Origin: Bacteroidales bacterium
GTDB lineage: Bacteria > Bacteroidota > Bacteroidia > Bacteroidales > Tenuifilaceae
Reading direction: 5' to 3'
Assembly: GCA_016931855.1 (NCBI GenBank)
Contig: JAFGDZ010000081.1
Coordinates: 62,001-126,000, forward strand
Length of the DNA stretch: 64,000 nt
Shown one piece after another: positions 1-64,000 of the stretch. The translations under genes were made by a program, and so were the position numbers. How positions within the stretch are numbered: the stretch's first letter is position 1; each line of letters opens with the position of its first letter. The notes under the pieces were generated by a model. It saw nothing but the letters and a program-made list of their open reading frames with translations, had not been told where the DNA came from and ran no database searches.

Positions 1-530
1 TTAACTTTACTAATGCCGTAGCTGCTACCGCTTTCGGCTGGTTTTACAAATAGCGGTAGCCCCAGCTTTGCAGCAATAGTCTCAACGTTGTAGGGTTGCC
101 CCTTTTTTATAAAAACAGCTTTGGCTAGGTTTACCTGGGTCTCCTGTACCATTTGCTTGCAAAGCACCTTGTTGAATGTTGCGGCAGAGCTAAGCACGCC
201 TCCTGTTGTGTAGGGAACGCCAACTAGCTCTAGGTATGCTTGCAGAATTCCATTCTCGCCAGGCGTACCGTGAATGGCTATTAGCGCGCAATCAAATGTT
301 TGCTTTTCCCCATTAAGGGTAACCGAAAAATCGTTCTTATCAACAGGAATATCTCCCAATTGTGGGTGTTTTAGAGTCCAGCTTACGCCTTTAACCAGAA
401 TGGTAAAAGGCGTGTATTTGGCAGTATCTATCCACGTTGCAATTTGGGCTGCGCTTTTAAGCGATATTCCCTCTTCCGATGAGTTTCCACCAGCCAGTAT
501 GGCTATGCTTTTAATGGTATTTGTGCTCAT
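1..530 (-). CDS. ddl: D-alanine--D-alanine ligase, N-terminal part (runs off the left edge)
   Basis: Joins two D-alanines with ATP in the cytoplasm to make the dipeptide that MurF adds to the peptidoglycan precursor. About 176 N-terminal codons are present, starting at the ATG at 528-530; the catalytic ATP-grasp part lies outside the window. Visible family marks are the N-terminal AILAGGNSSEEGISLKS segment, HGTPGENGILQAYLELVGVP near residue 90 and FVKPAESGSSYGISKV at the truncated end. It follows rluD by 93 bp and has its own -7 box (TATCTTTG on the minus strand, 550-557). The murF-alr fusion at 18440-20902 supplies the steps on either side of it in the pathway. Identification is firm from family motifs. 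Confidence 0.93.
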   Translation of the reverse strand, partial: MSTNTIKSIAILAGGNSSEEGISLKSAAQIATWIDTAKYTPFTILVKGVSWTLKHPQLGDIPVDKNDFSVTLNGEKQTFDCALIAIHGTPGENGILQAYLELVGVPYTTGGVLSSAATFNKVLCKQMVQETQVNLAKAVFIKKGQPYNVETIAAKLGLPLFVKPAESGSSYGISKV

Positions 531-549
531 AAAATAGCAATTTGTGTGG

Positions 550-557
550 CAAAGATA
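550..557 (-). promoter_or_regulatory. -7 promoter element of ddl
   Basis: Minus-strand TATCTTTG matches the Bacteroidota -7 consensus TAnnTTTG and would start transcription about 17 nt before the ddl ATG. No clear TTTG -33 box is seen at 19-21 bp spacing. Confidence 0.5.
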
Positions 558-623
558 AGCACTGGCTAAATACCTTATTCTGCGCTTATGCTTTTTGTTT
601 TAGGGTAATGGGATTTTATGGTT

Positions 624-1697
624 TTACTCCTCAATCTCCCTTGAGCCTACGTAAATACGCCACTTCTCAATTAGCTGTTGCATATCTGCGGGTATCTCCG
701 AGTCAAAAAACATCTCTTTCCCAGTTGTGGGGTGTGTAAACCCTAGCGATTTGGCGTGTAGCGCATGGCGTGGGCAAATGGTAAAGCAGTTATGTACAAA
801 CTGCTTGTACTTGGTAAAGGTTGTGCCTTTTACTATGAGGTTACCCCCGTAGCGGTCGTCGTTAAAAAGTGGGTGACCAATATGCTCAAAGTGCGCTCTA
901 ATTTGGTGGGTTCTGCCCGTTTCTAGCTTGCACTCAACAAGGTTTACGTAGCCAAGGGGCTCTATTACCTTCCAGTGGGTTATGGCGTGCTTGCCTTGGT
1001 CGCCATCGGGGAATACCTGCATCTTTTTACGGTCGCGGATACTGCGGCCAATGTGCCCGGTAATGGTTCCGTTAGGCTCATCCATATTGCCCCAAACCAT
1101 CGCAACGTACTTGCGCGATGTGGTGCGGTCGAAAAACTGCTTGGCAAGTCGGTTGGTGGCAATCTCGCTTTTGCCAATTACCATTATTCCCGAGGTGTTC
1201 TTATCTATTCGGTGCACTAAGCCTGGCCTAACCTCGCCGCTGCTAAATAGGGGTACATCCTTAAGGTGGTACATCAGCGCGTTAACCAGTGTGCCGCTAA
1301 AGTTACCATGCCCTGGGTGTACTACCATGCCGGGCTCCTTGTTTATTACCACAACGTCGTTATCCTCGTAAACAATATTTAGCGGGATATTCTCTGGCAG
1401 TATTTCAACATCTCGGGGGGGGTAGGCCATTACTATGGAGATTGAGTCTCCTGGCTTTACCTTGTACGACGATTTTACGGCTTTGCCGTTAACTAGAATC
1501 GTTCCGGCATCGGCGGCATTTTGCACGCGGTTGCGCGATGCGTTTTGTATTTTGTTAACTAGGAACTTATCAATACGGAGTAGCGTTTGCCCTTTATCAA
1601 CATCAAAATGAAAATGTTCAAATAGTTCCGATTGTTCGTCCGATGACTCCTCGTCTAGTTCATCATTGGCTGGGTAGCCTTCATTTAAATCTTTCAT
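624..1697 (-). CDS. rluD: RluD-type 23S rRNA pseudouridine synthase
   Basis: Isomerises uridines in 23S rRNA (helix 69 in the RluD family). The 357-residue protein has an acidic N-terminal extension of about 30 residues, an S4 RNA-binding domain (roughly 35-95) and the RluA/RluD catalytic domain. The active-site motif is GLVHRIDKNTSG, with Asp165 as the expected nucleophile; the usual Leu is Ile here. The ATG at 1695-1697 overlaps the stop of the upstream T9SS cargo gene by 4 bp, so translation is probably coupled. Which RluA-family target it modifies is inferred from overall architecture. Confidence 0.92.
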   Translation of the reverse strand: MKDLNEGYPANDELDEESSDEQSELFEHFHFDVDKGQTLLRIDKFLVNKIQNASRNRVQNAADAGTILVNGKAVKSSYKVKPGDSISIVMAYPPRDVEILPENIPLNIVYEDNDVVVINKEPGMVVHPGHGNFSGTLVNALMYHLKDVPLFSSGEVRPGLVHRIDKNTSGIMVIGKSEIATNRLAKQFFDRTTSRKYVAMVWGNMDEPNGTITGHIGRSIRDRKKMQVFPDGDQGKHAITHWKVIEPLGYVNLVECKLETGRTHQIRAHFEHIGHPLFNDDRYGGNLIVKGTTFTKYKQFVHNCFTICPRHALHAKSLGFTHPTTGKEMFFDSEIPADMQQLIEKWRIYVGSREIEE

Positions 1698-3622
1698 CGT
1701 AGAATAACAAGCTTTGCTGTTTTGGGGTGCCCACTCCGCATTAGGGCTTGAAGTATGTAGGTGCCTTGGCTTAGATGCTCAACGTTAACTTCTCCATTGT
1801 GTATTTGCTGTTCAAGTACTACCTGTCCCGATAGGTTGAATATGCGAATGAGATTAATGCTATTCGTAAAATCGCCAGCAATTTTTACTACTGTTGATGC
1901 GGGGTTAGGGTAAATAGATAGCTTTGTGTCCCTAACATCATCAATGGTTGTGGGGCTTTCGGTAAGCTCGCCAAACACAGGCCTAACCATTAGCGCTCCA
2001 GAGTGCTCGGTGGTTTGCCAGTAGCCGTAAAGGTTGTAGTATAGCTTGCTGTTTGGCTCATTATTTTTATCAAACCCCACATTTAACAGGTCTTTAGTGG
2101 TTTGCCCCCATCCCACAAAAAATTCGCCGTTAAGGGTAATGTCCTCGTCAATTTTGTAAAGCGTAAACTGGTTTAGGCTATCCCTAAATAGTGGTTTTAC
2201 GCCAGTCTTCTCGTATAGCTTTTTTCCAGGGGTTCCGTTGTTGCTTTCCCATACGGTTAGCTTAAAAAACTGCTGATTGGAGTCCTTGTACGAGCGGTTA
2301 AAGTAAATTTTTACCCCTGTAAGCTTATCCGCAGTGTAGGTGTTGTACTTAAGCGCAACCATGCCGTTCTGCGATCCATCGCCGTAAAGGCCGTAGCCCA
2401 TTTCGGAAGAACCATCGTCGTAAGCGTAGTAGTTTTTAAATTCCTGGGTGTACGTTGTGGTATCGTTTTGGCGAAAATGCTTGGTTTCCTCTTCAAAATC
2501 AGTAATTAGGTAGCTTTTAAAGGTGAATCTTGCGGAATCGTTCCACGCACTACTAAAATTGTAAACGTAGTAGCGGGTAAAATCAAAATCCTGAAATGCG
2601 TAAATGTTTTCTGCACCACCAGAAAAGGCATAGGTCTCGTTGGTGGAGTGGTTTAGCACCTCAAACCTACGGGTTACGTTCCATGTGGTGGGGCCAAGGT
2701 TACGATACGATATGGGGAACTCCAGCCTATTGGCTAGCTCTGCTTGCAGTACGCTGCTCTGCTTAACGTGCGACCAGGGTATAGATGTATAGTTGGTAAG
2801 TATAGATTTTATGGGCTTGCTTATGGCTATGTCGTTGGGTATGGTATCGGCCTCGTACCTGTTCCTATTAAGGTAAACAAGGTCTATGTGCCAGTTGTCG
2901 CCATTGGTACGGGCAGGATCCTGCGCATTTTCCGATATGGAGGCTAGGTTTCTAAATCTAAACCTAAAGCCGTCCTTTAGGTATTTCTCGTCGTAAACGG
3001 GTAGGGCAACGTTAAAGAACTTGCTTTTAATCTCGGTATCCTTCCTAATCCTTGTTTTATCCTCAAGCCTATTTGTTTCCGTTAGGGTATTATTAGAGCT
3101 GTTTGCAGACACTCTCCATGCATTAACCCATTGGTCGTTAGCTGTATCGTAAAAATCAACGGCTAAAGAGTCTGTCTCGCTTGCCGATCTACCTAGCCCT
3201 TGAGGCTGGTAGGCAAAGGAGAGGTATATAGTTAAATCGCCTGGGTAGCTAAGGTTAATGGGGTGCGATGTAAGCACATCGGCATTGCTTGACGTGGTGT
3301 TTATGTGCGAGTAAATTTCGCCCCGCAGGTTGATAATATCAAAGGAGGCTACACCAATGGAGGGTGGGTTTATGGCGTAGTTGCTGTTTACCAAAACGCC
3401 ATTGGTTTCCCAGCGTGCCGCATCGGGTAGGGGATGCGGCTTTGCAAAATCGTCAAAAAAGGGAAGGGGTAAGCTTCCTTTTGCTGATTTTGCTTTAGCC
3501 TTTGAGGTGGGAGCTGCATGTGAGGGCATGGTTTCCAATGGAATTAGCACCTCTTGCCCCGCTGCCGAGGAGGTTATTAGTAGCAGTGCTACTACAACTT
3601 GATACCACTTTAACTGCCGCAT
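1694..3622 (-). CDS. Secreted protein with type IX secretion C-terminal sorting domain
   Basis: A 642-residue exported protein of unknown function. The N-terminus is a signal peptide (hydrophobic VVVALLLITSSAAGQ at about residues 9-23). The C-terminal 75 residues form a type A T9SS sorting domain, beginning near KLSIYPNPASTVVKIAG and ending in GTYILQALMRSGHPKTAKL plus a short basic tail. The middle is beta-rich and looks adhesin- or jelly-roll-like; no catalytic motif was recognised. Family knowledge says such proteins cross the outer membrane through the Por/Gld system and are often anchored to the surface. Its ATG shares one base with the stop codon of the PASTA gene and its stop overlaps rluD, so it sits inside a translationally coupled operon. 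Confidence 0.85.
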   Translation of the reverse strand: MRQLKWYQVVVALLLITSSAAGQEVLIPLETMPSHAAPTSKAKAKSAKGSLPLPFFDDFAKPHPLPDAARWETNGVLVNSNYAINPPSIGVASFDIINLRGEIYSHINTTSSNADVLTSHPINLSYPGDLTIYLSFAYQPQGLGRSASETDSLAVDFYDTANDQWVNAWRVSANSSNNTLTETNRLEDKTRIRKDTEIKSKFFNVALPVYDEKYLKDGFRFRFRNLASISENAQDPARTNGDNWHIDLVYLNRNRYEADTIPNDIAISKPIKSILTNYTSIPWSHVKQSSVLQAELANRLEFPISYRNLGPTTWNVTRRFEVLNHSTNETYAFSGGAENIYAFQDFDFTRYYVYNFSSAWNDSARFTFKSYLITDFEEETKHFRQNDTTTYTQEFKNYYAYDDGSSEMGYGLYGDGSQNGMVALKYNTYTADKLTGVKIYFNRSYKDSNQQFFKLTVWESNNGTPGKKLYEKTGVKPLFRDSLNQFTLYKIDEDITLNGEFFVGWGQTTKDLLNVGFDKNNEPNSKLYYNLYGYWQTTEHSGALMVRPVFGELTESPTTIDDVRDTKLSIYPNPASTVVKIAGDFTNSINLIRIFNLSGQVVLEQQIHNGEVNVEHLSQGTYILQALMRSGHPKTAKLVILR

Positions 3623-4521
3623 TACTCTAGTACTTCCTCTATTGGTTCTTCTTCCAGAATCTTAATGTATGTTGAGTCGATGATGCCATCAACTTTGGGT
3701 TTTGGTATTCTTGACTCATTAAGCGTTAGCCACAGCTCTACTCGCGCTCCAAAGGATATGGAACGGGGTCCATCGTACGCAGGATACTGGCTATACACCT
3801 TAGCCTCAATGGAGTCCTTGTAGGTTTCAACGGTCTCGTCAAACCTAACCGGGCCAAGGTTTAGCGATGCCTCAATAAGAAGGTTCTTTGCCTCGTGAAG
3901 CTTTAACCCAATAAGCGGCGGAAGGGCTGTTTGCTCGCCTCTAAGGCCTCGGCCTAGCAGCAGGTCTATGGTAGAACCCTTAGGTATCATTTGCCCAGGC
4001 TCAACCTCGGAGCCATTGTGCCGCTGCTCCATTACGTTATTTACGGCTATATCGGCAATAAAATCTAGTTTGCCAATGGTAAGCCCCTGCAAGTCCAGCA
4101 TAGCCTTTGCTTGTCGTAGGGTTACTCCAACAATGTTAGGCATCTCTACTTTTTGGGGGTTAAGGGCGTTAACTATGAAGAATATTTTACGATTCGATTT
4201 TACCATTGTGCCCGGTTCTGGGGTCTGCTCAATTATGGTTCCCGGGCGACGGGTCATTATAAAAACAGAATCGGTTATGCTAACCCTTAGGTCGTGTTTC
4301 CTTGCCAGCTGTGCAACCTCATTTTTGTTTAGCCCCACAAAATCGGGAACAGGATAGGTTCGCCCATGGCGCGTAAAAATGTTAAGAAAGAGAAAAACAA
4401 GGAAGAATGATACAACAGAGATGCCAAGTGCTATAAGGATATTCTTTACGTAAACATTTTTTAACATCGTGTTTAGCAGCGCATTAATTTTCTCCTTAAA
4501 ACGGGGGCTATTATTTGACAT
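3622..4521 (-). CDS. PASTA domain membrane protein
   Basis: A 299-residue bitopic protein: about 25 cytoplasmic residues, one transmembrane helix (ILIALGISVVSFFLVFLFL, about 28-46), then three PASTA repeats outside, recognisable by YPVPDFVGLNKNEVAQLA, VEMPNIVGVTLRQAKAML and TALPPLIGLKLHEAKNLL. PASTA domains bind muropeptides or uncrosslinked peptidoglycan in PknB kinases and PBP2x; there is no kinase or transpeptidase domain here. It is first in the operon PASTA - T9SS cargo - rluD - ddl. A cell-wall sensing or binding role is inferred from the domain and from ddl downstream. Confidence 0.88.
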   Translation of the reverse strand: MSNNSPRFKEKINALLNTMLKNVYVKNILIALGISVVSFFLVFLFLNIFTRHGRTYPVPDFVGLNKNEVAQLARKHDLRVSITDSVFIMTRRPGTIIEQTPEPGTMVKSNRKIFFIVNALNPQKVEMPNIVGVTLRQAKAMLDLQGLTIGKLDFIADIAVNNVMEQRHNGSEVEPGQMIPKGSTIDLLLGRGLRGEQTALPPLIGLKLHEAKNLLIEASLNLGPVRFDETVETYKDSIEAKVYSQYPAYDGPRSISFGARVELWLTLNESRIPKPKVDGIIDSTYIKILEEEPIEEVLE

Positions 4522-4704
4522 ATTCCTACTAGTTAACTGTTTAACTTATTGCTTCGAGCTTTTTTGCACTTTGCTAAGTTGCTCAATTATGTTGAAACGT
4601 AAAAGTACTAATTAAATTTTACTCGGTACCGATTAGATACTGTGAAACGGGGAAAACAATGCTGGAAACCATTATATTGCTTTATTGTTTCAACCCATTT
4701 TCTT

Positions 4705-5844
4705 TTAGTAGTATTTCTTAATTGCCCTATAGCAGGAGTCCCTTTCAATAGGAAGTTTGCCTACGCTGGAAATAAGCGATGTTAAATCATCAACCGTCAT
4801 TATTGGTTTCTGATCCTCAACGCCTGCCATAGAGTAAATTTTTGTGGTATCGTCAATGGTACCATCAATATCGTTTACCCCAAAGCTAAGCGCCATTTTG
4901 GTTACCTCTTTCCCAAGCATGGGCCAGTACCCCTTAATGTGGTTGAAATTGTCGAGAAAGAGCCTTGCCACGGCAAATGTTCTTAGGTCGTCAACGGTGT
5001 TGGTCTCGCCAAGGTAGCTTAGCGGGTTGTTGGCTTTGCGGAATTTTAGGGGGATAAAGCAGTTAAACCCGTTGGTTTTGTCCTGCAGTTCCCTTAGCAG
5101 CTCCATGTGCATGGCTCTATGCCTAAAGCTTTCTATATGCCCGTAAAGCATGGTTGCGTTTGACGACACCCCCTCTAGGTGCGCTGCTTCGTGTATGGCT
5201 AGCCATTGCTCGGTTTTGGCCTTGTCGGGACAAATTCTTGCGCGAATTTCCGCATCAAATATCTCGGCTCCACCTCCAGGAATGGAGTCCAAACCATAGG
5301 CTTTTAGCTTGCGCATCCCCTCTCTGTAGCTAAGCTTTGCCTTTGTAAAAATAAAGTGCAGCTCAATGGCCGAGAAGGCCTTAACGTGCACTTGGGGTAG
5401 TGTTTGCTTAACGCGTTGCACCATTTTCCCGTAGTAATCTACGTCCCACTTAGGGTGCACTCCCCCAACAATATGTACCTCTGTAATGCCCCTTTCCTTA
5501 AATGTTGAAGAGAGTTCCTCTATTTGCCTAAGAGACATTTCCCAAGCGCCATCCTGTCCCAGCTCTCGTTGGTACGAGCAGAACTTGCATTTGTACACGC
5601 AGATATTGGTTGGCTCAATATGAAAGTTCTTGTTAAATGCCACCTCATCGCCATTTTTGCGGTAGTTAGCATACGATGCAAGCAGGGCAAGCAAGCTTAA
5701 GTTGGCTTGCTCAAAAAGGGTTACTGCATCGTTAACGGTTAGCCTTTCGGCAGCTAAAACTTTCTGAGCTATAGGTTCAATGTTACTTGGAAGCGTAGCA
5801 GAGAGGAGCAGCTCGCGCTGTGTATTGTGGTTTGTGAGGTACAT
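4705..5844 (-). CDS. mqnE: Aminofutalosine synthase (radical SAM)
   Basis: Radical SAM enzyme that adds to the enolpyruvyl group of 3-(1-carboxyvinyloxy)benzoate to make 6-amino-6-deoxyfutalosine, an early step of the futalosine menaquinone pathway. The 379-residue protein has the iron-sulfur triad Cys82-x3-Cys86-x2-Cys89 (ICVYKCKFCSYQ) and the family motifs HIVGGVHP, GLDSIPGGGAEIF and MLYGHIES. Length fits MqnE. It is close to MqnC and CofH; GGGAEIF and the preceding FHIEPTNIC favour MqnE. It stands alone, with neither mqnA, mqnC nor mqnD nearby. A UbiA prenyltransferase that could act later is at 57733. Confidence 0.85.
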   Translation of the reverse strand: MYLTNHNTQRELLLSATLPSNIEPIAQKVLAAERLTVNDAVTLFEQANLSLLALLASYANYRKNGDEVAFNKNFHIEPTNICVYKCKFCSYQRELGQDGAWEMSLRQIEELSSTFKERGITEVHIVGGVHPKWDVDYYGKMVQRVKQTLPQVHVKAFSAIELHFIFTKAKLSYREGMRKLKAYGLDSIPGGGAEIFDAEIRARICPDKAKTEQWLAIHEAAHLEGVSSNATMLYGHIESFRHRAMHMELLRELQDKTNGFNCFIPLKFRKANNPLSYLGETNTVDDLRTFAVARLFLDNFNHIKGYWPMLGKEVTKMALSFGVNDIDGTIDDTTKIYSMAGVEDQKPIMTVDDLTSLISSVGKLPIERDSCYRAIKKYY

Positions 5845-5926
5845 TAGAGAATAGCTGGTTTGTAATTCTATGGTGGTTTTAGGCGCTAACTTCTATAAAA
5901 TTATTTAAACATCTCCCTTTTTCTTC

Positions 5927-5953
5927 AAAAAAAAAGGCAGGTTTTCACCTGCC
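5927..5953 (-). terminator. Rho-independent terminator of rpmH
   Basis: GGCAGG/CCTGCC stem with a short A/T loop, followed on the minus strand by nine T residues. It is placed 26 bp past the rpmH stop codon. Confidence 0.85.
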
Positions 5954-5978
5954 AACAAAGAAAATATGCCTTTACAAA

Positions 5979-6137
5979 TTAACCTTTGTAGTAAGGTTCA
6001 TCTGAAACGGTTAACTTTTTTCTTCCTTTAGCCCTACGCGATGCCAACACTCTTCTTCCGTTGTGGGTGGACATACGCTCTCTAAAACCGTGCTTGTTTT
6101 TTCTTTTCCTGTTGGAGGGTTGGAACGTTCTTTTCAT
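5979..6137 (-). CDS. rpmH: 50S ribosomal protein L34
   Basis: A 52-residue, very basic protein that packs against 23S rRNA in the large ribosomal subunit. It begins [18 protein letters not shown], continues [20 protein letters not shown], and ends with a short acidic/aromatic tail SDEPYYKG typical of Bacteroidota. It has its own -7 box at 6214-6221 and a strong terminator. Unlike the Proteobacterial arrangement, there is no rnpA or yidD beside it; the YidD homologue is 30 kb away at 35778. Confidence 0.97.
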
Positions 6138-6213
6138 TGGTGTAAGCTTTTATTTTGTACTCTATTATGATTTCCAGTTCACTAGGATGCTGCACATCCA
6201 AATTTTAAGACTG

Positions 6214-6221
6214 CAAAAGTA
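6214..6221 (-). promoter_or_regulatory. -7 promoter element of rpmH
   Basis: Minus-strand TACTTTTG fits TAnnTTTG and predicts a leader of about 75 nt before the rpmH ATG. Confidence 0.55.
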
Positions 6222-6271
6222 AACTTTTTTTCAAACGGAAAAAACAATTATGATAAAAAGTTGCTGTAAAA

Positions 6272-6892
6272 TTACTTTGATAGGAATACAACTTCTTTTC
6301 CCTCAAAATAATCCTCTTCAAAGATATGCTTTATTTTCCAGCGTTTTACGCGCTTCCCAAAGGGGGACACCTCTTGGCTTATATCTCCTCCCTTAAGACA
6401 AATAAGCCCGTTTTCAAGGCTGTTTGCTCCTCCTGGGATAATTAAGTGGTTTGTCCATCCAAACAATGTGGGCAGCGGAGCAACTGCGCGGCTAACCACA
6501 AAGTCAAACTTTTCCTTCACCTCTTCGGCTCTAGCTTTTATGGCGGTAACATTTTTTAGGTCAAGCTCTTTTGCTACAGCATCGGCAACAACTATCTTTT
6601 TACCTATGGAGTCAATTAGGGTAAACTGGCAGCCAGGGAAAAGAATAGCAAGGGGAATTCCTGGAAAGCCACCTCCTGTGCCAATATCAACAATACGCGT
6701 TCCCTTGGCAAAGGATATAACCTTTGCAATGGCTAGGGAGTGGAGTACATGGTGAAGGTAAAGCATGTCAATATCTTTTCTTGATATTACGTTTATCTTC
6801 TCGTTCCACTCGCGGTATAGGCTGTTAAGCTGCGCAAGTTTCTCGCGCTGAGTTTTGTCCAGTTCTGGGAAGTAGCTTAGTATGCTTTGCAT
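6272..6892 (-). CDS. rsmG: 16S rRNA (guanine-527-N7)-methyltransferase
   Basis: Methylates N7 of G527 in 16S rRNA using S-adenosylmethionine; loss gives low-level streptomycin resistance in other bacteria. The 206-residue protein has the Rossmann SAM motif I IVDIGTGGGFPGIPLAI, the LIDSIGKK adenosine-binding strand, and FVVSRAVAPLPTL, all diagnostic of RsmG/GidB. The N-terminal LNSLYREWNEKINVISRKD helix is also characteristic. It is transcribed alone, between the ECF sigma gene and rpmH. Confidence 0.96.
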   Translation of the reverse strand: MQSILSYFPELDKTQREKLAQLNSLYREWNEKINVISRKDIDMLYLHHVLHSLAIAKVISFAKGTRIVDIGTGGGFPGIPLAILFPGCQFTLIDSIGKKIVVADAVAKELDLKNVTAIKARAEEVKEKFDFVVSRAVAPLPTLFGWTNHLIIPGGANSLENGLICLKGGDISQEVSPFGKRVKRWKIKHIFEEDYFEGKEVVFLSK

Positions 6893-7048
6893 GATGTTTA
6901 GTTGTTGATGGAGGAAATTTGGTGGGCTGTTTATCTGGAATCTCCTTGTGGCGCAGTAGCCCCTTTGTGCTTGTTTCCATTAATGGTAAAACTGGCCTAA
7001 TTGTACTGTTAATGCCGTTTGCGCTTTACAATCCCGATAATCTGAACC

Positions 7049-7657
7049 CTATTTATTCGGATTGTTTTTAAGGATATTAAAAAGAAGCTCTCTGGCTCTA
7101 AACAGTTGTGCCTTTACGGTACCTATTGGCAGATCCAACTCGGCGGCAATCTCCTCGTAGCTGTACTCCTTAAAGTAGCGAAGCTCAATTAGGTTTCGAT
7201 ACCTAGGTTTAAGTTTGGCTACTACGCTTTGTATTAGCTTAATGTTCTGCTCTTTAATAAGGTGCTCCTCGGGGTCAAGGGTGTTCGACTGTAAATTGGC
7301 TGTTGGCGAAGGAAGTAGCCCCTCGGAATCCTCTGGCTGGTGGTCTATTGAGATAAGGTTAGCCCTTTTCTTTCTAATAAAATCGATACAGTTATTCGAG
7401 GCTATTTTAAAGAGCCAAGTACTAAAAGCATAGTTAGGGGTGTACTGGTGAATGTTTTTAAACGCTTTGCCAAAGGCCTCTATGGTAAGATCCTCCGCAT
7501 CGCTTTTGTTGTTCACCATTTTTAGCAGCATAAAGTATATGGCATCCCTATACCTATCGAGTAGCTCTGCGTAGGCCTTCTGGTCGCCATTTATTGCAGC
7601 CTCTACTAGAAGTAGGTCTAACTTTGCTTTTTCAGACAGGTTAGGGCTTATCTCCAT
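7049..7657 (-). CDS. ECF-type RNA polymerase sigma factor
   Basis: A 202-residue group IV sigma factor. Region 2 carries the core-binding/-10 motif DAEDLTIEAFGKAFKNI and FSTWLFKIASNNCIDFIRKK; region 4 has the helix-turn-helix YSYEEIAAELDLPIGTVKAQ. No anti-sigma gene is next to it. The ATG lies inside the end of the upstream glycosyltransferase gene (10-bp overlap), so the two are probably translationally coupled, which is unusual for a sigma factor. Its regulon cannot be read from the sequence. Confidence 0.93.
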   Translation of the reverse strand: MEISPNLSEKAKLDLLLVEAAINGDQKAYAELLDRYRDAIYFMLLKMVNNKSDAEDLTIEAFGKAFKNIHQYTPNYAFSTWLFKIASNNCIDFIRKKRANLISIDHQPEDSEGLLPSPTANLQSNTLDPEEHLIKEQNIKLIQSVVAKLKPRYRNLIELRYFKEYSYEEIAAELDLPIGTVKAQLFRARELLFNILKNNPNK

Positions 7658-8838
7658 TTGGTTTTTTGTGTGCTGAATTTGTTTGTAAGGACAATAGTAC
7701 CAAATATTATGGGACTAATAAAATCGTAAACTAACGAAATTAGCAATATTTTTCTTTCCTTCAAACGTATCATCACCGCTTTTATTACGGATAGCCTAAT
7801 GATTAGCCTAAGAGAAATAATGCCAGCAATAATTAGTGGATATGCCTGAAGCGCAATAAGCGCTATTGCGCTGCCGTAGAATAGGTAGCGCGAAAACAGC
7901 TCCGTTCCAAGGTACCACTTGCTTCCACTTTTGTACCTACTTCCTGTTGTTAAGTGTCTTCTCTTCTGGTTTAACCAGCTATTAAAGGTTCTCTTTGCGT
8001 AGGTTCTGGTATGTGCGCCGGGGTCAACAACAACAGTGGTGTTGTTGCTTGTTGCCACTTCGTTCACAAACAAATCGTCATCGCCCGATGCTAGCTGGCT
8101 ATGCGACGCAAACCCCTTATTGCTAAAGAACAGATTGCGCTTGTAGGCAAGGTTTCGGCCTACACCCATGTAGGGTTTACGCACTAGTGCGGCGCCTAGG
8201 TATAGCATTGCAGTGTAAAGGGCATCAAGCCGTACTATTTTATTGGTAAGTCCCTTTTCGGGAATAAACCCGCCGTAGCCTAAAACCACCTCGTTATCCT
8301 GAGTAAACGCAACCGCCATGGTCGAAAGCCAGTTCTTGCTTTCGGGGCGGCAATCGGCATCTGTTAGTAGCAGCCAATCGTGCTTTGCTGCCTTAATGCC
8401 TATGGTTAGCGCTAATTTCTTTGTGTGTGTAAACTTTTCGTCCTGCTTAATAGTGGTAACCCTCAGGTGCTTATAGGTTCTCATTAGGCGCTCTAGCACC
8501 ATGTCGGTATCATCAGATGAGCAGTCGTTAACCACAACAACCTCGTAGTTGGGGTAGCTCTGCTCAAGAACCAGCGGCAGGAAGGTACTCAAATTCGCCT
8601 CTTCGTCCCTAGCGCAAATAACAATAGACACTGGGGGCTGAATATTATTTGATGGATTCCCGTTGAAGTTTGCCACCTTTAGGAAAACGCCTAGGTAGTA
8701 GTATAGCTGAATTACTAGCCCAAGAAAAAGAACTCCAGCTAAAATGAGTTCGTAAATACTTAGTTGATAGAGGAAATCGCTCACAGGAAGTCTGTTTAAA
8801 ATCACTACAATGTTATTAAAGTTTTTTGGGTTAAGCAA
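7648..8838 (-). CDS. Membrane-bound family 2 glycosyltransferase
   Basis: Processive-type or cell-envelope glycosyltransferase; donor and acceptor unknown. The roughly 396-residue protein has an N-terminal transmembrane helix (about 30-55), a GT-A domain with VSIVICARDEEANLSTFLP, the acidic LLTDADCRP motif (DxD-like) and QKRRHLTTGSRY near the C-terminal catalytic helix (Q-x2-RW-like position), then two or three membrane helices. No ATG lies near the N-terminus; the longest form uses a TTG at 8838, and in-frame GTG codons at codons 12 and 19 are alternatives. It is upstream of, and overlaps, the ECF sigma gene, and is divergent from tgt. Confidence 0.82.
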   Translation of the reverse strand: MLNPKNFNNIVVILNRLPVSDFLYQLSIYELILAGVLFLGLVIQLYYYLGVFLKVANFNGNPSNNIQPPVSIVICARDEEANLSTFLPLVLEQSYPNYEVVVVNDCSSDDTDMVLERLMRTYKHLRVTTIKQDEKFTHTKKLALTIGIKAAKHDWLLLTDADCRPESKNWLSTMAVAFTQDNEVVLGYGGFIPEKGLTNKIVRLDALYTAMLYLGAALVRKPYMGVGRNLAYKRNLFFSNKGFASHSQLASGDDDLFVNEVATSNNTTVVVDPGAHTRTYAKRTFNSWLNQKRRHLTTGSRYKSGSKWYLGTELFSRYLFYGSAIALIALQAYPLIIAGIISLRLIIRLSVIKAVMIRLKERKILLISLVYDFISPIIFGTIVLTNKFSTQKTKWR

Positions 8839-8881
8839 GATGGAAACAAATGAGGTAACTCATCGGTTTGCTATTTTACAC

Positions 8882-8889
8882 TATCTTTG
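8882..8889 (+). promoter_or_regulatory. -7 promoter element of tgt-lptG
   Basis: TATCTTTG, a full match to TAnnTTTG, gives a leader of about 18 nt before the tgt ATG. It lies in the 71-bp gap to the divergent glycosyltransferase. Confidence 0.7.
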
Positions 8890-8909
8890 GCACCGAAAAT
8901 ATTTAATGA

Positions 8910-10040
8910 ATGGATTTTACAGTTGAGATAACCGACCCCAATAGTAGTGCGCGTACCGGGAGAATTGTTACCGACCACGGGGTAATTGAAACGCCTATTT
9001 TTATGCCTGTTGGTACTGTTGGCAGCGTTAAAGGGATTAGCCACAGGGAACTTGAGCAGGATATTAATGCGGAAATAATTTTAGGCAATACCTATCATCT
9101 ATACTTACGCCCAGGCCTTGAGGTAATGCGTGAAGCTGGCGGGTTGCATAAGTTTATTAGCTGGGATAGGCCAATACTTACCGATAGCGGTGGTTTTCAG
9201 GTTTTTTCGTTGGCCGCAAACCGCAAGCTAACCAAGGAGGGAGCTCATTTTCGCTCGCATATTGATGGATCAAAGCATTTTTTCTCTCCAGAAAACGTTA
9301 TGGACATTCAGCGAACCATTGGTGCCGATATAATTATGGCATTTGATGAGTGTCCTCCAGGGACTGCGGAGTTTGATTATGCAAGAAAATCGCTCGATTT
9401 AACCGAGCAGTGGCTTGACAGGTGCATTGACCGTTTCGACTCAACGCAGCCACTTTATGGCCATAGCCAAACCCTTTTCCCCATTGTTCAAGGATGCGTT
9501 TACCCCGAGCTGCGCAAACGCGCTGCCGAGAATATTGCAGCCAAAGGTAGGGAGGGCAATGCCATTGGTGGGCTAAGCGTTGGTGAGCCTGCCGAGGTTA
9601 TGTACCAAATGATTGAGGTTGTTAATGAGATACTACCAAAGGACAAACCCCGTTACCTAATGGGCGTTGGAACCCCCGATAATATTCTGGAGGGTATTGC
9701 TCGAGGAGTAGATATGTTCGACTGCGTAATGCCTACCCGTAATGGCCGTAACGGGATGCTATTTACCAGTGAAGGAATAATTAACATTAGAAATCAAAAA
9801 TGGCGTAACGATTTTTCGCCAATTGATTCGTTAGGTATTACTTTTGCAGATAGCCGATACTCAAAAGCGTACCTTCGCCACCTGTTTATATCAAATGAAA
9901 TGCTTGGCCCTCAAATAGCCAGCTTGCATAACTTAGGGTTTTACCTCTGGTTGGTGCGCCAAGCAAGGGAGCACATTAAGCAGGGCGATTTTACTGCGTG
10001 GAAAAATGCAATGGTTAAAAAGTTAACTGTAAGGTTATGA
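8910..10040 (+). CDS. tgt: Queuine tRNA-ribosyltransferase (tRNA-guanine transglycosylase)
   Basis: Exchanges G34 in GUN-anticodon tRNAs for the queuosine precursor preQ1. The 376-residue protein contains LTDSGGFQVFSL with the catalytic Asp, MAFDECPPG, GGLSVGEP and the nucleophile region GVDMFDCVMPTRNGRNG. The C-terminal zinc site of Bacteroidota and other bacterial TGTs is normally CxCxxC-x25-H. Here the usual cysteines are absent: the segment after INIRNQKWRNDFSPID has DSLGI where CxCxxC is expected, a change also known in some Bacteroidota. It overlaps lptG by ATGA. Confidence 0.95.
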   Translation: MDFTVEITDPNSSARTGRIVTDHGVIETPIFMPVGTVGSVKGISHRELEQDINAEIILGNTYHLYLRPGLEVMREAGGLHKFISWDRPILTDSGGFQVFSLAANRKLTKEGAHFRSHIDGSKHFFSPENVMDIQRTIGADIIMAFDECPPGTAEFDYARKSLDLTEQWLDRCIDRFDSTQPLYGHSQTLFPIVQGCVYPELRKRAAENIAAKGREGNAIGGLSVGEPAEVMYQMIEVVNEILPKDKPRYLMGVGTPDNILEGIARGVDMFDCVMPTRNGRNGMLFTSEGIINIRNQKWRNDFSPIDSLGITFADSRYSKAYLRHLFISNEMLGPQIASLHNLGFYLWLVRQAREHIKQGDFTAWKNAMVKKLTVRL

Positions 10041-11128
10041 CAAAATTGGGATTGAAGATAATTGACCTCTACATCATTCGTAAGTTCATAGGAACCTACT
10101 TTTACGCTATTCTACTTATTGTAGGTATTGCCGTTATTTTTGATGTTACTGAGAAGATAGACGATTTCATGGAGAAGGGCGCACCGCTTAAGGCCATTGT
10201 GTTTGACTACTACATGAACTTTATCCCCTACTTTGCCAACCTCTTTAGCTCGCTGTTCACCTTTATTGCGGTAATTTTCTTTACCTCAAAAATGGCGTAC
10301 AATACTGAGATTATTTCCATACTAAGCGCTGGGGTTAGCTTTAGACGCATGATGTTTCCTTACTTTATTTCGGCATTCATCATTGCGCTGTTCTCCTTTG
10401 TGCTTAACAGCTTTATTATTCCCCCGGCAAATAGGGTGAGGCTCGATTTTGAGAATACCTACATCAAAAAGCCCTACACAAATACCGAAAGGCATATTCA
10501 TAAGCAGGTTCGCCCAGGGGTTTTTATTTACATGGAGGCATTTAACTCATATAGCAATATCGGCTACAAGTTTTCCATGGAAAAGTTTGAGGATGGTGTG
10601 CTTAAGTCAAAGCTTATGTCAGATTACGTACGCTGGGACTCAACAAAGAACACGTGGACCGTTAACAGCTACTACATTAGAACCTACCTAGAGAATGGTG
10701 AACAGCTAATATCTGGAGCAAGGCTCGATACCAACATCTATGTTGTTCCAACTGACTTTACGCAACGGTTAAATGTTGTAGAGACCATGAATATATTTGA
10801 ACTTAATAAGTTCATTGCCCAGCAACGGCTTCAGGGTGCCGATACGGTAGAGGTCTTTCTTATAGAGAAGTACGGTAGGTTTGCCTATCCTTTCTCAACG
10901 TTCATCCTAACGCTTATTGGGGTTGCGCTATCGTCACGTAAGGTGCGGGGCGGCATTGGATTACATATTGGCTTAGGTTTGGCTATTAGCTTCTCTTACA
11001 TACTATTTATGCGCTTTTCAACCATGTTTGCGGTGAGTGGAAGCATGGATCCGCTACTAGCTGTTTGGATCCCAAACCTCCTTTTTGCCATAATTGCACT
11101 CGCATTGTACAAATTGGCTCCAAAATAG
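10037..11128 (+). CDS. lptG: LptF/LptG-family lipopolysaccharide export permease
   Basis: Inner-membrane permease subunit of the LptB2FG transporter, which extracts LPS from the inner membrane and passes it to the periplasmic bridge. The 363-residue protein has the YjgP/YjgQ layout: three N-terminal membrane helices (starting LDLYIIRKFIGTYFYAILL-like), a periplasmic beta-jellyroll domain of about 130 residues, and three C-terminal helices. In Bacteroidota tgt-lptG linkage is common and LptF is often elsewhere; which paralogue this is cannot be settled by eye. Its ATG overlaps the tgt stop codon, and a terminator follows at 11142. Confidence 0.88.
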   Translation: MTKLGLKIIDLYIIRKFIGTYFYAILLIVGIAVIFDVTEKIDDFMEKGAPLKAIVFDYYMNFIPYFANLFSSLFTFIAVIFFTSKMAYNTEIISILSAGVSFRRMMFPYFISAFIIALFSFVLNSFIIPPANRVRLDFENTYIKKPYTNTERHIHKQVRPGVFIYMEAFNSYSNIGYKFSMEKFEDGVLKSKLMSDYVRWDSTKNTWTVNSYYIRTYLENGEQLISGARLDTNIYVVPTDFTQRLNVVETMNIFELNKFIAQQRLQGADTVEVFLIEKYGRFAYPFSTFILTLIGVALSSRKVRGGIGLHIGLGLAISFSYILFMRFSTMFAVSGSMDPLLAVWIPNLLFAIIALALYKLAPK

Positions 11129-11141
11129 AACGAATTTCAAC

Positions 11142-11180
11142 GGGGGATGTGATTAATTTTTCCATTCCCCCTCCTTTTTT
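11142..11180 (+). terminator. Terminator after lptG
   Basis: A G-rich arm at 11142-11149 pairs with CATTCCCCC at 11163-11171, followed by CTCCTTTTTT. It separates lptG from the mmdA operon. Confidence 0.7.
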
Positions 11181-11359
11181 GCTCTGAGTAAAACGAGTGT
11201 TTAAAAAATATCTATCAGATTAACAGATTGTTAGTGTTTTGTCTGTTAAAAGTTTAGCAATAATGTTCTATAATTACGATTGATTTCGTAAAGTTGCACT
11301 CGTAAATTAACGGTACTATAGTCCGTTTTTTACGATATTATTAAACTAATAGTTAACCT

Positions 11360-12904
11360 ATGCCTTTACAAGGAAAAATTGAAGAGTTAAAAAAGCGTAA
11401 AGAAGAGGTTTTACAGGGTGGGGGAGAACAAGCCGTAGCTAAACAAGCAGCTATGGGTAAGTTAACAGCCCGTGAACGTATTATTACGCTACTCGACGAG
11501 GACTCATTCAATGAGTATGACATGTTCGTTGAGCACGAAGCCCGTGACTTTGGAATGGGCGGAAAAGTTCTTCATGGCGACGGAGTAATCATTGGTACTG
11601 GTACTATTTATGGTGCACCAGTAGCCATTTTTGCACAGGACTTTACTGTTGCTGGTGGTTCATTGGGATTTATGCATGCCCGAAAAATTACCAAGATTAT
11701 GGACTATGCTCTCCGCATGAGAATTCCATTGATTGGTATTAACGACTCAGGTGGCGCTCGTATTCAAGAGGGTGTAAACTCATTAGCTGGTTACGGAGAA
11801 ATTTTCTGGCGTAATACGCTCTCAAGCGGTATTATCCCTCAAATTTCAGTAATCCTAGGCCCTTGTGCAGGAGGAGCCGTTTACTCTCCTGCGCTAACCG
11901 ATTTTGTTTTCGTGGTGGAAAACATATCGAAGATGTTTATTACTGGGCCAGAGGTTATTAAATCGGTGCTTGGCGAAGAGATTACCCAAGAGGAGCTTGG
12001 TGGAGCTAAAATTCACGCTCAAATTACTGGAAACGCACACTTCTTTGCCGATAGCGAGTTGGAGTGCTTTGAGCAAATTAAAAAGCTTATCACCTTTATT
12101 CCTTGGAATAACACCCGTAAAGCCCTTAAGTTTGAGCCTAAGGAGCCAAAGCCTATTTATAATATTGACGATATTGTACCGGGCGATCCTAAGCAGCCTT
12201 ATGATGTGCGTAATGTTATTCGCGCCATTGTTGATGACTCCGATTTCTTTGAGGTTCAGGAAATGTGGGCGGGTAATATTGTTATTGGTTTTGGACGCTT
12301 AAAAGGTGAAACCGTTGGTTTTGTTGCCAACCAACCGCTGGTTATGGCTGGTGTACTTGATGTGGATAGCTCCGATAAAGCAGCGCGCTTTATTCGCTAC
12401 TGCGATGCCTTCAGCATCCCTCTTTGTACTTTGGTTGACCTTCCTGGCTACCTTCCTGGCGTTGACCAAGAGCATGCTGGCGTTATTCGCCACGGGGCAA
12501 AGCTTCTTTACGCTTACAGCGAGGCTTCTGTACCCAAGATGACCGTTATTCTTCGCAAAGCATACGGAGGAGGGTACATTGCTATGAGCTCTCGCCATTT
12601 GCGTGCCGACTTTGTGTTTGCGTGGCCTGGTGCCGAGATTGCCGTTATGGGCCCAGAGGGTGCTGCTAACATTATCTTCCGTAAGGAGATTACCGAGGCT
12701 GAGAACCCCGACGAGATGCGCCGCCAAAAAGTAGAGGAGTATAAGGAGAAGTTCGCTAATCCTTACGTTGCTGCTGCTAAGGGCTATATCGATACAGTTA
12801 TTGAACCAGAAGAAACCCGTAAGTTACTTCTTCATGCGTTGGAGGTGTCGAGCAACAAAGTGGCCGACCGTCCATTTAAAAAGCATGGTATTCCTCCATT
12901 CTAG
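11360..12904 (+). CDS. mmdA: Acyl-CoA carboxyltransferase subunit (methylmalonyl-CoA decarboxylase alpha / propionyl-CoA carboxylase beta)
   Basis: Moves a carboxyl group between an acyl-CoA (methylmalonyl- or propionyl-CoA) and carrier biotin, the last carbon step of the succinate-propionate route. The 514-residue protein has the two crotonase-like halves of the family: GKLTARERIITLLDEDSF, INDSGGARIQEGV and GPCAGGAVYSPALTDF in the first, LVDLPGYLPG and ILRKAYGGGYIAMSSR in the second. Length is normal. A 77-residue biotin carrier follows after 60 bp. The sodium-pump beta subunit and the OadG-like subunit that usually complete a decarboxylase are not adjacent, so carboxylase and decarboxylase roles are both open. 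Confidence 0.9.
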   Translation: MPLQGKIEELKKRKEEVLQGGGEQAVAKQAAMGKLTARERIITLLDEDSFNEYDMFVEHEARDFGMGGKVLHGDGVIIGTGTIYGAPVAIFAQDFTVAGGSLGFMHARKITKIMDYALRMRIPLIGINDSGGARIQEGVNSLAGYGEIFWRNTLSSGIIPQISVILGPCAGGAVYSPALTDFVFVVENISKMFITGPEVIKSVLGEEITQEELGGAKIHAQITGNAHFFADSELECFEQIKKLITFIPWNNTRKALKFEPKEPKPIYNIDDIVPGDPKQPYDVRNVIRAIVDDSDFFEVQEMWAGNIVIGFGRLKGETVGFVANQPLVMAGVLDVDSSDKAARFIRYCDAFSIPLCTLVDLPGYLPGVDQEHAGVIRHGAKLLYAYSEASVPKMTVILRKAYGGGYIAMSSRHLRADFVFAWPGAEIAVMGPEGAANIIFRKEITEAENPDEMRRQKVEEYKEKFANPYVAAAKGYIDTVIEPEETRKLLLHALEVSSNKVADRPFKKHGIPPF

Positions 12905-12964
12905 AAATTAGATGCGAGTAAGTATTAAGATTATTAACTAACGAATCTTCTAAATCAATACTAT

Positions 12965-13198
12965 ATGGCTTTAAGTAGGCTAGATAATAAGCACCTTACC
13001 GCTTTTATTCCAGGTACAATTGTCGATGTAAAAGTTGAGGTTGGACAAGAGGTAAAGCAGGGTGATATCCTTGTAATTCTTGATGCAATGAAAATGCACA
13101 ACAGAATTATTGCTCCTGTTGACTCAATAGTTAAGGAGGTGAATGTAAAACCCGGCGAAAGGGTTTGCAAAGGATTTGTAATGGTTGTACTAGAGTAG
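12965..13198 (+). CDS. Minimal biotin carboxyl carrier protein
   Basis: Carries the carboxyl group on biotin between catalytic subunits. At 77 residues it is just the biotinyl domain: PGTIVDVKVEVGQEVKQGD, then the attachment motif DAMKMHN with Lys43 as the biotinylated residue, then VDSIVKEVNVKPGERV. The usual proline/alanine-rich N-terminal linker of Bacteroidota mmd carriers (140-170 residues) is missing. EAMKM is usual; DAMKM is a mild variant. The clean start after a 60-bp gap from mmdA and a strong terminator right after argue that it is a complete short gene rather than a fragment. Confidence 0.88.
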   Translation: MALSRLDNKHLTAFIPGTIVDVKVEVGQEVKQGDILVILDAMKMHNRIIAPVDSIVKEVNVKPGERVCKGFVMVVLE

Positions 13199-13220
13199 TG
13201 TTTACTCTTTATGATACGAA

Positions 13221-13246
13221 AAAGGGGACGTAAGTCCCCTTTTTTT
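13221..13246. terminator. Bidirectional terminator between the biotin carrier and the lipoprotein gene
   Basis: AAAGGGGAC and GTCCCCTTT stem with a GTAA tetraloop and T-tracts on both strands, placed between convergent genes. Confidence 0.88.
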
Positions 13247-13268
13247 GTGGTGCTAACTTTATGGCTCC

Positions 13269-13883
13269 CTACTTGCCAAAGTTTTCCCATCCCCAGGAGG
13301 CTAATGGAGTTTCTATTGGGGTTGTTAGGTCAAATAGTACGGTAAAAACCCGGTCGGTTCCCATTCGGCGCAGGTTATAGGTATAGGCTGTATCGTTAAC
13401 TGTTACCCACCAAATGTTGGTAAAGGCAGCGGGTATTAGCTCAAGGGTTTGCTCATCGGCAGGGAATATTTGCATTGTGCCCGACCCAGAGTTGGTTGAG
13501 GTTCCTCCGTACATGGTGTCCTTGTCGGGGGAGCCATCCTCTAAGCGGTGGTCGTGCTTTAGCTCAATGCGGCCATCCTGCCGTTTAAAAATCCATGTTC
13601 TGGAACGGTCATCTCCTACGTTGAATGGGATTAGTATGGTTTGCTCATCGGCAAAAAGGACGTGCATTACCAACTTTTTCCCCGAAAAAGCATCGCCACC
13701 CGCAGCGGGGTCGGCAAGTTTTCCTTCAAAACTTTTCCCTTGCAGCGCTTTAAGGCTATTCCAAAAGGCTTCGGTTTGGGGCTTTATGTCATTTTTTACA
13801 GCGGTAGGTTCTTCCGTTTTTTGGGGTGTACTACACGCAGTAAGTAGTGCTACTGCTAGGAGAAGGTAAAGAATTTGTTTCAT
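13269..13883 (-). CDS. Predicted lipoprotein of unknown function
   Basis: A 204-residue envelope protein. The lipobox is LLTACSTP (lipidated Cys at about residue 17) after a short hydrophobic stretch, so it should be anchored to a membrane on the periplasmic face. The rest is one globular domain, beta-rich, with AFWNSLKALQGKSFEGKL, IFKRQDGRIELKHDHRLEDG and NIWWVTVNDTAYTYNLRRMG. Similar proteins occur in Bacteroidota without an assigned function, as far as I recognise the pattern. It is a single gene, convergent with the mmdA operon; no partner suggests its job. Confidence 0.8.
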   Translation of the reverse strand: MKQILYLLLAVALLTACSTPQKTEEPTAVKNDIKPQTEAFWNSLKALQGKSFEGKLADPAAGGDAFSGKKLVMHVLFADEQTILIPFNVGDDRSRTWIFKRQDGRIELKHDHRLEDGSPDKDTMYGGTSTNSGSGTMQIFPADEQTLELIPAAFTNIWWVTVNDTAYTYNLRRMGTDRVFTVLFDLTTPIETPLASWGWENFGK

Positions 13884-13991
13884 CTATTTTGATTTTGGTT
13901 AGGATATGGCTGTAATATAGGTATTGTAATTGAAATGGCCGTGCAGACTAGTACTTTACAGTAAAAACTCCTTATGCTTAAGCAAAAAGGG

Positions 13992-14807
13992 CTACCCTAT
14001 ATGCACAAAGTAATCTTGGTTGAAGTTTAGGGTGTGTGGCAGCTCCTTAAAAATGCCAAAAACAGTAGAGCCACTTCCCGACATGGCCGCGTAAACTGCA
14101 CCCAAGCGGTACAGCTCTGTTTTAATGGCTTCAACTTCTGGGTGAAGGGGAAAAACAACCGTTTCAAAATCGTTGAAAACCGATTCTTTCCATGTATCAA
14201 TGGATTGTACGCTTAGCTGCATTAGGGTGGTTGTGGCTGGCTTTGGTATAGATTGGGAGTAGGCCTTGCCCGTATTTACATGTATCTGGGGATTTACAAG
14301 CACAACGTGGTAGTGGCTTAGGTCTAGTTCTATTGGTTGCATTACCTCTCCTCGGCCTGTGGCAAAGGTTGGTTTGTTCTCAATAAAGAATGGGCAGTCG
14401 CTACCCAACTTTAGGGCAATCTCTAGCAATTGCTGGTGGCTAACAGGATTAGCTGCTAGCTGATTAAGCGCTTTTAGCGCAAATGCGCCATCGGCAGAGC
14501 CGCCGCCTAGTCCAGCTCCCATGGGGATTTGCTTGTGCAGATGAATCCTTACGTGGGGCAAACGGGTATGCTCCTTTAGCAGGTGGTACGCCTTTACGCA
14601 CAGGTTGGATTCCCATGGGCCATCAACGGTAATGCCCGTTTGGGTAAACGTTAGCTCATGTTCGGAATCCTTTGCTGGAACAATTTCCAGAATATCGGTA
14701 AGCGATTGAACGGGGTAGAATACGGTTTCGATATCGTGGAAGCCATCGTTCCTCCGATTCACTATGTATAACCCGATATTTACTTTTGCGTTAGGGAATA
14801 GTACCAT
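13992..14807 (-). CDS. ispE: 4-diphosphocytidyl-2-C-methyl-D-erythritol kinase
   Basis: GHMP kinase that phosphorylates CDP-methylerythritol in the non-mevalonate isoprenoid pathway. The 271-residue protein has the substrate-side N-terminus FPNAKVNIGLYIVNRRNDGFHDIETVF, the ATP loop PMGAGLGGGSADGAFAL (about 95-111), and a C-terminal GSTVFGIF. The family N-terminus fixes the start at or within a few codons of the ATG at 14805-14807. A perfect -7 box lies only 4 nt upstream of that ATG, implying a leaderless or 2-nt-leader message. Confidence 0.96.
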   Translation of the reverse strand: MVLFPNAKVNIGLYIVNRRNDGFHDIETVFYPVQSLTDILEIVPAKDSEHELTFTQTGITVDGPWESNLCVKAYHLLKEHTRLPHVRIHLHKQIPMGAGLGGGSADGAFALKALNQLAANPVSHQQLLEIALKLGSDCPFFIENKPTFATGRGEVMQPIELDLSHYHVVLVNPQIHVNTGKAYSQSIPKPATTTLMQLSVQSIDTWKESVFNDFETVVFPLHPEVEAIKTELYRLGAVYAAMSGSGSTVFGIFKELPHTLNFNQDYFVHIG

Positions 14808-14811
14808 ATTG

Positions 14812-14819
14812 CAAAGTTA
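14812..14819 (-). promoter_or_regulatory. -7 promoter element abutting the ispE start codon
   Basis: Minus-strand TAACTTTG matches TAnnTTTG. With the usual spacing the start of transcription falls about 2 nt before the ATG. Confidence 0.6.
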
Positions 14820-14896
14820 AACGCGAAAAGGGAATTGTAAAGCGTATGCACATAAAAGAGGGTCTCAAATCAATGTGGTTTAATAATCATTAAATC

Positions 14897-14915
14897 AACC
14901 CAACCCAACCCAACC
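14897..14915. repeat. AACCC pentamer tandem array
   Basis: Nearly four tandem copies of AACCC in the divergent ispE / barrel-gene spacer, followed by the palindrome AGGGTT-A-AACCCT at 14922-14934, whose arms echo the repeat. Confidence 0.75.
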
Positions 14916-15074
14916 TTCTACAGGGTTAAACCCTTCTACTAAATCAATTGGTTACACACCAATGGTTACTCCCTAATATTAAAAAGCAGGCAGAAACGTT
15001 ATTGTAGGGGGTGATATTATGATTATGTACAACCTCATATTGGCTAACATCGGCCTTATTTGTAAAAACATTGC

Positions 15075-15082
15075 TAATTTTG
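15075..15082 (+). promoter_or_regulatory. -7 promoter element of the barrel-nadE operon
   Basis: TAATTTTG fits TAnnTTTG and gives a leader of about 20 nt before the ATG at 15106. Confidence 0.5.
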
Positions 15083-15105
15083 CTAATCTTTAAAATGCTG
15101 CCATA

Positions 15106-15774
15106 ATGAAACAGTTTACAGTAGTTGCGATGCTATTTCTTTGTGCAACCCTATTTGCAAGTAGTGCAATGGCTCAGGGTATGCGCTTTGGGGTTTTTTT
15201 CGACCCACAAATATCATGGTTTAACTCCGACCATAAAGATTTTGACCCTAACGGCCCTGAGTTTGGCTACCGTATTGGGTTTACTGCCGATAATTTTTTT
15301 GCTGAGCGTTACGCCTTTTCCACAGGATTGTCCATTAATAGCCTTAGTGGTAACATTAGGTACGCTGCCGATGGTTACTCCCTTAAAACCAACGATGGGA
15401 AGTATAGTATTGCCAAAAATGCGAATGTAAAGGCACGAATTCAGTATTTAAGTGTACCACTGGAACTTAAGTTCAAAACCATTGAAATTGGGTATAATAC
15501 CTTTTACGTTCACATGGGGTTAACGGCTCATGCTCGTTACAAGGCTTTTGCGTGGGAAAAGTGGAACGATATATCCAAAGAAACAGTAACCGCTCGTGCC
15601 GAGCCCTTTTTCCTGTCGTACCAAATTGGCGGAGGAATAGAGCACTCGCTGGGAGGCCCAACGGCTCTTCAGTTGGGCTTTATTTATAGCGGGGGAATTT
15701 CCAATGCATTCGATACGGGCAGTGGCAAAATCAGCCTTAGCAATGTTTCGCTTCGTTTGGGTATTATCTTTTAA
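15106..15774 (+). CDS. PorT-type outer membrane beta-barrel protein
   Basis: A 222-residue exported protein with a signal peptide (VVAMLFLCATLFASSAMAQ) and alternating-hydrophobic strands to a C-terminus ending in an aromatic residue (SLRLGIIF), as in outer membrane barrels of about eight strands. FRIGFTADNFF-like and YLSVPLELKFK segments resemble the PorT / outer-membrane-beta-barrel family; the latter is the usual family signature. It sits 9 bp upstream of nadE in the same direction and is probably cotranscribed. Whether it takes part in type IX secretion, as PorT does, cannot be decided here. Confidence 0.8.
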   Translation: MKQFTVVAMLFLCATLFASSAMAQGMRFGVFFDPQISWFNSDHKDFDPNGPEFGYRIGFTADNFFAERYAFSTGLSINSLSGNIRYAADGYSLKTNDGKYSIAKNANVKARIQYLSVPLELKFKTIEIGYNTFYVHMGLTAHARYKAFAWEKWNDISKETVTARAEPFFLSYQIGGGIEHSLGGPTALQLGFIYSGGISNAFDTGSGKISLSNVSLRLGIIF

Positions 15775-15783
15775 CATATTGAC

Positions 15784-17442
15784 ATGAAAATTGCTCTTGC
15801 TCAGCTAAACTACACCATTAACGATATTGTTGGCAATACCACCAAAATAGAGGATGCTATACAGCGCGCCAGATCTATGGGAGCCGAGTTGGTTGTGTTC
15901 TCGGAGCTATCGGTTTGCGGTTATCCACCTCACGATTTTCTGGAGAGCGAGGAGTTTATTCAACGCTGCAACCGTGCAGTTGAGCAAATAGCAAAGGGAT
16001 GCGTTGGGATACATGCCATTGTAGGCGCACCGGTTCTAAATCTCAATCCGCAGGGTAAGCTGCTGTATAATGCGGCCTTGCTACTGGGGCAAGGGAAAGT
16101 ACTAAGCCAGCACCATAAAGCGCTACTACCAACCTACGATATTTTTGATGAGTACCGCTACTTTGAGCCCGCATCAACCTTTGAGGTGGCCATAGTAAAC
16201 GGAACGCGTGTAGCCATTACTGTTTGTGAGGATTTGTGGGACGACCAGCCCGTATCCAGAGGTTTTGCCCGCGGAAAGCTCTATAACCTATCGCCCATGG
16301 AGATGCTGGCAAAGCAGAATCCGGAGCTGGTGGTTAACATCTCGGCATCGCCATTTTCATGGGATGTGGAGCAGCGCAGAGCAAAGGTGTTTGCCCGTCA
16401 TGCAATGCAGCACGCCTTACCTGTAGTCTCTGTAAACCAAGTTGGTGGTAATACCGATTTAATTTTTGATGGCGCATCAATGGCGTTTGCGCCCAATGGC
16501 AGCATCGCTATGCGCCTTAAGCGGTTTGAGGAGGATATTGTTCTTGTTGATACCAATGCGCTGGCACAGCAAAAAGCTGTTGAGCCAGCAGCTGCCAACG
16601 ATAAAATAGCGCTTATTCACGATGCTCTTGTTATGGGTGTGCGCGATTACTTCCAGAAAATGGGCTTTAAAAAGGCTACCCTTGGGCTTTCTGGCGGATT
16701 AGACTCCGCAGTAACCCTAGCCATTGCTGCCAGTGCGCTGGGCTCCGAGAATATTAGGGTTTTGCTAATGCCCTCGCAGTACTCATCGCAGCACTCCATT
16801 GACGATGCAGTGGGGCTAGCCCAAAACCTCAACGTTAAGTACGATATTGTTGGCATTCAACCCGCATTTGATGCGCTAAAGTCTAGCCTATCGCCCCTTT
16901 TTGATGGGCTAAAGGAGGACTTAACCGAGGAGAACATGCAGGCAAGGGTTAGGGGTACGCTCCTTATGGCCATTAGCAACAAGTTTGGACACCTACTGCT
17001 AAACACCTCTAACAAAAGTGAAGCGGCAGTTGGTTACGGCACTCTTTACGGCGATATGAATGGCGCCCTTAGCGTACTTGGCGATGTGTACAAAACCGAT
17101 GTGTTTAAGCTGGCTTGGTACATTAATCGCACTGCCGAGATAATTCCCGTTAATACCATAGTAAAACCACCATCGGCAGAGCTTAGGCCAGACCAAAAAG
17201 ATTCCGATTCGCTACCCGAGTACGACCTATTAGACTCTGTGCTGTTCAGGTATATAGAGGAGCAGAAAAGTGTTTTGCAAATTATTTCTGAAGGGTTTGA
17301 CGCTGCCACCGTTAAACGAATTGCCCGTTTGGTGAATCTAAATGAGTACAAACGCTTTCAGGCACCACCCTTTATTAGGGTTTCGGTAAAGGCGTTTGGC
17401 TTTGGACGAAGAATGCCACTTGTTGCTAAATACACTAATTAG
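15784..17442 (+). CDS. nadE: Glutamine-dependent NAD+ synthetase
   Basis: Makes NAD+ from deamido-NAD+, ATP and glutamine in the cytoplasm. The 552-residue protein has an N-terminal nitrilase-type glutaminase domain with the Glu-Lys-Cys triad visible in ELSVCGYPPHDF, HKALLPTYDIFDEYRYF and ITVCEDLWDD (Cys at about 148), and a C-terminal synthetase domain with the PP-loop LGLSGGLDSAVTLAIA (about 299-314) and NKSEAAVGYGTLYGDMNG. Length and order match the bacterial two-domain enzyme. It follows a barrel protein gene by 9 bp. Confidence 0.96.
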   Translation: MKIALAQLNYTINDIVGNTTKIEDAIQRARSMGAELVVFSELSVCGYPPHDFLESEEFIQRCNRAVEQIAKGCVGIHAIVGAPVLNLNPQGKLLYNAALLLGQGKVLSQHHKALLPTYDIFDEYRYFEPASTFEVAIVNGTRVAITVCEDLWDDQPVSRGFARGKLYNLSPMEMLAKQNPELVVNISASPFSWDVEQRRAKVFARHAMQHALPVVSVNQVGGNTDLIFDGASMAFAPNGSIAMRLKRFEEDIVLVDTNALAQQKAVEPAAANDKIALIHDALVMGVRDYFQKMGFKKATLGLSGGLDSAVTLAIAASALGSENIRVLLMPSQYSSQHSIDDAVGLAQNLNVKYDIVGIQPAFDALKSSLSPLFDGLKEDLTEENMQARVRGTLLMAISNKFGHLLLNTSNKSEAAVGYGTLYGDMNGALSVLGDVYKTDVFKLAWYINRTAEIIPVNTIVKPPSAELRPDQKDSDSLPEYDLLDSVLFRYIEEQKSVLQIISEGFDAATVKRIARLVNLNEYKRFQAPPFIRVSVKAFGFGRRMPLVAKYTN

Positions 17443-17513
17443 TACCTATTTACAACTAATCAAAAGGCTTCCCAATTTATGCTTAAAATCATGTTTTAGA
17501 GCATAAAAAAATG

Positions 17514-17521
17514 TATTTTTG
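17514..17521 (+). promoter_or_regulatory. -7 promoter element of the Crp/Fnr gene
   Basis: TATTTTTG fits TAnnTTTG; predicted leader about 24 nt. Confidence 0.55.
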
Positions 17522-17547
17522 CAACCGAAATTAAAACCGAATGGGAC

Positions 17548-18249
17548 ATGGCTCAACATAACATTGATGTACAAAATTCATTCGAGGGGGTTTGCTCTCT
17601 ATTTCACAATCTTCAACCAGGGGAGAAGGAACTAATTCGAAGGAACTTCACTTGTTCTTACTACCGAAAGGGTGAGATAATATATAAGGAGGGCGATAAG
17701 CCCTCCGGCTTGGTTTGCCTAACCAAGGGTAAGGTTAAGATTTTTAAGGAGGGTGTTGGTGGTCGCGACCAAATTATGCGTATGGCCAAACCTGTTGGGT
17801 TTATTGGATATCGCGCTCTTTTTGCTGATGAGAACTACATTGCCTCGGCACAGGCTCTTGAGGATTCAGTTATTTGCGTTATTGACCGCACCGTGCTTCT
17901 TGAAATCCTAAAGATGAACGCAGAGCTTACGCTTCATATTCTTCGCTCGGTAGCAACAGAACTTGGTTTCTCTAACAACCGTACTGTAACCCTAACTCAG
18001 AAGCATATTCGTGGGCGTTTAGCCGAATCGCTTATCTTCCTTCGCGATACCTACGGCTTTGAGGACGATGGGCAAACCATTAAGGTTTACCTTTCGCGCG
18101 AGGATCTTGCCAACCTATCTAACATGACCACCTCTAACGCAATTAGAACGCTTTCGGCGTTCTCAGAGGAGGGCGTTCTGGAGCTGGATGGGCGCAGAAT
18201 TAAGGTTCTTGATGTTCACAAGCTAGAGCGCATTAGCGACCTTGGATAG
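17548..18249 (+). CDS. Crp/Fnr-family transcription regulator
   Basis: A 233-residue regulator with an N-terminal cyclic-nucleotide-binding-type beta-roll (GEIIYKEGDKPSGLVCLTKG to about residue 120), a long dimer helix, and a C-terminal winged helix with LSREDLANLSNMTTSNAIRTL as the recognition helix. No four-cysteine FNR iron-sulfur pattern is present, although three cysteines fall in the first 60 residues (CSLF, CSYY, LVCLT). The ligand is unknown. It is monocistronic, with its own promoter and a terminator at 18275. Confidence 0.92.
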   Translation: MAQHNIDVQNSFEGVCSLFHNLQPGEKELIRRNFTCSYYRKGEIIYKEGDKPSGLVCLTKGKVKIFKEGVGGRDQIMRMAKPVGFIGYRALFADENYIASAQALEDSVICVIDRTVLLEILKMNAELTLHILRSVATELGFSNNRTVTLTQKHIRGRLAESLIFLRDTYGFEDDGQTIKVYLSREDLANLSNMTTSNAIRTLSAFSEEGVLELDGRRIKVLDVHKLERISDLG

Positions 18250-18274
18250 CATTTAGTATCTGTTCTAATAAAAG

Positions 18275-18306
18275 AAAACCCGCTAATTGCGGGTTTTGCT
18301 TTTTTA
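18275..18306 (+). terminator. Terminator of the Crp/Fnr gene
   Basis: AAAACCCGC/GCGGGTTTT stem, TAATT loop, then GCTTTTTT. Confidence 0.87.
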
Positions 18307-18439
18307 TATGGAATGCGTTTGGCCTGTATCGTGAAACGTTAGACGTGAACCGCGATTCGAAAAGAGTGTAGGATTGGTTATTGTCTGATTTTAGTAGCAC
18401 GTAACTTGTAACCCGTCACCTCCAACATTTCCACAAACC

Positions 18440-20902
18440 CTACTCCTGCACATAAATCCTTTTAACCCGCTGCGATATGGATGTGAGTATCTCGTAGGGG
18501 ATAGTGCCAATGGCATCGGCCATTTGTGTAATGGTGGGAGTATCGCCAAAAATGGTCACCTCGTCGCCCTCGTTGGCGCTTATGCCCGTAATATCTACCA
18601 CACAGGTATCCATGCTTACGTTGCCAATAAAGGGAGCCAGTTTACCGTTTACAAGCACCTTCCCGTTGCCGTTGCCCAGCTTGCGGTTTAGCCCATCGGC
18701 GTAGCCAATGGGTAGGGTTGCGGTTGTGGTGCTGCGGCTTAGCTTACCCCGGCGGCTGTAACCAACGGTTTCGCCAGCGGCTAAGTGCTTAATTTGGGCT
18801 ATATGCGTTTTTAGGGTGCTAACGGTTTGTATCTTCTCCTGATGCGTTGCGCTTACCCCGTAAAGGCCTATGCCCAGCCTAATCATATCAAAGTGCGCCT
18901 GAGGGAATCGCTCTATTCCTGTCGAGTTTAGTATGTGTCTAATGGGTTGATATCCAATTGATGATATTATCATCTGGCTCATGTTCTCGTACCTAGAAAT
19001 CTGCTCAAGGGTAAAATCGTCGTGTTCGGGCTCATCGCTGGCGGCAAGGTGCGAGAATATGCTCTGCACCTTAACGGCGTTGGTAGAGGCTAGTCGCTTG
19101 GTAAGCGCATCAATCTCGTCCTCAACAAAGCCTACACGGTGCATGCCGGTGTCCAGCTTAATGTGGATAGGGTACTGGCTCATGCCGTTCTTCTCCACGG
19201 TAGCAATAAAGTCGTTTAGGCACGATATGCTGTAGATTTCTGGCTCAAGGTTGTGGCTAACCATTAGCTCGTAGCTTCCCCACGCGGGGTTTAGCACAAT
19301 AATGGGTAGCGATATTCCGGCTTCGCGAAGCGCAATGCCCTCATCGGCAAAGGCCACGCCAAGGTAGTGAATGCGGTGGTACTGTAGCAGGCTGGCTATT
19401 TCGTACGACCCGCTGCCATACGAGAACGCCTTAACCATTACCATTACCTTAACATCGGGCTTAATAAGGCTGCGGAAGTAGTTAAGGTTGTTAACCATGG
19501 CGTTTAGGTTAACCTCAAGCACGGTGCGGTGCGCCTTTTTCTCCAACAGAGCTGATATGCGCTCAAAATGGAACGGACGGCTACCCTTTAGCAGTATTGC
19601 GGTGTTGGAGAGGCTTCGGCGCGAGAATCGCTCCATAAACTCCGCGGTGCTTTGGTAAAACTCCTTTGCACCAGTAAAAAGATGCGCGTGCTGCGATATT
19701 ACAGGCCCAATTCCTATGATACTGGTTATGCCCCTATGGGAAAGGCCTTGGGCAATCTCTCGGTATAGCGCCTCGGGCTCGCTGCCGCTTTGGAGAATAT
19801 CCGAAAGGATAACCAGCTTATGGGGATGCTGTTTCTGGCGTATCAAAAAATCTAGGGCGATGCTTAGCGAGCCAGTATCGGAGTTGTAGCTATCGTTAAT
19901 TATGGTGCAGCTGTTAATCCCCTCCTTAAGCTCTAGTCGCATGGCTACAGGCGTTAGCTTGGCTAGGCGCAGCGGTATATCATCAAAATCGATACCTACA
20001 ACTAGCATTAGGCACAGGCAGTGCATTGCGTTTTCCAGCGAGGCCGCATCAGAAAAAGGAATGGATACGTTTTGCTCCCTACCAAGGTATGTAACCCTAA
20101 AGGTTGTATCGCCATTGGTTTGCGATACGTTGCTAAGCACAACATCGGCTTCGGCACGTTGGCCCCAGGTAAAGGTTTTGCTGCCCTTTGTTTGGGCTGA
20201 TATGGTTGTGCAAACCTCCTGATGGTTGGTGCAGTATATTAGCGTATCAACATTGGTAAACAGCTGAATTTTTTCGGCAGCCTTTGCCTCAATGGAGCTA
20301 AAATTCTCCTGATGCGCAAGGCCAATGTTGGTAAATATGCCAATGGTTGGGGCAACAATGGGGGCAAGGTTGGCCATTTCGTTGGGTTCCGAGATGCCGG
20401 CCTCAAAAATGCCGAGGGTATGGCTTGCATCCATCTGCAGCACCGATAGCGGAACGCCCACCTGAGAGTTGTAGCTTTTGGGGCTACGAATAATGCTAAA
20501 ATCTGGGGCGAGTAGCTGCGCTGCCCACTCCTTTATAATGGTTTTCCCGTTACTTCCGGTTATTCCAACAACAGGATACGCAAATTTAGCTCTGTGCCAT
20601 GCGGCCAGCTTTTGCAGGCCTAGCAGCGTGTTGTTGCAAATAATGAACGAAGCGGTTGGGAATTGGCTAAAATCAATGTTATGCTGGGATATAAGGAAGA
20701 GCTTAACCCCGCGGTTATTGTACAAGTCGGTGATATAGCTGTGCCCGTTGTGCTGCTTGCCGTTTATGGCAACAAAAAGGGCGTTTGGGGCAATGGCCGG
20801 TAGGCGGCTATCAATAAAAACTGAGCTTACAGCTGCTTCTCCATCGCCTTTAATGGTTGCTCCAATTGCGGTGGCTATATCGGTTAACTTGTAGTTGAAC
20901 AT
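18440..20902 (-). CDS. murF-alr: MurF-Alr fusion: UDP-MurNAc-tripeptide--D-Ala-D-Ala ligase / alanine racemase
   Basis: An 820-residue bifunctional cell-wall enzyme. Residues 1 to about 445 are MurF: VVGITGSNGKTIIKEW is the ATP P-loop, then SPKSYNSQVGVPLSVL and NDSYNSDTGSLSIALDFL. From about 450 on is a PLP alanine racemase: VLEVNLNAMVNNLNYF, then VMVMVKAFSYGSGSYE with the PLP lysine, LDTGMHRVGF, and GNVSMDTCVVDITG near the catalytic Tyr region. The fusion is common in Bacteroidota and channels D-alanine use: Alr makes D-Ala, Ddl (left edge) makes the dipeptide, MurF attaches it. The canonical VKANAYGHG is VKAFSYGSG here. It lies upstream of no other coupled gene. Confidence 0.95.
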   Translation of the reverse strand: MFNYKLTDIATAIGATIKGDGEAAVSSVFIDSRLPAIAPNALFVAINGKQHNGHSYITDLYNNRGVKLFLISQHNIDFSQFPTASFIICNNTLLGLQKLAAWHRAKFAYPVVGITGSNGKTIIKEWAAQLLAPDFSIIRSPKSYNSQVGVPLSVLQMDASHTLGIFEAGISEPNEMANLAPIVAPTIGIFTNIGLAHQENFSSIEAKAAEKIQLFTNVDTLIYCTNHQEVCTTISAQTKGSKTFTWGQRAEADVVLSNVSQTNGDTTFRVTYLGREQNVSIPFSDAASLENAMHCLCLMLVVGIDFDDIPLRLAKLTPVAMRLELKEGINSCTIINDSYNSDTGSLSIALDFLIRQKQHPHKLVILSDILQSGSEPEALYREIAQGLSHRGITSIIGIGPVISQHAHLFTGAKEFYQSTAEFMERFSRRSLSNTAILLKGSRPFHFERISALLEKKAHRTVLEVNLNAMVNNLNYFRSLIKPDVKVMVMVKAFSYGSGSYEIASLLQYHRIHYLGVAFADEGIALREAGISLPIIVLNPAWGSYELMVSHNLEPEIYSISCLNDFIATVEKNGMSQYPIHIKLDTGMHRVGFVEDEIDALTKRLASTNAVKVQSIFSHLAASDEPEHDDFTLEQISRYENMSQMIISSIGYQPIRHILNSTGIERFPQAHFDMIRLGIGLYGVSATHQEKIQTVSTLKTHIAQIKHLAAGETVGYSRRGKLSRSTTTATLPIGYADGLNRKLGNGNGKVLVNGKLAPFIGNVSMDTCVVDITGISANEGDEVTIFGDTPTITQMADAIGTIPYEILTSISQRVKRIYVQE

Positions 20903-20993
20903 TTGGTGTTAGTGAAAGGTGATTTGGATAATGCTACAATTTTGGCTCCTATAACTTCCAGCTAATTTCCCGTACTACCTTGGCTATGCTAGG

Positions 20994-21590
20994 TTACTTA
21001 TCCTTTGCTGTATCTGCTTTGCGGGCATCGAGGAAGCAGCTGCGGCAAAGGGGTTCGTAAATATCGGTCTCGCCTAGAACAACCAGCTTTTCTCCTGCCG
21101 ATTTACGGTGTGAGTACTGGGCCAAGTTTCCGCACTTTACACAAATGGCGTGTACCTTGGTTACGTACTCGGCACAGGCAAGTAGCGCTGGCATGGGGCC
21201 GAAGGGCTTTCCGCGGAAATCCATATCGAGACCCGCAACAATTACCCTAATGCCCTGGTCGGCAAGTGCGTTGCACACCTCAGCAAGGTTATTATCGAAG
21301 AACTGCGCCTCGTCAATGCCAATAACATCAACATCCGATGACATCAACAGGATATTTCCCGATGATGATACTGGGGTTGAGCGTATGGCGTTTGAATCGT
21401 GCGAAACCACATCGTGCTCCGAGTAGCGCGTATCAACAAGGGGTTTAAAAATTTCGACCCTTTGCTTTGCAAATTTTGCTCGCTTAAGCCTGCGGATTAG
21501 CTCCTCTGTTTTGCCAGAAAACATTGAGCCTGCAATTACTTCTATCCAACCTTTGCGGTTAGTGCTTACGGAATTCTCTAAAAAGTGCAT
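20994..21590 (-). CDS. tdk: Thymidine kinase
   Basis: Phosphorylates thymidine with ATP for dTTP salvage. The 198-residue type II enzyme has the P-loop [20 protein letters not shown], the Mg-binding [11 protein letters not shown], a lasso-region [13 protein letters not shown], and a structural zinc site with CVKCGNL and CRSCFLD. The start ATG at 21588-21590 follows a -7 box by about 30 nt. It precedes murF-alr by 91 bp in the same direction. Confidence 0.96.
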
Positions 21591-21621
21591 CTACAATAAA
21601 TAGGAGGGTAAACTGTTTTTA

Positions 21622-21647
21622 CAAAAGTAATCAAAAAGTTACTTTTG
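21622..21647. promoter_or_regulatory. Back-to-back divergent -7 elements forming an inverted repeat
   Basis: Minus-strand TACTTTTG (21622-21629, toward tdk) and plus-strand TACTTTTG (21640-21647) mirror each other, so 8-bp arms AAAAGTAA/TTACTTTT flank an 8-bp spacer. The minus-strand copy gives a 29-nt tdk leader. Confidence 0.5.
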
Positions 21648-21654
21648 ATGCAGA

Positions 21655-22045
21655 ATTATTTTAGGGGAGAGGGAGATGAGGAAGATGAGGGAGAGGAAGT
21701 AGAGGAAGTAGTAAGAGGAAGTAGTCGGAAGACAGCGGAAGTTATCGGAATACTGTAACTCGTAACTAATCACTAATTTTAGGAAGATGAGGAAGTGGAA
21801 GGAGATGAAGAAGTAACTGAAATCCCTAGTTTCGCAAATAAAAATTTGTGCAAATCCGTAACATCTGTTTAATCAGTGTTCTATATGTAACTCGTAACAA
21901 GTAACTAGTCACAATTCTTAGTAAGAAGAGGAAATTATCGGAATTCACAGTTTAGTAAATAAAAATTTGTGCAAATCCGTAATATCTGTTTAATCAGTGT
22001 TCTATATATAATCCGTAACATCTGTCTAATTTGTGTTCAATTCAA
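21655..22045. repeat. Intergenic short-word repeat region (GA-rich arrays plus GTAACT words)
   Basis: The 468-bp gap between tdk and the next gene holds GA-rich units like GAGGAAGT/GAGGAAGAT, the word chain GTAACTCGTAACTAATCACT at 21756-21775, and a roughly 60-bp direct repeat: 21828-21887 recurs at 21949-22008, offset 121 bp, with few mismatches. The same word types recur at 44359-44720. No gene was recognised in it. Confidence 0.8.
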
Positions 22046-22058
22046 ACATCAAACAATA

Positions 22059-22886
22059 ATGACCAGCATTCAAAACTTGGAACAATTTGCCGATATGCTA
22101 CAAGAGGCGCAAAAGCAGCTTGTAAAGGCAGCGGCAAAGGGCGAACTTTCGTTAATTGAGCGGGATATAGTTCTTGAGCGGTTAAGGCATGTTTACGAGG
22201 GGGTATCTCAACTTAAAAACGAGTCGGTTAGCATTACTGTTAGCGTTCCTCCTGTTCAGAATGTGAACGTTGAGGCGGCAAAGCCTGTTGATGTCCCTCC
22301 CATGCCCAAAGCGCCAGAGGTTAAGGCTGTTGTACCCGAGGTTGTGGCACCAGCGCCAAAACAAGAGGTTGCCAATGAGCCTGTAGCCTCAGTTACAGAG
22401 AAGGTAATAGAGAATGAGGTTGTACTGCCAGTAGAGCAGGAGGCTGCTCCTGTTGTAAAGGAGGAACCAGTTACTGAAATTGAGCATAAGGAGATTAAAC
22501 AGCCAGCTGCTTTGGTGCAGGAAGAAAAGCCTGAGGTTGAAACAAATCCTGTGCAGCAGGAAACTGTGGGCGAGAAGTACCAAGGAACCCGTAAGTTTAG
22601 GAACGAGGTTCTCTATGGCGCCAATGGGAAACAGGATGTAGCCTCTAAGCTACAGAACAAGCCAATTACCGATTTGGCAAAATCAATAGGAATAAACGAT
22701 AAGTTCTTCTTTACCAAGGAGCTGTTTGGTGGTGATTCTGAGCTGTACGGCAAAACCATTAAAACCCTTAACGGCTTTACCGATATTAACGATGCGCTGA
22801 TATACATTGGGAACAACTTTGCTTGGGACGAGAACAGCGAGGCCGTTGCCCGCTTTGTGGACCTTATTCGCCGTAAATTACTTTAG
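22059..22886 (+). CDS. Conserved hypothetical protein with P/V/E-rich linker
   Basis: A 275-residue cytoplasmic protein, function not recognised. Residues 1-60 look helical (MTSIQNLEQFADMLQEAQKQ onward), about 60-175 are a low-complexity Pro/Val/Glu linker (APEVKAVVPEVVAPAPKQEV and similar), and the last 90 residues form a compact conserved-looking domain with DLAKSIGINDKFFFTKELFG and NGFTDINDALIYIGNNFAW. The start was put at the ATG at 22059: the 30 codons open upstream are translation of the intergenic repeat. It lies 5 bp upstream of rsmI and is probably cotranscribed. Confidence 0.82.
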   Translation: MTSIQNLEQFADMLQEAQKQLVKAAAKGELSLIERDIVLERLRHVYEGVSQLKNESVSITVSVPPVQNVNVEAAKPVDVPPMPKAPEVKAVVPEVVAPAPKQEVANEPVASVTEKVIENEVVLPVEQEAAPVVKEEPVTEIEHKEIKQPAALVQEEKPEVETNPVQQETVGEKYQGTRKFRNEVLYGANGKQDVASKLQNKPITDLAKSIGINDKFFFTKELFGGDSELYGKTIKTLNGFTDINDALIYIGNNFAWDENSEAVARFVDLIRRKLL

Positions 22887-22891
22887 AAATT

Positions 22892-23602
22892 ATGAGCAAA
22901 CTTTATATAGTACCAACGCCAATAGGCAACCTAGAGGATATAACGCTTAGAGCCATTAGGGTGCTTAAGGAGGCCTCAGTAGTTCTTGCAGAGGATACCC
23001 GCACCAGCAGCAAGCTGCTAAGCCATTATGAGATAAAGGTGCCGCTGATGTCGCACCACAAGTTCAACGAGCATAAAACCGTTGAGCAGGTGGCATCGCG
23101 TATTGAGGCGGGCGAGAGCGTAGCCCTTATCTCCGATGCGGGAACACCCGGTATATCCGACCCCGGATTCCTATTGGTGCGCACCTGCGTGGAGCGGGGC
23201 ATTGAGGTTGAGTGCTTGCCCGGTGCAACGGCGTTTATCCCTGCGCTGGTTTGCAGCGGCTTGCCATGCGATAGGTTTCTGTTTGAGGGATTTCTGCCCC
23301 AGAAAAAGGGACGTACCAAGCGTGTTGAATCCCTAAAGGAAGAGGAGCGGACCATTGTTTTTTATGAATCGCCATACCGCCTAGTGAAGCTGCTTGAGCA
23401 GCTCGCTGGGGCATTTGGTGCAGAGCGTAGGGGTTGTGTATCGCGCGAAATATCTAAGCTGCATGAGGAGAACGCCCGCGGAACGCTTACGGAGCTCATA
23501 GCCCACTTCTCATCAAAAACCGTTAAGGGCGAGATTGTTGTTGTGGTTGAGGGGCTTCCCAAAAAGCGGAGGGACGAAGAGGATGGCGAAGGGGACGAAT
23601 AA
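22892..23602 (+). CDS. rsmI: 16S rRNA (cytidine-1402-2'-O)-methyltransferase
   Basis: 2'-O-methylates C1402 in the ribosomal P-site of 16S rRNA. The 236-residue tetrapyrrole-methylase-fold protein has IVPTPIGNLEDITLRAIRVL, VVLAEDTRTSSKLLSHY, LISDAGTPGISDPGF and the C-terminal REISKLHEENARGTL, all diagnostic of RsmI. The C-terminus is a charged tail (RRDEEDGEGDE). It is coupled to the upstream 275-residue gene. Confidence 0.96.
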   Translation: MSKLYIVPTPIGNLEDITLRAIRVLKEASVVLAEDTRTSSKLLSHYEIKVPLMSHHKFNEHKTVEQVASRIEAGESVALISDAGTPGISDPGFLLVRTCVERGIEVECLPGATAFIPALVCSGLPCDRFLFEGFLPQKKGRTKRVESLKEEERTIVFYESPYRLVKLLEQLAGAFGAERRGCVSREISKLHEENARGTLTELIAHFSSKTVKGEIVVVVEGLPKKRRDEEDGEGDE

Positions 23603-23622
23603 ATCTTTTCAATTAGTATAAA

Positions 23623-23647
23623 AAAGGGTGCCCCGCAAGGCACCCTT
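23623..23647. terminator. Bidirectional terminator between rsmI and mscL
   Basis: AAAGGGTGCC/GGCACCCTTT stem, six-base loop CCGCAA, and A/T tracts on both sides, between convergent genes. Confidence 0.88.
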
Positions 23648-23653
23648 TACTAT

Positions 23654-24064
23654 TTACTGTTTCTTGAGTAAATCCCGAATCTCGGTAAGTAGCACTTCCT
23701 CCTTTGTTGGAGCTGGTGGAGCAGCAGGCTCGGCTGGTTTAGCCTCTTCTTTACGCTTAGCGGCATTCATGGCTTTTACCATCATAAAAATGGCCAGAGC
23801 AACAATTAGAAAATCGAAAATAACCTGAATAAAGCTGCCATAGTTCCAGGTAACTGCAGGGGCTGTTTCTGTTGCAGCCTTCATAACCAGCTTAAGGTCG
23901 GTAAAGTTTACACCTCCAATTATTAGTCCAAGGGGAGGCATAACTATATCGTTTACCATTGATGTTACAATCTTTCCGAATGCCGCACCAATAATGATAC
24001 CTATAGCCATGTCGGTTACGTTACCTTTTAGAGCGAAAGTTTTGAACTCGTTTATAATTTTCAT
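23654..24064 (-). CDS. mscL: Large-conductance mechanosensitive channel
   Basis: Pentameric inner-membrane channel that opens under membrane tension to release solutes on osmotic downshock. The 136-residue protein has the family N-terminus [27 protein letters not shown], the first pore helix, a periplasmic loop, a second helix [20 protein letters not shown], and a charged C-terminal helix ending [12 protein letters not shown]. The usual family length is 130-150. It is followed by a DUF3078 gene upstream in the same direction. Confidence 0.96.
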
Positions 24065-24085
24065 TGCTACTTGGGTTGGTTAGAA

Positions 24086-25036
24086 CTAGAATTTATACGA
24101 TAAGCCCACGCCAAAAATCTCCTTAAACTGCACTTTTGCAACTTTCTTATCAACAGTACCATCGTTGTTGTTATCAATATCAAACAGCACGTTGTTGTCG
24201 TAAATTAGGTGGGTCATTAGGTTTACGTTAATATACTTGTTAACCTTAAGGGCAATAAGGGTTTCCCAGTTTACCACAATGTTTTGTGGATCTTCAAGGT
24301 AGTTAGAGAAAAGGTCCAGCTTGGTGGTAAAGGTTACATTTTTAAGGATTGCTTGGGTAAAATCGTTCCTAGAGTATATCATCCTAATGTATCCCCCAAA
24401 CTCACTTTTTGATTTATCGCCTGGGTCAACACCAAAAGCGCCTGCGTTAGAGAGGGACTCATCGTTAACAAGGGTTACCTTGCCTGTAATAGGTGCGGCA
24501 AAAACGCTAAGGTAAGCGTTTGGCTTGTAGTCCATACCAAGTGCTGCAACAAAGTATGCGGGTGCAAATATGTTTGATATCTTGGCCTTGGTGCCATCGT
24601 TGGCATAGTTATAACCACGGGTCATTTGGGTTTTTGCGTTAAATAGGGCTGCGTAGTAGAAGTTTTTGTAAGCTTTGCGGCCATATTTTGACAAGAGGTC
24701 AATTTTATCGTCGGTTTTTCTAAACTCATCGTTATCGCCTTGGTTAAGTACGCCGTAGCCTATATCTAGCGAGTTATCCCAAGCGTCTTTTTCACTTTTG
24801 TAGTTGGCAAAAACGCTGAACATACCGTTTATAGAAACAGATTTTTCGCCCCCCGCAGCCCAGTTTGTGAGCGAGGTTTGCGCAAGATTAAAGCCAATTA
24901 CGCCGCCTTTTTTCCAGCCTTTAAGCGTATCGGCCGATTGGGCTTTTAACTTGCCCTCGGCATCGGTTACCTGTGCTAGCGAGCTGTAAAACAGCGCTGT
25001 TAATAGTAGTAGTACTGCAGTTGTTTTTGTTCTCAT
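24086..25036 (-). CDS. DUF3078 outer membrane protein
   Basis: A 316-residue exported protein with a signal peptide (TTAVLLLLTALFYSSLAQ) and the DUF3078 signature GWKKGGVIGFNLAQTSLTNW followed by AAGGEKSVSINGMFSVFANY. The remaining sequence is beta-rich with aromatic girdles and ends in an aromatic residue (FGVGLSYKF), as for an outer membrane barrel. DUF3078 is a Bacteroidota family of unknown function. It lies 21 bp upstream of mscL in the same direction; whether the two share a role in envelope stress is not shown. Confidence 0.85.
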   Translation of the reverse strand: MRTKTTAVLLLLTALFYSSLAQVTDAEGKLKAQSADTLKGWKKGGVIGFNLAQTSLTNWAAGGEKSVSINGMFSVFANYKSEKDAWDNSLDIGYGVLNQGDNDEFRKTDDKIDLLSKYGRKAYKNFYYAALFNAKTQMTRGYNYANDGTKAKISNIFAPAYFVAALGMDYKPNAYLSVFAAPITGKVTLVNDESLSNAGAFGVDPGDKSKSEFGGYIRMIYSRNDFTQAILKNVTFTTKLDLFSNYLEDPQNIVVNWETLIALKVNKYINVNLMTHLIYDNNVLFDIDNNNDGTVDKKVAKVQFKEIFGVGLSYKF

Positions 25037-25225
25037 TTGATGGTTGTTATTTGTGGTTAGTTATAATTCTCGCTTTTTGTGAGAGGTGCAATTCTTAAGT
25101 AAAGTTAAGCTCTTTTTATTTACGAAACCACCCATTAGCTAGCGTTGAGGGTAATTGGCGTTGTTTTTTTGAGTAAAGCAGCTGTGGGATGAACCCTTTT
25201 TCCTTACTAAGTTAATGGTACATGT

Positions 25226-25265
25226 AAAACTTGAAAGGCAGCTTTAGGGCTGCCTTTCAAGTTTT
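25226..25265 (-). terminator. Long-stem terminator downstream of the purine permease gene
   Basis: A 17-bp perfect stem (25226-25242 with 25249-25265) around a 6-nt loop, ending in TTTT on the minus strand. It lies 20 bp beyond the permease stop codon. Confidence 0.88.
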
Positions 25266-25285
25266 GGAAATATGAGGTTTTAGGT

Positions 25286-26584
25286 TTAGGCAAAAATGAT
25301 TTTTGCTATAAACAGTAGCGCTATAATGTACATGGTAATTGAAAGGTCGCGGAACTTCCCTGTTAGCATCTTAAGAAGCACGTAGCTAAGCATTCCAAAT
25401 ACAATCCCTTCTGCAATAGAGTAGGTTAGCGGCATTATAATAATGGTTAGGAATGCGGGTATGGCCTCAGTAAAATCGTTTAAATCGATTTTTTGTATTG
25501 GGCTAAGCATGAATAGTCCCACCATAATAAGCGCTGGAGCCGTGGCTGCACCAGGAATCATAATAAAAAGAGGTGCAAAGAATAGCGCAAGAAGGAACAT
25601 TCCTGCAACGGTTAGCGATGTAAGTCCTGTACGGCCTCCTTCCGATACACCCGATGCGCTCTCTACGTAGGTTGTTACGGTGCTTGTTCCAAGCATGGCG
25701 CCAACGGTTGTTCCAACTGCATCGGCAAAAAGTGCTTGTTTGGCGCGGGGTACGTTGCCTTTTGCATCAAGCATTCCTGCTTTTGACGAAACGCCCACTA
25801 GTGTGCCCACCGTATCAAACATATCAACAAAAAGGAAGGTGAATAGCACTACGGCCATATCAACAGTAAAAATTTTTGAGAACTCAAACTGGAAGAAGAC
25901 ACTATCTATAGATGGAGGCATGCTAACCAGCTTAATTCCTTCTGGTAGGTGGGTAACCCCAAGCGGTATTCCTATTAGGGTTGATGCAACAATTCCTATT
26001 AGTAATGCGCCTTTAACTTTTAGGGCAAGTAGCACTCCTGTTAAGATTAGGCCGGTTAAGGCAACTAGTGCTGGCGCTGAGGTAATATCGCCAAGGGATA
26101 CTAAGGTTGCATCGTTGGCGGCTACAATACCTGCATTGTGTAATCCGATGAATGCTATAAACAGTCCAATACCTGCCGAAACGGAGTGCTTCATGTTTAG
26201 CGGTATGCTGTTAACTATAATTTCGCGTATGTTAAATGCTGTGAGGAGTAGGAATATAATACCCTCAATAAAAACTGCAGTTAGCGCAAACTGCCAGCTG
26301 TAGCCCATTCCGAGTACTACGGTAAAGGCAAAGAATGCGTTTAAGCCCATACCTGGAGCCAATGCAAAGGGGAGCTTGGCTACAAACGCCATTATTAGCG
26401 TGGCCACAATAGAGGCTAAAGCGGTAGCAGTAAATACTGCTCCTTTATCCATGCCGGTTGCACTTAAAATATCGGGGTTTACGGCTAGGATATAGGCCAT
26501 GGTCATAAACGTGGTAATACCTGCCAATATCTCTGTGCGATAGCTGGTTTTGTTAGCCTTTAGCTGGAAGAATTTTTCTAGCAT
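25286..26584 (-). CDS. NCS2-family (AzgA-type) purine permease
   Basis: Proton-coupled importer of adenine, guanine or hypoxanthine. The 432-residue protein has the AzgA N-terminus FFQLKANKTSYRTEILAGIT, the substrate-helix motif ALAPGMGLNAFFAFTVV, and FLFVDMFDTVGTLVGVSSKAG plus AVGTTVGAMLGTSTVTTYVE in the second half, with about 12-14 membrane helices. Which base it takes up cannot be told. It has its own terminator and is upstream of the DUF3078 gene. Confidence 0.9.
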   Translation of the reverse strand: MLEKFFQLKANKTSYRTEILAGITTFMTMAYILAVNPDILSATGMDKGAVFTATALASIVATLIMAFVAKLPFALAPGMGLNAFFAFTVVLGMGYSWQFALTAVFIEGIIFLLLTAFNIREIIVNSIPLNMKHSVSAGIGLFIAFIGLHNAGIVAANDATLVSLGDITSAPALVALTGLILTGVLLALKVKGALLIGIVASTLIGIPLGVTHLPEGIKLVSMPPSIDSVFFQFEFSKIFTVDMAVVLFTFLFVDMFDTVGTLVGVSSKAGMLDAKGNVPRAKQALFADAVGTTVGAMLGTSTVTTYVESASGVSEGGRTGLTSLTVAGMFLLALFFAPLFIMIPGAATAPALIMVGLFMLSPIQKIDLNDFTEAIPAFLTIIIMPLTYSIAEGIVFGMLSYVLLKMLTGKFRDLSITMYIIALLFIAKIIFA

Positions 26585-26600
26585 AGCAAGTGGGAATTAA

Positions 26601-26665
26601 GGATTAGTGTTTAGTGTTTAGTGTTTTGTCCTTTAACCTTTAACTTTTCTCCTTTAATTTTTCTC
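26601..26665. repeat. Heptamer tandem repeat TTTAGTG with CTTTAAC words
   Basis: The spacer between the helicase stop and the permease start has tandem TTAGTGT units (26604-26625) followed by CTTTAACCTTTAACTTTTC. It has the same short-word style as the arrays at 21655-22045 and 44359-44720. Confidence 0.6.
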
Positions 26666-27799
26666 ATTCAACCCCTCTGGCGTAGGAATTTTAAAAATTT
26701 TCTGGCCTAGGAAGTCCTCTATTCTATCGAAAGAGCGCTTGTCCTTCTTATGAACAAAGGTAAGGGCTACGCCGTCGGATTGGGCACGTGCTGTACGGCC
26801 AATGCGGTGTACGTAGTCCTCTGGGTCGGAGGGGACATCAAAGTTTACCACAAGGTCAATATCCTCAATGTCAATTCCTCTCGAAATAATGTCGGTGGCT
26901 ACAAGTACCTGTATGCTCCTGTTTTTGAACATTCTAAGAACCTCTTCGCGCTCCTTCTGGTCTAAATCGGAATGGATTGCTTTGGCTACTATATCGGTTT
27001 GCTCAATGGCTTTAAGAATGGCCTTAACCTTTACTTTTGTTGATGCAAAAACGATAACGCTTTTTACGTCTGCTTTGCCAACTAGCAGCGACTCTAGCAG
27101 CGATATTTTAAGATGCTCCTCTACCACGTACACGGCTTGAAGCACGTTTTCGGCAGGTTTTGATACCGAGATGTTAATCTCCTCTGGCGATTGCATAATC
27201 TTTTTGCCCATCTGCCTAATCTTGTCGGGCATAGTGGCCGAGAAGAGTAGCGTTTGCCGTTTCTGGGGCAGAAGGGCTACAATGCCCATTATGTCCTCGT
27301 AAAAACCCATGTCCAGCATGCGGTCGGCCTCATCAAGAATAAGGTGCTCAACGCGGTTTAGCTTAACGTAGCCCAGCTTTATGTGCTGTATAAGTCGCCC
27401 CGGGGTGGCAACAACAAACTCGGCTCCATTCTCAATGGATGTGCGTTGCTGGGACCAGTCGTTGGAGTCGTTCCCACCGTAAACGGCAATGGAGCTAACT
27501 GGCGCAAAGTAGCCAAAGCCTTCCAGCTGCTGGTCTATTTGAATAGCTAGCTCGCGGGTAGGAACAATTATCAGCGTGTTAATGTAGTTGAGCTTAATGG
27601 GCAATAGCGCCAATTTGTTTATAATAGGCAGCAGAAAAGCAGCTGTTTTGCCCGTTCCGGTTTGGGCGCAGCCAATTAAATCTTTTCCTTCTTGTATTAT
27701 TGGTATGGCCTTTTCCTGAATTGGCGTGGGTGTAGAAAACCCGATGGCATTTATGCCATTCATCACATCGGGGTGAAAGTTGAATGAATCGAATGTCAA
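26654..27799 (-). CDS. DEAD-box RNA helicase, RhlE-type
   Basis: ATP-dependent RNA helicase. The 381-residue two-RecA-domain core has the Q motif GFSTPTPIQEKAI, motif I CAQTGTGKTAA, Ia PTRELAIQ, II LDEADRMLDMGF, III FSATMP, IV VIVFASTK, V ATDIISRGIDI and VI HRIGRTARA. It lacks the long basic C-terminal tail of many RhlE proteins, ending soon after QKIFKIPTPE. The family N-terminus MTFDSFNFHPDV shows that translation begins at a TTG (27797-27799); no ATG is in reach. A -7 box at 27894-27901 predicts a leader of about 90 nt. Confidence 0.93.
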   Translation of the reverse strand: MTFDSFNFHPDVMNGINAIGFSTPTPIQEKAIPIIQEGKDLIGCAQTGTGKTAAFLLPIINKLALLPIKLNYINTLIIVPTRELAIQIDQQLEGFGYFAPVSSIAVYGGNDSNDWSQQRTSIENGAEFVVATPGRLIQHIKLGYVKLNRVEHLILDEADRMLDMGFYEDIMGIVALLPQKRQTLLFSATMPDKIRQMGKKIMQSPEEINISVSKPAENVLQAVYVVEEHLKISLLESLLVGKADVKSVIVFASTKVKVKAILKAIEQTDIVAKAIHSDLDQKEREEVLRMFKNRSIQVLVATDIISRGIDIEDIDLVVNFDVPSDPEDYVHRIGRTARAQSDGVALTFVHKKDKRSFDRIEDFLGQKIFKIPTPEGLNEKN

Positions 27800-27893
27800 T
27801 GTTTGATTCTTGTTAGTTAGCTTTACTTGGATTGTGCACCATTAACCTGTTGCTTAGGTTTTTGTGTAGTGCTTTACTTTGATGTAACAACTG

Positions 27894-27901
27894 CAAAATT
27901 A
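27894..27901 (-). promoter_or_regulatory. -7 promoter element of the RhlE-type helicase
   Basis: Minus-strand TAATTTTG fits TAnnTTTG. Confidence 0.5.
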
Positions 27902-28097
27902 GCTTTTTAGTTTGAATTTGAATGGTATAACCCAATCCTCCTTCCCTTTTTTGATAGAATGTTAAATTTTTATTTCGAGTTTTTAGCCTAGCCGTAAGCT
28001 GCTTTGGCAAAAGAGGAACAACGGGTTGAGGGGGTTTTTGCATAACTTGTTCGTGTGCTGATAGTTTGACTCTTTTCTTATACTTCATCCCTTTTAG

Positions 28098-28105
28098 TAC
28101 ATTTG
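28098..28105 (+). promoter_or_regulatory. -7 promoter element of the HAD nucleotidase gene
   Basis: TACATTTG fits TAnnTTTG; a TTTG lies at 28065-28068 but at longer than usual spacing. It favours the ATG at 28130 over the earlier in-frame start at 28103, which overlaps it. Confidence 0.5.
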
Positions 28106-28129
28106 TGGTTTAGAATAAACAGATGTGTA

Positions 28130-28849
28130 ATGAGTTTTTCACTTTTTGGTTTAGGTAGAAAGAGGTATAAGCATGTTTTCTTCGATCTGGATAGAACCCT
28201 CTGGGATTTTGAGCAGAACATGGTTGAGACCCTGCGCGATATTTTCCGTGAGCACAGCCTTGATAGGTCAATTCCTTCTTTTAACGATTTTCTGGAGTCC
28301 TTTACTACGCACAACGAGCGCATGTGGGAGGAGTACCGTAGGGGAAATCTGCGTAAGGAGATTCTGCGTTTTAAGCGGTTTGAGCTAACCCTTGCCGAGT
28401 ATGGGATTAAGGATGTAACTCTGGCTAAAATTATTGGAGATCAGTACATTGAGATGTCGCCGCTAAAAACCGTGCTAATGCCTCACACAAAGGAGCTGCT
28501 GGCCTATTTGCATGGGAAGTATAACCTTTACATTATTACCAACGGCTTTAATGAGGTTCAAATGGTGAAGCTTACGCGCTCGGGCATTGCCGATTACTTT
28601 CAGCGTGTGGTAACCTCCGAAATGGCTGGGCATCATAAACCCAATGCAGAGGCGTTTGGTTACTCCCTATCGCAGGCAAATGCGCGTAAGAATGAGAGCA
28701 TAATGATTGGCGACGATTTGGCTATTGATATTGTTGGAGCTAGGGATTTTGGTATGGATCAGATTTACTACAACCCCAAAGCAACGCCTCATAACGAGAA
28801 GATAACCTACGAGGTTAAGTCGTTACTCGAAGTTACAGAAATACTATAG
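28130..28849 (+). CDS. yjjG: YjjG-family HAD pyrimidine nucleotidase
   Basis: Haloacid dehalogenase-type phosphatase that dephosphorylates (noncanonical) pyrimidine nucleoside monophosphates in the YjjG family. The 239-residue protein carries motif I HVFFDLDRTLWDFEQN, motif II YIITNGFNEVQ, Lys in HHKPNAEAFGYSL and motif IV IMIGDDLAIDIVGARDFGMD. The start at 28130 (MSFSLFGLGRKRYKHV) is chosen because an earlier in-frame codon overlaps the -7 box. It lies 44 bp upstream of the radical SAM gene. House-cleaning of damaged nucleotides is inferred from the family. Confidence 0.88.
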   Translation: MSFSLFGLGRKRYKHVFFDLDRTLWDFEQNMVETLRDIFREHSLDRSIPSFNDFLESFTTHNERMWEEYRRGNLRKEILRFKRFELTLAEYGIKDVTLAKIIGDQYIEMSPLKTVLMPHTKELLAYLHGKYNLYIITNGFNEVQMVKLTRSGIADYFQRVVTSEMAGHHKPNAEAFGYSLSQANARKNESIMIGDDLAIDIVGARDFGMDQIYYNPKATPHNEKITYEVKSLLEVTEIL

Positions 28850-28893
28850 TAGTTACATATAACCAGCTTTTAAGGCTTAAGAAAAATGTTTGC

Positions 28894-30198
28894 ATGAAAC
28901 ATCCACATAAAGTACCATACCTAGTTTGCAGCGATGATGAGGGTAATCTTTTTGAAGATGAGTCGTTACAAGTAGCGGCACGGGTTGGCAATAGCGTTAT
29001 TGCCCTTAAACCAACCGATTTTATTGAGCTCCCCTTTGGTAGCGATATGTTCCATTTGCCTGGGCGCATTCCGCTGGGAATAGACCCTGTAACCGGCGAG
29101 GTAAAGCAAAGCGAAATGGGCTATGCCTCGGCGGCATTTGTGGCTCCTGCGCACACGCAAACCCATTTGGCCGCATGGGTAACAGAACCCGGCGCACCCA
29201 CGCTACCCCTATACGCTTATACCGCACTTGGTTGGCTCGATGATAAGTTTTACACCACTGCCGTAAGGGTTGATCCCGATAGGCGGCAGGATTGCGACCA
29301 GTTTAACCAGAATGCGGTGGAGCGTAGCGCCAAGCGTGAGGTTAAGGCTAATAAGAACAATAGGCTACTTGCGCATATTGCCCATTGCGCAACGGTGTAC
29401 ATTTGCCCTGCTGCCCGTAACTACTTCCTAAACCGCTGGGAGGCTCCGCTTCCAACATCGCCTACATGCAACTCCCAATGCTTAGGATGTATATCGTACC
29501 AGCCCAAGGAGCACCCAATAACATCAACCCAAAACCGCATAACCTTTGTGCCCACACCAGAGGAGATTGCCGAAATAGCAACGGGCCATTTTGCCATTGC
29601 GCCTAACCCTATTGTTAGCTTTGGGCAGGGATGCGAGGGCGAACCCATACTGCAGTGGAAAACCATTAAGGAGTCCATTATCCTTATGCGGCAGGCAACC
29701 ACAAAGGGCGTAATAAACCTTAATAGCAATGCAAGCCTTCCCGATGCTGTAGATGAGCTTTGCAAGGCGGGGCTCGATAGCCTAAGGGTTAGCATGAATA
29801 GCGCTCGCGAAGAGCTTTATAACGCCTACTACAAGCCCCGCAACTACACCTTTTCCGATGTTAAGGAGAGCATGCGCGTTGCCCGCCGTAATGGCATTTG
29901 GGTCTCTATTAACTACTTTGTATTCCCAGGGGTAACCGATACCGAGGCGGAGTTTGAGGCGCTTTGCAATTTGATTGCCGACTGTAAAATTAACATGATA
30001 CAGTGGCGCAACTTCAATATCGATCCCGAGTGGTTTTACGAGAACGTTAAGGTTCCCCATGGTGGAGAAGCAATGGGGGTACGGGCACTTATGGATAGAA
30101 TTCGCGAAAAGTTCCCTCATATATACCATGGCTACTTTAATCCGGGCAAAGAGATTATTAACGATTACCTTCCACGGGTTAACACGTTAGACTGCTAA
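28894..30198 (+). CDS. Radical SAM protein with N-terminal extension, function unknown
   Basis: A 434-residue protein. Residues 1-185 form an unrecognised N-terminal domain with PFGSDMFHLPGRIPLGIDP and a Cys pair near 165-171. The radical SAM core begins with the cluster motif Cys192-x3-Cys196-x2-Cys199 (TCNSQCLGCISYQ), followed by VSFGQGCEGEPIL (GGE-like), LNSNASLP, and DSLRVSMNSAREELYNAYYK. The C-terminus has MIQWRNFNIDPEWFYE. The generic chemistry is reductive cleavage of SAM to a 5'-deoxyadenosyl radical; the substrate is unknown. It follows the HAD nucleotidase by 44 bp, and may be cotranscribed. Confidence 0.85.
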   Translation: MKHPHKVPYLVCSDDEGNLFEDESLQVAARVGNSVIALKPTDFIELPFGSDMFHLPGRIPLGIDPVTGEVKQSEMGYASAAFVAPAHTQTHLAAWVTEPGAPTLPLYAYTALGWLDDKFYTTAVRVDPDRRQDCDQFNQNAVERSAKREVKANKNNRLLAHIAHCATVYICPAARNYFLNRWEAPLPTSPTCNSQCLGCISYQPKEHPITSTQNRITFVPTPEEIAEIATGHFAIAPNPIVSFGQGCEGEPILQWKTIKESIILMRQATTKGVINLNSNASLPDAVDELCKAGLDSLRVSMNSAREELYNAYYKPRNYTFSDVKESMRVARRNGIWVSINYFVFPGVTDTEAEFEALCNLIADCKINMIQWRNFNIDPEWFYENVKVPHGGEAMGVRALMDRIREKFPHIYHGYFNPGKEIINDYLPRVNTLDC

Positions 30199-30300
30199 AA
30201 CCCACAGGGGTAATGCCTGTAGGGCATATAAACCTTCGCCTATTGTACCTCTGGTTAAACTTTTCCTGTTGATATAGGTTTAACTATACAGTAAATGTGT

Positions 30301-30335
30301 AGCAAAAGCGCCACAATTTGTTGGGGCTTTTTGCT
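30301..30335 (+). terminator. Possible terminator after the radical SAM gene
   Basis: AGCAAAAGC-CC pairs imperfectly with GGGGCTTTTTGCT across a 9-10 nt loop, about 100 nt past the stop codon. The stem has one mismatch region, so the call is tentative. Confidence 0.45.
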
Positions 30336-30485
30336 GCAATTAGCAGCTGAACATGGCTATTTTGCAGGCCTTGTAATATTGGCTTGTTTTTTGAAAGCAG
30401 GTGCTATGCTTAGCGTTAACAACTAGTGCAAATTTTTGGTGGATGCCGAAAAACCTTACGAGTAGGCGCAACTAATTTTTTTGAG

Positions 30486-31115
30486 ATGAAGTTCATTAAG
30501 CTATTCTTTGCATCGGCATTTTTACTGTCGATGGTGAGTGCAGCAAATGCTCAAATTTTTGTTGGGGGCAGTTTTAACTTTTCTTCTGAGATGCCTAAAA
30601 CCACTGCTGGCTCAACAACAACTGATGGAGATCGTGAAACTAATTTCACTTTAGCGCCAAGTGTTGGCTACTTTATGAGTGAAAAAATTGCTGTAGGGGC
30701 TAGCGTTAGCTATACCCTAGATAGAACCAAAGAGAGTGGTAGCCCTGAGACCATAGAGAGCAGAAGCATTTTTGGAATTGCTCCCTTTGCTCGTTACTAT
30801 GCTTTGCAAATGGGAAATGTATCGGTGTTTGCTCAGGGAACCCTAGCCCTTGGTTTTGGTTCAGAGACAACAAAGGTTGATGGAACAAAAAGTGATGGCC
30901 CTTCAATTTTTGCATTGGGTTTGAGTATAGCTCCTGCCATTTCCTATGATTTAGGGGAGAAGCTATCGCTAGAGGCTCGTTTGGGTGGCCTTTATTTTTC
31001 TCACTACAAGGAGTCTGGAGACGTTGCTGGTACAGATGTTTCTGTTGCTACTAACTCTTGGGGGCTTAATGCTAACCTATCAAGTATTAGCTTTGGTGTA
31101 ATTTACAAGCTATAG
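30486..31115 (+). CDS. Small outer membrane beta-barrel protein
   Basis: A 209-residue exported protein: signal peptide KLFFASAFLLSMVSAANAQ, then about eight amphipathic strands, ending SISFGVIYKL. It starts IFVGGSFNFSSEMPKT, the usual pattern of the Bacteroidota outer-membrane-barrel families. The start at 30486 is the Met directly before the signal peptide; the 20 codons open upstream do not look coding. It is monocistronic with a strong terminator. No function beyond a barrel can be given. Confidence 0.82.
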   Translation: MKFIKLFFASAFLLSMVSAANAQIFVGGSFNFSSEMPKTTAGSTTTDGDRETNFTLAPSVGYFMSEKIAVGASVSYTLDRTKESGSPETIESRSIFGIAPFARYYALQMGNVSVFAQGTLALGFGSETTKVDGTKSDGPSIFALGLSIAPAISYDLGEKLSLEARLGGLYFSHYKESGDVAGTDVSVATNSWGLNANLSSISFGVIYKL

Positions 31116-31135
31116 GCTCAGCTAAAGGCTTTAAT

Positions 31136-31170
31136 AAAAAAGTTCGGAGTAGGTACTCCGAACTTTTTTT
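31136..31170 (+). terminator. Terminator of the outer membrane barrel gene
   Basis: AGTTCGGAGT/ACTCCGAACT stem with a 4-nt loop, flanked by A5 and T8. Confidence 0.9.
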
Positions 31171-31282
31171 ATGGTGATTTTGGTTCTTTATGCTGAGTTT
31201 GGTAAGAGTACAGCATAGCTCTATGCGCCTAAATCTTGGCTATTTCTGCAAAATGCGCTGCTTCAATTTCCCTATCGCACGG

Positions 31283-32827
31283 CTAAAACGGCACTTCGTT
31301 ATCAAAGCTTTGGTTTGGCTTAATGTCAAAGGAAAAATCGTCGTGCCCATTGGTTTTAGGAGCCTCTTCGCTCATTTTTGAGCGGAAGGTAACCGAGGGA
31401 GGGCTATCGGCCGCACCCGCTTCCCCATAGGGTTGGTAGTCAACAAATTCAAGGTCAAGGAATCGGGCCTGCTCACTAATAAATCGCAGCCTAACATCGC
31501 CAACAGCACCGTTACGATGCTTTGCCACAATAATTTCGGCAACGCCCTGGGTGGAGTTTCCATCCTCATCCTCAAGTAATCCGTAGTACTCCGGACGGTG
31601 GATAAAGAGCACCATGTCGGCATCCTGCTCAATGGCACCCGACTCACGAAGATCCGATAGCTGCGGCTTCTTGTTGGTTCGCGACTCAACACCACGGTTT
31701 AGCTGCGATAGCGCAATAATGGGTACGTTTAGCTCCTTGGCAATAGCCTTTAGCGAACGCGAGATGGTACTAACCTCCTGCTCACGGTTGCCCTTGGTTT
31801 CTGGCGGCCCTGTCATAAGCTGTAGGTAGTCTATAACCACCATTCCTATGTCGTGCTGTGCTTTTAATCGGCGGCACTTTGCTCTAAACTCAAAAATGGA
31901 GAGGGCGGGGGTGTCGTCAATGTACACCTTTGCCTCGGTAAGGTTCTTTATTTTAACGGTGAGCTGCGCCCACTCGTGCGGGTCTAGCCTTCCTGAACGG
32001 ATTTTCTCCGAAGATAATCCTGACTCACTGGCAATTAAACGGTTAACTAGCTGCACGGCACCCATCTCAAGGGAGAATACGGCAACGGGGGTATTATGGT
32101 CAACCGCCATGTTACGTGCCATTGAGAGCACAAAGGCGGTTTTACCCATTGCGGGGCGGGCGGCTATAATAATAAGGTCGGTGCGTTGCCATCCGTTGGT
32201 CATCCTATCCAGTTCGGTAAAGCCCGATGGTACTCCGCTTAACCCATCCTCACGCTTGCCTGCCTCTTCAATAAGGTGAAGCGCCTCCTTTACAAGCAGG
32301 TTAATTGGCTGGCTATCGCGCTTAATGTTCCCTTCGGCAACCTTAAACAGCTCCATTTCGGAGTAGTCTAGCAGGTCGTCAACATCAACGGTATCGTCAA
32401 ATGCGCGTGTTTGAATATCGCTTGATACCCTAATTAGCTCCCTTTGAATATATTTTTGGGCAATAATTTTGGAGTGAAACTCAATGTGAGCGGCAGAACC
32501 CACGCGTGAGGTTAGCTGTGCAATAAAAACGGGGCCGCCTACCTCTTCAAGAAGGTTCTCTTTACGGAGCTCCTCGGTTACGGTAAGCATATCAATAGGC
32601 TCTAGCCTTCCGGAGAGATCCAGAATTGCTTTGAAAATTTTTTGGTGAGACTCCTTGTAAAAGCTCTCCACCTTAAGAATATCAACAATATCCAGCAGGG
32701 CATCCTTTTCAACCATTACTGCACCTAAAACAGCCTCTTCTAGCTCTACTGCTTGTGGTGGGATTTTTCCTAATTCAAGGCCTGCCAGCTGGGTTTTCTG
32801 CTGTCTTGAACCGCGTTTTTCTGCCAT
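31283..32827 (-). CDS. dnaB: Replicative DNA helicase
   Basis: Hexameric helicase at the replication fork. The 514-residue protein has the N-terminal primase-interaction domain (PPQAVELEEAVLGAVMVEKD) and a RecA-type C-terminal domain with Walker A IIAARPAMGKTAFVLS, Walker B VVIDYLQLM, ALSQLNRGVE and RESGAIEQDADMVLFIHRPEYY. No intein interrupts the usual insertion sites. The C-terminal 60 residues are an acidic, probably disordered tail ending in FDNEVPF, which resembles an SSB-type acidic tip. A -7 box at 32844-32851 gives a 14-nt leader. Confidence 0.96.
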   Translation of the reverse strand: MAEKRGSRQQKTQLAGLELGKIPPQAVELEEAVLGAVMVEKDALLDIVDILKVESFYKESHQKIFKAILDLSGRLEPIDMLTVTEELRKENLLEEVGGPVFIAQLTSRVGSAAHIEFHSKIIAQKYIQRELIRVSSDIQTRAFDDTVDVDDLLDYSEMELFKVAEGNIKRDSQPINLLVKEALHLIEEAGKREDGLSGVPSGFTELDRMTNGWQRTDLIIIAARPAMGKTAFVLSMARNMAVDHNTPVAVFSLEMGAVQLVNRLIASESGLSSEKIRSGRLDPHEWAQLTVKIKNLTEAKVYIDDTPALSIFEFRAKCRRLKAQHDIGMVVIDYLQLMTGPPETKGNREQEVSTISRSLKAIAKELNVPIIALSQLNRGVESRTNKKPQLSDLRESGAIEQDADMVLFIHRPEYYGLLEDEDGNSTQGVAEIIVAKHRNGAVGDVRLRFISEQARFLDLEFVDYQPYGEAGAADSPPSVTFRSKMSEEAPKTNGHDDFSFDIKPNQSFDNEVPF

Positions 32828-32843
32828 TTAAAAACTTTTTTTG

Positions 32844-32851
32844 CAAAGGTA
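32844..32851 (-). promoter_or_regulatory. -7 promoter element of dnaB
   Basis: Minus-strand TACCTTTG fits TAnnTTTG; predicted leader about 14 nt. Confidence 0.6.
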
Positions 32852-32976
32852 ACTTTTCGATTTATAATACGCTTGCAACAAAAATTTTTTTGGTGTAATG
32901 CTTTTTTGTTTGGCGCTATAACCTTGTATGTACAGCCGTTTGAATCTTGTTTGAATGGGGTTATCGGTTCTATTGC

Positions 32977-32984
32977 TATATTTG
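32977..32984 (+). promoter_or_regulatory. -7 promoter element of gldB
   Basis: TATATTTG fits TAnnTTTG. A TTTG at 32950-32953 could be the -33 box but is 23 bp away rather than 19-21. Confidence 0.55.
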
Positions 32985-33057
32985 TGCCACGGGTTGGGAT
33001 GTACCGTATTTTGGCCTTTGGAATTAATAGGATTGCTTCACACTAAAAAGATGTGTA

Positions 33058-34065
33058 ATGAAACAATTAGCTGTACTTGCAGTTGCTGTTGGTGTTTTGG
33101 TTGCATCATGCGGGCAACGGGGCGATGGAATCGACTTAAGCCAGTCGTCACTTCGTGTTGAGGTTAAGCGACTGGATAGCGCGCTATTCTCCATGCCAGT
33201 TGACAGTATAGATAGTTCAATTGCGCTGCTGCAGCAGGAGTATGGCACTTTTTTTACCCTTTTTACACAGGGGGTTATTGGCATTGGAACGCCAGAGAAT
33301 ACGGATTTTATTCCCTTACTCAAGAGCTTTGTTTCAAATAGCATGGTAAGGGATACTTACCTTGAGGTGCAGCGGGTTTTTACTGATAATCAAAAGCTTA
33401 ACAGGCAGTTAACTGATGCTTTTAAGCGCTATCAGCACTACTTTCCCAACGCCTACGTGCCAGAGGTTTACGGTTTTGTATCGGGCTTTAACAACTCAAT
33501 AGTACTAGCCGATAGCTGTATAGGTATTGGGTTTGATAGGTATTTGGGTCGCGATGCCGTTTACTATCCTCAGCTAGGCATTGCCCGGTATCTTATAAAT
33601 AATATGCATCCAGAGAAAATTCCCTCCGATTGTATTAGGGCTTGGGCTATAGGAACATTTGCCTTTAACGACTCAATAAACAACCTTGTTAGCCACATGG
33701 TTTACGAGGGGATGCTAATGCACTTTACTAAGCGGTTGCTACCAACGGAGCCCGATAGTCTGATATTTGGGTTTACTCAGCAGCAGGTGGAGTGGTGCTA
33801 TCAGAATGAGTCGCAGATGTGGACAACCCTTGTTGAGCAGAAGCTGCTTTTTGATACAAACGCATTCACCATTACAAAGCACATAAAGGAAGCCCCTTTT
33901 ACGCATAGCTTTAGTAAGGAGTCGCCTGGAAAAGCCTCCGTTTGGCTGGGATACAAAATTGTTGAGGCATACGTAAAAGCTAACCCTAAGGTAACCCTAA
34001 AGGAGCTTATGGCTATTACCAATTATCAATCAATCCTTAACAAGTCGAAGTATAGGCCAACGTAG
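33058..34065 (+). CDS. gldB: Gliding motility lipoprotein GldB
   Basis: Lipoprotein of the Bacteroidota gliding/type IX secretion gene set; required for gliding in Flavobacterium johnsoniae, mechanism unclear. The 335-residue protein has a lipobox VLVASCGQ (Cys19), then VEVKRLDSALFSMPVDSID, and the family's central region with FGFVSGFN-like VYGFVSGFNNSIVLADSCIG and GFDRYLG. GldB-type domains resemble zinc proteases in fold but no clear HExxH is visible. Many non-gliding Bacteroidales keep gldB, so motility should not be assumed. It is alone, divergent from dnaB. Confidence 0.9.
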   Translation: MKQLAVLAVAVGVLVASCGQRGDGIDLSQSSLRVEVKRLDSALFSMPVDSIDSSIALLQQEYGTFFTLFTQGVIGIGTPENTDFIPLLKSFVSNSMVRDTYLEVQRVFTDNQKLNRQLTDAFKRYQHYFPNAYVPEVYGFVSGFNNSIVLADSCIGIGFDRYLGRDAVYYPQLGIARYLINNMHPEKIPSDCIRAWAIGTFAFNDSINNLVSHMVYEGMLMHFTKRLLPTEPDSLIFGFTQQQVEWCYQNESQMWTTLVEQKLLFDTNAFTITKHIKEAPFTHSFSKESPGKASVWLGYKIVEAYVKANPKVTLKELMAITNYQSILNKSKYRPT

Positions 34066-34112
34066 TTTGGTGTTTATGACGTTAACACATAGGGCATTGC
34101 GATAATAGAGTG

Positions 34113-34979
34113 CTACAGTTTAATGGCTATTGCTTTAACCTCTTGATTAAACCTGCGGGAGCGGGTATAGTTGGTTTGCTTTAGTAGGTACTCACTCCTG
34201 CGTCTCCCGCCAAAGTAAAACTTCTCTAGCATAATGGCTCCGCCAGCATAGCCTGTAATGTAGTATCCGTTTAGTATTCCTAGCACGCCTAGCCCAAGTG
34301 CGGTGGCGTTTAGCGTAAAGTTAAAGGCTCCCTCTAGCGGTTTGCCCGCGTAGGCAATGCCTGCACCCGGTATAAAGCTAATCCAGAATAGCTTATTCTC
34401 GCTCTTTAGCTTGGGTAAATTCCTCTTTGAGTACAGCATATTTAGGGTGGCTACTAGGCTATCCTTCTGGTTTTGGGAAAATGTTGATTTGGCTATAACA
34501 TCACCCAACACGAGCTTTGCGTTGGCCCACTTATTCTGCTCATTTAGGGAAAGTGCTAAAAGGATGTCGTGCTTTGCCGAATAAAAAGGATTTTGCTGCT
34601 CTTTTAGCTGGCGAACTTCAAATTCGGCAAGCGTAAAGTCGCCATTCAGGTAGTAGCACAGCGCCTTCTCAAAGTGCACAATGTTTCTTGTAGAGTCGTT
34701 TAGAAAGAACAGAGGAATTCTTTGAAGGTTAGCAATAGCTGCGGTGTACTGTTTAAGTTGCTTTAGGCTGCTTGCTTTTTGCAAAAGGGCACTGTTCTTT
34801 AGCTGCGGGTTCTGTTCCAAGAAGTAAATACGCTCATACTCAATGGCTGCAAGAGTATAGTTTCCCGCAAGGTATAGGCTGTCGGCAAAATGCCCTGATG
34901 TGCTATTAGTTGAATACGTTACGAAGGGGAATGTGAATATGAAAAAGCACCCTGTAATTAATCGTTTTATCAAAGTCAT
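34113..34979 (-). CDS. Membrane protein with TPR-like N-terminus (paralogue of the upstream gene)
   Basis: About 288 residues: signal peptide or membrane anchor (LITGCFFIFTFPFVTYS), a helical repeat region with ADSLYLAGNYTLAAIEYERIY and KNSALLQKASSLKQLKQYTA, then a hydrophobic C-terminal segment with FISFIPGAGIAYAGKPLEGA-like sequence and a glycine-rich helix pair. The PGxGxxYAGKxxEG motif is shared with the gene just upstream, so the two are diverged tandem duplicates. The start was put at the ATG at 34979, before the signal-like segment, leaving a 74-bp overlap with the upstream gene. Function unknown; last gene of the LolA-like - YidD operon. Confidence 0.75.
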   Translation of the reverse strand: MTLIKRLITGCFFIFTFPFVTYSTNSTSGHFADSLYLAGNYTLAAIEYERIYFLEQNPQLKNSALLQKASSLKQLKQYTAAIANLQRIPLFFLNDSTRNIVHFEKALCYYLNGDFTLAEFEVRQLKEQQNPFYSAKHDILLALSLNEQNKWANAKLVLGDVIAKSTFSQNQKDSLVATLNMLYSKRNLPKLKSENKLFWISFIPGAGIAYAGKPLEGAFNFTLNATALGLGVLGILNGYYITGYAGGAIMLEKFYFGGRRRSEYLLKQTNYTRSRRFNQEVKAIAIKL

Positions 34980-35775
34980 CTTTGTACGCTTTAACGCTGT
35001 AAACACTTCCGTAAATATTAGCAGCATACGCTGCTGTAAAAAGGGAGCCCGAAACAATTGTTCCTGCACTTTTAGCTCCGCCCTTATTGTAGTTCTCTAT
35101 GGTTATTACACCTAGAATGGCCGTTGTTAAAAGCGCCGAGATGCCCTCGCCAACCTTTCCTGCGTAAATTTTCCCCAGCCCAGGTACAATGGCCGAGAGC
35201 GTACCTGCCAGCAGTGGCGATTTGGGCTTAAAACTGGTAATTTCCTTTCCTAGTTTGCTCAGCGTTTCCTGGTGTTCTGCTAGGTTATAGTTCTCGTGGG
35301 TAAAGCTTTGCTCCAGCTTAGTAAAGGTCTCTAAATCGCGGGCAAGCAATGCAATTCCAGCAAGTTCAAGACTGGCCAGCTCTTTAAGTTCAACGGTTAG
35401 GCTGTTGGTTTGTGTAATTACCTCCTTAGCGCTATTGTAGCTGCCAATGTGGGAGTAGCTTAGCGCACTAAAGAAGCGGGCTTTGTGGTAGAACTCTGTG
35501 GTGCTAGGCACTTTCTCAAGAAAAATTGCGGAGCTATCTAGCTGCTTTAGGTTGTAAAAAGCCCACCCTTTAAGGTATAGGTAGTTAGGATCCTGCTTGT
35601 TATGTTTATACTCCTTGCTGTTAAGGAATGTAATGGCATCCTTGTACAGATCGTTCCGTATTAGGTAGCTGCCAAAGGTCATATTCTCCTGCTGGGAGAA
35701 AGACTGAGCCTTTGTACTAGTACCAAAGCATATTAGGGCAACGCTGTAGAGTAAAAATCGTAAAAATGACTGCAT
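34906..35775 (-). CDS. Membrane protein with TPR-like N-terminus (first paralogue)
   Basis: A 289-residue protein with a signal peptide (FLLYSVALICFGTSTKAQS), helical repeats (LYKDAITFLNSKEYKHNK, YLKGWAFYNLKQLDSSAIFL, ARFFSALSYSHIGSYNSAKE) and a C-terminal membrane region containing IVPGLGKIYAGKVGEGISAL, which also occurs in altered form in its downstream neighbour. The pattern of periplasmic repeats plus a short two-helix membrane hairpin suggests a scaffold. The start lies 2 bp past the YidD stop codon, so the genes are probably coupled. No catalytic motif is visible. Confidence 0.78.
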   Translation of the reverse strand: MQSFLRFLLYSVALICFGTSTKAQSFSQQENMTFGSYLIRNDLYKDAITFLNSKEYKHNKQDPNYLYLKGWAFYNLKQLDSSAIFLEKVPSTTEFYHKARFFSALSYSHIGSYNSAKEVITQTNSLTVELKELASLELAGIALLARDLETFTKLEQSFTHENYNLAEHQETLSKLGKEITSFKPKSPLLAGTLSAIVPGLGKIYAGKVGEGISALLTTAILGVITIENYNKGGAKSAGTIVSGSLFTAAYAANIYGSVYSVKAYKDDFDKTINYRVLFHIHIPLRNVFN

Positions 35776-35777
35776 TA

Positions 35778-36248
35778 TTAATAGGTGTAGTAGTCGGTTG
35801 ATTCGTTCTTTTTGTGCGTGTGAGGGTCAACATCAATAAGGTTTATATCTGTTGCCGATATTCTGTCGCAACGCATAAGCCTATCGGTAGTAGAAAGGAA
35901 GGCCTTAATGCCGCCATAGGTGTGAAACAGGTGTTTCCCATACTCGGAGCAGCTGGGGTGGTAAAGGCACTGCGCCGATATTTGCGGCGATATAAATTTC
36001 TGATAGCCATACATAAATGGGCCTAGTAGCGCATTTGCCAGCGGCTTTCCTTTGCCAAACCCAAAGGTTACTTTGCGCTCGGCAAATTCGGGATTAGGGT
36101 TATTGGTGTCGGCAATTAGAGCTAGGTCGCTTGTGCCAAGTGAGTTTTGGCTACGCGCTTCGTTCGTAAAGAGTAGGAGAAACGCTAAGGCAATAGCTGC
36201 GCTTAGCGTAAACGGCAAGCGCTGGCTACTTTTTAACAACCTTTGCAT
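35778..36248 (-). CDS. yidD: YidD-family membrane protein, extended form
   Basis: YidD proteins help membrane-protein insertion with YidC, by a poorly understood route. The core domain is visible in FMYGYQKFISPQISAQCLYH and PSCSEYGKHLFHTYGG, including the conserved Cys. At 156 residues it is nearly twice the usual 70-90: it has an N-terminal signal or membrane segment (FTLSAAIALAFLLLFTNEA) and about 50 extra residues. Most bacteria have yidD beside rpmH-rnpA-yidC; here it lies between a LolA-like gene (23-bp overlap) and two paralogous membrane proteins. Confidence 0.88.
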   Translation of the reverse strand: MQRLLKSSQRLPFTLSAAIALAFLLLFTNEARSQNSLGTSDLALIADTNNPNPEFAERKVTFGFGKGKPLANALLGPFMYGYQKFISPQISAQCLYHPSCSEYGKHLFHTYGGIKAFLSTTDRLMRCDRISATDINLIDVDPHTHKKNESTDYYTY

Positions 36249-36939
36249 TGGTAGGTATTTTAAAGTCTAGGAAACTGCGGTTAACCTGATTTCCCATAAC
36301 AATGTTGGTGTAATCCTTACGGCTAATAATTGAATCGTTTTTGGCAACATAGGCAAACTCGGTTACCCGTGTAGGAACAACAACTCCGCCAATGGTTTTG
36401 TAGTTACTGTAAAAGGTCTTGTTGCTTACCTCATTCTTATCGTTATAGTAGGCCAAGTAAATGGGTACATAGTTCTCAAGCACAAGCTCAGCCTCAACAA
36501 TTTGTGGTTGAAGGTTTACGGGGGCCTTCCATCGGGTTATGGTTAGGTTCCCCTCAAAGCGGCTGCTAATTAGATCGAAACCAACCGATTTTAGTCCCAC
36601 GTCAGATGAGGTTCCCTGCGATATAAAGAAGTAGAATACATCGGTGTTAGCCGAGAAAAAATCGTTTTGGTTAAGTATAACCTGGTTGGTTTCGGGATAG
36701 TATGCCCTTACCTCTCCCGTTTCGTTTACAAGCATGTAGAAATTAGAGGGATACGTATAACAAGCCACCATTCGCCGTTCGGCTATGGAGTAGTAAACAT
36801 TCGCCTTTACGTTTACCAATTTCCCTTTATGCGCCTTTTGTATTGTTAAGCTTGCCGATATGGGGTCGTTTTGTGCCAATGCCAAGTTGCTTCCCAAAAT
36901 AATGAGTATAGCAGTGCTTAGTAGGAGTACTTTTCTCAT
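36226..36939 (-). CDS. LolA-like periplasmic protein
   Basis: A 237-residue exported protein: signal peptide VLLLSTAILIILGSNLALAQ, then a beta-rich domain with SASLTIQKAHKGKLVNVKAN, VRAYYPETNQVILN and the C-terminal VPTRVTEFAYV, which look like the half-barrel of LolA/LolB-type outer-membrane lipoprotein carriers. The match is by general pattern, not by a single decisive motif. The start is set at the ATG at 36939, at the signal peptide; a TTG 11 codons upstream is less likely. It is the first gene of the four-gene minus-strand operon. Confidence 0.65.
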   Translation of the reverse strand: MRKVLLLSTAILIILGSNLALAQNDPISASLTIQKAHKGKLVNVKANVYYSIAERRMVACYTYPSNFYMLVNETGEVRAYYPETNQVILNQNDFFSANTDVFYFFISQGTSSDVGLKSVGFDLISSRFEGNLTITRWKAPVNLQPQIVEAELVLENYVPIYLAYYNDKNEVSNKTFYSNYKTIGGVVVPTRVTEFAYVAKNDSIISRKDYTNIVMGNQVNRSFLDFKIPTNAKVVKK

Positions 36940-37499
36940 GTAACCAGTCAATTTTAAGAACAAAGATTGCAATTTTTCTCAAATTATTTAGCGTAATGCA
37001 CCCATATGCAGCTTTTAGACCATAATTATGCGGTGCTGACACAAAAAAACCCGGCTAGAGTTTAGGCTAGTCCGGGTTTAGGGTTTAAGCAGGCTGAGTT
37101 TTAGTTTAACTAAAACATGCGTATTACAGTACAGTTGTGCTAGCGTATATAGGTTTAGGTCTAGGTTGTTGCAAGGGATTAAGATTGGGGGATGCTTATC
37201 CCTTTTGCTAGCCAATACATTAAGAACTGTAACCTTTGGTTTATACTCGTTTATTCATTAGTTGGGAAAAAACAGTATAAAACTCAAGCCATACACATAC
37301 TAGATGTCATTTTATGCCGAAAGGTTGCGTGAGGTTGATAACTTTTTTTTGATATTTATTGTTATGCCCTTATATACAAGTGTTTGCGTAATATCTTTTC
37401 TCCAGTACCTACGCAGCGTATTTGCTCGTTTACCAGTCGTTTACTGAGCATATAGTAAAAGTGCTTTTGCATAATAGGCTAATTCAAATACCCAAAATC
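36940..37499. other. 560-bp divergent spacer with an orphan terminator and a palindrome
   Basis: Between the divergent LolA-like and DUF5694-like genes. It contains a hairpin with arms AAACCCGG (37048-37055) and CCGGGTTT (37072-37079) whose T-run is on the minus strand, and a perfect-arm palindrome GTTTTAGTT-T-AACTAAAAC at 37098-37116. No open reading frame of substance and no tRNA were seen. Confidence 0.7.
37042..37080 (-). terminator. Orphan minus-strand terminator
   Basis: Stem CCGGGTTT/AAACCCGG with an inner CTAG pairing, followed on the minus strand by TTTTTTT. No gene lies upstream of it on that strand within 400 bp. Confidence 0.7.
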
Positions 37500-38339
37500 A
37501 TGAAAAGATATACCCTGCTGTTCCTATCCATTTTACTTGTGAATGCATTACTTGCTCAGGTTGATACGGCCGCCCGCACTAAAGTTATGACCCTAGGTGT
37601 TTTCCATTTTGCCTACAACAACCTCGATGTGGTTAAAACGGCAAAGGAAGACCAGGTCTCAGTTCTCGATGAGCCTTACCAATCGGAAATTATAGCCATA
37701 GCAAGGGCTATAGAGGAGTTTAAGCCAACAATTATTGCCATAGAGGTACAGCAGCCGAAGCAAAGGGTAATGGACTCTTTGTACCAATCGTATGTTGTAG
37801 GGAATCATGCCCTAAAGAGGAGCGAGGTGCAGCAGCTGGGCTTTAGAATAGGGAAAAGCGTAGGCATTCCCACCCTGTATTGTGTTGATGATTGGGGAGC
37901 GCATTACCCAAACGTAATGGCGCTATTTACCGACAGCCTGCGTGCCGATAGGTTCACCAGCTTTCAGCTGGCATCCCATAAAGCAACAAGGGCACCTCGC
38001 ATAGGTAGCATAATTGGGGAATTGGAAAAGCGTAATAATCCGGTGGCAGTACAGGAGAGCCTTGCTGGTTACCTACAGGGTATCTTTTTGTATGAGGAGA
38101 AGCCGGGCGATTATGTAGGTGTCGATTTTCAATCGGGACGATGGTTTAATCGTAACCTGCGGATATTCAGGAACGTTCAGCGTATTCCCAAAAGTAGCAA
38201 CGATAGGGTGCTGCTCATTATTGGTGCCGACCATATAAATCTTTTGAATTATTTTTTTGATGTATCGCATGAGTTTGAGCTCGTTTCGCCAATGCCCTAT
38301 CTAAACAGGGCGCAGGAGATCATCAAAAGCAATCGCTAG
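37500..38339 (+). CDS. DUF5694-like exported protein
   Basis: A 279-residue protein with a signal peptide (YTLLFLSILLVNALLAQ) and a domain that begins VMTLGVFHFAYNNLDVVKTA, followed by PTIIAIEVQQPKQRVMDSLY and LLIIGADHINLLNYFF. The GxFHF, IEVQ and GADH motifs resemble DUF5694 and more distantly the TraB/GTPB erythromycin-esterase-type families, with conserved His, Glu and Asp-His that could form a catalytic site. The start is at the Met before the signal peptide; the 26 codons open upstream are not coding-like. Function unknown. Confidence 0.72.
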   Translation: MKRYTLLFLSILLVNALLAQVDTAARTKVMTLGVFHFAYNNLDVVKTAKEDQVSVLDEPYQSEIIAIARAIEEFKPTIIAIEVQQPKQRVMDSLYQSYVVGNHALKRSEVQQLGFRIGKSVGIPTLYCVDDWGAHYPNVMALFTDSLRADRFTSFQLASHKATRAPRIGSIIGELEKRNNPVAVQESLAGYLQGIFLYEEKPGDYVGVDFQSGRWFNRNLRIFRNVQRIPKSSNDRVLLIIGADHINLLNYFFDVSHEFELVSPMPYLNRAQEIIKSNR

Positions 38340-38406
38340 CAGCGGTATTTGTGAAGGTGTGAATAAATCCTTTTAGCATCAGAGTTCTCATTCTCGCTAA
38401 CTTTAC

Positions 38407-38414
38407 TATATTTG
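38407..38414 (+). promoter_or_regulatory. -7 promoter element of the second ECF sigma operon
   Basis: TATATTTG fits TAnnTTTG. It lies directly against the GTG at 38416, so transcription would begin inside that codon. Confidence 0.55.
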
Positions 38415-38439
38415 GGTGAATCGTAAAAAGTATTCGTAC

Positions 38440-38985
38440 GTGGAGGTATCTATTGATTTCTTGGATAGATTAATGAACGAGGAGCGCACCGCTCAGCACT
38501 CCCTTTACAGAATGTTCTCGTCCAGAATGTTTGGTATCTGCCTTAGGTATGCACCTAACCCCGATGTAGCCAAGGATATTCTTCAGGATGGTTTTGTAAA
38601 GGTGTTTACCTCCATTCACTCGTTTCGCTCCCAGGGTTCCTTTGAGGGATGGATGCGCAGAATAATGGTAAACACTGCCCTTGAGTACCATCGCCAGTAC
38701 TCCTACAGTAAGGAGGTTACCCTTGATGTTGCCGAGGGGATAGATGGTGGCAGCCACGAAACGGAGCACGATTACACCTTCTTTTTAGACGTTGTAGCAA
38801 AACTTCCAGATCAGTATCGGCTTGTGTTTAACTTGTATGCCATTGAGGGGTATTCGCATAAGGAGATTGCAGCTATGCTTAGTATAACGGAGTCAACTAG
38901 TAAGTCCAACTTTTCTAGAGCCCGCTCCCTTTTGCGAAAAGAGCTTGAACGCTTGAACGTTTATAGCTATGATGAACTTTTATGA
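38440..38985 (+). CDS. ECF-type RNA polymerase sigma factor
   Basis: A group IV sigma factor of about 181 residues. Region 2 has YRMFSSRMFGICLRYAPNPD and ILQDGFVKVFTSIHSF; region 4 has GYSHKEIAAMLSITESTSKS. The reading frame is open to a GTG at 38416, but a -7 box ends at 38414, which would put that codon at the transcription start; the GTG at 38440 or the ATG at 38473 are therefore preferred. Downstream, by a 17-bp overlap, is a membrane protein that likely acts as its anti-sigma partner. The signal is unknown. Confidence 0.9.
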   Translation: MEVSIDFLDRLMNEERTAQHSLYRMFSSRMFGICLRYAPNPDVAKDILQDGFVKVFTSIHSFRSQGSFEGWMRRIMVNTALEYHRQYSYSKEVTLDVAEGIDGGSHETEHDYTFFLDVVAKLPDQYRLVFNLYAIEGYSHKEIAAMLSITESTSKSNFSRARSLLRKELERLNVYSYDELL

Positions 38986-40228
38986 GCCTATAGAGAACCC
39001 TGAAGATAAAGTTATTGCTTCTTTATCTGCATTAGAGGTAAAGCCTCCAATGTTGGTGTGGCGCAATATTAGCTCCAGTTTGGACTCTAAGCGGCATAAA
39101 AAGCTGGCAAAGGGCGTTACCCTTGCCGCTGCCGCTGCTGTTAGCGCCATTGTGGGTATTGGTAGCATGTTACTTGCCGGTGCCGATTTACGGGTTGACA
39201 GCAGACCTCTGGAAATGGCACGCCTCAGCAGCAGCGAGCTGCCACATGTGCAGCTTAATGCAAATACAGCCTCGTTACCTAAGCCCCAAACAACCTATAG
39301 CGCACCGGTTACCAGTCAAATAGTACCCAATACGGCTACCTCTAATAGTGTAGGTAATAAGGCAATTGAGCCCCAGCCCCTTAGAATGGCGCTTTTGGAA
39401 AGCCGGCTACCAAAGGGAACCATAGCCCATAAACCCTTTCCATCCTTTTTGGTTAATGAGGTTAAGCTACCTGCTACGCAGGAGAAGCGGGCGCTGGCTC
39501 CTGTAAAGAATCCATGGCGCTTATCCTTTTCTGGAGCTCCCGTTTACGCATTCCATTCCGATGGTGCGTTTAATCAGTTTAAAACAGATAATGAGGCGGG
39601 GATCTGGTCCTGGGGATTCGATTTGCTTGTTGGCTACCAAACCCGTAAAGGGTTCTCATTGCATACAGGTATAGCCATTAGTCCCATAGGACAGCATGTT
39701 GGCGACGTGTTTTTGGTTGACCCTAACTACGGAACAGTTAAGGTTAAGAACTATAAAGGGGCAAGTACCAGTTTGGGGTATGTAACCCTTAGCAACACAC
39801 AGCAACGCCTGTTCGATTATCCCGACATGGTAAAGGTGTCGGCCGAATCATTAAAAAAATCATCTGTTAATCTAGTTGCGGTGCAACAAACGCTATCGTA
39901 CCTTGAAATTCCTGTGTTAGTTGCAAAATCGTTTGAGGGTAAGTACGGCAGCTTCTTCTTGCGCACGGGTATGTCGGTGGGCGTGCTTATTGGGAACAAA
40001 GCCGAGGTTTTTGGTGCGAATAATAGCCTAAATGGGAAAACCGTTGGCATTAATTACTATAGCTACTCCTGGATAGGCTCGTTAGGATTTGCCATTCCCG
40101 TTTACGGAAAGGTGAATTTGCTGGTTGAGCCCACATTCAAACTTTGGCTTGTACCCGTTAATGCTCCTCTGGGTGTAAGCTACCCCTTCTCAACAACAGT
40201 TAAAGCAGGTATTCTTATTCCGTTTTAA
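38969..40228 (+). CDS. Membrane protein: anti-sigma-like N-terminus, one helix, C-terminal barrel-like domain
   Basis: A 419-residue protein in three parts. Residues 1-45 are cytoplasmic-type with EVKPPMLVWRNISSSLDSK, matching the PPxxVWxxI motif seen before single-pass proteins that follow ECF genes in Bacteroidota. Residues 48-70 are a transmembrane helix (VTLAAAAAVSAIVGIGSMLL). After a Pro/Ser/Thr-rich linker of about 110 residues comes a 230-residue beta-rich part (SFSGAPVYAFHSDGAF, GYQTRKGFSLHTGIAISPIG, ending TTVKAGILIPF) resembling PorT-type barrels. The sigma gene overlaps it by 17 bp. An anti-sigma role is inferred from position and the N-terminus. Confidence 0.75.
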   Translation: MMNFYEPIENPEDKVIASLSALEVKPPMLVWRNISSSLDSKRHKKLAKGVTLAAAAAVSAIVGIGSMLLAGADLRVDSRPLEMARLSSSELPHVQLNANTASLPKPQTTYSAPVTSQIVPNTATSNSVGNKAIEPQPLRMALLESRLPKGTIAHKPFPSFLVNEVKLPATQEKRALAPVKNPWRLSFSGAPVYAFHSDGAFNQFKTDNEAGIWSWGFDLLVGYQTRKGFSLHTGIAISPIGQHVGDVFLVDPNYGTVKVKNYKGASTSLGYVTLSNTQQRLFDYPDMVKVSAESLKKSSVNLVAVQQTLSYLEIPVLVAKSFEGKYGSFFLRTGMSVGVLIGNKAEVFGANNSLNGKTVGINYYSYSWIGSLGFAIPVYGKVNLLVEPTFKLWLVPVNAPLGVSYPFSTTVKAGILIPF

Positions 40229-40320
40229 GCGGCATTGGTAATGCCAATTGCAGGTTTACCTAGTTGGGTGGTTGTAATGTTTAGCGCCCACATTCACCTC
40301 TTATCCCCAGTAATTTTTAC

Positions 40321-40328
40321 TAACTTTG
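40321..40328 (+). promoter_or_regulatory. -7 promoter element upstream of the lytic transglycosylase gene
   Basis: TAACTTTG fits TAnnTTTG; predicted leader about 130 nt. Confidence 0.5.
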
Positions 40329-40460
40329 CGCCGCATTTTGCCAAGCCATTACCCTTTGTATTTTGAGAATACCGTATGCGTAAATACTTGCGTACTGTAG
40401 AACATTATGCAAAGGACTGTGTTTTGCAAGTAGTTCTCAGCTACCATTAAAGCCGTTTGT

Positions 40461-41429
40461 ATGAATTGCCCAGTAAATTTCAGGAAGCATTTTTTTGCAT
40501 TCCTCTCCGTTGTAAGTTTTGTTGTAGTAGTACTTGCCGTTATCTTTTTACCTTGGCGCGGAGGATGCGCCAGCTCCTCGAATCAGGCGTACATTAGCCC
40601 CGATTCCTCGGCATTTATTCCAGGTGTGTACCAGGTGCCCATTCCCGAAAAAATAACCTTTGCCGGAGAAGAGGTGCCGCTTCACTACTTTGATGTGAGG
40701 GAGAGCCTGGATCGGGAGCTGCAGGTTAATACCTTTTGGCACTCACAAACGGTGCTTCTGTTTAAGCGGGCAAACAGGTATTTCCCCGTTATTGAGGCCA
40801 TACTAAAGGAGAACGGAATCCCCGCCGACTTTAAATACCTTGCTGTTGCCGAGAGCGCGCTTACGCAAGCCGTTTCCCCATCGCAAGCCGTGGGTTTTTG
40901 GCAAATACTTGAAGGTACGGGCAAGGAGCTGGGGCTGGAAATAAACAAGGAGGTTGATGAGCGGTACCACATCGAAAAATCGACTCATGCCGCTTGTATG
41001 TTCCTAAAAAAGAGCTACGCACAGTATGGCAACTGGACTATGGCTGCGGCATCGTACAACTTTGGTCGCAACGGCATTGCGCGTCAAATGGATAGGCAAA
41101 TGAGCGATAGCTACTACGATATGGTTTTAGGCGAAGAAACAGGGCGCTACGTTTTTAGGATACTCGCTCTTAAGGCAATTTTTGAAAACCCTAACGCTTA
41201 CGGATTCTTTCTAAATAAGACCGACCTGTATCCAGAGCTTCGCTTTAAAGAGGTTAGCGTTGATAGCTCCATTACTAGCATTGCGCAGTTTGCTGGTAGG
41301 TTTGATACTAACTATAAAATTATTAAGATACTAAACCCCTGGCTGCGCGATAATTTCCTGAGCAATAAGACCAAAAAAACGTATCAGATTAAAATTCCCA
41401 AAAAGAATTTCCGCGAGGTAGAGCAGTAG
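40461..41429 (+). CDS. SLT-type lytic transglycosylase (MltD-like)
   Basis: Cleaves the glycan strand of peptidoglycan to 1,6-anhydroMurNAc ends. The 322-residue protein has an N-terminal membrane anchor or signal (FFAFLSVVSFVVVVLAVIFL) and a catalytic SLT domain with the Glu in YLAVAESALTQAVSPSQAVG, then GFWQILEGTGKELGL and AAASYNFGRNGIARQM. It ends in a basic segment YQIKIPKKNFREVEQ; the LysM domains of MltD are absent, though the last 60 residues resemble a degenerate LysM-like tail. It precedes uvrA by 70 bp in the same direction. Confidence 0.9.
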   Translation: MNCPVNFRKHFFAFLSVVSFVVVVLAVIFLPWRGGCASSSNQAYISPDSSAFIPGVYQVPIPEKITFAGEEVPLHYFDVRESLDRELQVNTFWHSQTVLLFKRANRYFPVIEAILKENGIPADFKYLAVAESALTQAVSPSQAVGFWQILEGTGKELGLEINKEVDERYHIEKSTHAACMFLKKSYAQYGNWTMAAASYNFGRNGIARQMDRQMSDSYYDMVLGEETGRYVFRILALKAIFENPNAYGFFLNKTDLYPELRFKEVSVDSSITSIAQFAGRFDTNYKIIKILNPWLRDNFLSNKTKKTYQIKIPKKNFREVEQ

Positions 41430-41499
41430 GTTTTACTCTCAAGTATTTTTTTCACTGCATATAGCCAACGGGTTAGAACAGATAAACAAAACAACAGCA

Positions 41500-44358
41500 A
41501 TGAGCGTTCAAAAGGGCGAAGCCACCGAAATAGATGTACTTGGAGCAAGGGTTCATAACCTTAAAGATGTAGATGTTTCCATTCCTCGCAACAAGCTAAC
41601 CGTTATTACGGGGCTTAGCGGTAGCGGAAAATCATCGTTGGCTTTCGATACCATTTTTGCCGAAGGGCAAAGGCGCTACATAGAAACCATGTCGGCATAC
41701 GCCCGCCAGTTCTTAGGCACAATGGAGCGCCCCGATGTGGACAAGATAACCGGACTTAGCCCCGTTATCTCCATCGAGCAAAAAACAACAAACCGTAATC
41801 CCCGCTCAACGGTGGGTACCATAACCGAGATCTACGACTTTCTACGTTTGCTGTACGCCCGCGCTGGAATAGCCTACTCATCGGCCACAGGGGAGGAGAT
41901 GGTGCGCTATACCGACGACCAAATTGTGAACCTTATTCTCGATACGTTTAACGGCAAAAAAACGGCCGTACTAGCACCTGTTGTACGCGGGCGAAAAGGG
42001 CACTACAAGGAGCTCTTTGAGCAGCTACGCCGTAAGGGGTACCTGCACGTTAGGGTCGATGGTGAGGTTATGGAGATGCGCCCAGGCATGAAGCTCGATA
42101 GGTACAAAATTCACCAAATTGAGCTTATGGTGGATAAGCTAAAGGTGGAGGACGAAACCCGTAAGCGCTTGTCCGACTCGGTGCTAACGGCTATGACCCA
42201 AGGCAAGGGAACCATTGTGGTGCTCGATATGGAGACCAACGACTCCCGTTACTTTAGCCGCCACTTAATGTGCCCATCAACAGGATTATCGTACGATGAG
42301 CCAGCGCCTTACACCTTCTCGTTTAACTCACCACAGGGCGCTTGTCCCCGTTGTAACGGCTTGGGAACGGTGAGCGAGGCCGACCTTTCGCGCATTATCC
42401 CCGATCCAAAAATCAGCATAAAAAAAGGGGGCATTGAGCCCTTGGGGTCATATAGGAATGCTTTAATATTCTGGCAGCTAGAAGCAATAGCAGGGAAGTA
42501 CGGCTTTAGCCTTGCCGATCCTATTGCCGATATTCCAGAGGAGGCTCTTAACGTTATTCTGTACGGCTCAACAGAGCAGTTTAAGCTAAAGCACGAGTCC
42601 ATTGGGCTGTCATCGTCGTACTTCCTATCCTTTGAGGGGGTTGTGAGCTACGTGCAGAACCACCAAAGCGAGGATTTGAGCGGAAAGGGGCAGCGCTGGG
42701 CCGACCAGTTTGTGCGTCAGGTTACCTGCCCTTCGTGCTGTGGGGCTCGCTTAAAGGAGGAATCGCTATTTTTTAGGATTGATGGGAAAAGCATTGCCCA
42801 AGTTGCCTCTATGGATATTGTGAGCCTTGCCCAGTGGTTAACTGGTGTTGAGGATAGGCTAACCAAGCGCCAGCGCGCCATTGCTACGGAGATTCTTAAG
42901 GAAATTCGTGAGCGGGTGGGCTTCCTTCTCGATGTTGGGTTATCGTACCTCTCCCTAAACCGTGCGGCCGCATCGCTGTCGGGTGGCGAGAGCCAGCGCA
43001 TTCGCTTAGCCACACAAATTGGCTCAAAGCTGGTTAATGTGCTTTACATCCTGGATGAGCCTAGCATTGGCCTTCATCAGCGCGATAATGTTAGGCTAAT
43101 AGAATCGCTAAAATCGCTTCGCGATACGGGCAACTCTGTTATTGTTGTTGAGCACGACGAGGAGATGATTCTTGCTGCCGATTATGTGGTTGACATGGGG
43201 CCTAAAGCTGGGCGACTGGGGGGGAAGGTTGTGGCCAGTGGTACCCCTCAGGAAATAGCTAAGTCCGACTCGCTAACCGCACAGTACCTAAGCGGCCGGC
43301 TGCAAATCCCTACGCCCAAATCGCGTCGTCAGGGTAATGGACTATTTATAAAGGTGATTGATGCGGCTGGGAATAACCTCAAAAACGTTTCTGTCGATTT
43401 CCCGTTGGGTAAGTTTATTTGCATAACAGGCGTATCGGGTAGCGGAAAATCTACTCTGATTAATGAAACGTTGCACCCAGCAATAGCCCAAAAGTTTTAC
43501 CGCGCAATGCAGGAGCCCTTAGCGCACGAGCGTATTGAGGGGCTGGAGCATATCGATAAGGTTATTGAGGTGGACCAATCGCCGCTTGGCCGCACACCGC
43601 GCTCAAACCCATCAACCTACACAGGCGTTTTTACCGATATCCGGAAGCTGTTTGAGCTAACCCCCGAGGCCAAAATCAGGGGCTACAAATCGGGGCGATT
43701 CTCCTTTAACGTTAAGGGCGGACGCTGCGAAACCTGCAAGGGTGCTGGTGTGCAAACCATTGAGATGAACTTCCTTCCCGATGTGTACGTTAAGTGCCGC
43801 GACTGCAACGGTCAGCGCTACAACCGCGAAACTCTTGAGGTAAAGTATAAGGGTAAAAATATTAGTCAGGTGCTTGATTTAACAATAAACCAGGCAGTTG
43901 AGTTCTTTGAGAACATTCCCAATATCTACCAAAAAATTAAAACGTTACAAGATGTTGGTCTAGGTTACATTACTCTAGGACAGCCATCTACAACCCTCTC
44001 AGGGGGCGAGAGCCAGCGCGTTAAGCTTGCCGCCGAACTGGCAAAGCGCGATACTGGTAAAACCCTTTACATTCTGGACGAGCCTACAACAGGGTTGCAC
44101 TTTGACGATGTTAGGGTGCTTCTAGATGTGCTTAACCGCCTAGTTGACAAGGGGAATACGGTTATTGTAATAGAGCATAACATGGATGTAATTAAGGTTG
44201 CCGACCATATTATTGATCTTGGCCCAGAGGGTGGCGCTGGAGGCGGAAAGCTTATTTGCACAGGCACCCCTGAGGAGATTATGAACGTGGAGGGAAGCTA
44301 CACCGCAACCTATCTTAAACGCCACCTAGAAACTACTGGGCAGCTAAGAATGCAGTAG
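41500..44358 (+). CDS. uvrA: Excinuclease ABC subunit A
   Basis: DNA-damage recognition ATPase of nucleotide excision repair. The 952-residue protein has both ABC ATPase modules: Walker [17 protein letters not shown] and [16 protein letters not shown], and signatures [13 protein letters not shown] and [15 protein letters not shown]. Zinc modules are [12 protein letters not shown] and [13 protein letters not shown] ... [10 protein letters not shown]. In the first zinc module the usual CxxC pair is CPSTGLSY (about residue 255), so one cysteine is Thr while [10 protein letters not shown] is intact; this looks like the form common in Bacteroidota. Full length. Confidence 0.97.
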
Positions 44359-44720
44359 TTGAGGAAGTTGAGGAAGATGATGAAGTTGAGGAAGATAAGG
44401 AAGTTGATGAAGATAAGGAAGATAAGGGAGTTGAGGAAGTTAGAGGAATAAATGGTGTCATCGGAAGATATCGGGAGTCAACGGAAGTTCTCGGAATTCT
44501 GTAACTGGTAACTAGTAACTTGTCACTATTTAGAGGAATAGAAGGGAATCAACGGAAGAAATCGGGAGCCAACGGAAGTCCTCAGAATTCTGTAACTAGT
44601 AACTTGTCACTAAAAGGAGTCAACGGAATTGGCAATTTGTAATCTGCAACACTTAAACCTGTGTAAATCCGTAGCATTCGTCTAATCCGTGTTCCCCATC
44701 TAATTCGTGTTCCTATCAAT
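44359..44720. repeat. Intergenic short-word repeat region (second copy type)
   Basis: The 382-bp gap after uvrA starts with GA-rich units of the type GAGGAAGTT/GAGGAAGAT (44359-44447), then TCGGAA/CAACGGAAGT words, two chains GTAACTAGTAACTTGTCACT at 44506-44526 and 44592-44611, and a segment AATCCGTAGCATTCGTCTAATCCGTGTTC that parallels 21854-21881. It shares word order with 21655-22045. No gene was recognised. Confidence 0.8.
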
Positions 44721-44740
44721 AAATTTAACCCAAAAAAACA

Positions 44741-44998
44741 ATGGAAATAAAACTAGTAATTAACGGTTCCAGCGGCTCTTTTAGAGCTATTGTTGATAAT
44801 GTTGAGGCTGGTTTTATAAGCTTCGCATTGCGCCCTAACGCCAAAATTATACTGGAGCACACAGAGGTTTTCCCTGAGTTCTCGGGTAAAGGAATTGCCA
44901 AAAAATTAGTACTTTCAGCAGTTCGCTACGCTAAGGAGAACAACCTAGCTGTTGAACCCATTTGCGAGTACGCCCAAAAGGTTCTCGCAAGTATGTAG
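44741..44998 (+). CDS. Small GNAT-family N-acetyltransferase (YjdJ/COG2388 type)
   Basis: An 85-residue protein made of a minimal GNAT fold: IISFALRPNAKIILEHTEV-like strands, the acetyl-CoA loop FPEFSGKGIAKKLVLSAVRYA, and VEPICEYAQKVLASM at the C-terminus with the conserved Cys/Tyr pair of the family. Substrate unknown. It lies just after the intergenic repeat region, with 69 bp to the nucleoside kinase gene. Confidence 0.88.
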   Translation: MEIKLVINGSSGSFRAIVDNVEAGFISFALRPNAKIILEHTEVFPEFSGKGIAKKLVLSAVRYAKENNLAVEPICEYAQKVLASM

Positions 44999-45067
44999 TG
45001 CTAGTTCATAACCTCTTGATGTTGTTAGGACTACAAAATATAAATAACCGAATAGCTGACGATATTT

Positions 45068-46744
45068 ATGAGAAAAGAAGTTCAAATTATTTGTGAGAAC
45101 ACTGGCAATAGGCACATTCTGCAACCAGGCATGAGCCTTATGGAAATAGCTAAGCATCTTAAAATCGAGCTTAGCAATCCCATTCTTGGGGCAATGGTAA
45201 ACAATGAGCTAAAGGAGCTGGAGTACGAAGTTTACTCACCCAAAAACATTCGTTTTATCGATATTACCCACGCAGAAGGGATGCGCATTTACCAGCGCTC
45301 ACTGTTTTTTGTGCTGCAAAAAGCTGTTCGCGATATTCTGCCCAACGCAACGGTACGCTTTGAGCATGCCGTTTCTAAAGGTTTTTACTGCGAAATTGAT
45401 GGATGCACCGTGCCAATAGAGCTGCCCCTTATTTTCCGCATTGGCGATAGAATGCGTGAGATTATTGCAGCCGACATGCCCTTTCGTCACGATAAGATGC
45501 TCACCACCGATGCCATTAAGCTCTTTGAGCAGCTGGGCTATACCGACAAGGCCAAGCTCTTCTCTTCTCGCCCAAAGCTCTACTCATCGGTTTACTTTTT
45601 GGATGATATGGCCGATTACTTCTTTGGTTGCCTAGCCCCATCAACAGGTTACCTAAAAGTGTTCGACCTTGTAAAGTACTACCAGGGGATGCTCCTAATG
45701 ATACCCAAACGCCGTAAGCCCAATGAGCTGGAAGATATTGTTATACAGAACAAGATGTTCGATATTTTTCAGGAGTACAAGGATTGGGTCGATATTCTTG
45801 GCGTGGGAAGCATTGCCGCCATTAATGAGCAGGTTAAAGCAGGTGGCGCTAGCGAGCTAATTAAAATATCGGAGGCGCTGCACGAGAAAAAGGTTGGCCA
45901 AATTGCCGATATGATAACCAGTCGCAAAAACGGCGAAGGCGTGCGCCTTGTGCTTATCTCGGGGCCATCATCATCGGGAAAAACAACATTTGCCAAACGC
46001 CTATCCATTCAGCTTAAGGTTACGGGCCTAAAGCCATACACCATTTCGCTAGACAACTACTTTGTTGACCGCGAAAAAACCCCGCTCGACGAGCACGGCG
46101 AGTACGATTTTGAGAGCATACATGCCCTTGATATCGATAAGTTTAATGAGGATATGGTTCTACTTCTTAATGGCGAGGAGGTGGAGATACCCAAGTTTAG
46201 CTTTGAGCAGGGTAAGCGTTTTTACGATGGCACCAAAATGCAGATTGAACCCCATGGAATAATAATCCTTGAGGGAATTCATGCGCTAACCCCAGAGCTA
46301 ACCCACAAAATACCCAATAAGCAGAAGTTCAAGGTTTACGTAAGCGCCCTTACCTCCCTATCTATAGATGGGATAAACCGCATCCCAACTACCGACAATA
46401 GGCTAATTCGCCGCATTACACGAGATTACAAGTATCGGGCTTACAGTGCCTTAGATACCATTCGCCGTTGGGAGAGCGTTCGTCGTGGCGAAGATCACAA
46501 CATCTTCCCCTACCAAGAGGAGGCCGATGTAATGTTTAACTCGGCCCTGCTATTTGAATTGGGCGTGCTTAAGCGTTACGTTGAGCCAATACTAAGGGAG
46601 CTACCACCCAATGTGCCTGAGTATGCCGAGTCAACACGCTTGCTTAAGTTTTTAAGCAACATCAGCCCAATTCCCGATGAGGATATTCCACCAACATCCA
46701 TTCTTAGGGAATTCCTAGGTGGGAGCACGTTCTCCTACAAGTAG
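45068..46744 (+). CDS. TGS-domain nucleoside (uridine-type) kinase
   Basis: A 558-residue fusion. Residues 1-60 are a TGS domain (LQPGMSLMEIAKHLKIELSN), about 70-220 resemble the second additional domain of ThrRS/AlaRS (RFEHAVSKGFYCEIDG), and from 280 on is a uridine-kinase/PRK domain with Walker A LISGPSSSGKTTFAKRLS, SLDNYFVDREKTPLDEHGEY and IRRITRDYKYRAYSALDT. The same domain order is a recognised Bacteroidota/Firmicutes 'nucleoside kinase' family. Phosphoryl acceptor not known for certain. The gene ends at a terminator. Confidence 0.9.
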   Translation: MRKEVQIICENTGNRHILQPGMSLMEIAKHLKIELSNPILGAMVNNELKELEYEVYSPKNIRFIDITHAEGMRIYQRSLFFVLQKAVRDILPNATVRFEHAVSKGFYCEIDGCTVPIELPLIFRIGDRMREIIAADMPFRHDKMLTTDAIKLFEQLGYTDKAKLFSSRPKLYSSVYFLDDMADYFFGCLAPSTGYLKVFDLVKYYQGMLLMIPKRRKPNELEDIVIQNKMFDIFQEYKDWVDILGVGSIAAINEQVKAGGASELIKISEALHEKKVGQIADMITSRKNGEGVRLVLISGPSSSGKTTFAKRLSIQLKVTGLKPYTISLDNYFVDREKTPLDEHGEYDFESIHALDIDKFNEDMVLLLNGEEVEIPKFSFEQGKRFYDGTKMQIEPHGIIILEGIHALTPELTHKIPNKQKFKVYVSALTSLSIDGINRIPTTDNRLIRRITRDYKYRAYSALDTIRRWESVRRGEDHNIFPYQEEADVMFNSALLFELGVLKRYVEPILRELPPNVPEYAESTRLLKFLSNISPIPDEDIPPTSILREFLGGSTFSYK

Positions 46745-46767
46745 AAATTAGCATAATAATGCATGCG

Positions 46768-46803
46768 CGGGAAGTGTAGCCAGTACATCTTCCCGTTTTT
46801 TTT
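46768..46803 (+). terminator. Terminator of the nucleoside kinase gene
   Basis: CGGGAAG/CTTCCCG stem with inner TGT/ACA pairing, then T9. Confidence 0.87.
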
Positions 46804-47129
46804 ACCTTAACACCCCGTTTCCTCACATAAGAATGGTTGGTACAAGCAAATATTGCGCATCCGTTGTTATAGTGTAATTCCAGAGGCTCATTTTCTCAGC
46901 AAATACGCCAAGGTTAATAACTTTTACATAATTGTTTATAAGTCATTGTATTGACTGATGCTATTAGCTTTTTAATAAATTAAATTTGATATGTGGTTGC
47001 TGTTTTAAAATTTAAAATTACCCTGTAACTAAACATTTACAGCCATTTGGTGATGTGGTATTACAATATTTTACTATACTTGTACTAAAATAACCGCAAC
47101 CCGAACATAAGCTAATAAGTGCGGGCACT
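46804..47129. other. AT-rich spacer without recognised genes
   Basis: About 326 bp. The only site noted is TATACTTG at 47075-47082, one base off the -7 consensus, with TTTG at 47046-47049, which may serve the next operon. Confidence 0.6.
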
Positions 47130-48500
47130 ATGATGAGATCTTTCGTACTTCTTTTTAATATGCTAGGTGTACTTTTCCTCAACTTCATGTTGAGCGAAGA
47201 TGTTTCCCTATCTATGGATGTTCCTACAGAGGTAAGTGCGGGTGCTGAATTTGATGTTGAAGTAACCCTCAAAAAAGGAGCACTAGCCAGTTTTGCAAGA
47301 TTCCAGCAGGATTTACCGCTAGGTTTATCTGCGCAAGCTGTTGATCCTGCAAACTCAAACTTTACCTTCGAGAATCAAAAGGTAAAGTTTATTTGGCTCC
47401 GTTTACCAATGGAATCGGAATTTAAGGTAATGTACCGCGTTAGGGTTGATGAGCGCCTAAAAGGCCAGTTCGACCTTAAAGGGCTTTTCTCGTATATCGA
47501 AGGAAATGAGCGCAAGTCGGTTCCTGTAGGTTCAAATGCCATTGTTATTCGTCCCTCAAGCAAAATTAATCCTGAGCTTATTGTTGATATCAACGAGTTC
47601 CAGAACCTTGTTCCCGTTCAGCCACCAGTATCGCTGGTTGCAAGCAACGTACGTTGCATAAGGCAGCAGCCTTACGTTTCGGGCGACAATAACGATATGG
47701 TAGTTAACGTATTGGTTAGCAAGGGCAGCACGGAGAAATTCGCTAAAATAGAAGAGGCTGTTCCACAAGGATATAGAGCCGAAGCCATTGAAACCCGCGA
47801 TGCCATATTTTCCTATAAAGATGGTACCGTTAAGTTCATTTGGATGAACCTCCCTGCAGAGCAGCGCTTTGTAGTGTCCTACAAGCTTATTCCAGATAAT
47901 GGCGTAGGTGAGCCCAATCCAATAATTGACGGTAAATTTTCGTTCATACTTAACGACGCTACACAGGTAATAGATGTGGTGCAGAGAGAGGTTAACCTTG
48001 CATCGCCCGACGCCAAAACTATAGAGGGACTTATTTCATCGGTTCCTGCTCCAAACTTGAGCATCCCCACAGGGAAGCAGCCAACAAGTACCAGCTTTAC
48101 TCCTAGCGCCGATGGTGGAGTTGAAATCCCTGTTGAGTACAAAAAAATAGAAGGCAAGCCTAGGCGCGCAACACAGCCTATTGCCGAAATGGTTAATATG
48201 CTTGAACCCGAGGAGGGCGTTTACTATAGAGTGCAAATTGCTGCGGGACACAAGCTGGTTAACGTGAAGCGTTACTTTGGAAAGTACAACATAAAAGAGG
48301 AGGTGCGAACCGAAGAGCATCAGGGTTGGTATAAGTATTCAATTGGCTCATTCCCTGAGTATAAACTAGCTCGCGACTATAGAGTTACTCTTTGGAATAC
48401 CACCCCAATAAACGATGCCTTTGTTGCGGCTTATAATAATGGTAATCGTATTACGGTTCAGGAAGCGCTTATGATTACTAATCAGAAATGGTACCGCTAG
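47130..48500 (+). CDS. Exported protein with duplicated beta-domain and SPOR-like C-terminus
   Basis: A 456-residue protein with a hydrophobic N-terminus (SFVLLFNMLGVLFLNFML). Two related segments follow: about 55-110 (FARFQQDLPLGLSAQAVD to LPMESEFKVMYRV) and about 205-260 (FAKIEEAVPQGYRAEAIE to LPAEQRFVVSYKL), each with a KFIW core, so the domain is duplicated. The C-terminal 80 residues begin YYRVQIAAGHKLVNVKRYFG and look like a SPOR domain, which binds denuded peptidoglycan. The gene is 20 bp upstream of a barrel/EF-hand protein and probably in one operon. Function unknown. Confidence 0.75.
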   Translation: MMRSFVLLFNMLGVLFLNFMLSEDVSLSMDVPTEVSAGAEFDVEVTLKKGALASFARFQQDLPLGLSAQAVDPANSNFTFENQKVKFIWLRLPMESEFKVMYRVRVDERLKGQFDLKGLFSYIEGNERKSVPVGSNAIVIRPSSKINPELIVDINEFQNLVPVQPPVSLVASNVRCIRQQPYVSGDNNDMVVNVLVSKGSTEKFAKIEEAVPQGYRAEAIETRDAIFSYKDGTVKFIWMNLPAEQRFVVSYKLIPDNGVGEPNPIIDGKFSFILNDATQVIDVVQREVNLASPDAKTIEGLISSVPAPNLSIPTGKQPTSTSFTPSADGGVEIPVEYKKIEGKPRRATQPIAEMVNMLEPEEGVYYRVQIAAGHKLVNVKRYFGKYNIKEEVRTEEHQGWYKYSIGSFPEYKLARDYRVTLWNTTPINDAFVAAYNNGNRITVQEALMITNQKWYR

Positions 48501-48520
48501 TTTATTGAATTGGCCAAACA

Positions 48521-49960
48521 ATGCAAAAGACAAACCTTACATACCGCATTTTAACCATTCTTGCCGTTCTTCTTTTTGCCTCGGTATTTACCGCACAGGC
48601 TCAGGAAGAAGAAAAGAACTATTGGGAAACTCAGCTCGAGGAAGAGGTGGAGGTGCTAAACCCTGTTTATAAGCCAGTAGTTTCATTTGGTGCAGGGGTG
48701 TTTAGCTTCCTGGGCGATGTAAAAAGCCCTGGAATGTCGCCTTTGGCTGGTCAGTTTGGCTATCGCGTAAACGTATCAACCCTTTTTGGAAAGAAAAACT
48801 TCTTTAAGCTCAACTTCTTTGTGATGATGGGAAATGTGCGGGGGCACAATTTCGACTACTCCTTGAAGTTTCAGCAGAACCCAGCTCTACTTCCTGTTGA
48901 CGATAATAACGATCCCATATACTTCAACTCGGCATTTAGTACCGATTTTTACGAGTTCGGCGCTAATGTTGAGTATGGTTTTGGGCATTTTCTGAGTGCC
49001 GATAAAAAGTTTCGCCCATTTGTTTCCTTGGGTGTAGCTCCACTTCAGTTTACGCCTAAAGGCGATTTACGCAATACCTCTGGAGGATATTACCACTATT
49101 GGAGCGATGGCACAATACGCAACATTGCCCAAGCAGCGCCTAACAGTTGGTCTTCCACAATAATCAGTCGCGATGGCGATTATGAAACTGATCTCTCAAA
49201 GCAGGACTATTTTGGGCAAGGAGGGTATTCACAAACCACTGTGGTATTTCCGTTAGAATTTGGCTTTGACTTTTATTTATCCGATAGGGTGAGCTTACGT
49301 GTGGCCTCATCAATTCACTACGCTCTTTCCGATGATATTGATAATCTAAACCCAACAGCTGCAAAAAAGTATGGGATAAAGGATAATGGGTTTAACGACA
49401 TGTTCTCCTTTACCTACTTTACCATTAATCTCGATTTGTGGTCCGATCCAAAGACTATGCTAATTGAGAAAATGTTTGCAGACTATGACTTTGATTACGT
49501 TCTCCTTTCCGATGAGGATAGCGACTTTGTTCTCGATGTGGCCGATGAGTGCCCCGGTACTCCGCTTGGAGTGGCTGTTGATACTCTTGGCTGTCCTTTC
49601 GACTCTGACGCTGACGGAATCTATGATTACATGGACGACGAAGTAGCCACCCCTGTTGGTGCTATTGTTGATGAGCGAGGCGTTCAGTTATCGGATGATG
49701 TGCTTGCCGAGATGTTTAACTTTGGTGACGCAGTTCTTAGGAAAGAGGTTCGCGTTATTCCTGTGGCTCCAATTTGGACCCGCAGCGTAACCTTTACTCC
49801 TGGTGTAATTCCTGATAAGTTTAAAGCTGTTGATGCCGATGCCGATGGGTATATCTCATTTGCAGAGCTTCTTGCAGCTATAGATAAGTACTTTGATCAG
49901 GAGTCCAAGTACTCCGTAGATGATGTGTATGAACTTAATGATTTCTTCTTTGCGCAGTAA
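48521..49960 (+). CDS. Outer membrane barrel protein with thrombospondin-type-3 calcium motif and EF-hand-like tail
   Basis: A 479-residue protein with signal peptide (TILAVLLFASVFTAQAQ), a roughly 300-residue beta-barrel-like part (SFGAGVFSFLGDVKSPGMSP, VVFPLEFGFDFYLSDRVSLR), a thrombospondin-type-3-like stretch (LDVADECPGTPLGVAVDTLG, DSDADGIYDYMDDE), and a C-terminal EF-hand loop DADADGYISFAEL followed by DKYFDQES. Both acidic loops suggest calcium binding. Unlike OmpA there is no recognisable OmpA peptidoglycan domain after the repeats. It follows the SPOR-domain gene. Confidence 0.8.
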   Translation: MQKTNLTYRILTILAVLLFASVFTAQAQEEEKNYWETQLEEEVEVLNPVYKPVVSFGAGVFSFLGDVKSPGMSPLAGQFGYRVNVSTLFGKKNFFKLNFFVMMGNVRGHNFDYSLKFQQNPALLPVDDNNDPIYFNSAFSTDFYEFGANVEYGFGHFLSADKKFRPFVSLGVAPLQFTPKGDLRNTSGGYYHYWSDGTIRNIAQAAPNSWSSTIISRDGDYETDLSKQDYFGQGGYSQTTVVFPLEFGFDFYLSDRVSLRVASSIHYALSDDIDNLNPTAAKKYGIKDNGFNDMFSFTYFTINLDLWSDPKTMLIEKMFADYDFDYVLLSDEDSDFVLDVADECPGTPLGVAVDTLGCPFDSDADGIYDYMDDEVATPVGAIVDERGVQLSDDVLAEMFNFGDAVLRKEVRVIPVAPIWTRSVTFTPGVIPDKFKAVDADADGYISFAELLAAIDKYFDQESKYSVDDVYELNDFFFAQ

Positions 49961-49980
49961 ATGCTATTTATCCCCCAATA

Positions 49981-50007
49981 AAAAAGCCCCTGAATAAGGG
50001 GCTTTTT
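49981..50007 (+). terminator. Terminator of the envelope operon
   Basis: AAAAAGCCCCT/AGGGGCTTTTT stem, GAATA loop. It ends 1 bp before the left end of the MITE-like element. Confidence 0.9.
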
Positions 50008-50156
50008 ACATTTATATATCAATGTCGTTTAGCTAAGATTTTAGTTTTCCTTATAACTACTCTTAGCTATTTCATAGTATTACTCTCGACCCCGACAATC
50101 CGATACCCTTTGTTAATCCTACCCTTTTAGGGCAGGACGTTAGCTGGTATAGCATG

Positions 50157-50189
50157 CCGTGGGCAATTCGCGTTGCTCATTACCCACGG
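50157..50189. repeat. Hairpin module in the MITE-like element
   Basis: CCGTGGG (50157-50163) and CCCACGG (50183-50189) enclose a 19-nt segment. From memory, hairpins of this form recur in Bacteroidota intergenic repeats. Confidence 0.7.
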
Positions 50190-50195
50190 TTATTG

Positions 50196-50220
50196 ATATA
50201 GCGCCAATTTGTGGCTATAT
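50196..50220. repeat. Hairpin module in the MITE-like element
   Basis: ATATAGC/GCTATAT, 7-bp stem, 11-nt loop. Confidence 0.65.
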
Positions 50221-50235
50221 GTTAGCGGACGCATA

Positions 50236-50326
50236 AAGCCTGAAAGGCTTAAATCTCAATAACTCTAGGTGAAGCCGAGGGAGCAAGAAGGTACGCCTAA
50301 ATGTGCCCCGAAGGGGTGCTACATTT
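50236..50326. repeat. Paired hairpin module in the MITE-like element
   Basis: AGCC-TGAA-AGGCT at 50237-50249 and CCCC-GAA-GGGG at 50306-50316, the latter inside outer arms AAATGT...ACATTT. The sequence between (CTCAATAACTCTAGGTGAAG) resembles the linker of a recurrent Bacteroidota intergenic repeat. Confidence 0.65.
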
Positions 50327-50458
50327 GTGCCAAGGCTTTGAGGATGCACTACCTTTTGCATTGATTGTATGTAACTTGCTAGCCAGTCGATTAAGTGTTT
50401 AAACAAATACTAGAAAAGGACGACTAGCTATACGACATTGATTTATATATGGTATGCG

Positions 50459-50911
50459 CTAACGTTTCATATACCTGTCCATTTCCCGCTTTGTGTCCTT
50501 GGACTTAAGGTCTTCGCGCTTATCATGTAGCTTCTTACCGCGGGCAAGGCCAATTTCTAGCTTTGCAAGCCCTTTCTCGTTTACAAAAAGCTTAATAGCA
50601 ACAATGGTTAAGCCCTTTTCCTGCGACTGGCGCTGAAGCTTATGTAGCTCTTTACCCGTAAGCAGTAGCTTTCTGGGACGCTTGGGCTCGTGGTTGTTGT
50701 AGGTGCCAAAGGTGTACTCGGCAATATGCATCCCCTTAACCCAAAGTTCCCCTTCAATAAAATGGCAGTAGCAGTCAACTAGGCTGGCCTTACTCTGCCT
50801 AATGGACTTAATCTCGGTTCCTGTTAGCACAATTCCAGCAACGTAGGTCTCAATTATCTCAAACTGAAAAAAGGCCTTTTTATTCTTTATAACGATTTTA
50901 TTGTTTGCCAT
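50459..50911 (-). CDS. smpB: SsrA-binding protein SmpB
   Basis: Binds tmRNA and brings it to stalled ribosomes in trans-translation. The 150-residue protein has [40 protein letters not shown] and [19 protein letters not shown], and the conserved basic tail [20 protein letters not shown]. No tmRNA gene (ssrA) is within the window. It is 5 bp downstream of the Yip1-like gene in the same direction, so they are probably cotranscribed. The MITE-like element ends 7 bp beyond the stop codon. Confidence 0.96.
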
Positions 50912-50915
50912 AGTG

Positions 50916-51497
50916 TTATGCTAAAGTTAAGCTGAAAAGAGGGCCCAGTAGTAGCTCAATTATAAATACAACCATTGCAAAAAGGAGGAAAATAATAAAA
51001 ACGAATCCCACTTTGCGTTCGGGTTTTATGCTAAGCATTGGTGCCAATCCTTTGTAAAATATGTATAGGCTATAAATCCCAAGAAGCATAAAAAATACTT
51101 TGAACGTGGGCATGAATCGGGATATCGATGCCACTAGGAAGAATACCGATGCCGAAAAGGTAACTAGCTTAAGCGCCTTTGCCATATTTTTAGTGCCACC
51201 AAACGATGTTGAAAGCTCATTTGCGATATATGAAATGGCAACAACTCCCAGCAATCCATTCACAAAGGCGGCAATAAGATGCCTAATGGCAAACCATATA
51301 TCTTGGTTAATGAGGAATACGCCAAGGAACGATACGGTGGAGCAAATAGCCATAAGCGGAATTAGGAACCCCCAAACAATTTGCGATTTTGATTCGGGTT
51401 CCGTAGCCTCGTTGTTCCATGCCGTTTCGGGTTCAACAACCGATTTGGCAATGCGCTTTAAATTGCTTGTGATATCTTTTATTGTGTATCGGCTCAT
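50916..51497 (-). CDS. Yip1-family integral membrane protein
   Basis: A 193-residue protein with a short cytoplasmic N-terminus and five hydrophobic helices ([92 protein letters not shown]). The pattern and the GxxxxxLxIFYKGL region fit the Yip1 domain family. The start is set at the ATG at 51497: a -7 box at 51525-51532 overlaps the earlier in-frame start codon at 51527, which would not be in the message. Function unknown in bacteria. Confidence 0.8.
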
Positions 51498-51524
51498 GAA
51501 AGTCGTTGGTTTTAGGACAGTGTA

Positions 51525-51532
51525 CAAAATTA
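51525..51532 (-). promoter_or_regulatory. -7 promoter element of the Yip1-smpB operon
   Basis: Minus-strand TAATTTTG fits TAnnTTTG; predicted leader about 25 nt to the ATG at 51497. Confidence 0.55.
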
Positions 51533-51571
51533 GCTAATTTTACACCATATACTACAATTCTACTATTAAGG

Positions 51572-52498
51572 ATGCCAGATAACCGCTACGAACTAATTAC
51601 TATACTTGGCCCAACGGCAGTTGGTAAAACTGCTGTGGCTGCAAACTTGGCTTTAGCTATTGATGGGGAGATAATTAGCGCCGACTCAAGGCAGGTTTAC
51701 CGCGGAATGGATATTGGTACGGGCAAGGATTTAGCCGATTACACTATCAATTCCATTTGCATACCCTATCACCTTATTGATATTGCTGATGCTGGCGATA
51801 AGTACAATGTGTTCAGGTTTCAGTCCGATTTTCTTTCGGCCTATAACCACATTAGGCACCTGGGCAAACAGCCTATTCTGTGTGGTGGAACGGGAATGTA
51901 CATAGAGGCTGTAACCAAGGGGTATAAAATGGTTAGCGTTCCAGTTAACGAGCCGCTTAGAGCCGAACTTGATGCCAAATCGGACGAAGAGCTGGAGCAG
52001 ATGCTCCGTTCCTTGAAGCAGGTGCATAACCGCTCCGATTTTGATACCCGCAAACGCACCATACGCGCAATAGAGATTGAGCTGCACCAGCAAAGCAGTG
52101 GGCATAGCTTTACGTTTCCAAGTATAAACAATATTTACTTTGGAATTGCTGTTGATAGGGAGATAAGGCGTAACCGCATAACCCAACGGCTAAAGGATAG
52201 GCTACGTGAGGGGATGATAGAGGAGGTGCAAGGTCTTATTAGTGCTGGTGTACCCGTTAGCACCCTTATATTCTATGGGCTGGAGTATAAATTTGTGGCC
52301 ATGTACCTAGTTGGTGAGCTAACGTACAACGACATGTTCTCGCAGCTAAATGCCGCTATACATCAATTCGCTAAAAGGCAGATGACCTGGTTTAGAAAGA
52401 TGGAGCGCAGCGGCGATACAATACATTGGATTGATGGTACTTTGCCGATGGATGAGAAAATAAATCAGATTATGAGCACTATACAGCAATACCGTTAA
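51572..52498 (+). CDS. miaA: tRNA dimethylallyltransferase
   Basis: Adds the dimethylallyl group to A37 of tRNAs that read UNN codons. The 308-residue protein has the P-loop TILGPTAVGKTAVAANLA, EIISADSRQVYRGMDIGTGK, HLIDIADAGDKYNVFRFQ and ILCGGTGMYIEAVTKGY, and the C-terminal QLNAAIHQFAKRQMTWFR. The start is set at the ATG at 51572, right before the family's first strand; the 22 codons open upstream are in the promoter region of the divergent gene. Confidence 0.96.
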   Translation: MPDNRYELITILGPTAVGKTAVAANLALAIDGEIISADSRQVYRGMDIGTGKDLADYTINSICIPYHLIDIADAGDKYNVFRFQSDFLSAYNHIRHLGKQPILCGGTGMYIEAVTKGYKMVSVPVNEPLRAELDAKSDEELEQMLRSLKQVHNRSDFDTRKRTIRAIEIELHQQSSGHSFTFPSINNIYFGIAVDREIRRNRITQRLKDRLREGMIEEVQGLISAGVPVSTLIFYGLEYKFVAMYLVGELTYNDMFSQLNAAIHQFAKRQMTWFRKMERSGDTIHWIDGTLPMDEKINQIMSTIQQYR

Positions 52499-52537
52499 AA
52501 TTTGTAACTTGTTAACTGCTAAGTAAAAAATCTTTTA

Positions 52538-53266
52538 ATGACGACTCTTGGACGCGATATAGATGCCTTACTTAACTGCAATTCTGCTGGGAATATAAGC
52601 TTTATCGGTTTTTTCTCCACGCATAATGCCATAGAGGTAAAACCGGTGAACAGTTCCGTTTTTGCAAGCGGTGTTAGCGATGAGCTGTGGTGGTACTCCG
52701 CAGCCAATAATATTGCAGATTTCAAGCAGTTCCTAAAGGAGCTAAAGGGGCGTATTGCATATCTTGCCGTACTAACCAATGAGCAGCTGGCCGCTGTAAA
52801 AGAGCACTATAGCTTTGAGTGGACATTATCGTGCATGCGTTATATCCTCCCAAGTAATGTGTCTATTAGCAATATACAGGAGAATATTAACCCCAGCAAG
52901 CTTAAAGTTACCGATGCTAACACAGTATATCTCAACTCAAACTACAATACATACACCAATCCCGTGTACATTGCAGGGCAAATAGCCAATGGGCCATCGG
53001 TGGGAGTAAGGTCTAATGGGAAACTTGTTGGGTGGGCGCTAACGCACGACGATACCGCTTTGGGCATGCTCCACGTTATGGACGATTACAGGCGCAAAGG
53101 GATTGCTCGTGCTCTGGTTACTTCATTAATTGGGCAGATACGTGAAAAGGGATGCGTTCCATTTACCTATGTGGAGCATAGCAATGAGGCATCTAATACC
53201 TTGGTGCGCTCGTTAGGGTTTGTTCCCGATAGAAATGTACACTGGGTTAAAGTAAACCTTAAATAG
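52538..53266 (+). CDS. GNAT-family acyltransferase (FR47 / glycine N-acyltransferase type)
   Basis: A 242-residue protein. The first 120 residues are a divergent N-terminal GNAT half; the C-terminal half has the acetyl-CoA site HDDTALGMLHVMDDYRRKGI and ARALVTSLIGQIREKGCVPF, then EHSNEASNTLVRSLGFVPDR. This follows the FR47/GLYAT pattern. Substrate unknown. It follows miaA by 39 bp. Confidence 0.82.
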   Translation: MTTLGRDIDALLNCNSAGNISFIGFFSTHNAIEVKPVNSSVFASGVSDELWWYSAANNIADFKQFLKELKGRIAYLAVLTNEQLAAVKEHYSFEWTLSCMRYILPSNVSISNIQENINPSKLKVTDANTVYLNSNYNTYTNPVYIAGQIANGPSVGVRSNGKLVGWALTHDDTALGMLHVMDDYRRKGIARALVTSLIGQIREKGCVPFTYVEHSNEASNTLVRSLGFVPDRNVHWVKVNLK

Positions 53267-53322
53267 GAATTGATATCAGAATAACTGTGTCTTTATAAAG
53301 AATGAACATTAACTAAATACAA

Positions 53323-55446
53323 ATGGTAAACGCTATGAGAAAGGTAAACCTACTACTAATGGTTATGGCTTTTGCAGCAACGTTCCAAGGATGCCAGCAG
53401 GCAGACGACAAGGGGGCAAGCGCTCCCATTCAGATTAACAATGAGCTAACCGCCGACGAGATTAGCAAGGGAATCCTTAGCCCCGAAGTGCTTTGGAAGT
53501 TTGGCCGGGTATCTGGTGCCGAGGTGTCTCCTTGCGGGAAAATGGTGGTTTACGGCATTAGCCGTTACTCTGTACCCGACAATAAGGGTGTTACAAACCT
53601 TTTTATTGTTGATGTTGATGGTGGAGAACCCCGCCAGCTAACCGACAATGCCGGTAGCGAGTTCGATGCGCACTGGCGTCCCGATGGTAAGCGAATTGGT
53701 TTCATTTCAACCCGTGGCGGCTCAGCGCAAATATGGGAGATGAATCCCGATGGCACCAATATGGTTCAGGTTACCAACATTGAGGAAGGCATTAACACCT
53801 TTAAGTACGCTCCATCGGGAGATAGAATCCTTTACACCAAAGATGTTAAGTTTGTTAAGGTTACAGGTGCCGAGATTCATCCCGATATGCCAAAATCTAC
53901 AATGAAAGTTTACGATAACCTTATGGCTCGCCACTGGGATCATTGGGAAGATGGTGCTTACAGCCACATCTTTGTTGCCGATTACACCAACGGTAAGGTT
54001 GGCGCTGGTAAGGATATTATGGAGGGCGAGATTTTTGAGGCTCCACTTTCTCCATACTTCGATGCTGCCGATATCACCTTTAGCCCTTGTGGAAAGATGA
54101 TTGTGTACGCTTGCAAAAAGCAGTATGGAAGAGATTTTGCCGTTAGCACAAACGCCGATCTTTTCCTTTACAACATAGAAACTGGCGAAACCAAGAACCT
54201 AACCGAGGAGAACGTTGGTTACGATAAGTATCCTGCTTTCTCGCCCGATGGCAAAATGCTTGCATGGCAAAGCATGGAAACCCCAGGTTACGAGAGCGAT
54301 AAGCACCGCCTATTTGTTATGGATTTGGCTACTGGAACCAAGCAGTACCTTACCAAAAACTTTGACCAGAACGCCGACCAAATTACCTGGAGCGCCGATG
54401 GTAAGTTTATCTACTTTATTAGCGGAATTAAGGGTACTGAGCAGCTTTACAAAATGGATCCTCAAACCCTTGAAATAGCCCAAATTACTACAGGTAAGCA
54501 CAACTACTCCTGGTTTGGTTTTGGCAATGGTGCTTTAGTAGCTCAAAAAATGAGCATGAGCATGGCTGCAGAGCTTGTTCGTGTTGATGAGGCTACTGGT
54601 GCCGATACTCAGCTTACCTTTACCAATAAAAATATTTACGAGAATATTAAAATGGGCGAGGTTCAGGAGCGTTGGGTTAAAACAACCGATGGAAAGGACA
54701 TGCTTGTTTGGGTTATTCTACCTCCTAACTTTGATGCTACCAAAAAATATCCAGCACTTCTTTACTGCCAGGGTGGGCCACAAAGCACCGTGGGACAGTT
54801 CTTTAGCTACCGCTGGAACTTCCAAATTATGGCTGCTCATGGCTATGTTGTTGTTGCTCCAAACCGTAGGGGTGTACCATCGTTTGGACAGGAGTGGAAC
54901 GCCCAAATATCTGGCGACTATAGCGGTCAGAATATTAAGGATTACCTAAGTGCAATTGATGATGTTGCCAAAGAGTCATGGGTTGATGCCGACCGCTTAG
55001 GTGCCGTTGGTGCTAGCTATGGTGGGTATTCTGTGTACTACCTTGCAGGTATGCACAACAAGCGCTTTAAGGCATTTATTGCTCATAATGGCATGTATAA
55101 CTTCGAGAGTTTTTATGCAGCTACCGAGGAGACCTTCTTCCCTAACCATGACTTTGGTGGTTCTTACTGGGATAAAGAGAATAAGGTTGCTCAGCGTACC
55201 TTTGCCAATAGCCCTCATAAGCTGGTTCAGAACTGGGATACCCCAATTATGGTTGTTGTTGGGGAGAACGACTTCCGTATTCCTTATACCGAAGGGCTAC
55301 AGGCATTTAATGCAGCTCAGCTACGCGGAGTGCCTAGTAAGCTGCTTATGTTCCATAATGAGACGCACTTTGTAACCAAACCCCAGAACGCCATTATTTG
55401 GCAGCGTGAGTTCTTTGGATGGTTGGATCAATGGTTAAAAAAGTAA
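53323..55446 (+). CDS. S9-family serine peptidase (prolyl oligopeptidase type), exported
   Basis: A 707-residue peptidase that trims oligopeptides, of the DPP-IV/acylaminoacyl-peptidase type. After an N-terminal hydrophobic segment with a possible lipobox (ATFQGCQQ, Cys27; F-Q-G-C is not the standard lipobox) comes a beta-propeller with WD-like SPDGKMLAWQSME repeats, and a C-terminal alpha/beta-hydrolase domain. The catalytic triad is visible: Ser at about 565 in AVGASYGGYSVYYLAG, Asp in VVGENDFRIPYTEG, His in NETHFVTKPQN. A terminator follows at 55464. Confidence 0.92.
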   Translation: MVNAMRKVNLLLMVMAFAATFQGCQQADDKGASAPIQINNELTADEISKGILSPEVLWKFGRVSGAEVSPCGKMVVYGISRYSVPDNKGVTNLFIVDVDGGEPRQLTDNAGSEFDAHWRPDGKRIGFISTRGGSAQIWEMNPDGTNMVQVTNIEEGINTFKYAPSGDRILYTKDVKFVKVTGAEIHPDMPKSTMKVYDNLMARHWDHWEDGAYSHIFVADYTNGKVGAGKDIMEGEIFEAPLSPYFDAADITFSPCGKMIVYACKKQYGRDFAVSTNADLFLYNIETGETKNLTEENVGYDKYPAFSPDGKMLAWQSMETPGYESDKHRLFVMDLATGTKQYLTKNFDQNADQITWSADGKFIYFISGIKGTEQLYKMDPQTLEIAQITTGKHNYSWFGFGNGALVAQKMSMSMAAELVRVDEATGADTQLTFTNKNIYENIKMGEVQERWVKTTDGKDMLVWVILPPNFDATKKYPALLYCQGGPQSTVGQFFSYRWNFQIMAAHGYVVVAPNRRGVPSFGQEWNAQISGDYSGQNIKDYLSAIDDVAKESWVDADRLGAVGASYGGYSVYYLAGMHNKRFKAFIAHNGMYNFESFYAATEETFFPNHDFGGSYWDKENKVAQRTFANSPHKLVQNWDTPIMVVVGENDFRIPYTEGLQAFNAAQLRGVPSKLLMFHNETHFVTKPQNAIIWQREFFGWLDQWLKK

Positions 55447-55463
55447 CCTTTTGTTGATAATAG

Positions 55464-55498
55464 GAAGCCACTCAGTTTTGGGTGGCTTCTTTGTTTTA
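55464..55498 (+). terminator. Terminator of the S9 peptidase gene
   Basis: GAAGCCAC/GTGGCTTC stem followed by TTTGTTTT. Confidence 0.8.
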
Positions 55499-55667
55499 TA
55501 TGTTTGTGATGACACCGAATACCCTTATGTGCACCCATAATAGTGCTGTTCCCCTTTCTTATCTAACATCTCAGGTCTAACATCTTAAATCTATTTCCCC
55601 TTTTTGTTGGTACAGGATAAATATTAGCTTATTTTGCTATACCAAACCTATAACTAATTAATTGCTC

Positions 55668-57677
55668 ATGCCCAGAGTAATTTACACTCAAATAATTAAG
55701 GCCTGTTTGCTTGCTCTTCTTTGCGGATTACTTGCAAGGTATGCTAAAGCAGAGCAACAGATTCCTGTTAGCATTGCAAGTCAACTGGAAAGAGGTTTGC
55801 CCTATCAGGAACAGCTAGATTTGCTAAACCATATAGCCGACTCGGTATTCTCCTTGAATTCCGAACTTGGAATAACCCTGGCACAGGAAGCCCTTAAGCT
55901 TGCTAAACGGAAGGGTACTGAGGACGATATTGAAGAGCAGTCGTTTAAAATGGCCACATTTTACTCCAACCTAAGCCTACACGGTAAAGCGCTTGAGTAC
56001 TTTCGCTACTCCTTAGAGTACGCAAAGCAGCATGAGAATAGCCAATACCAAGCATCAATTCTTAGGCGAATTGGGAGTGCCTACTATTACATTGGTCATT
56101 ACGATAAGAGCTTGGAAGCCAATATGGATGCTCTAGCCATATCAAAGGCACAATCCGACGAGGTTGGCTCTGCCTCAGCGTACAATAATATGGGGCTAAT
56201 TTATCAGGTTAGGAGTGATTATGACCTTGCAATGGAGAGCTACACAAAGGCCGAGGTGCTGTTTGTTAAGCTTAACGATGGGGCTAATCGCTCCTTGGCG
56301 CTGCTTAACATTGGTAATATATACTACTTTAAGGGCGATTTGGACGAGGCGCTTAGCTACTATACCCGCTCTGTTGAAATATCAAAACCTATTGGTAAAC
56401 TGGACAATCTGGCGCTGGCCTACCAAAATATGGCGCTTGTGCATGAGTTAAAGGGAAATCTTACAACCTCATTAAAGTACAGCATTGAGTCGTTGCAGCT
56501 ATACCGCGAAACTAAGAATGAGTATGGAATAGCCAGCCTGTCTAACAACATTGGGAACTACTATATGGAACAGGCCGATTATGCTTTAGCCGAGAAGTAT
56601 TTTAAAGAGGCCGTTGCAACATCAGAAAAAATTGGTTCTCTGTCGTTAAAGCAGATCTCCTACCTCTCCTTTTCTTACTACTTTGAGCAGCAGCAGAAGC
56701 ACGATTCGGCACTTATATACTTTAGGAAGTCGGTTGAGTGTAAGGACAGCATATCAAATAGGGAAAGCGATCAGAAGATTGTTGAGCTGCAAACCCAGTT
56801 TGAGATGAGCAAAAAGGATGAGGAGAATACTAGGCTGCGAAAGCAATCGTGGAGCCTTTCCATTATTGGAACGGTAATCACCCTTTTGCTGCTTACGCTT
56901 TATCAAACTAAAATGCGGGCAAATAGGAAGCTAAGAGGATATAATGAGCAGGTACAGCAGCAGAATAGGGATCTAGAGGTTGCAAATTCTGCAAAAAATC
57001 GCTTTTTCTCCATTGTGGCGCACGACCTTAAAAATCCGTTGGCCTCGTTTATGGGCTATTTAGATGTGCTTAGGCAGAATGTGGCTGAGCTGCCGCGTCA
57101 AGATGTTGAACAGGAGCTTGGCCATTTATATATAATGGCCAATGGAATGAGCGACTTGCTTGAAAATCTTCTAAAATGGGCGCGTAACCAAACTGGCGCA
57201 ATAGAATTTGCCCCAGAATACGTTGATATAAACCTTTTGCTTAACGATACGGTTAGGTTGCTGGAACCAAGCGCGCAGTCCAAGCAAATACGCCTTGAGA
57301 AACAAACTAACGATGAGCTGTTTGCAATGGCCGATAAAAACATGATAAGTACCGTAATTCGAAACCTAATTAGCAATGCCCTTAAGTTTACCTCAAAGAA
57401 TGGGCTGGTTCTGGTTGGGGGTAGGTTAGAGAATGGCTCCGTTTGTGTTTGGGTGGAGGATAATGGAATAGGAATAGCGGACGAGGATCAGTCTAAGCTT
57501 TTTCAGCTCGATGCAAAAATTCAATCGTACGGCACGGCAAATGAGCCAGGCTCGGGTTTAGGATTAGTGCTGTGCCACGATTTTGTTGAGAAGCACCAAG
57601 GTGCAATTTCGTTCGAGAGTAAGGAAGGGAAAGGAAGCCGATTTGAGTTCCGAATACCATCTGCTAGTACCAAGTAG
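55668..57677 (+). CDS. TPR-containing sensor histidine kinase
   Basis: A 669-residue kinase: signal or first membrane segment (ACLLALLCGLLARYAKA), about seven TPR units (e.g. LRRIGSAYYYIGHYDKSLEA, LLNIGNIYYFKGDLDEALSY), a transmembrane helix (LSIIGTVITLLLLTLY, about residues 400-416), a coiled coil, then HisKA with FFSIVAHDLKNPLASFMGYL (His about 451) and HATPase with RNLISNALKFTSKNG, WVEDNGIGI and GSGLGLVLCHDFV. The TPRs would sit in the periplasm. There is no response regulator beside it. The start is the ATG at 55668; a TTG lies 6 bp upstream. Confidence 0.93.
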   Translation: MPRVIYTQIIKACLLALLCGLLARYAKAEQQIPVSIASQLERGLPYQEQLDLLNHIADSVFSLNSELGITLAQEALKLAKRKGTEDDIEEQSFKMATFYSNLSLHGKALEYFRYSLEYAKQHENSQYQASILRRIGSAYYYIGHYDKSLEANMDALAISKAQSDEVGSASAYNNMGLIYQVRSDYDLAMESYTKAEVLFVKLNDGANRSLALLNIGNIYYFKGDLDEALSYYTRSVEISKPIGKLDNLALAYQNMALVHELKGNLTTSLKYSIESLQLYRETKNEYGIASLSNNIGNYYMEQADYALAEKYFKEAVATSEKIGSLSLKQISYLSFSYYFEQQQKHDSALIYFRKSVECKDSISNRESDQKIVELQTQFEMSKKDEENTRLRKQSWSLSIIGTVITLLLLTLYQTKMRANRKLRGYNEQVQQQNRDLEVANSAKNRFFSIVAHDLKNPLASFMGYLDVLRQNVAELPRQDVEQELGHLYIMANGMSDLLENLLKWARNQTGAIEFAPEYVDINLLLNDTVRLLEPSAQSKQIRLEKQTNDELFAMADKNMISTVIRNLISNALKFTSKNGLVLVGGRLENGSVCVWVEDNGIGIADEDQSKLFQLDAKIQSYGTANEPGSGLGLVLCHDFVEKHQGAISFESKEGKGSRFEFRIPSASTK

Positions 57678-57679
57678 CA

Positions 57680-57717
57680 AAAAGGGCAGCAGTGCACAAT
57701 TAGCATGCTGCCCTTTT
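57680..57717. terminator. Bidirectional terminator between the kinase and the prenyltransferase
   Basis: AAAAGGGCAGC/GCTGCCCTTTT stem with a 16-nt loop, between convergent genes. Confidence 0.85.
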
Positions 57718-57732
57718 CCTATTAGTAAACCC

Positions 57733-58662
57733 CTAGATAATTACCGATAGCGCAAGTAGAAAGTCGGTTGCCAGAACTACAACAACATTACTTCCCAGCG
57801 CAGGAATCATATGTTTTAAATCGTCGCCCTTTTGGACTGCTGTTACCGAAGCCTTAATGGCCAATGGAACAGGAAGTAGCGCAATGTAAACCCAGAAAGT
57901 TGTTATGCCAAGCAGAGGCATGGCTATTATGGATCCAAAGGTTAGCGCCATACCCGCAGCGTAAACCCAAGCTGCAACCTTACGCCCAAATAGAACCACA
58001 ATGTGGCGCCTACCGCCTGCTGTATCGGCCTCAAGGTCGGGTAATTCGTTTATTAGTAGCAGTAGGGAGGTAAGTATTCCCGCTGGAATAGACATCCACC
58101 ACACCTCTGTGGGTATAACCTGAGTAAATGGCATGCTAGGCGCTGCTGTTAGCGCAATATAGCTCCCAATTACCATTAATGAGCCTAGGGTTAGCCCGCT
58201 TAGCAGTTCCCCCAGAGCAAAGCGGGTAAGCACTCTTGTGTACGCAACAATCGTGATTCCGCCAACAAGGGCAAATACCAGTATCATTATATGAGAAACT
58301 ATGGCAAAGTACAGCCCAACTGCGGCCGATATTAGTAGCGTAGCAATGGCAACGGCAAGCACTTGGTTTGGCTTGGTAAATCCGCTTACCAGCATACCGC
58401 TACCACCACTAAAGGGAGTACGTTGCGTGCTAAAGTCAATTTTTGTGCTGTAATCGGAGTATTCATTAAACAGGTTTACCGATATATGCGAGGCGATAGC
58501 CCCAATCATTAGAAGCACAATGTGCGTTATGCTGATACTTTCGTTAGCGGGTAGGTACTTATAGGCAAGGCTCACTCCTATGCCAACCAACAAAACAGCA
58601 AGTATTAAGAATGGAGCCCGCATTTGGGCTAGCCATACTTTTAGGTTATTATTTGTACTCAT
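57733..58662 (-). CDS. UbiA-family prenyltransferase (MenA/MqnP-like)
   Basis: Integral membrane prenyltransferase that attaches an isoprenoid chain to a quinone precursor. The 309-residue protein has eight or nine helices and two Asp-rich sites: NLFNEYSDYSTKIDFSTQRT and LINELPDLEADTAGGRRHIV. It resembles MenA and the MqnP of the futalosine route; with MqnE at 4705-5844 in the window, an MqnP-type role in menaquinone synthesis is the likely one, though the substrate cannot be proven from sequence. Confidence 0.85.
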   Translation of the reverse strand: MSTNNNLKVWLAQMRAPFLILAVLLVGIGVSLAYKYLPANESISITHIVLLMIGAIASHISVNLFNEYSDYSTKIDFSTQRTPFSGGSGMLVSGFTKPNQVLAVAIATLLISAAVGLYFAIVSHIMILVFALVGGITIVAYTRVLTRFALGELLSGLTLGSLMVIGSYIALTAAPSMPFTQVIPTEVWWMSIPAGILTSLLLLINELPDLEADTAGGRRHIVVLFGRKVAAWVYAAGMALTFGSIIAMPLLGITTFWVYIALLPVPLAIKASVTAVQKGDDLKHMIPALGSNVVVVLATDFLLALSVII

Positions 58663-58767
58663 TCTACTTTAGTTTTTGTAGCAATTTAACATCCCAATAT
58701 GCAAAAAGGTTCAATTTGCATGCGCCAAAAGTCGCCATAATTTTGGGAGCATGCCAAATAAATGGGC

Positions 58768-58796
58768 AAAAAAAAACCATCCGCGTAAGCGGATGG
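58768..58796 (-). terminator. Terminator of the TM2-domain gene
   Basis: CCATCCGC-GTAA-GCGGATGG perfect stem with a T9 tract on the minus strand. Confidence 0.9.
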
Positions 58797-58818
58797 CTTG
58801 TGGGTATATAGCTTAGAA

Positions 58819-59241
58819 CTAAGCCCACATAAAGAACTTCTCGTTGTTGGTGTACTTGTCGATGTTCTTGTTAACAATACCATCAACAATAATAACAATC
58901 CAGTCAATCATTGGAATGATACCAAAAATACCAAAACATGTGAAGGTGTAAATGGCCCACATGCTACCTTTTGTACCTAGGTAGTGACGGTGAATACCAA
59001 AACCACCAAGGAACCAGCAAAGAAGGAAAGCAATAACTGGATCGTTACCAGCATTGAATGAAGGCATGGTAGTAGTAGCATTTGCATTAACAGCGTCAAG
59101 GCTAATGTTGCTAATAGCAACCTCAGTTGCAGTTGCGAAAACCTGATCAACGTTTGCGTCGTTTACAAAGTAGCTGTTAGCTGCATTTGAAGCCATTACT
59201 GCACCTAGTACAATGGCTAAAACCATTAAAACTTTTTTCAT
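58819..59241 (-). CDS. TM2-domain protein with signal peptide
   Basis: A 140-residue protein: signal peptide (VLMVLAIVLGAVMASNAAN), a Thr/Asn/Ala-rich linker of about 40 residues, and a TM2 domain with CWFLGGFGIHRHYLGTKGSM and GIIPMIDWIVIIVDGIVNKN, ending NEKFFMWA. TM2 domains are two-helix membrane modules of uncertain function. The gene is flanked by a strong terminator. The combination of a cleavable signal with a short TM2 domain is common in Bacteroidota. Confidence 0.87.
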   Translation of the reverse strand: MKKVLMVLAIVLGAVMASNAANSYFVNDANVDQVFATATEVAISNISLDAVNANATTTMPSFNAGNDPVIAFLLCWFLGGFGIHRHYLGTKGSMWAIYTFTCFGIFGIIPMIDWIVIIVDGIVNKNIDKYTNNEKFFMWA

Positions 59242-59320
59242 TTGAAAAACTTGATTTGGGGTTAAACTTAAATCGAAGTTAGCTATAGTTTTTTAATTGG
59301 CAACAGGGGGTGTTGAAAAA

Positions 59321-60217
59321 TCATTGCCGCATTTCATCAACAATACTTAGTAAATAGCCTTTTTGAGAAGATTCTAATCCCTTTTGTTGAGTTAACTTAT
59401 TTGATAGAGAGTTACTTTCCTCTTTGATTGGTTTGCCTAGTTTTTTTAGAGTTTTTATTTTTTCTATAGATAAAATAGGGTTGCTTGGATAAATTTTACA
59501 CATATTCTCTACAATGGTATAGGCAAGTTGAGGCTCTTCGCGTATCTCCATTCCAATTTTGTACCTAAAGTAGCACGATTCCTGTTGAAGTAGTAGATTT
59601 CCTCTTTTTTCACAGGCAATTAGCTGCGTGTAGCCAAGGGTTGGGTTGGGATCGGGGAATACAAAGAATGCTGGAAACATAAAGGGGTGTTTTGCGCTTA
59701 TTGCTCCCAGTCCGTAGTTGTAAATCCCTGCTAGAAAGGTGAATTCATCGTATTTTTGAGCATCTCCAAGAACTCTTTTGTAGTGAGGTAGTATTTTTAG
59801 GGCATTGCGCATTGCACTTGTTTTTTTGCCCATGTAAGAGTCGGCTCTTAGCTGGAAAATGCCAGCAACTATAATTAGGAATTGCTCGGTATCGGTTGGG
59901 GTATCACTACCAATAGCCATAGCACGCTGAAAAATTGCACTTATTCCTTTGTGGCAAAGTGTTTTATCGTATCCGCTAATCATTTTCCACCAGTTCAGGT
60001 TTAGCTGTACTATTTGGTACTCGGTATCAGAGGAGTGAAAGTTTTTTCGGCACAGGCTATCAGCTTCCCTAAAGTTATATAAATAGATGCTCTCTATACA
60101 TGGCGAAAGCTTTGTATGGTTTAGTAGAGTGGCCTTTCCTGCTATTAGCGTAAAGGAGTATGCGGTTACTAAAAGGAGCACTAAGGCTATTCTTTTGCTA
60201 GTTGTTGTGATGCTCAT
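59321..60217 (-). CDS. Exported TPR-like hypothetical protein
   Basis: A 298-residue protein with signal peptide (IALVLLLVTAYSFTLIAG) and an all-helical repeat region (YNFREADSLCRKNFHS, NLNWWKMISGYDKTLCHKG, RADSYMGKKTSAMRNALKIL, FLAGIYNYGLGAISAKHPFM, RYKIGMEIREEPQLAYTIVE). It looks like a degenerate TPR/SEL1-type repeat protein, similar in layout to a group of Bacteroidota periplasmic proteins. No partner gene indicates its role. A -7 box at 60260-60267 lies about 40 nt upstream. Confidence 0.72.
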   Translation of the reverse strand: MSITTTSKRIALVLLLVTAYSFTLIAGKATLLNHTKLSPCIESIYLYNFREADSLCRKNFHSSDTEYQIVQLNLNWWKMISGYDKTLCHKGISAIFQRAMAIGSDTPTDTEQFLIIVAGIFQLRADSYMGKKTSAMRNALKILPHYKRVLGDAQKYDEFTFLAGIYNYGLGAISAKHPFMFPAFFVFPDPNPTLGYTQLIACEKRGNLLLQQESCYFRYKIGMEIREEPQLAYTIVENMCKIYPSNPILSIEKIKTLKKLGKPIKEESNSLSNKLTQQKGLESSQKGYLLSIVDEMRQ

Positions 60218-60259
60218 TAAGGCAATGCTGCGTTAAGTTATAGCTGTATAAAAAGAAAT

Positions 60260-60267
60260 CAAAGTTA
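60260..60267 (-). promoter_or_regulatory. -7 promoter element of the TPR-like gene
   Basis: Minus-strand TAACTTTG fits TAnnTTTG. Confidence 0.55.
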
Positions 60268-60392
60268 ATTGCATTTGCGAATTGTGCGGCATTTATTCTT
60301 GTGTTGGCATTTAAAAGTGATGTTTTTTGTCCATCATAATCTAAAAAATAAATTCTAACTCATTTCCATTATGATAATGGACGCATACATCT

Positions 60393-60400
60393 TACCTTTG
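60393..60400 (+). promoter_or_regulatory. -7 promoter element of the porin-like gene
   Basis: TACCTTTG fits TAnnTTTG; predicted leader about 40 nt. Confidence 0.6.
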
Positions 60401-60443
60401 TCGCCCGTTAAGCCAATACACAAACAAACTATAATTACTGGTG

Positions 60444-61574
60444 ATGAAACGATTACCCCTAATTGCACTCCTTTTTCTTGGTTCTTTTGCTTTACGGGCA
60501 CAGGAGCAAACGGCTACCGATAGCCTTAAGGTTATATCCAACAAGATTATTAAGATGCTAGACCGCAGCTCGTTGTCGGCTCAAATTTTTCTTGGGTACA
60601 GGTACTACAATTACAAGGCCTCTTCTTCTGATTTTAATGAGTTTGCCATTAAACGTGGTTATATCTCATTTAGTCAGGCTATTACCGATAGGCTGTCGGG
60701 GAGAATAACTCCCGATATTACCATTGACCAGGAAGGCGATGGCGAGGGCGATGTTGAGATGCGCCTTAAGTATTGCTATATGGAGTATAAGCATCCTGGT
60801 GGTAGTTTCTTTACCAATCCAACCATCCTGTTTGGTGAGGTTTACACCCCTTTTATTGAGTTTGAAGAGAAGATTAATCGTTATAGAGTTGAGGGGACGC
60901 ACTATTTAGATCGGATTAAGCAAATTAGCTCTGCCGATTTTGGTGTAACCATACGCTCTGAGCTGGGCGGAAAAATGGACGAAGAGTATCAGAAGCGCGT
61001 ATCTAAGAGCCATGCTGGCAGGTTTGGCTCCTTTGCACTTGGTGTTTACAACGGAGGTGGGTACCATGCCTTAGAGAAGAATAAAAATAAAACTTTTCAG
61101 TGGAGGCTAACGCTACGTCCGCTGCCTACAGTGGTTCCAGGGCTACAGTTTACCTATACTGGTGCTGAGGGAAAGGGTAATACCGTTGACAATCCAGATT
61201 GGAGCCTCCATGCGGGTATGGTATCGTATGAGCAAGAGTTTATTACCGTAACAGGACAAGTTTTTACTGCTGCGGGCGATTTCTCCGGCAAGTACATGGA
61301 TGGCAATACGCTTGAGTCGTTTGATAATTATGGCTATAGCGCCTTTGCCGAAGTTAAAATACTGAAAAAGAAGGTTAGCCTTTTTGGCCGTTACGATACC
61401 CATACTATTGAAAAGGCGGCTTTTGATGTTGATGCAAAACGCTACATTGGTGGTATTGCTTACCATATTATTGGCAAATCAAAAATACTTATCGACTACG
61501 ATTACTGGGAGTCAACCGATGCTACTAAGCCAAATGTTGGCGTATTTGAGGTTGCCCTTGAGCTTGCCTTTTAG
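60444..61574 (+). CDS. Porin-like outer membrane protein
   Basis: A 376-residue outer membrane protein with a signal peptide (LPLIALLFLGSFALRAQ) and strand repeats typical of phosphate-selective-porin-like Bacteroidota proteins: FAIKRGYISFSQAITDRLSG, GRFGSFALGVYNGGGYHALE and FGRYDTHTIEKAAFDVDAKR. It ends in a short aromatic strand (FEVALELAF). The start is the ATG at 60444; a GTG is directly upstream. Pore and substrate are not known. It is monocistronic with a terminator. Confidence 0.82.
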   Translation: MKRLPLIALLFLGSFALRAQEQTATDSLKVISNKIIKMLDRSSLSAQIFLGYRYYNYKASSSDFNEFAIKRGYISFSQAITDRLSGRITPDITIDQEGDGEGDVEMRLKYCYMEYKHPGGSFFTNPTILFGEVYTPFIEFEEKINRYRVEGTHYLDRIKQISSADFGVTIRSELGGKMDEEYQKRVSKSHAGRFGSFALGVYNGGGYHALEKNKNKTFQWRLTLRPLPTVVPGLQFTYTGAEGKGNTVDNPDWSLHAGMVSYEQEFITVTGQVFTAAGDFSGKYMDGNTLESFDNYGYSAFAEVKILKKKVSLFGRYDTHTIEKAAFDVDAKRYIGGIAYHIIGKSKILIDYDYWESTDATKPNVGVFEVALELAF

Positions 61575-61610
61575 TACGATATTTCTGCAACACATCCCAT
61601 AGATGCAAAA

Positions 61611-61642
61611 AAAACGGGCGACAGATTTCTGTTGCCCGTTTT
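61611..61642 (+). terminator. Terminator of the porin-like gene
   Basis: AAAACGGGC/GCCCGTTTT with inner ACAG/CTGT pairing. Confidence 0.88.
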
Positions 61643-61743
61643 GTTATAATTCAGTTGAGAAACTAGAGCTGGGTTGCATAAGTATATTTTAGTCTTTACC
61701 GTAGCCCTGTTTAGCGGCTCAACCCTTACGCATAGTGCCTAAG

Positions 61744-62253
61744 CTAAAAAATGTAGGTAATTCCAAACTTACCACCCGAGAAGGCGCTACCACCACCAAA
61801 CTCAAGGTTTAGCGCAAGGTTTTTATCAAAGAAGTAGCGGCCGCCAATTTGTCCGTTTAGGCCCAAACCAGAGGTGTGGTCGCCAGGATAATCCGATGGT
61901 GATGACCAGATGTAAAGGCCAAGGCTTAGTCCTGCGTAAAAGTCAAAGTTGGGAGGGATGTTTAGAATGCGGTTAAAGTGGTAGTTTCCGTTACCCGATA
62001 TTCCAATAATGGTGTGAGAATATCTATCGGTATTCCATTTCTCCCTATAGGCGGCTAGCGATAGCTCTCCACCAACAGTGATGTCGTCGTTAACACCAAA
62101 ATCTAATCCAACGTAAACGGGAAATCCCCATCCCGATAGGCCAACACCAGCATTAACTTGCTTGTTGCCATTACCTAATGATGCTTGTCCAAAGGCGTAA
62201 CCACTAACTAAAACAAAAGCCGTTACGGCTAGTACATACTTTAGTGTTCTCAT
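61744..62253 (-). CDS. OmpX/PagP-size outer membrane barrel protein
   Basis: A 169-residue exported barrel: signal peptide (YVLAVTAFVLVSGYAFGQ), NAGVGLSGWGFPVYVGLDFG, NYHFNRILNIPPNFDFYAGL, GLNGQIGGRYFFDKNLALNL and C-terminal GKFGITYIF. Eight strands of about 10 residues are likely. Function unknown. A -7 box at 62289-62296 lies about 36 nt upstream. Confidence 0.8.
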   Translation of the reverse strand: MRTLKYVLAVTAFVLVSGYAFGQASLGNGNKQVNAGVGLSGWGFPVYVGLDFGVNDDITVGGELSLAAYREKWNTDRYSHTIIGISGNGNYHFNRILNIPPNFDFYAGLSLGLYIWSSPSDYPGDHTSGLGLNGQIGGRYFFDKNLALNLEFGGGSAFSGGKFGITYIF

Positions 62254-62288
62254 AGTTGCAGTTTATTTCAATTTTTCTGTTTCGGGTT

Positions 62289-62296
62289 CAAAGATA
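62289..62296 (-). promoter_or_regulatory. -7 promoter element of the small barrel gene
   Basis: Minus-strand TATCTTTG fits TAnnTTTG; predicted leader about 33 nt. Confidence 0.55.
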
Positions 62297-62513
62297 CAGC
62301 TTCTTTGTAACACATATTAGTAGTGATTTGTTAAGCTATGTAAAGTTTAATCGTATTTTAAGGTGGGTGAACTTTTAGTAAGTAGTTCTAAATTCTGTGA
62401 GCTAGCTGTAAGTGAAACGTTTGTAGGCTGTTATTATTATGTATTGGGAAATGCGTGAGTAGCAAGGGCATTCCATTCTTTAGGTTAACATGCTGTAAGT
62501 TGCTGTGTATAAA

Positions 62514-62545
62514 AGTAAAGGATGGCTTTTGAGCCATCCTTTACT
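62514..62545 (-). terminator. Terminator of fhs
   Basis: A 14-bp perfect stem AGTAAAGGATGGCT/AGCCATCCTTTACT, 4-nt loop, T-rich on the minus strand; 18 bp past the fhs stop codon. Confidence 0.9.
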
Positions 62546-62563
62546 GTCTGTTTCTGCTTTAGG

Positions 62564-64000
62564 CTAGAATAGCCCTGAGATGTTTCCATCGTTATCAATG
62601 TCTATTCTTTCCGATGCGGGTTCTTCTGGTAAACCGGGCATACGCATAATTTGACCTGTGATAGGTACAATAAAGCCAGCACCTGCCGCAATCTCAATTT
62701 CGCGAACTGTAACCACAAAATCCTTAGGACGACCTAGTAGGTCTGGGTTATCCGATAGCGATTTTTGGGTTTTTGCCATACAAATTGGCAGCTTATCGAG
62801 TCCAAGGTTGTAAACCTTTTTAAGCGCAGTTTTTGCCGCTGCGGTGTAATCCACAGCATTGGCTCCGTATATTTTTTTGGCAATGGTTTCAATTTTTGCC
62901 TCGGGGGTATCGTCCCAGTTGTATAGGGGCTTGTGGCAGCATCCGCACTGTTCTGTGGTTTTTGCAACAATCTCGGCAAGTTCAATGGCGCCTCCGCCAC
63001 CTTTTGCCCAAACCTCAATAATAGAAACGGGCACACCCATTTCTAGGCCAGTTTTCTTAATGAACTCAACCTCTTCGTCGGTATCGGTGGTAAATCGGTT
63101 AACGGCAACAACGGGGCAAATGTTAAACAGCTTCATGTTCTCAATGTGCTTCTGAAGGTTTTCAATACCCTTCCTTAGTGCATCCATATTGGGCTGTGTA
63201 ACCTCTTTTACGTTCATTCCTCCGTGGTACTTAAGTGCACGAACGGTAGCAACAAGCACAACTGCGCTTGGGCTTAGCCCTGCGTAGCCGCACTTAATAT
63301 CAAGGAACTTTTCTGCACCAAGGTCAAATCCAAATCCGGCTTCGGTAACTACATAGTCACTAAAGGTTAAACCCATTTTGGTGGCAACAACGGAGTTGGT
63401 TCCCTGTGCAATATTGGCAAATGGACCACCGTGAATAATGGCAGGTGTGCCCTCAATGGTTTGAACCAGGTTTGGCAGCATGGCATCCTTTAACAGAGCA
63501 GCCATAGCGCCTTCGGCCTTTAGGTCGCGTGCGTAAATGGGCTTTTTATCGAAGGTGTAGCCAATAAAAATATTACCAAGCCTACGCTTTAAATCCTCCA
63601 TATTCTCTGCAAGGCAAAGAATTGCCATAACCTCTGATGCGGCTGTGATATCGAAACCCGTTTCGCGAGGAATACCAGAGCCTGTGCCGCCCAATCCAAC
63701 AATGATGGTGCGCAGCGAGCGGTCGTTCATGTCCATTACCCGTTTCCAGCTTATGGTGCGAGGGTCTAGGTTAAGTGAGTGCTTTTTGCTTTGTATGTTA
63801 TTGTCGATAAGGGCTGCTAGCAGATTATGAGCCTTCTCAACAGCGGCAAAGTCGCCGGTAAAGTGAAGGTTGATATCCTCCATGGGTAGTACCTGAGAGA
63901 ACCCACCACCCGTTGCACCTCCTTTAATGCCAAAAACTGGCCCCAGCGATGGTTCACGAAGCACCACCGTGGTTTTTTTACCAATGCGGTTAAGCGCCTG
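62564..64000 (-). CDS. fhs: Formate--tetrahydrofolate ligase, C-terminal part (runs off the right edge)
   Basis: Makes 10-formyl-THF from formate, THF and ATP, feeding one-carbon metabolism. About 478 of the usual 550 residues are present; the N-terminus lies beyond the window. Visible motifs are [28 protein letters not shown]-like [56 protein letters not shown] and the C-terminal [18 protein letters not shown]. The internal start at the GTG of 63965-63967 is not the real one. It has a strong terminator. Confidence 0.97.

Follow-up and report, generated by a model that had tools for sequence, protein, structure and literature searches.

A 421 bp non-coding element that adjoins smpB in a Bacteroidales genome is best described, with a probability of about 0.85, as a miniature inverted-repeat transposable element (MITE) of the IS4 family (DDE type) that carries hairpin cargo shared with a Y1-type element. 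The assignment is drawn from sequence comparison. It has the appearance of a chimera that combines two mobile DNA systems, with ends of the DDE class and a middle formed by hairpins of a kind seen beside the Y1 class. The window, which is the entire 64,000-nucleotide stretch of DNA that was analysed, belongs to contig C31 of a 4.08 Mb genome in 82 contigs. Features of the locus are listed in Table 1.

Table 1. Features of the smpB-adjoining element and its immediate neighbours (positions in the window)
Feature	Position	Strand	Evidence or remark
Terminator-like hairpin of left-hand gene, outside element	49981..50007	+	sequence
Left target site duplication ATTTATATAT	50010..50019	.	10/10 vs 50441-50450
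MITE core, 421 bp, non-coding	50020..50440	.	further copies C67, C27, C10 (partial), C18 (interior only)
Left TIR CAATGTCGTTTAGCTA	50020..50035	+	15/16 vs right end; 1 mismatch vs IS4-type end CAATGTCGTTTAGTTA
Short hairpin CCTACCCTTTTAGGGCAGG (+ reading), third of module	50118..50136	-	aligned in all five copies
Hairpin B, CCGTGGG...CCCACGG	50157..50189	-	33-nt matches elsewhere in genome
Linker ATATCAATAACC (minus-strand reading), overlapping the start of hairpin B	50188..50199	-	pattern matches in related genomes
Hairpin A, GCCA...TGGC	50203..50215	-	module scan
Hairpin A AAGCCTGAAAGGCTT, second inverted module	50236..50250	+	same hairpin in G191 and G193 elements
Hairpin B, second module, CTCTAGG...CCGAGGG	50263..50281	+	decayed here; CCCTCGG...CCGAGGG in C27, C10
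Short hairpin CCCCGAAGGGG	50306..50316	+	kept in copies
Right TIR, minus-strand reading CAATGTCGTATAGCTA	50425..50440	-	2 mismatches vs CAATGTCGTTTAGTTA; same end of C67 copy: 0
Right target site duplication	50441..50450	.	10/10 vs left copy
smpB, neighbour gene, outside element	50459..50911	-	Pfam PF01668, 2e-57

Ends and target site duplication

The first-pass annotation gave the element imperfect terminal inverted repeats of 26 bp. An inverted repeat is present, with 27 nt arms (50009-50035 and 50425-50451) that are 89% complementary and enclose a 389 nt spacer, but its length has to be revised. The terminal inverted repeat (TIR) proper is 16 bp, complementary at 15 positions, and the outer part is a 10 bp target site duplication. 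This duplication, ATTTATATAT, is near-palindromic and almost its own reverse complement, which is why it was taken for an extension of the inverted repeat. As a control, the 64 kb window was found to contain 214 pairs of exact 10 bp direct repeats spaced 200-1600 bp apart. The pair flanking the element is the best of these, with inner ends complementary at 15/16; the inner ends of the runner-up are complementary at 9/16 only.

The table of De Palmenaer et al. (2008; PMC2266710) assigns to the IS4 subgroup of the IS4 family ends of the form -AATR--------WTW---- and duplications of 10-13 bp. The consensus end CAATGTCGTTTAGTTA and the ends of the C67 copy described below fit this form, and the duplications of 10 and 11 bp lie inside the range; the ends of the window element itself have a C at position 14, departing from the W of the published pattern. 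Common to the subgroup, as presented there, and the element are thus the -AATR--------WTW pattern and the 10-11 bp duplications, and the insertion sequence (IS) relatives of the element share the DDE domain and YREK motif. Unlike IS of that subgroup, the element lacks a transposase gene, and by sequence its interior does not derive from an IS.

Copies within the genome

The MITE identity proposed at first pass hinged on second copies, and these were found in the genome. An intact copy (C67:9579-10000) has 90% identity and an exact 11 bp duplication, ATTACCAATTC. Another, with both ends (C27:63080-63498), displays 83-84% identity and flanks that agree at 7/10. A partial copy (C10:7905-8253) retains one end, its left part being gone, and an interior-only relative (C18:268645-268856) has 78% identity. 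The copies adjoin unrelated genes. Together with the exact 10 and 11 bp duplications at two of the copies and the IS4-family IS of the order that have the same ends, they bear out the identification as a MITE.

A 93 bp mini-element on C14, with 3 and 2 mismatches in its ends and flanks that agree at 3/11, has no duplication and is at most a possible relic. A single end next to a hairpin cluster on C2 was set aside as a candidate, since its apparent right end lies inside the next open reading frame and was taken as chance.

No copy was detected in 59 relatives of the same family or order, none of them another genome of the genus, nor in a coarser search of 294 genomes of the order in which at most two candidates were scored per genome. 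The mobility of this exact element family is therefore inferred from one genome. No similar DNA was found on plasmids and phages. A mismatch-free paired-end pattern gave 0 matches in 27 family genomes, a count that is uninformative because the pattern missed the window's own copies as well.

Genomic setting and secondary structure

The first-pass annotation noted a terminator on the left and suggested that the element may form the 3′ end of both transcripts; the left-hand gene has a terminator-like hairpin of its own ahead of the element. The right-hand neighbour is confirmed as smpB, although the element does not abut its stop codon directly, the duplication ending 8 bp away. The interior was said to be free of coding genes, and this holds: the longest ATG-to-stop open reading frame inside the element has 48 amino acids, and a 63-amino-acid minus-strand frame with a TTG start is not conserved, being interrupted by stops in all three other copies compared.

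On neither strand does any of 100 shuffles fold as well as the complete element (50009-50451), with z -4.0 (+) and z -6.4 (-). This agrees with the earlier description of a chain of hairpins, but when the inverted repeats are removed the excess on the + strand becomes weak (z -1.46, with 4 of 60 shuffles equally good). The hairpins are predicted to fold in RNA from both strands, where they may serve to mark 3′ ends or to protect them.

An alternative is that the region serves smpB as a transcription terminator or other functional RNA under selection, with inverted ends arising by chance; strong folding of the strand that follows smpB and the distance of 8 bp from the stop codon speak for it. 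This explanation is very improbable given the exact target duplication, the dispersal of copies at unrelated genes, the lack of any Rfam match in 48000-53000, and the failure to find the element in same-family relatives that carry smpB. A tmRNA beside smpB was likewise rejected, as ARAGORN detected neither a tRNA nor a tmRNA in the window and the Rfam search of that interval was blank. An smpB match is present in 25 relatives of the same family, but the genes downstream of it differ, and for this reason no empty site was found.

Autonomous relatives with IS4-type ends

The element is presumably moved in trans by an IS4-family transposase, as judged from its ends. The first-pass annotation suggested that a transposase encoded elsewhere in the genome could mobilize it. 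The IS4-type ends support a non-autonomous element of this kind, but no autonomous IS with the same ends was found in the assembly: a search with the end pattern, allowing up to 3 mismatches, recovered MITE ends and one resident IS with different ends. The resident IS4-family IS (C20, L060, 488-1938) is intact, 1451 bp long, with perfect 18 bp ends, TAATGTCATTAAGTTAAG, a 10 bp duplication, GTCGCACGAT, and a match to the NCBIfam IS4 model of 5.4e-51. It was rejected as the direct parent of the element since its ends are related but different.

The C20 transposase has matches in 12 of 393 genomes of the order, its own included, and a second search of the order with the transposase of locus L082 found 11 genomes with a match. 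L082 (genome G311) is a 1498 bp IS whose two ends both read CAATGTCGTTTAGTTA and which has an exact 10 bp duplication; its transposase scores 152.7 bits against NCBIfam NF033592 (IS4; cut-off 115) and displays DDE_Tnp_1 and the YREK motif. The YREK signature, Y-2-R-3-E-6-K, is found in all five transposases checked. IS copies with intact CAATGTCGTTTAGTTA ends are also present in G193, G033 and G068, and the G191 copy (L083) has ends CAATGTCGTTTCCTTAAG. Among 20 IS-relative loci scanned, paired ends with an exact 10 bp duplication are found in nine; the other 11 are partial, at contig ends, without duplication or unrelated. G311 has 23 exact ends; 13 are on the minus strand, and 12 of these lie at most 213 bases from a contig start, a pattern that breaks in the assembly at a multicopy IS would produce.

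IS4 relatives are present in 19 plasmid records and Y1 relatives in two, all with less than 60% identity; two plasmid IS4 regions that were inspected have no paired ends with duplication. Viral contigs yielded no Y1 relatives, zero matches to the hairpin pattern, and two contigs matching the 18-base end pattern, with no IS-like pair. On one viral contig (L095, 10958-10975) an exact 18-base IS4-type end is situated near a gene that by eye resembles a phage repressor; no partner end was found.

Short elements with the same ends

G193 (n=10) and G191 (n=4) contain paired IS4-type ends that enclose 55-251 bp and no long open reading frame. The 10 bp duplication is exact in 5 of these 14 short elements and agrees at 8/10 or better in 12; two (L179 and L192) have no recognisable duplication. 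In G193, versions of 55, 105/106, 122 and 251 bp share one kind of end, and a partial IS copy is also present. The 55 bp elements of this genome (L181, L182, L197) are near-minimal, consisting of two ends and barely more than one short hairpin; one of the three has an exact 10 bp duplication.

Longer versions have perfect ends but no intact transposase: 937 bp in G194, with an exact duplication and a longest open reading frame of 159 amino acids, and 756 bp in G033, with an 8/10 duplication and a longest frame of 76 amino acids. Of 20 stretches examined as end loci, element pairs are present in 8 and lacking in 12; at L194 and L198 the weaker end was picked partly by its duplication score.

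Hairpin modules of the interior

By sequence, the interior is a cluster of hairpin modules and not the remnant of an IS. A module consists of hairpin A, the linker ATNTSAATAACC, hairpin B and a third hairpin, and the interior contains two such modules in inverted orientation. Several elements of G193 and G191 have the same arrangement, i.e., a hairpin such as AAGCCTGAAAGGCTT, the linker ATNTSAATAACC and a hairpin that is often CCGTGGG...CCCACGG, often twice and inverted. The modules recur in MITEs with IS4-type ends from three genera, and they are also found free in related genomes.

A scan of 19 stretches detected both hairpins at 18 of 22 linkers; the A stems come in 13 variants, and so do the B stems. 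Two of the stretches (L194 and the region downstream of the Y1 gene described below) have no linker. In control DNA, none of the 3 linkers in 444 kb of other G193/G191 sequence has both hairpins, nor has the single linker found elsewhere in the window. As the stems are perfect by the method of extraction, and free clusters were found with a pattern that contains the linker and so biases the scan towards them, the argument for a module depends on the control and on how varied the stems are. An earlier, rougher scan gave 20 modules in 15 of 20 stretches, with one wrong linker and with C77/C40 counted twice. One match from the relatives (L096), by eye seemingly inside a gene, was left out of both scans.

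The element might instead be a plain MITE of IS4 descent, with hairpins that are nothing but its own decayed interior, their likeness to the modules flanking a Y1 gene being due to chance. Structured interiors are frequent in MITEs, and the weak excess of folding on the + strand of the interior would agree with this. It is nevertheless quite unlikely, as the hairpin-linker-hairpin order is kept with varied stems in several genera, both inside and outside the ends, and the non-coding ends of two IS (L082 and L085) have no modules by eye.

Also to be weighed is the converse possibility, that the modules are native to the MITE lineage and passed from it to the Y1 element. In G193 and G191, all six matches to the module pattern within 28.7 kb of loci selected by their ends fall inside elements, and 444 kb of other DNA from these genomes, chosen by contig number, has zero matches, which is as such an origin would predict. 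On the other hand, five of the seven exact matches in the element's own genome are outside recognisable elements (those on C40 and C77 being overlapping contig ends), and free modules are present in G013 and G007. An origin in the MITE lineage is unlikely.

Cargo seems interchangeable between MITEs that have the same IS4-type ends. Four loci (L179 and L180 in G193, L184 and L200 in G191) have IS4-type ends around a different palindrome, TTCGAC...CTCA, and L199 carries a third kind of palindrome. Two further arrangements were observed. In G013 (L097, C5, ~1501-2347), three module matches 415 bp apart on one strand form a tandem array with unrelated-looking ends. In the element's own genome, free hairpin clusters on C57, C48 and C77 (L006-L008, L012) are edged by purine-rich tracts of the GGAAGATGAGG type.

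Association with a Y1 transposase

A 150-amino-acid open reading frame in G023 (L098) is immediately preceded by a complete module and immediately followed by an inverted, slightly varied one; this downstream module has a variant linker, was missed by the scan and was read by eye. The frame encodes a Y1 transposase (PF01797, 2.5e-25) that scores 66.1 bits with the IS200 model (cut-off 55) vs 25.1 bits with the model for REP-associated transposases (cut-off 80). The link between Y1 and the modules stands on this single locus and is the weakest in the argument. The element's own genome has a single Y1 gene, with no module in its flanks by eye. On a Bernardetia plasmid (L251, NZ_CP147018.1), palindromic repeats of another sequence, as judged by eye, flank an IS200/IS605 transposase gene on either side.

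Proposed origin

The hairpin cargo of the IS4-type MITE may have come from a Y1-type element, i.e., one that acts on single strands and recognizes hairpins, and would now be spread by the cut-and-paste mechanism of the MITE. The two parts could have been joined by insertion of a hairpin element into a MITE, or by two solo ends closing around a hairpin cluster. At the locus described here, an IS4-family transposase acting in trans would have cut the element out and reinserted it in the AT-rich DNA that separates two convergent genes. The insertion point would lie 8 bp past the smpB stop, with the 10 bp stagger filled by host repair.

Relation to known repeat systems

BrickBuilt and MITE464/PgRS of Porphyromonas gingivalis are presented in PMC4596501 as non-autonomous MITEs that trapped repeats. 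Like the element, they are from Bacteroidota, have inverted ends and trapped repeats, and are intergenic and structured; they differ in having IS5-type ends and tandem direct repeats, where the element has IS4-type ends and dispersed hairpin modules.

REP and REP/TIR repeats located beside tyrosine transposases are known as parts of REPtrons and TIRtrons (PMC3733652 and PMC2817692). As with those systems, the modules are inverted palindromic repeats that in G023 are situated beside a Y1 gene and that also occur free in genomes. The G023 gene differs from those of REPtrons in scoring as IS200 and not as a REP-associated transposase. Judged by eye, the modules have no constant GTAG tag, and their hairpins sit in a DDE-type MITE.

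A search of the open-licence literature found no DDE MITE that carries hairpins of the Y1 type as cargo. REPs and similar palindromic repeats are believed to spread through the action of Y1 transposases of their own. A broader proposal is tentative and may well not hold: in this order, IS4-type miniature elements would act as vehicles for Y1-type hairpin repeats, uniting DDE outer ends and single-strand hairpin recognition in one non-autonomous element, so that repeats spread despite loss of the Y1 enzyme and modules are exchanged. If the present reading is correct, DDE-type miniature elements would represent a second route for the spreading of palindromic repeats, and DDE-borne cargo may explain clusters of such repeats in genomes that have no matching Y1 gene.
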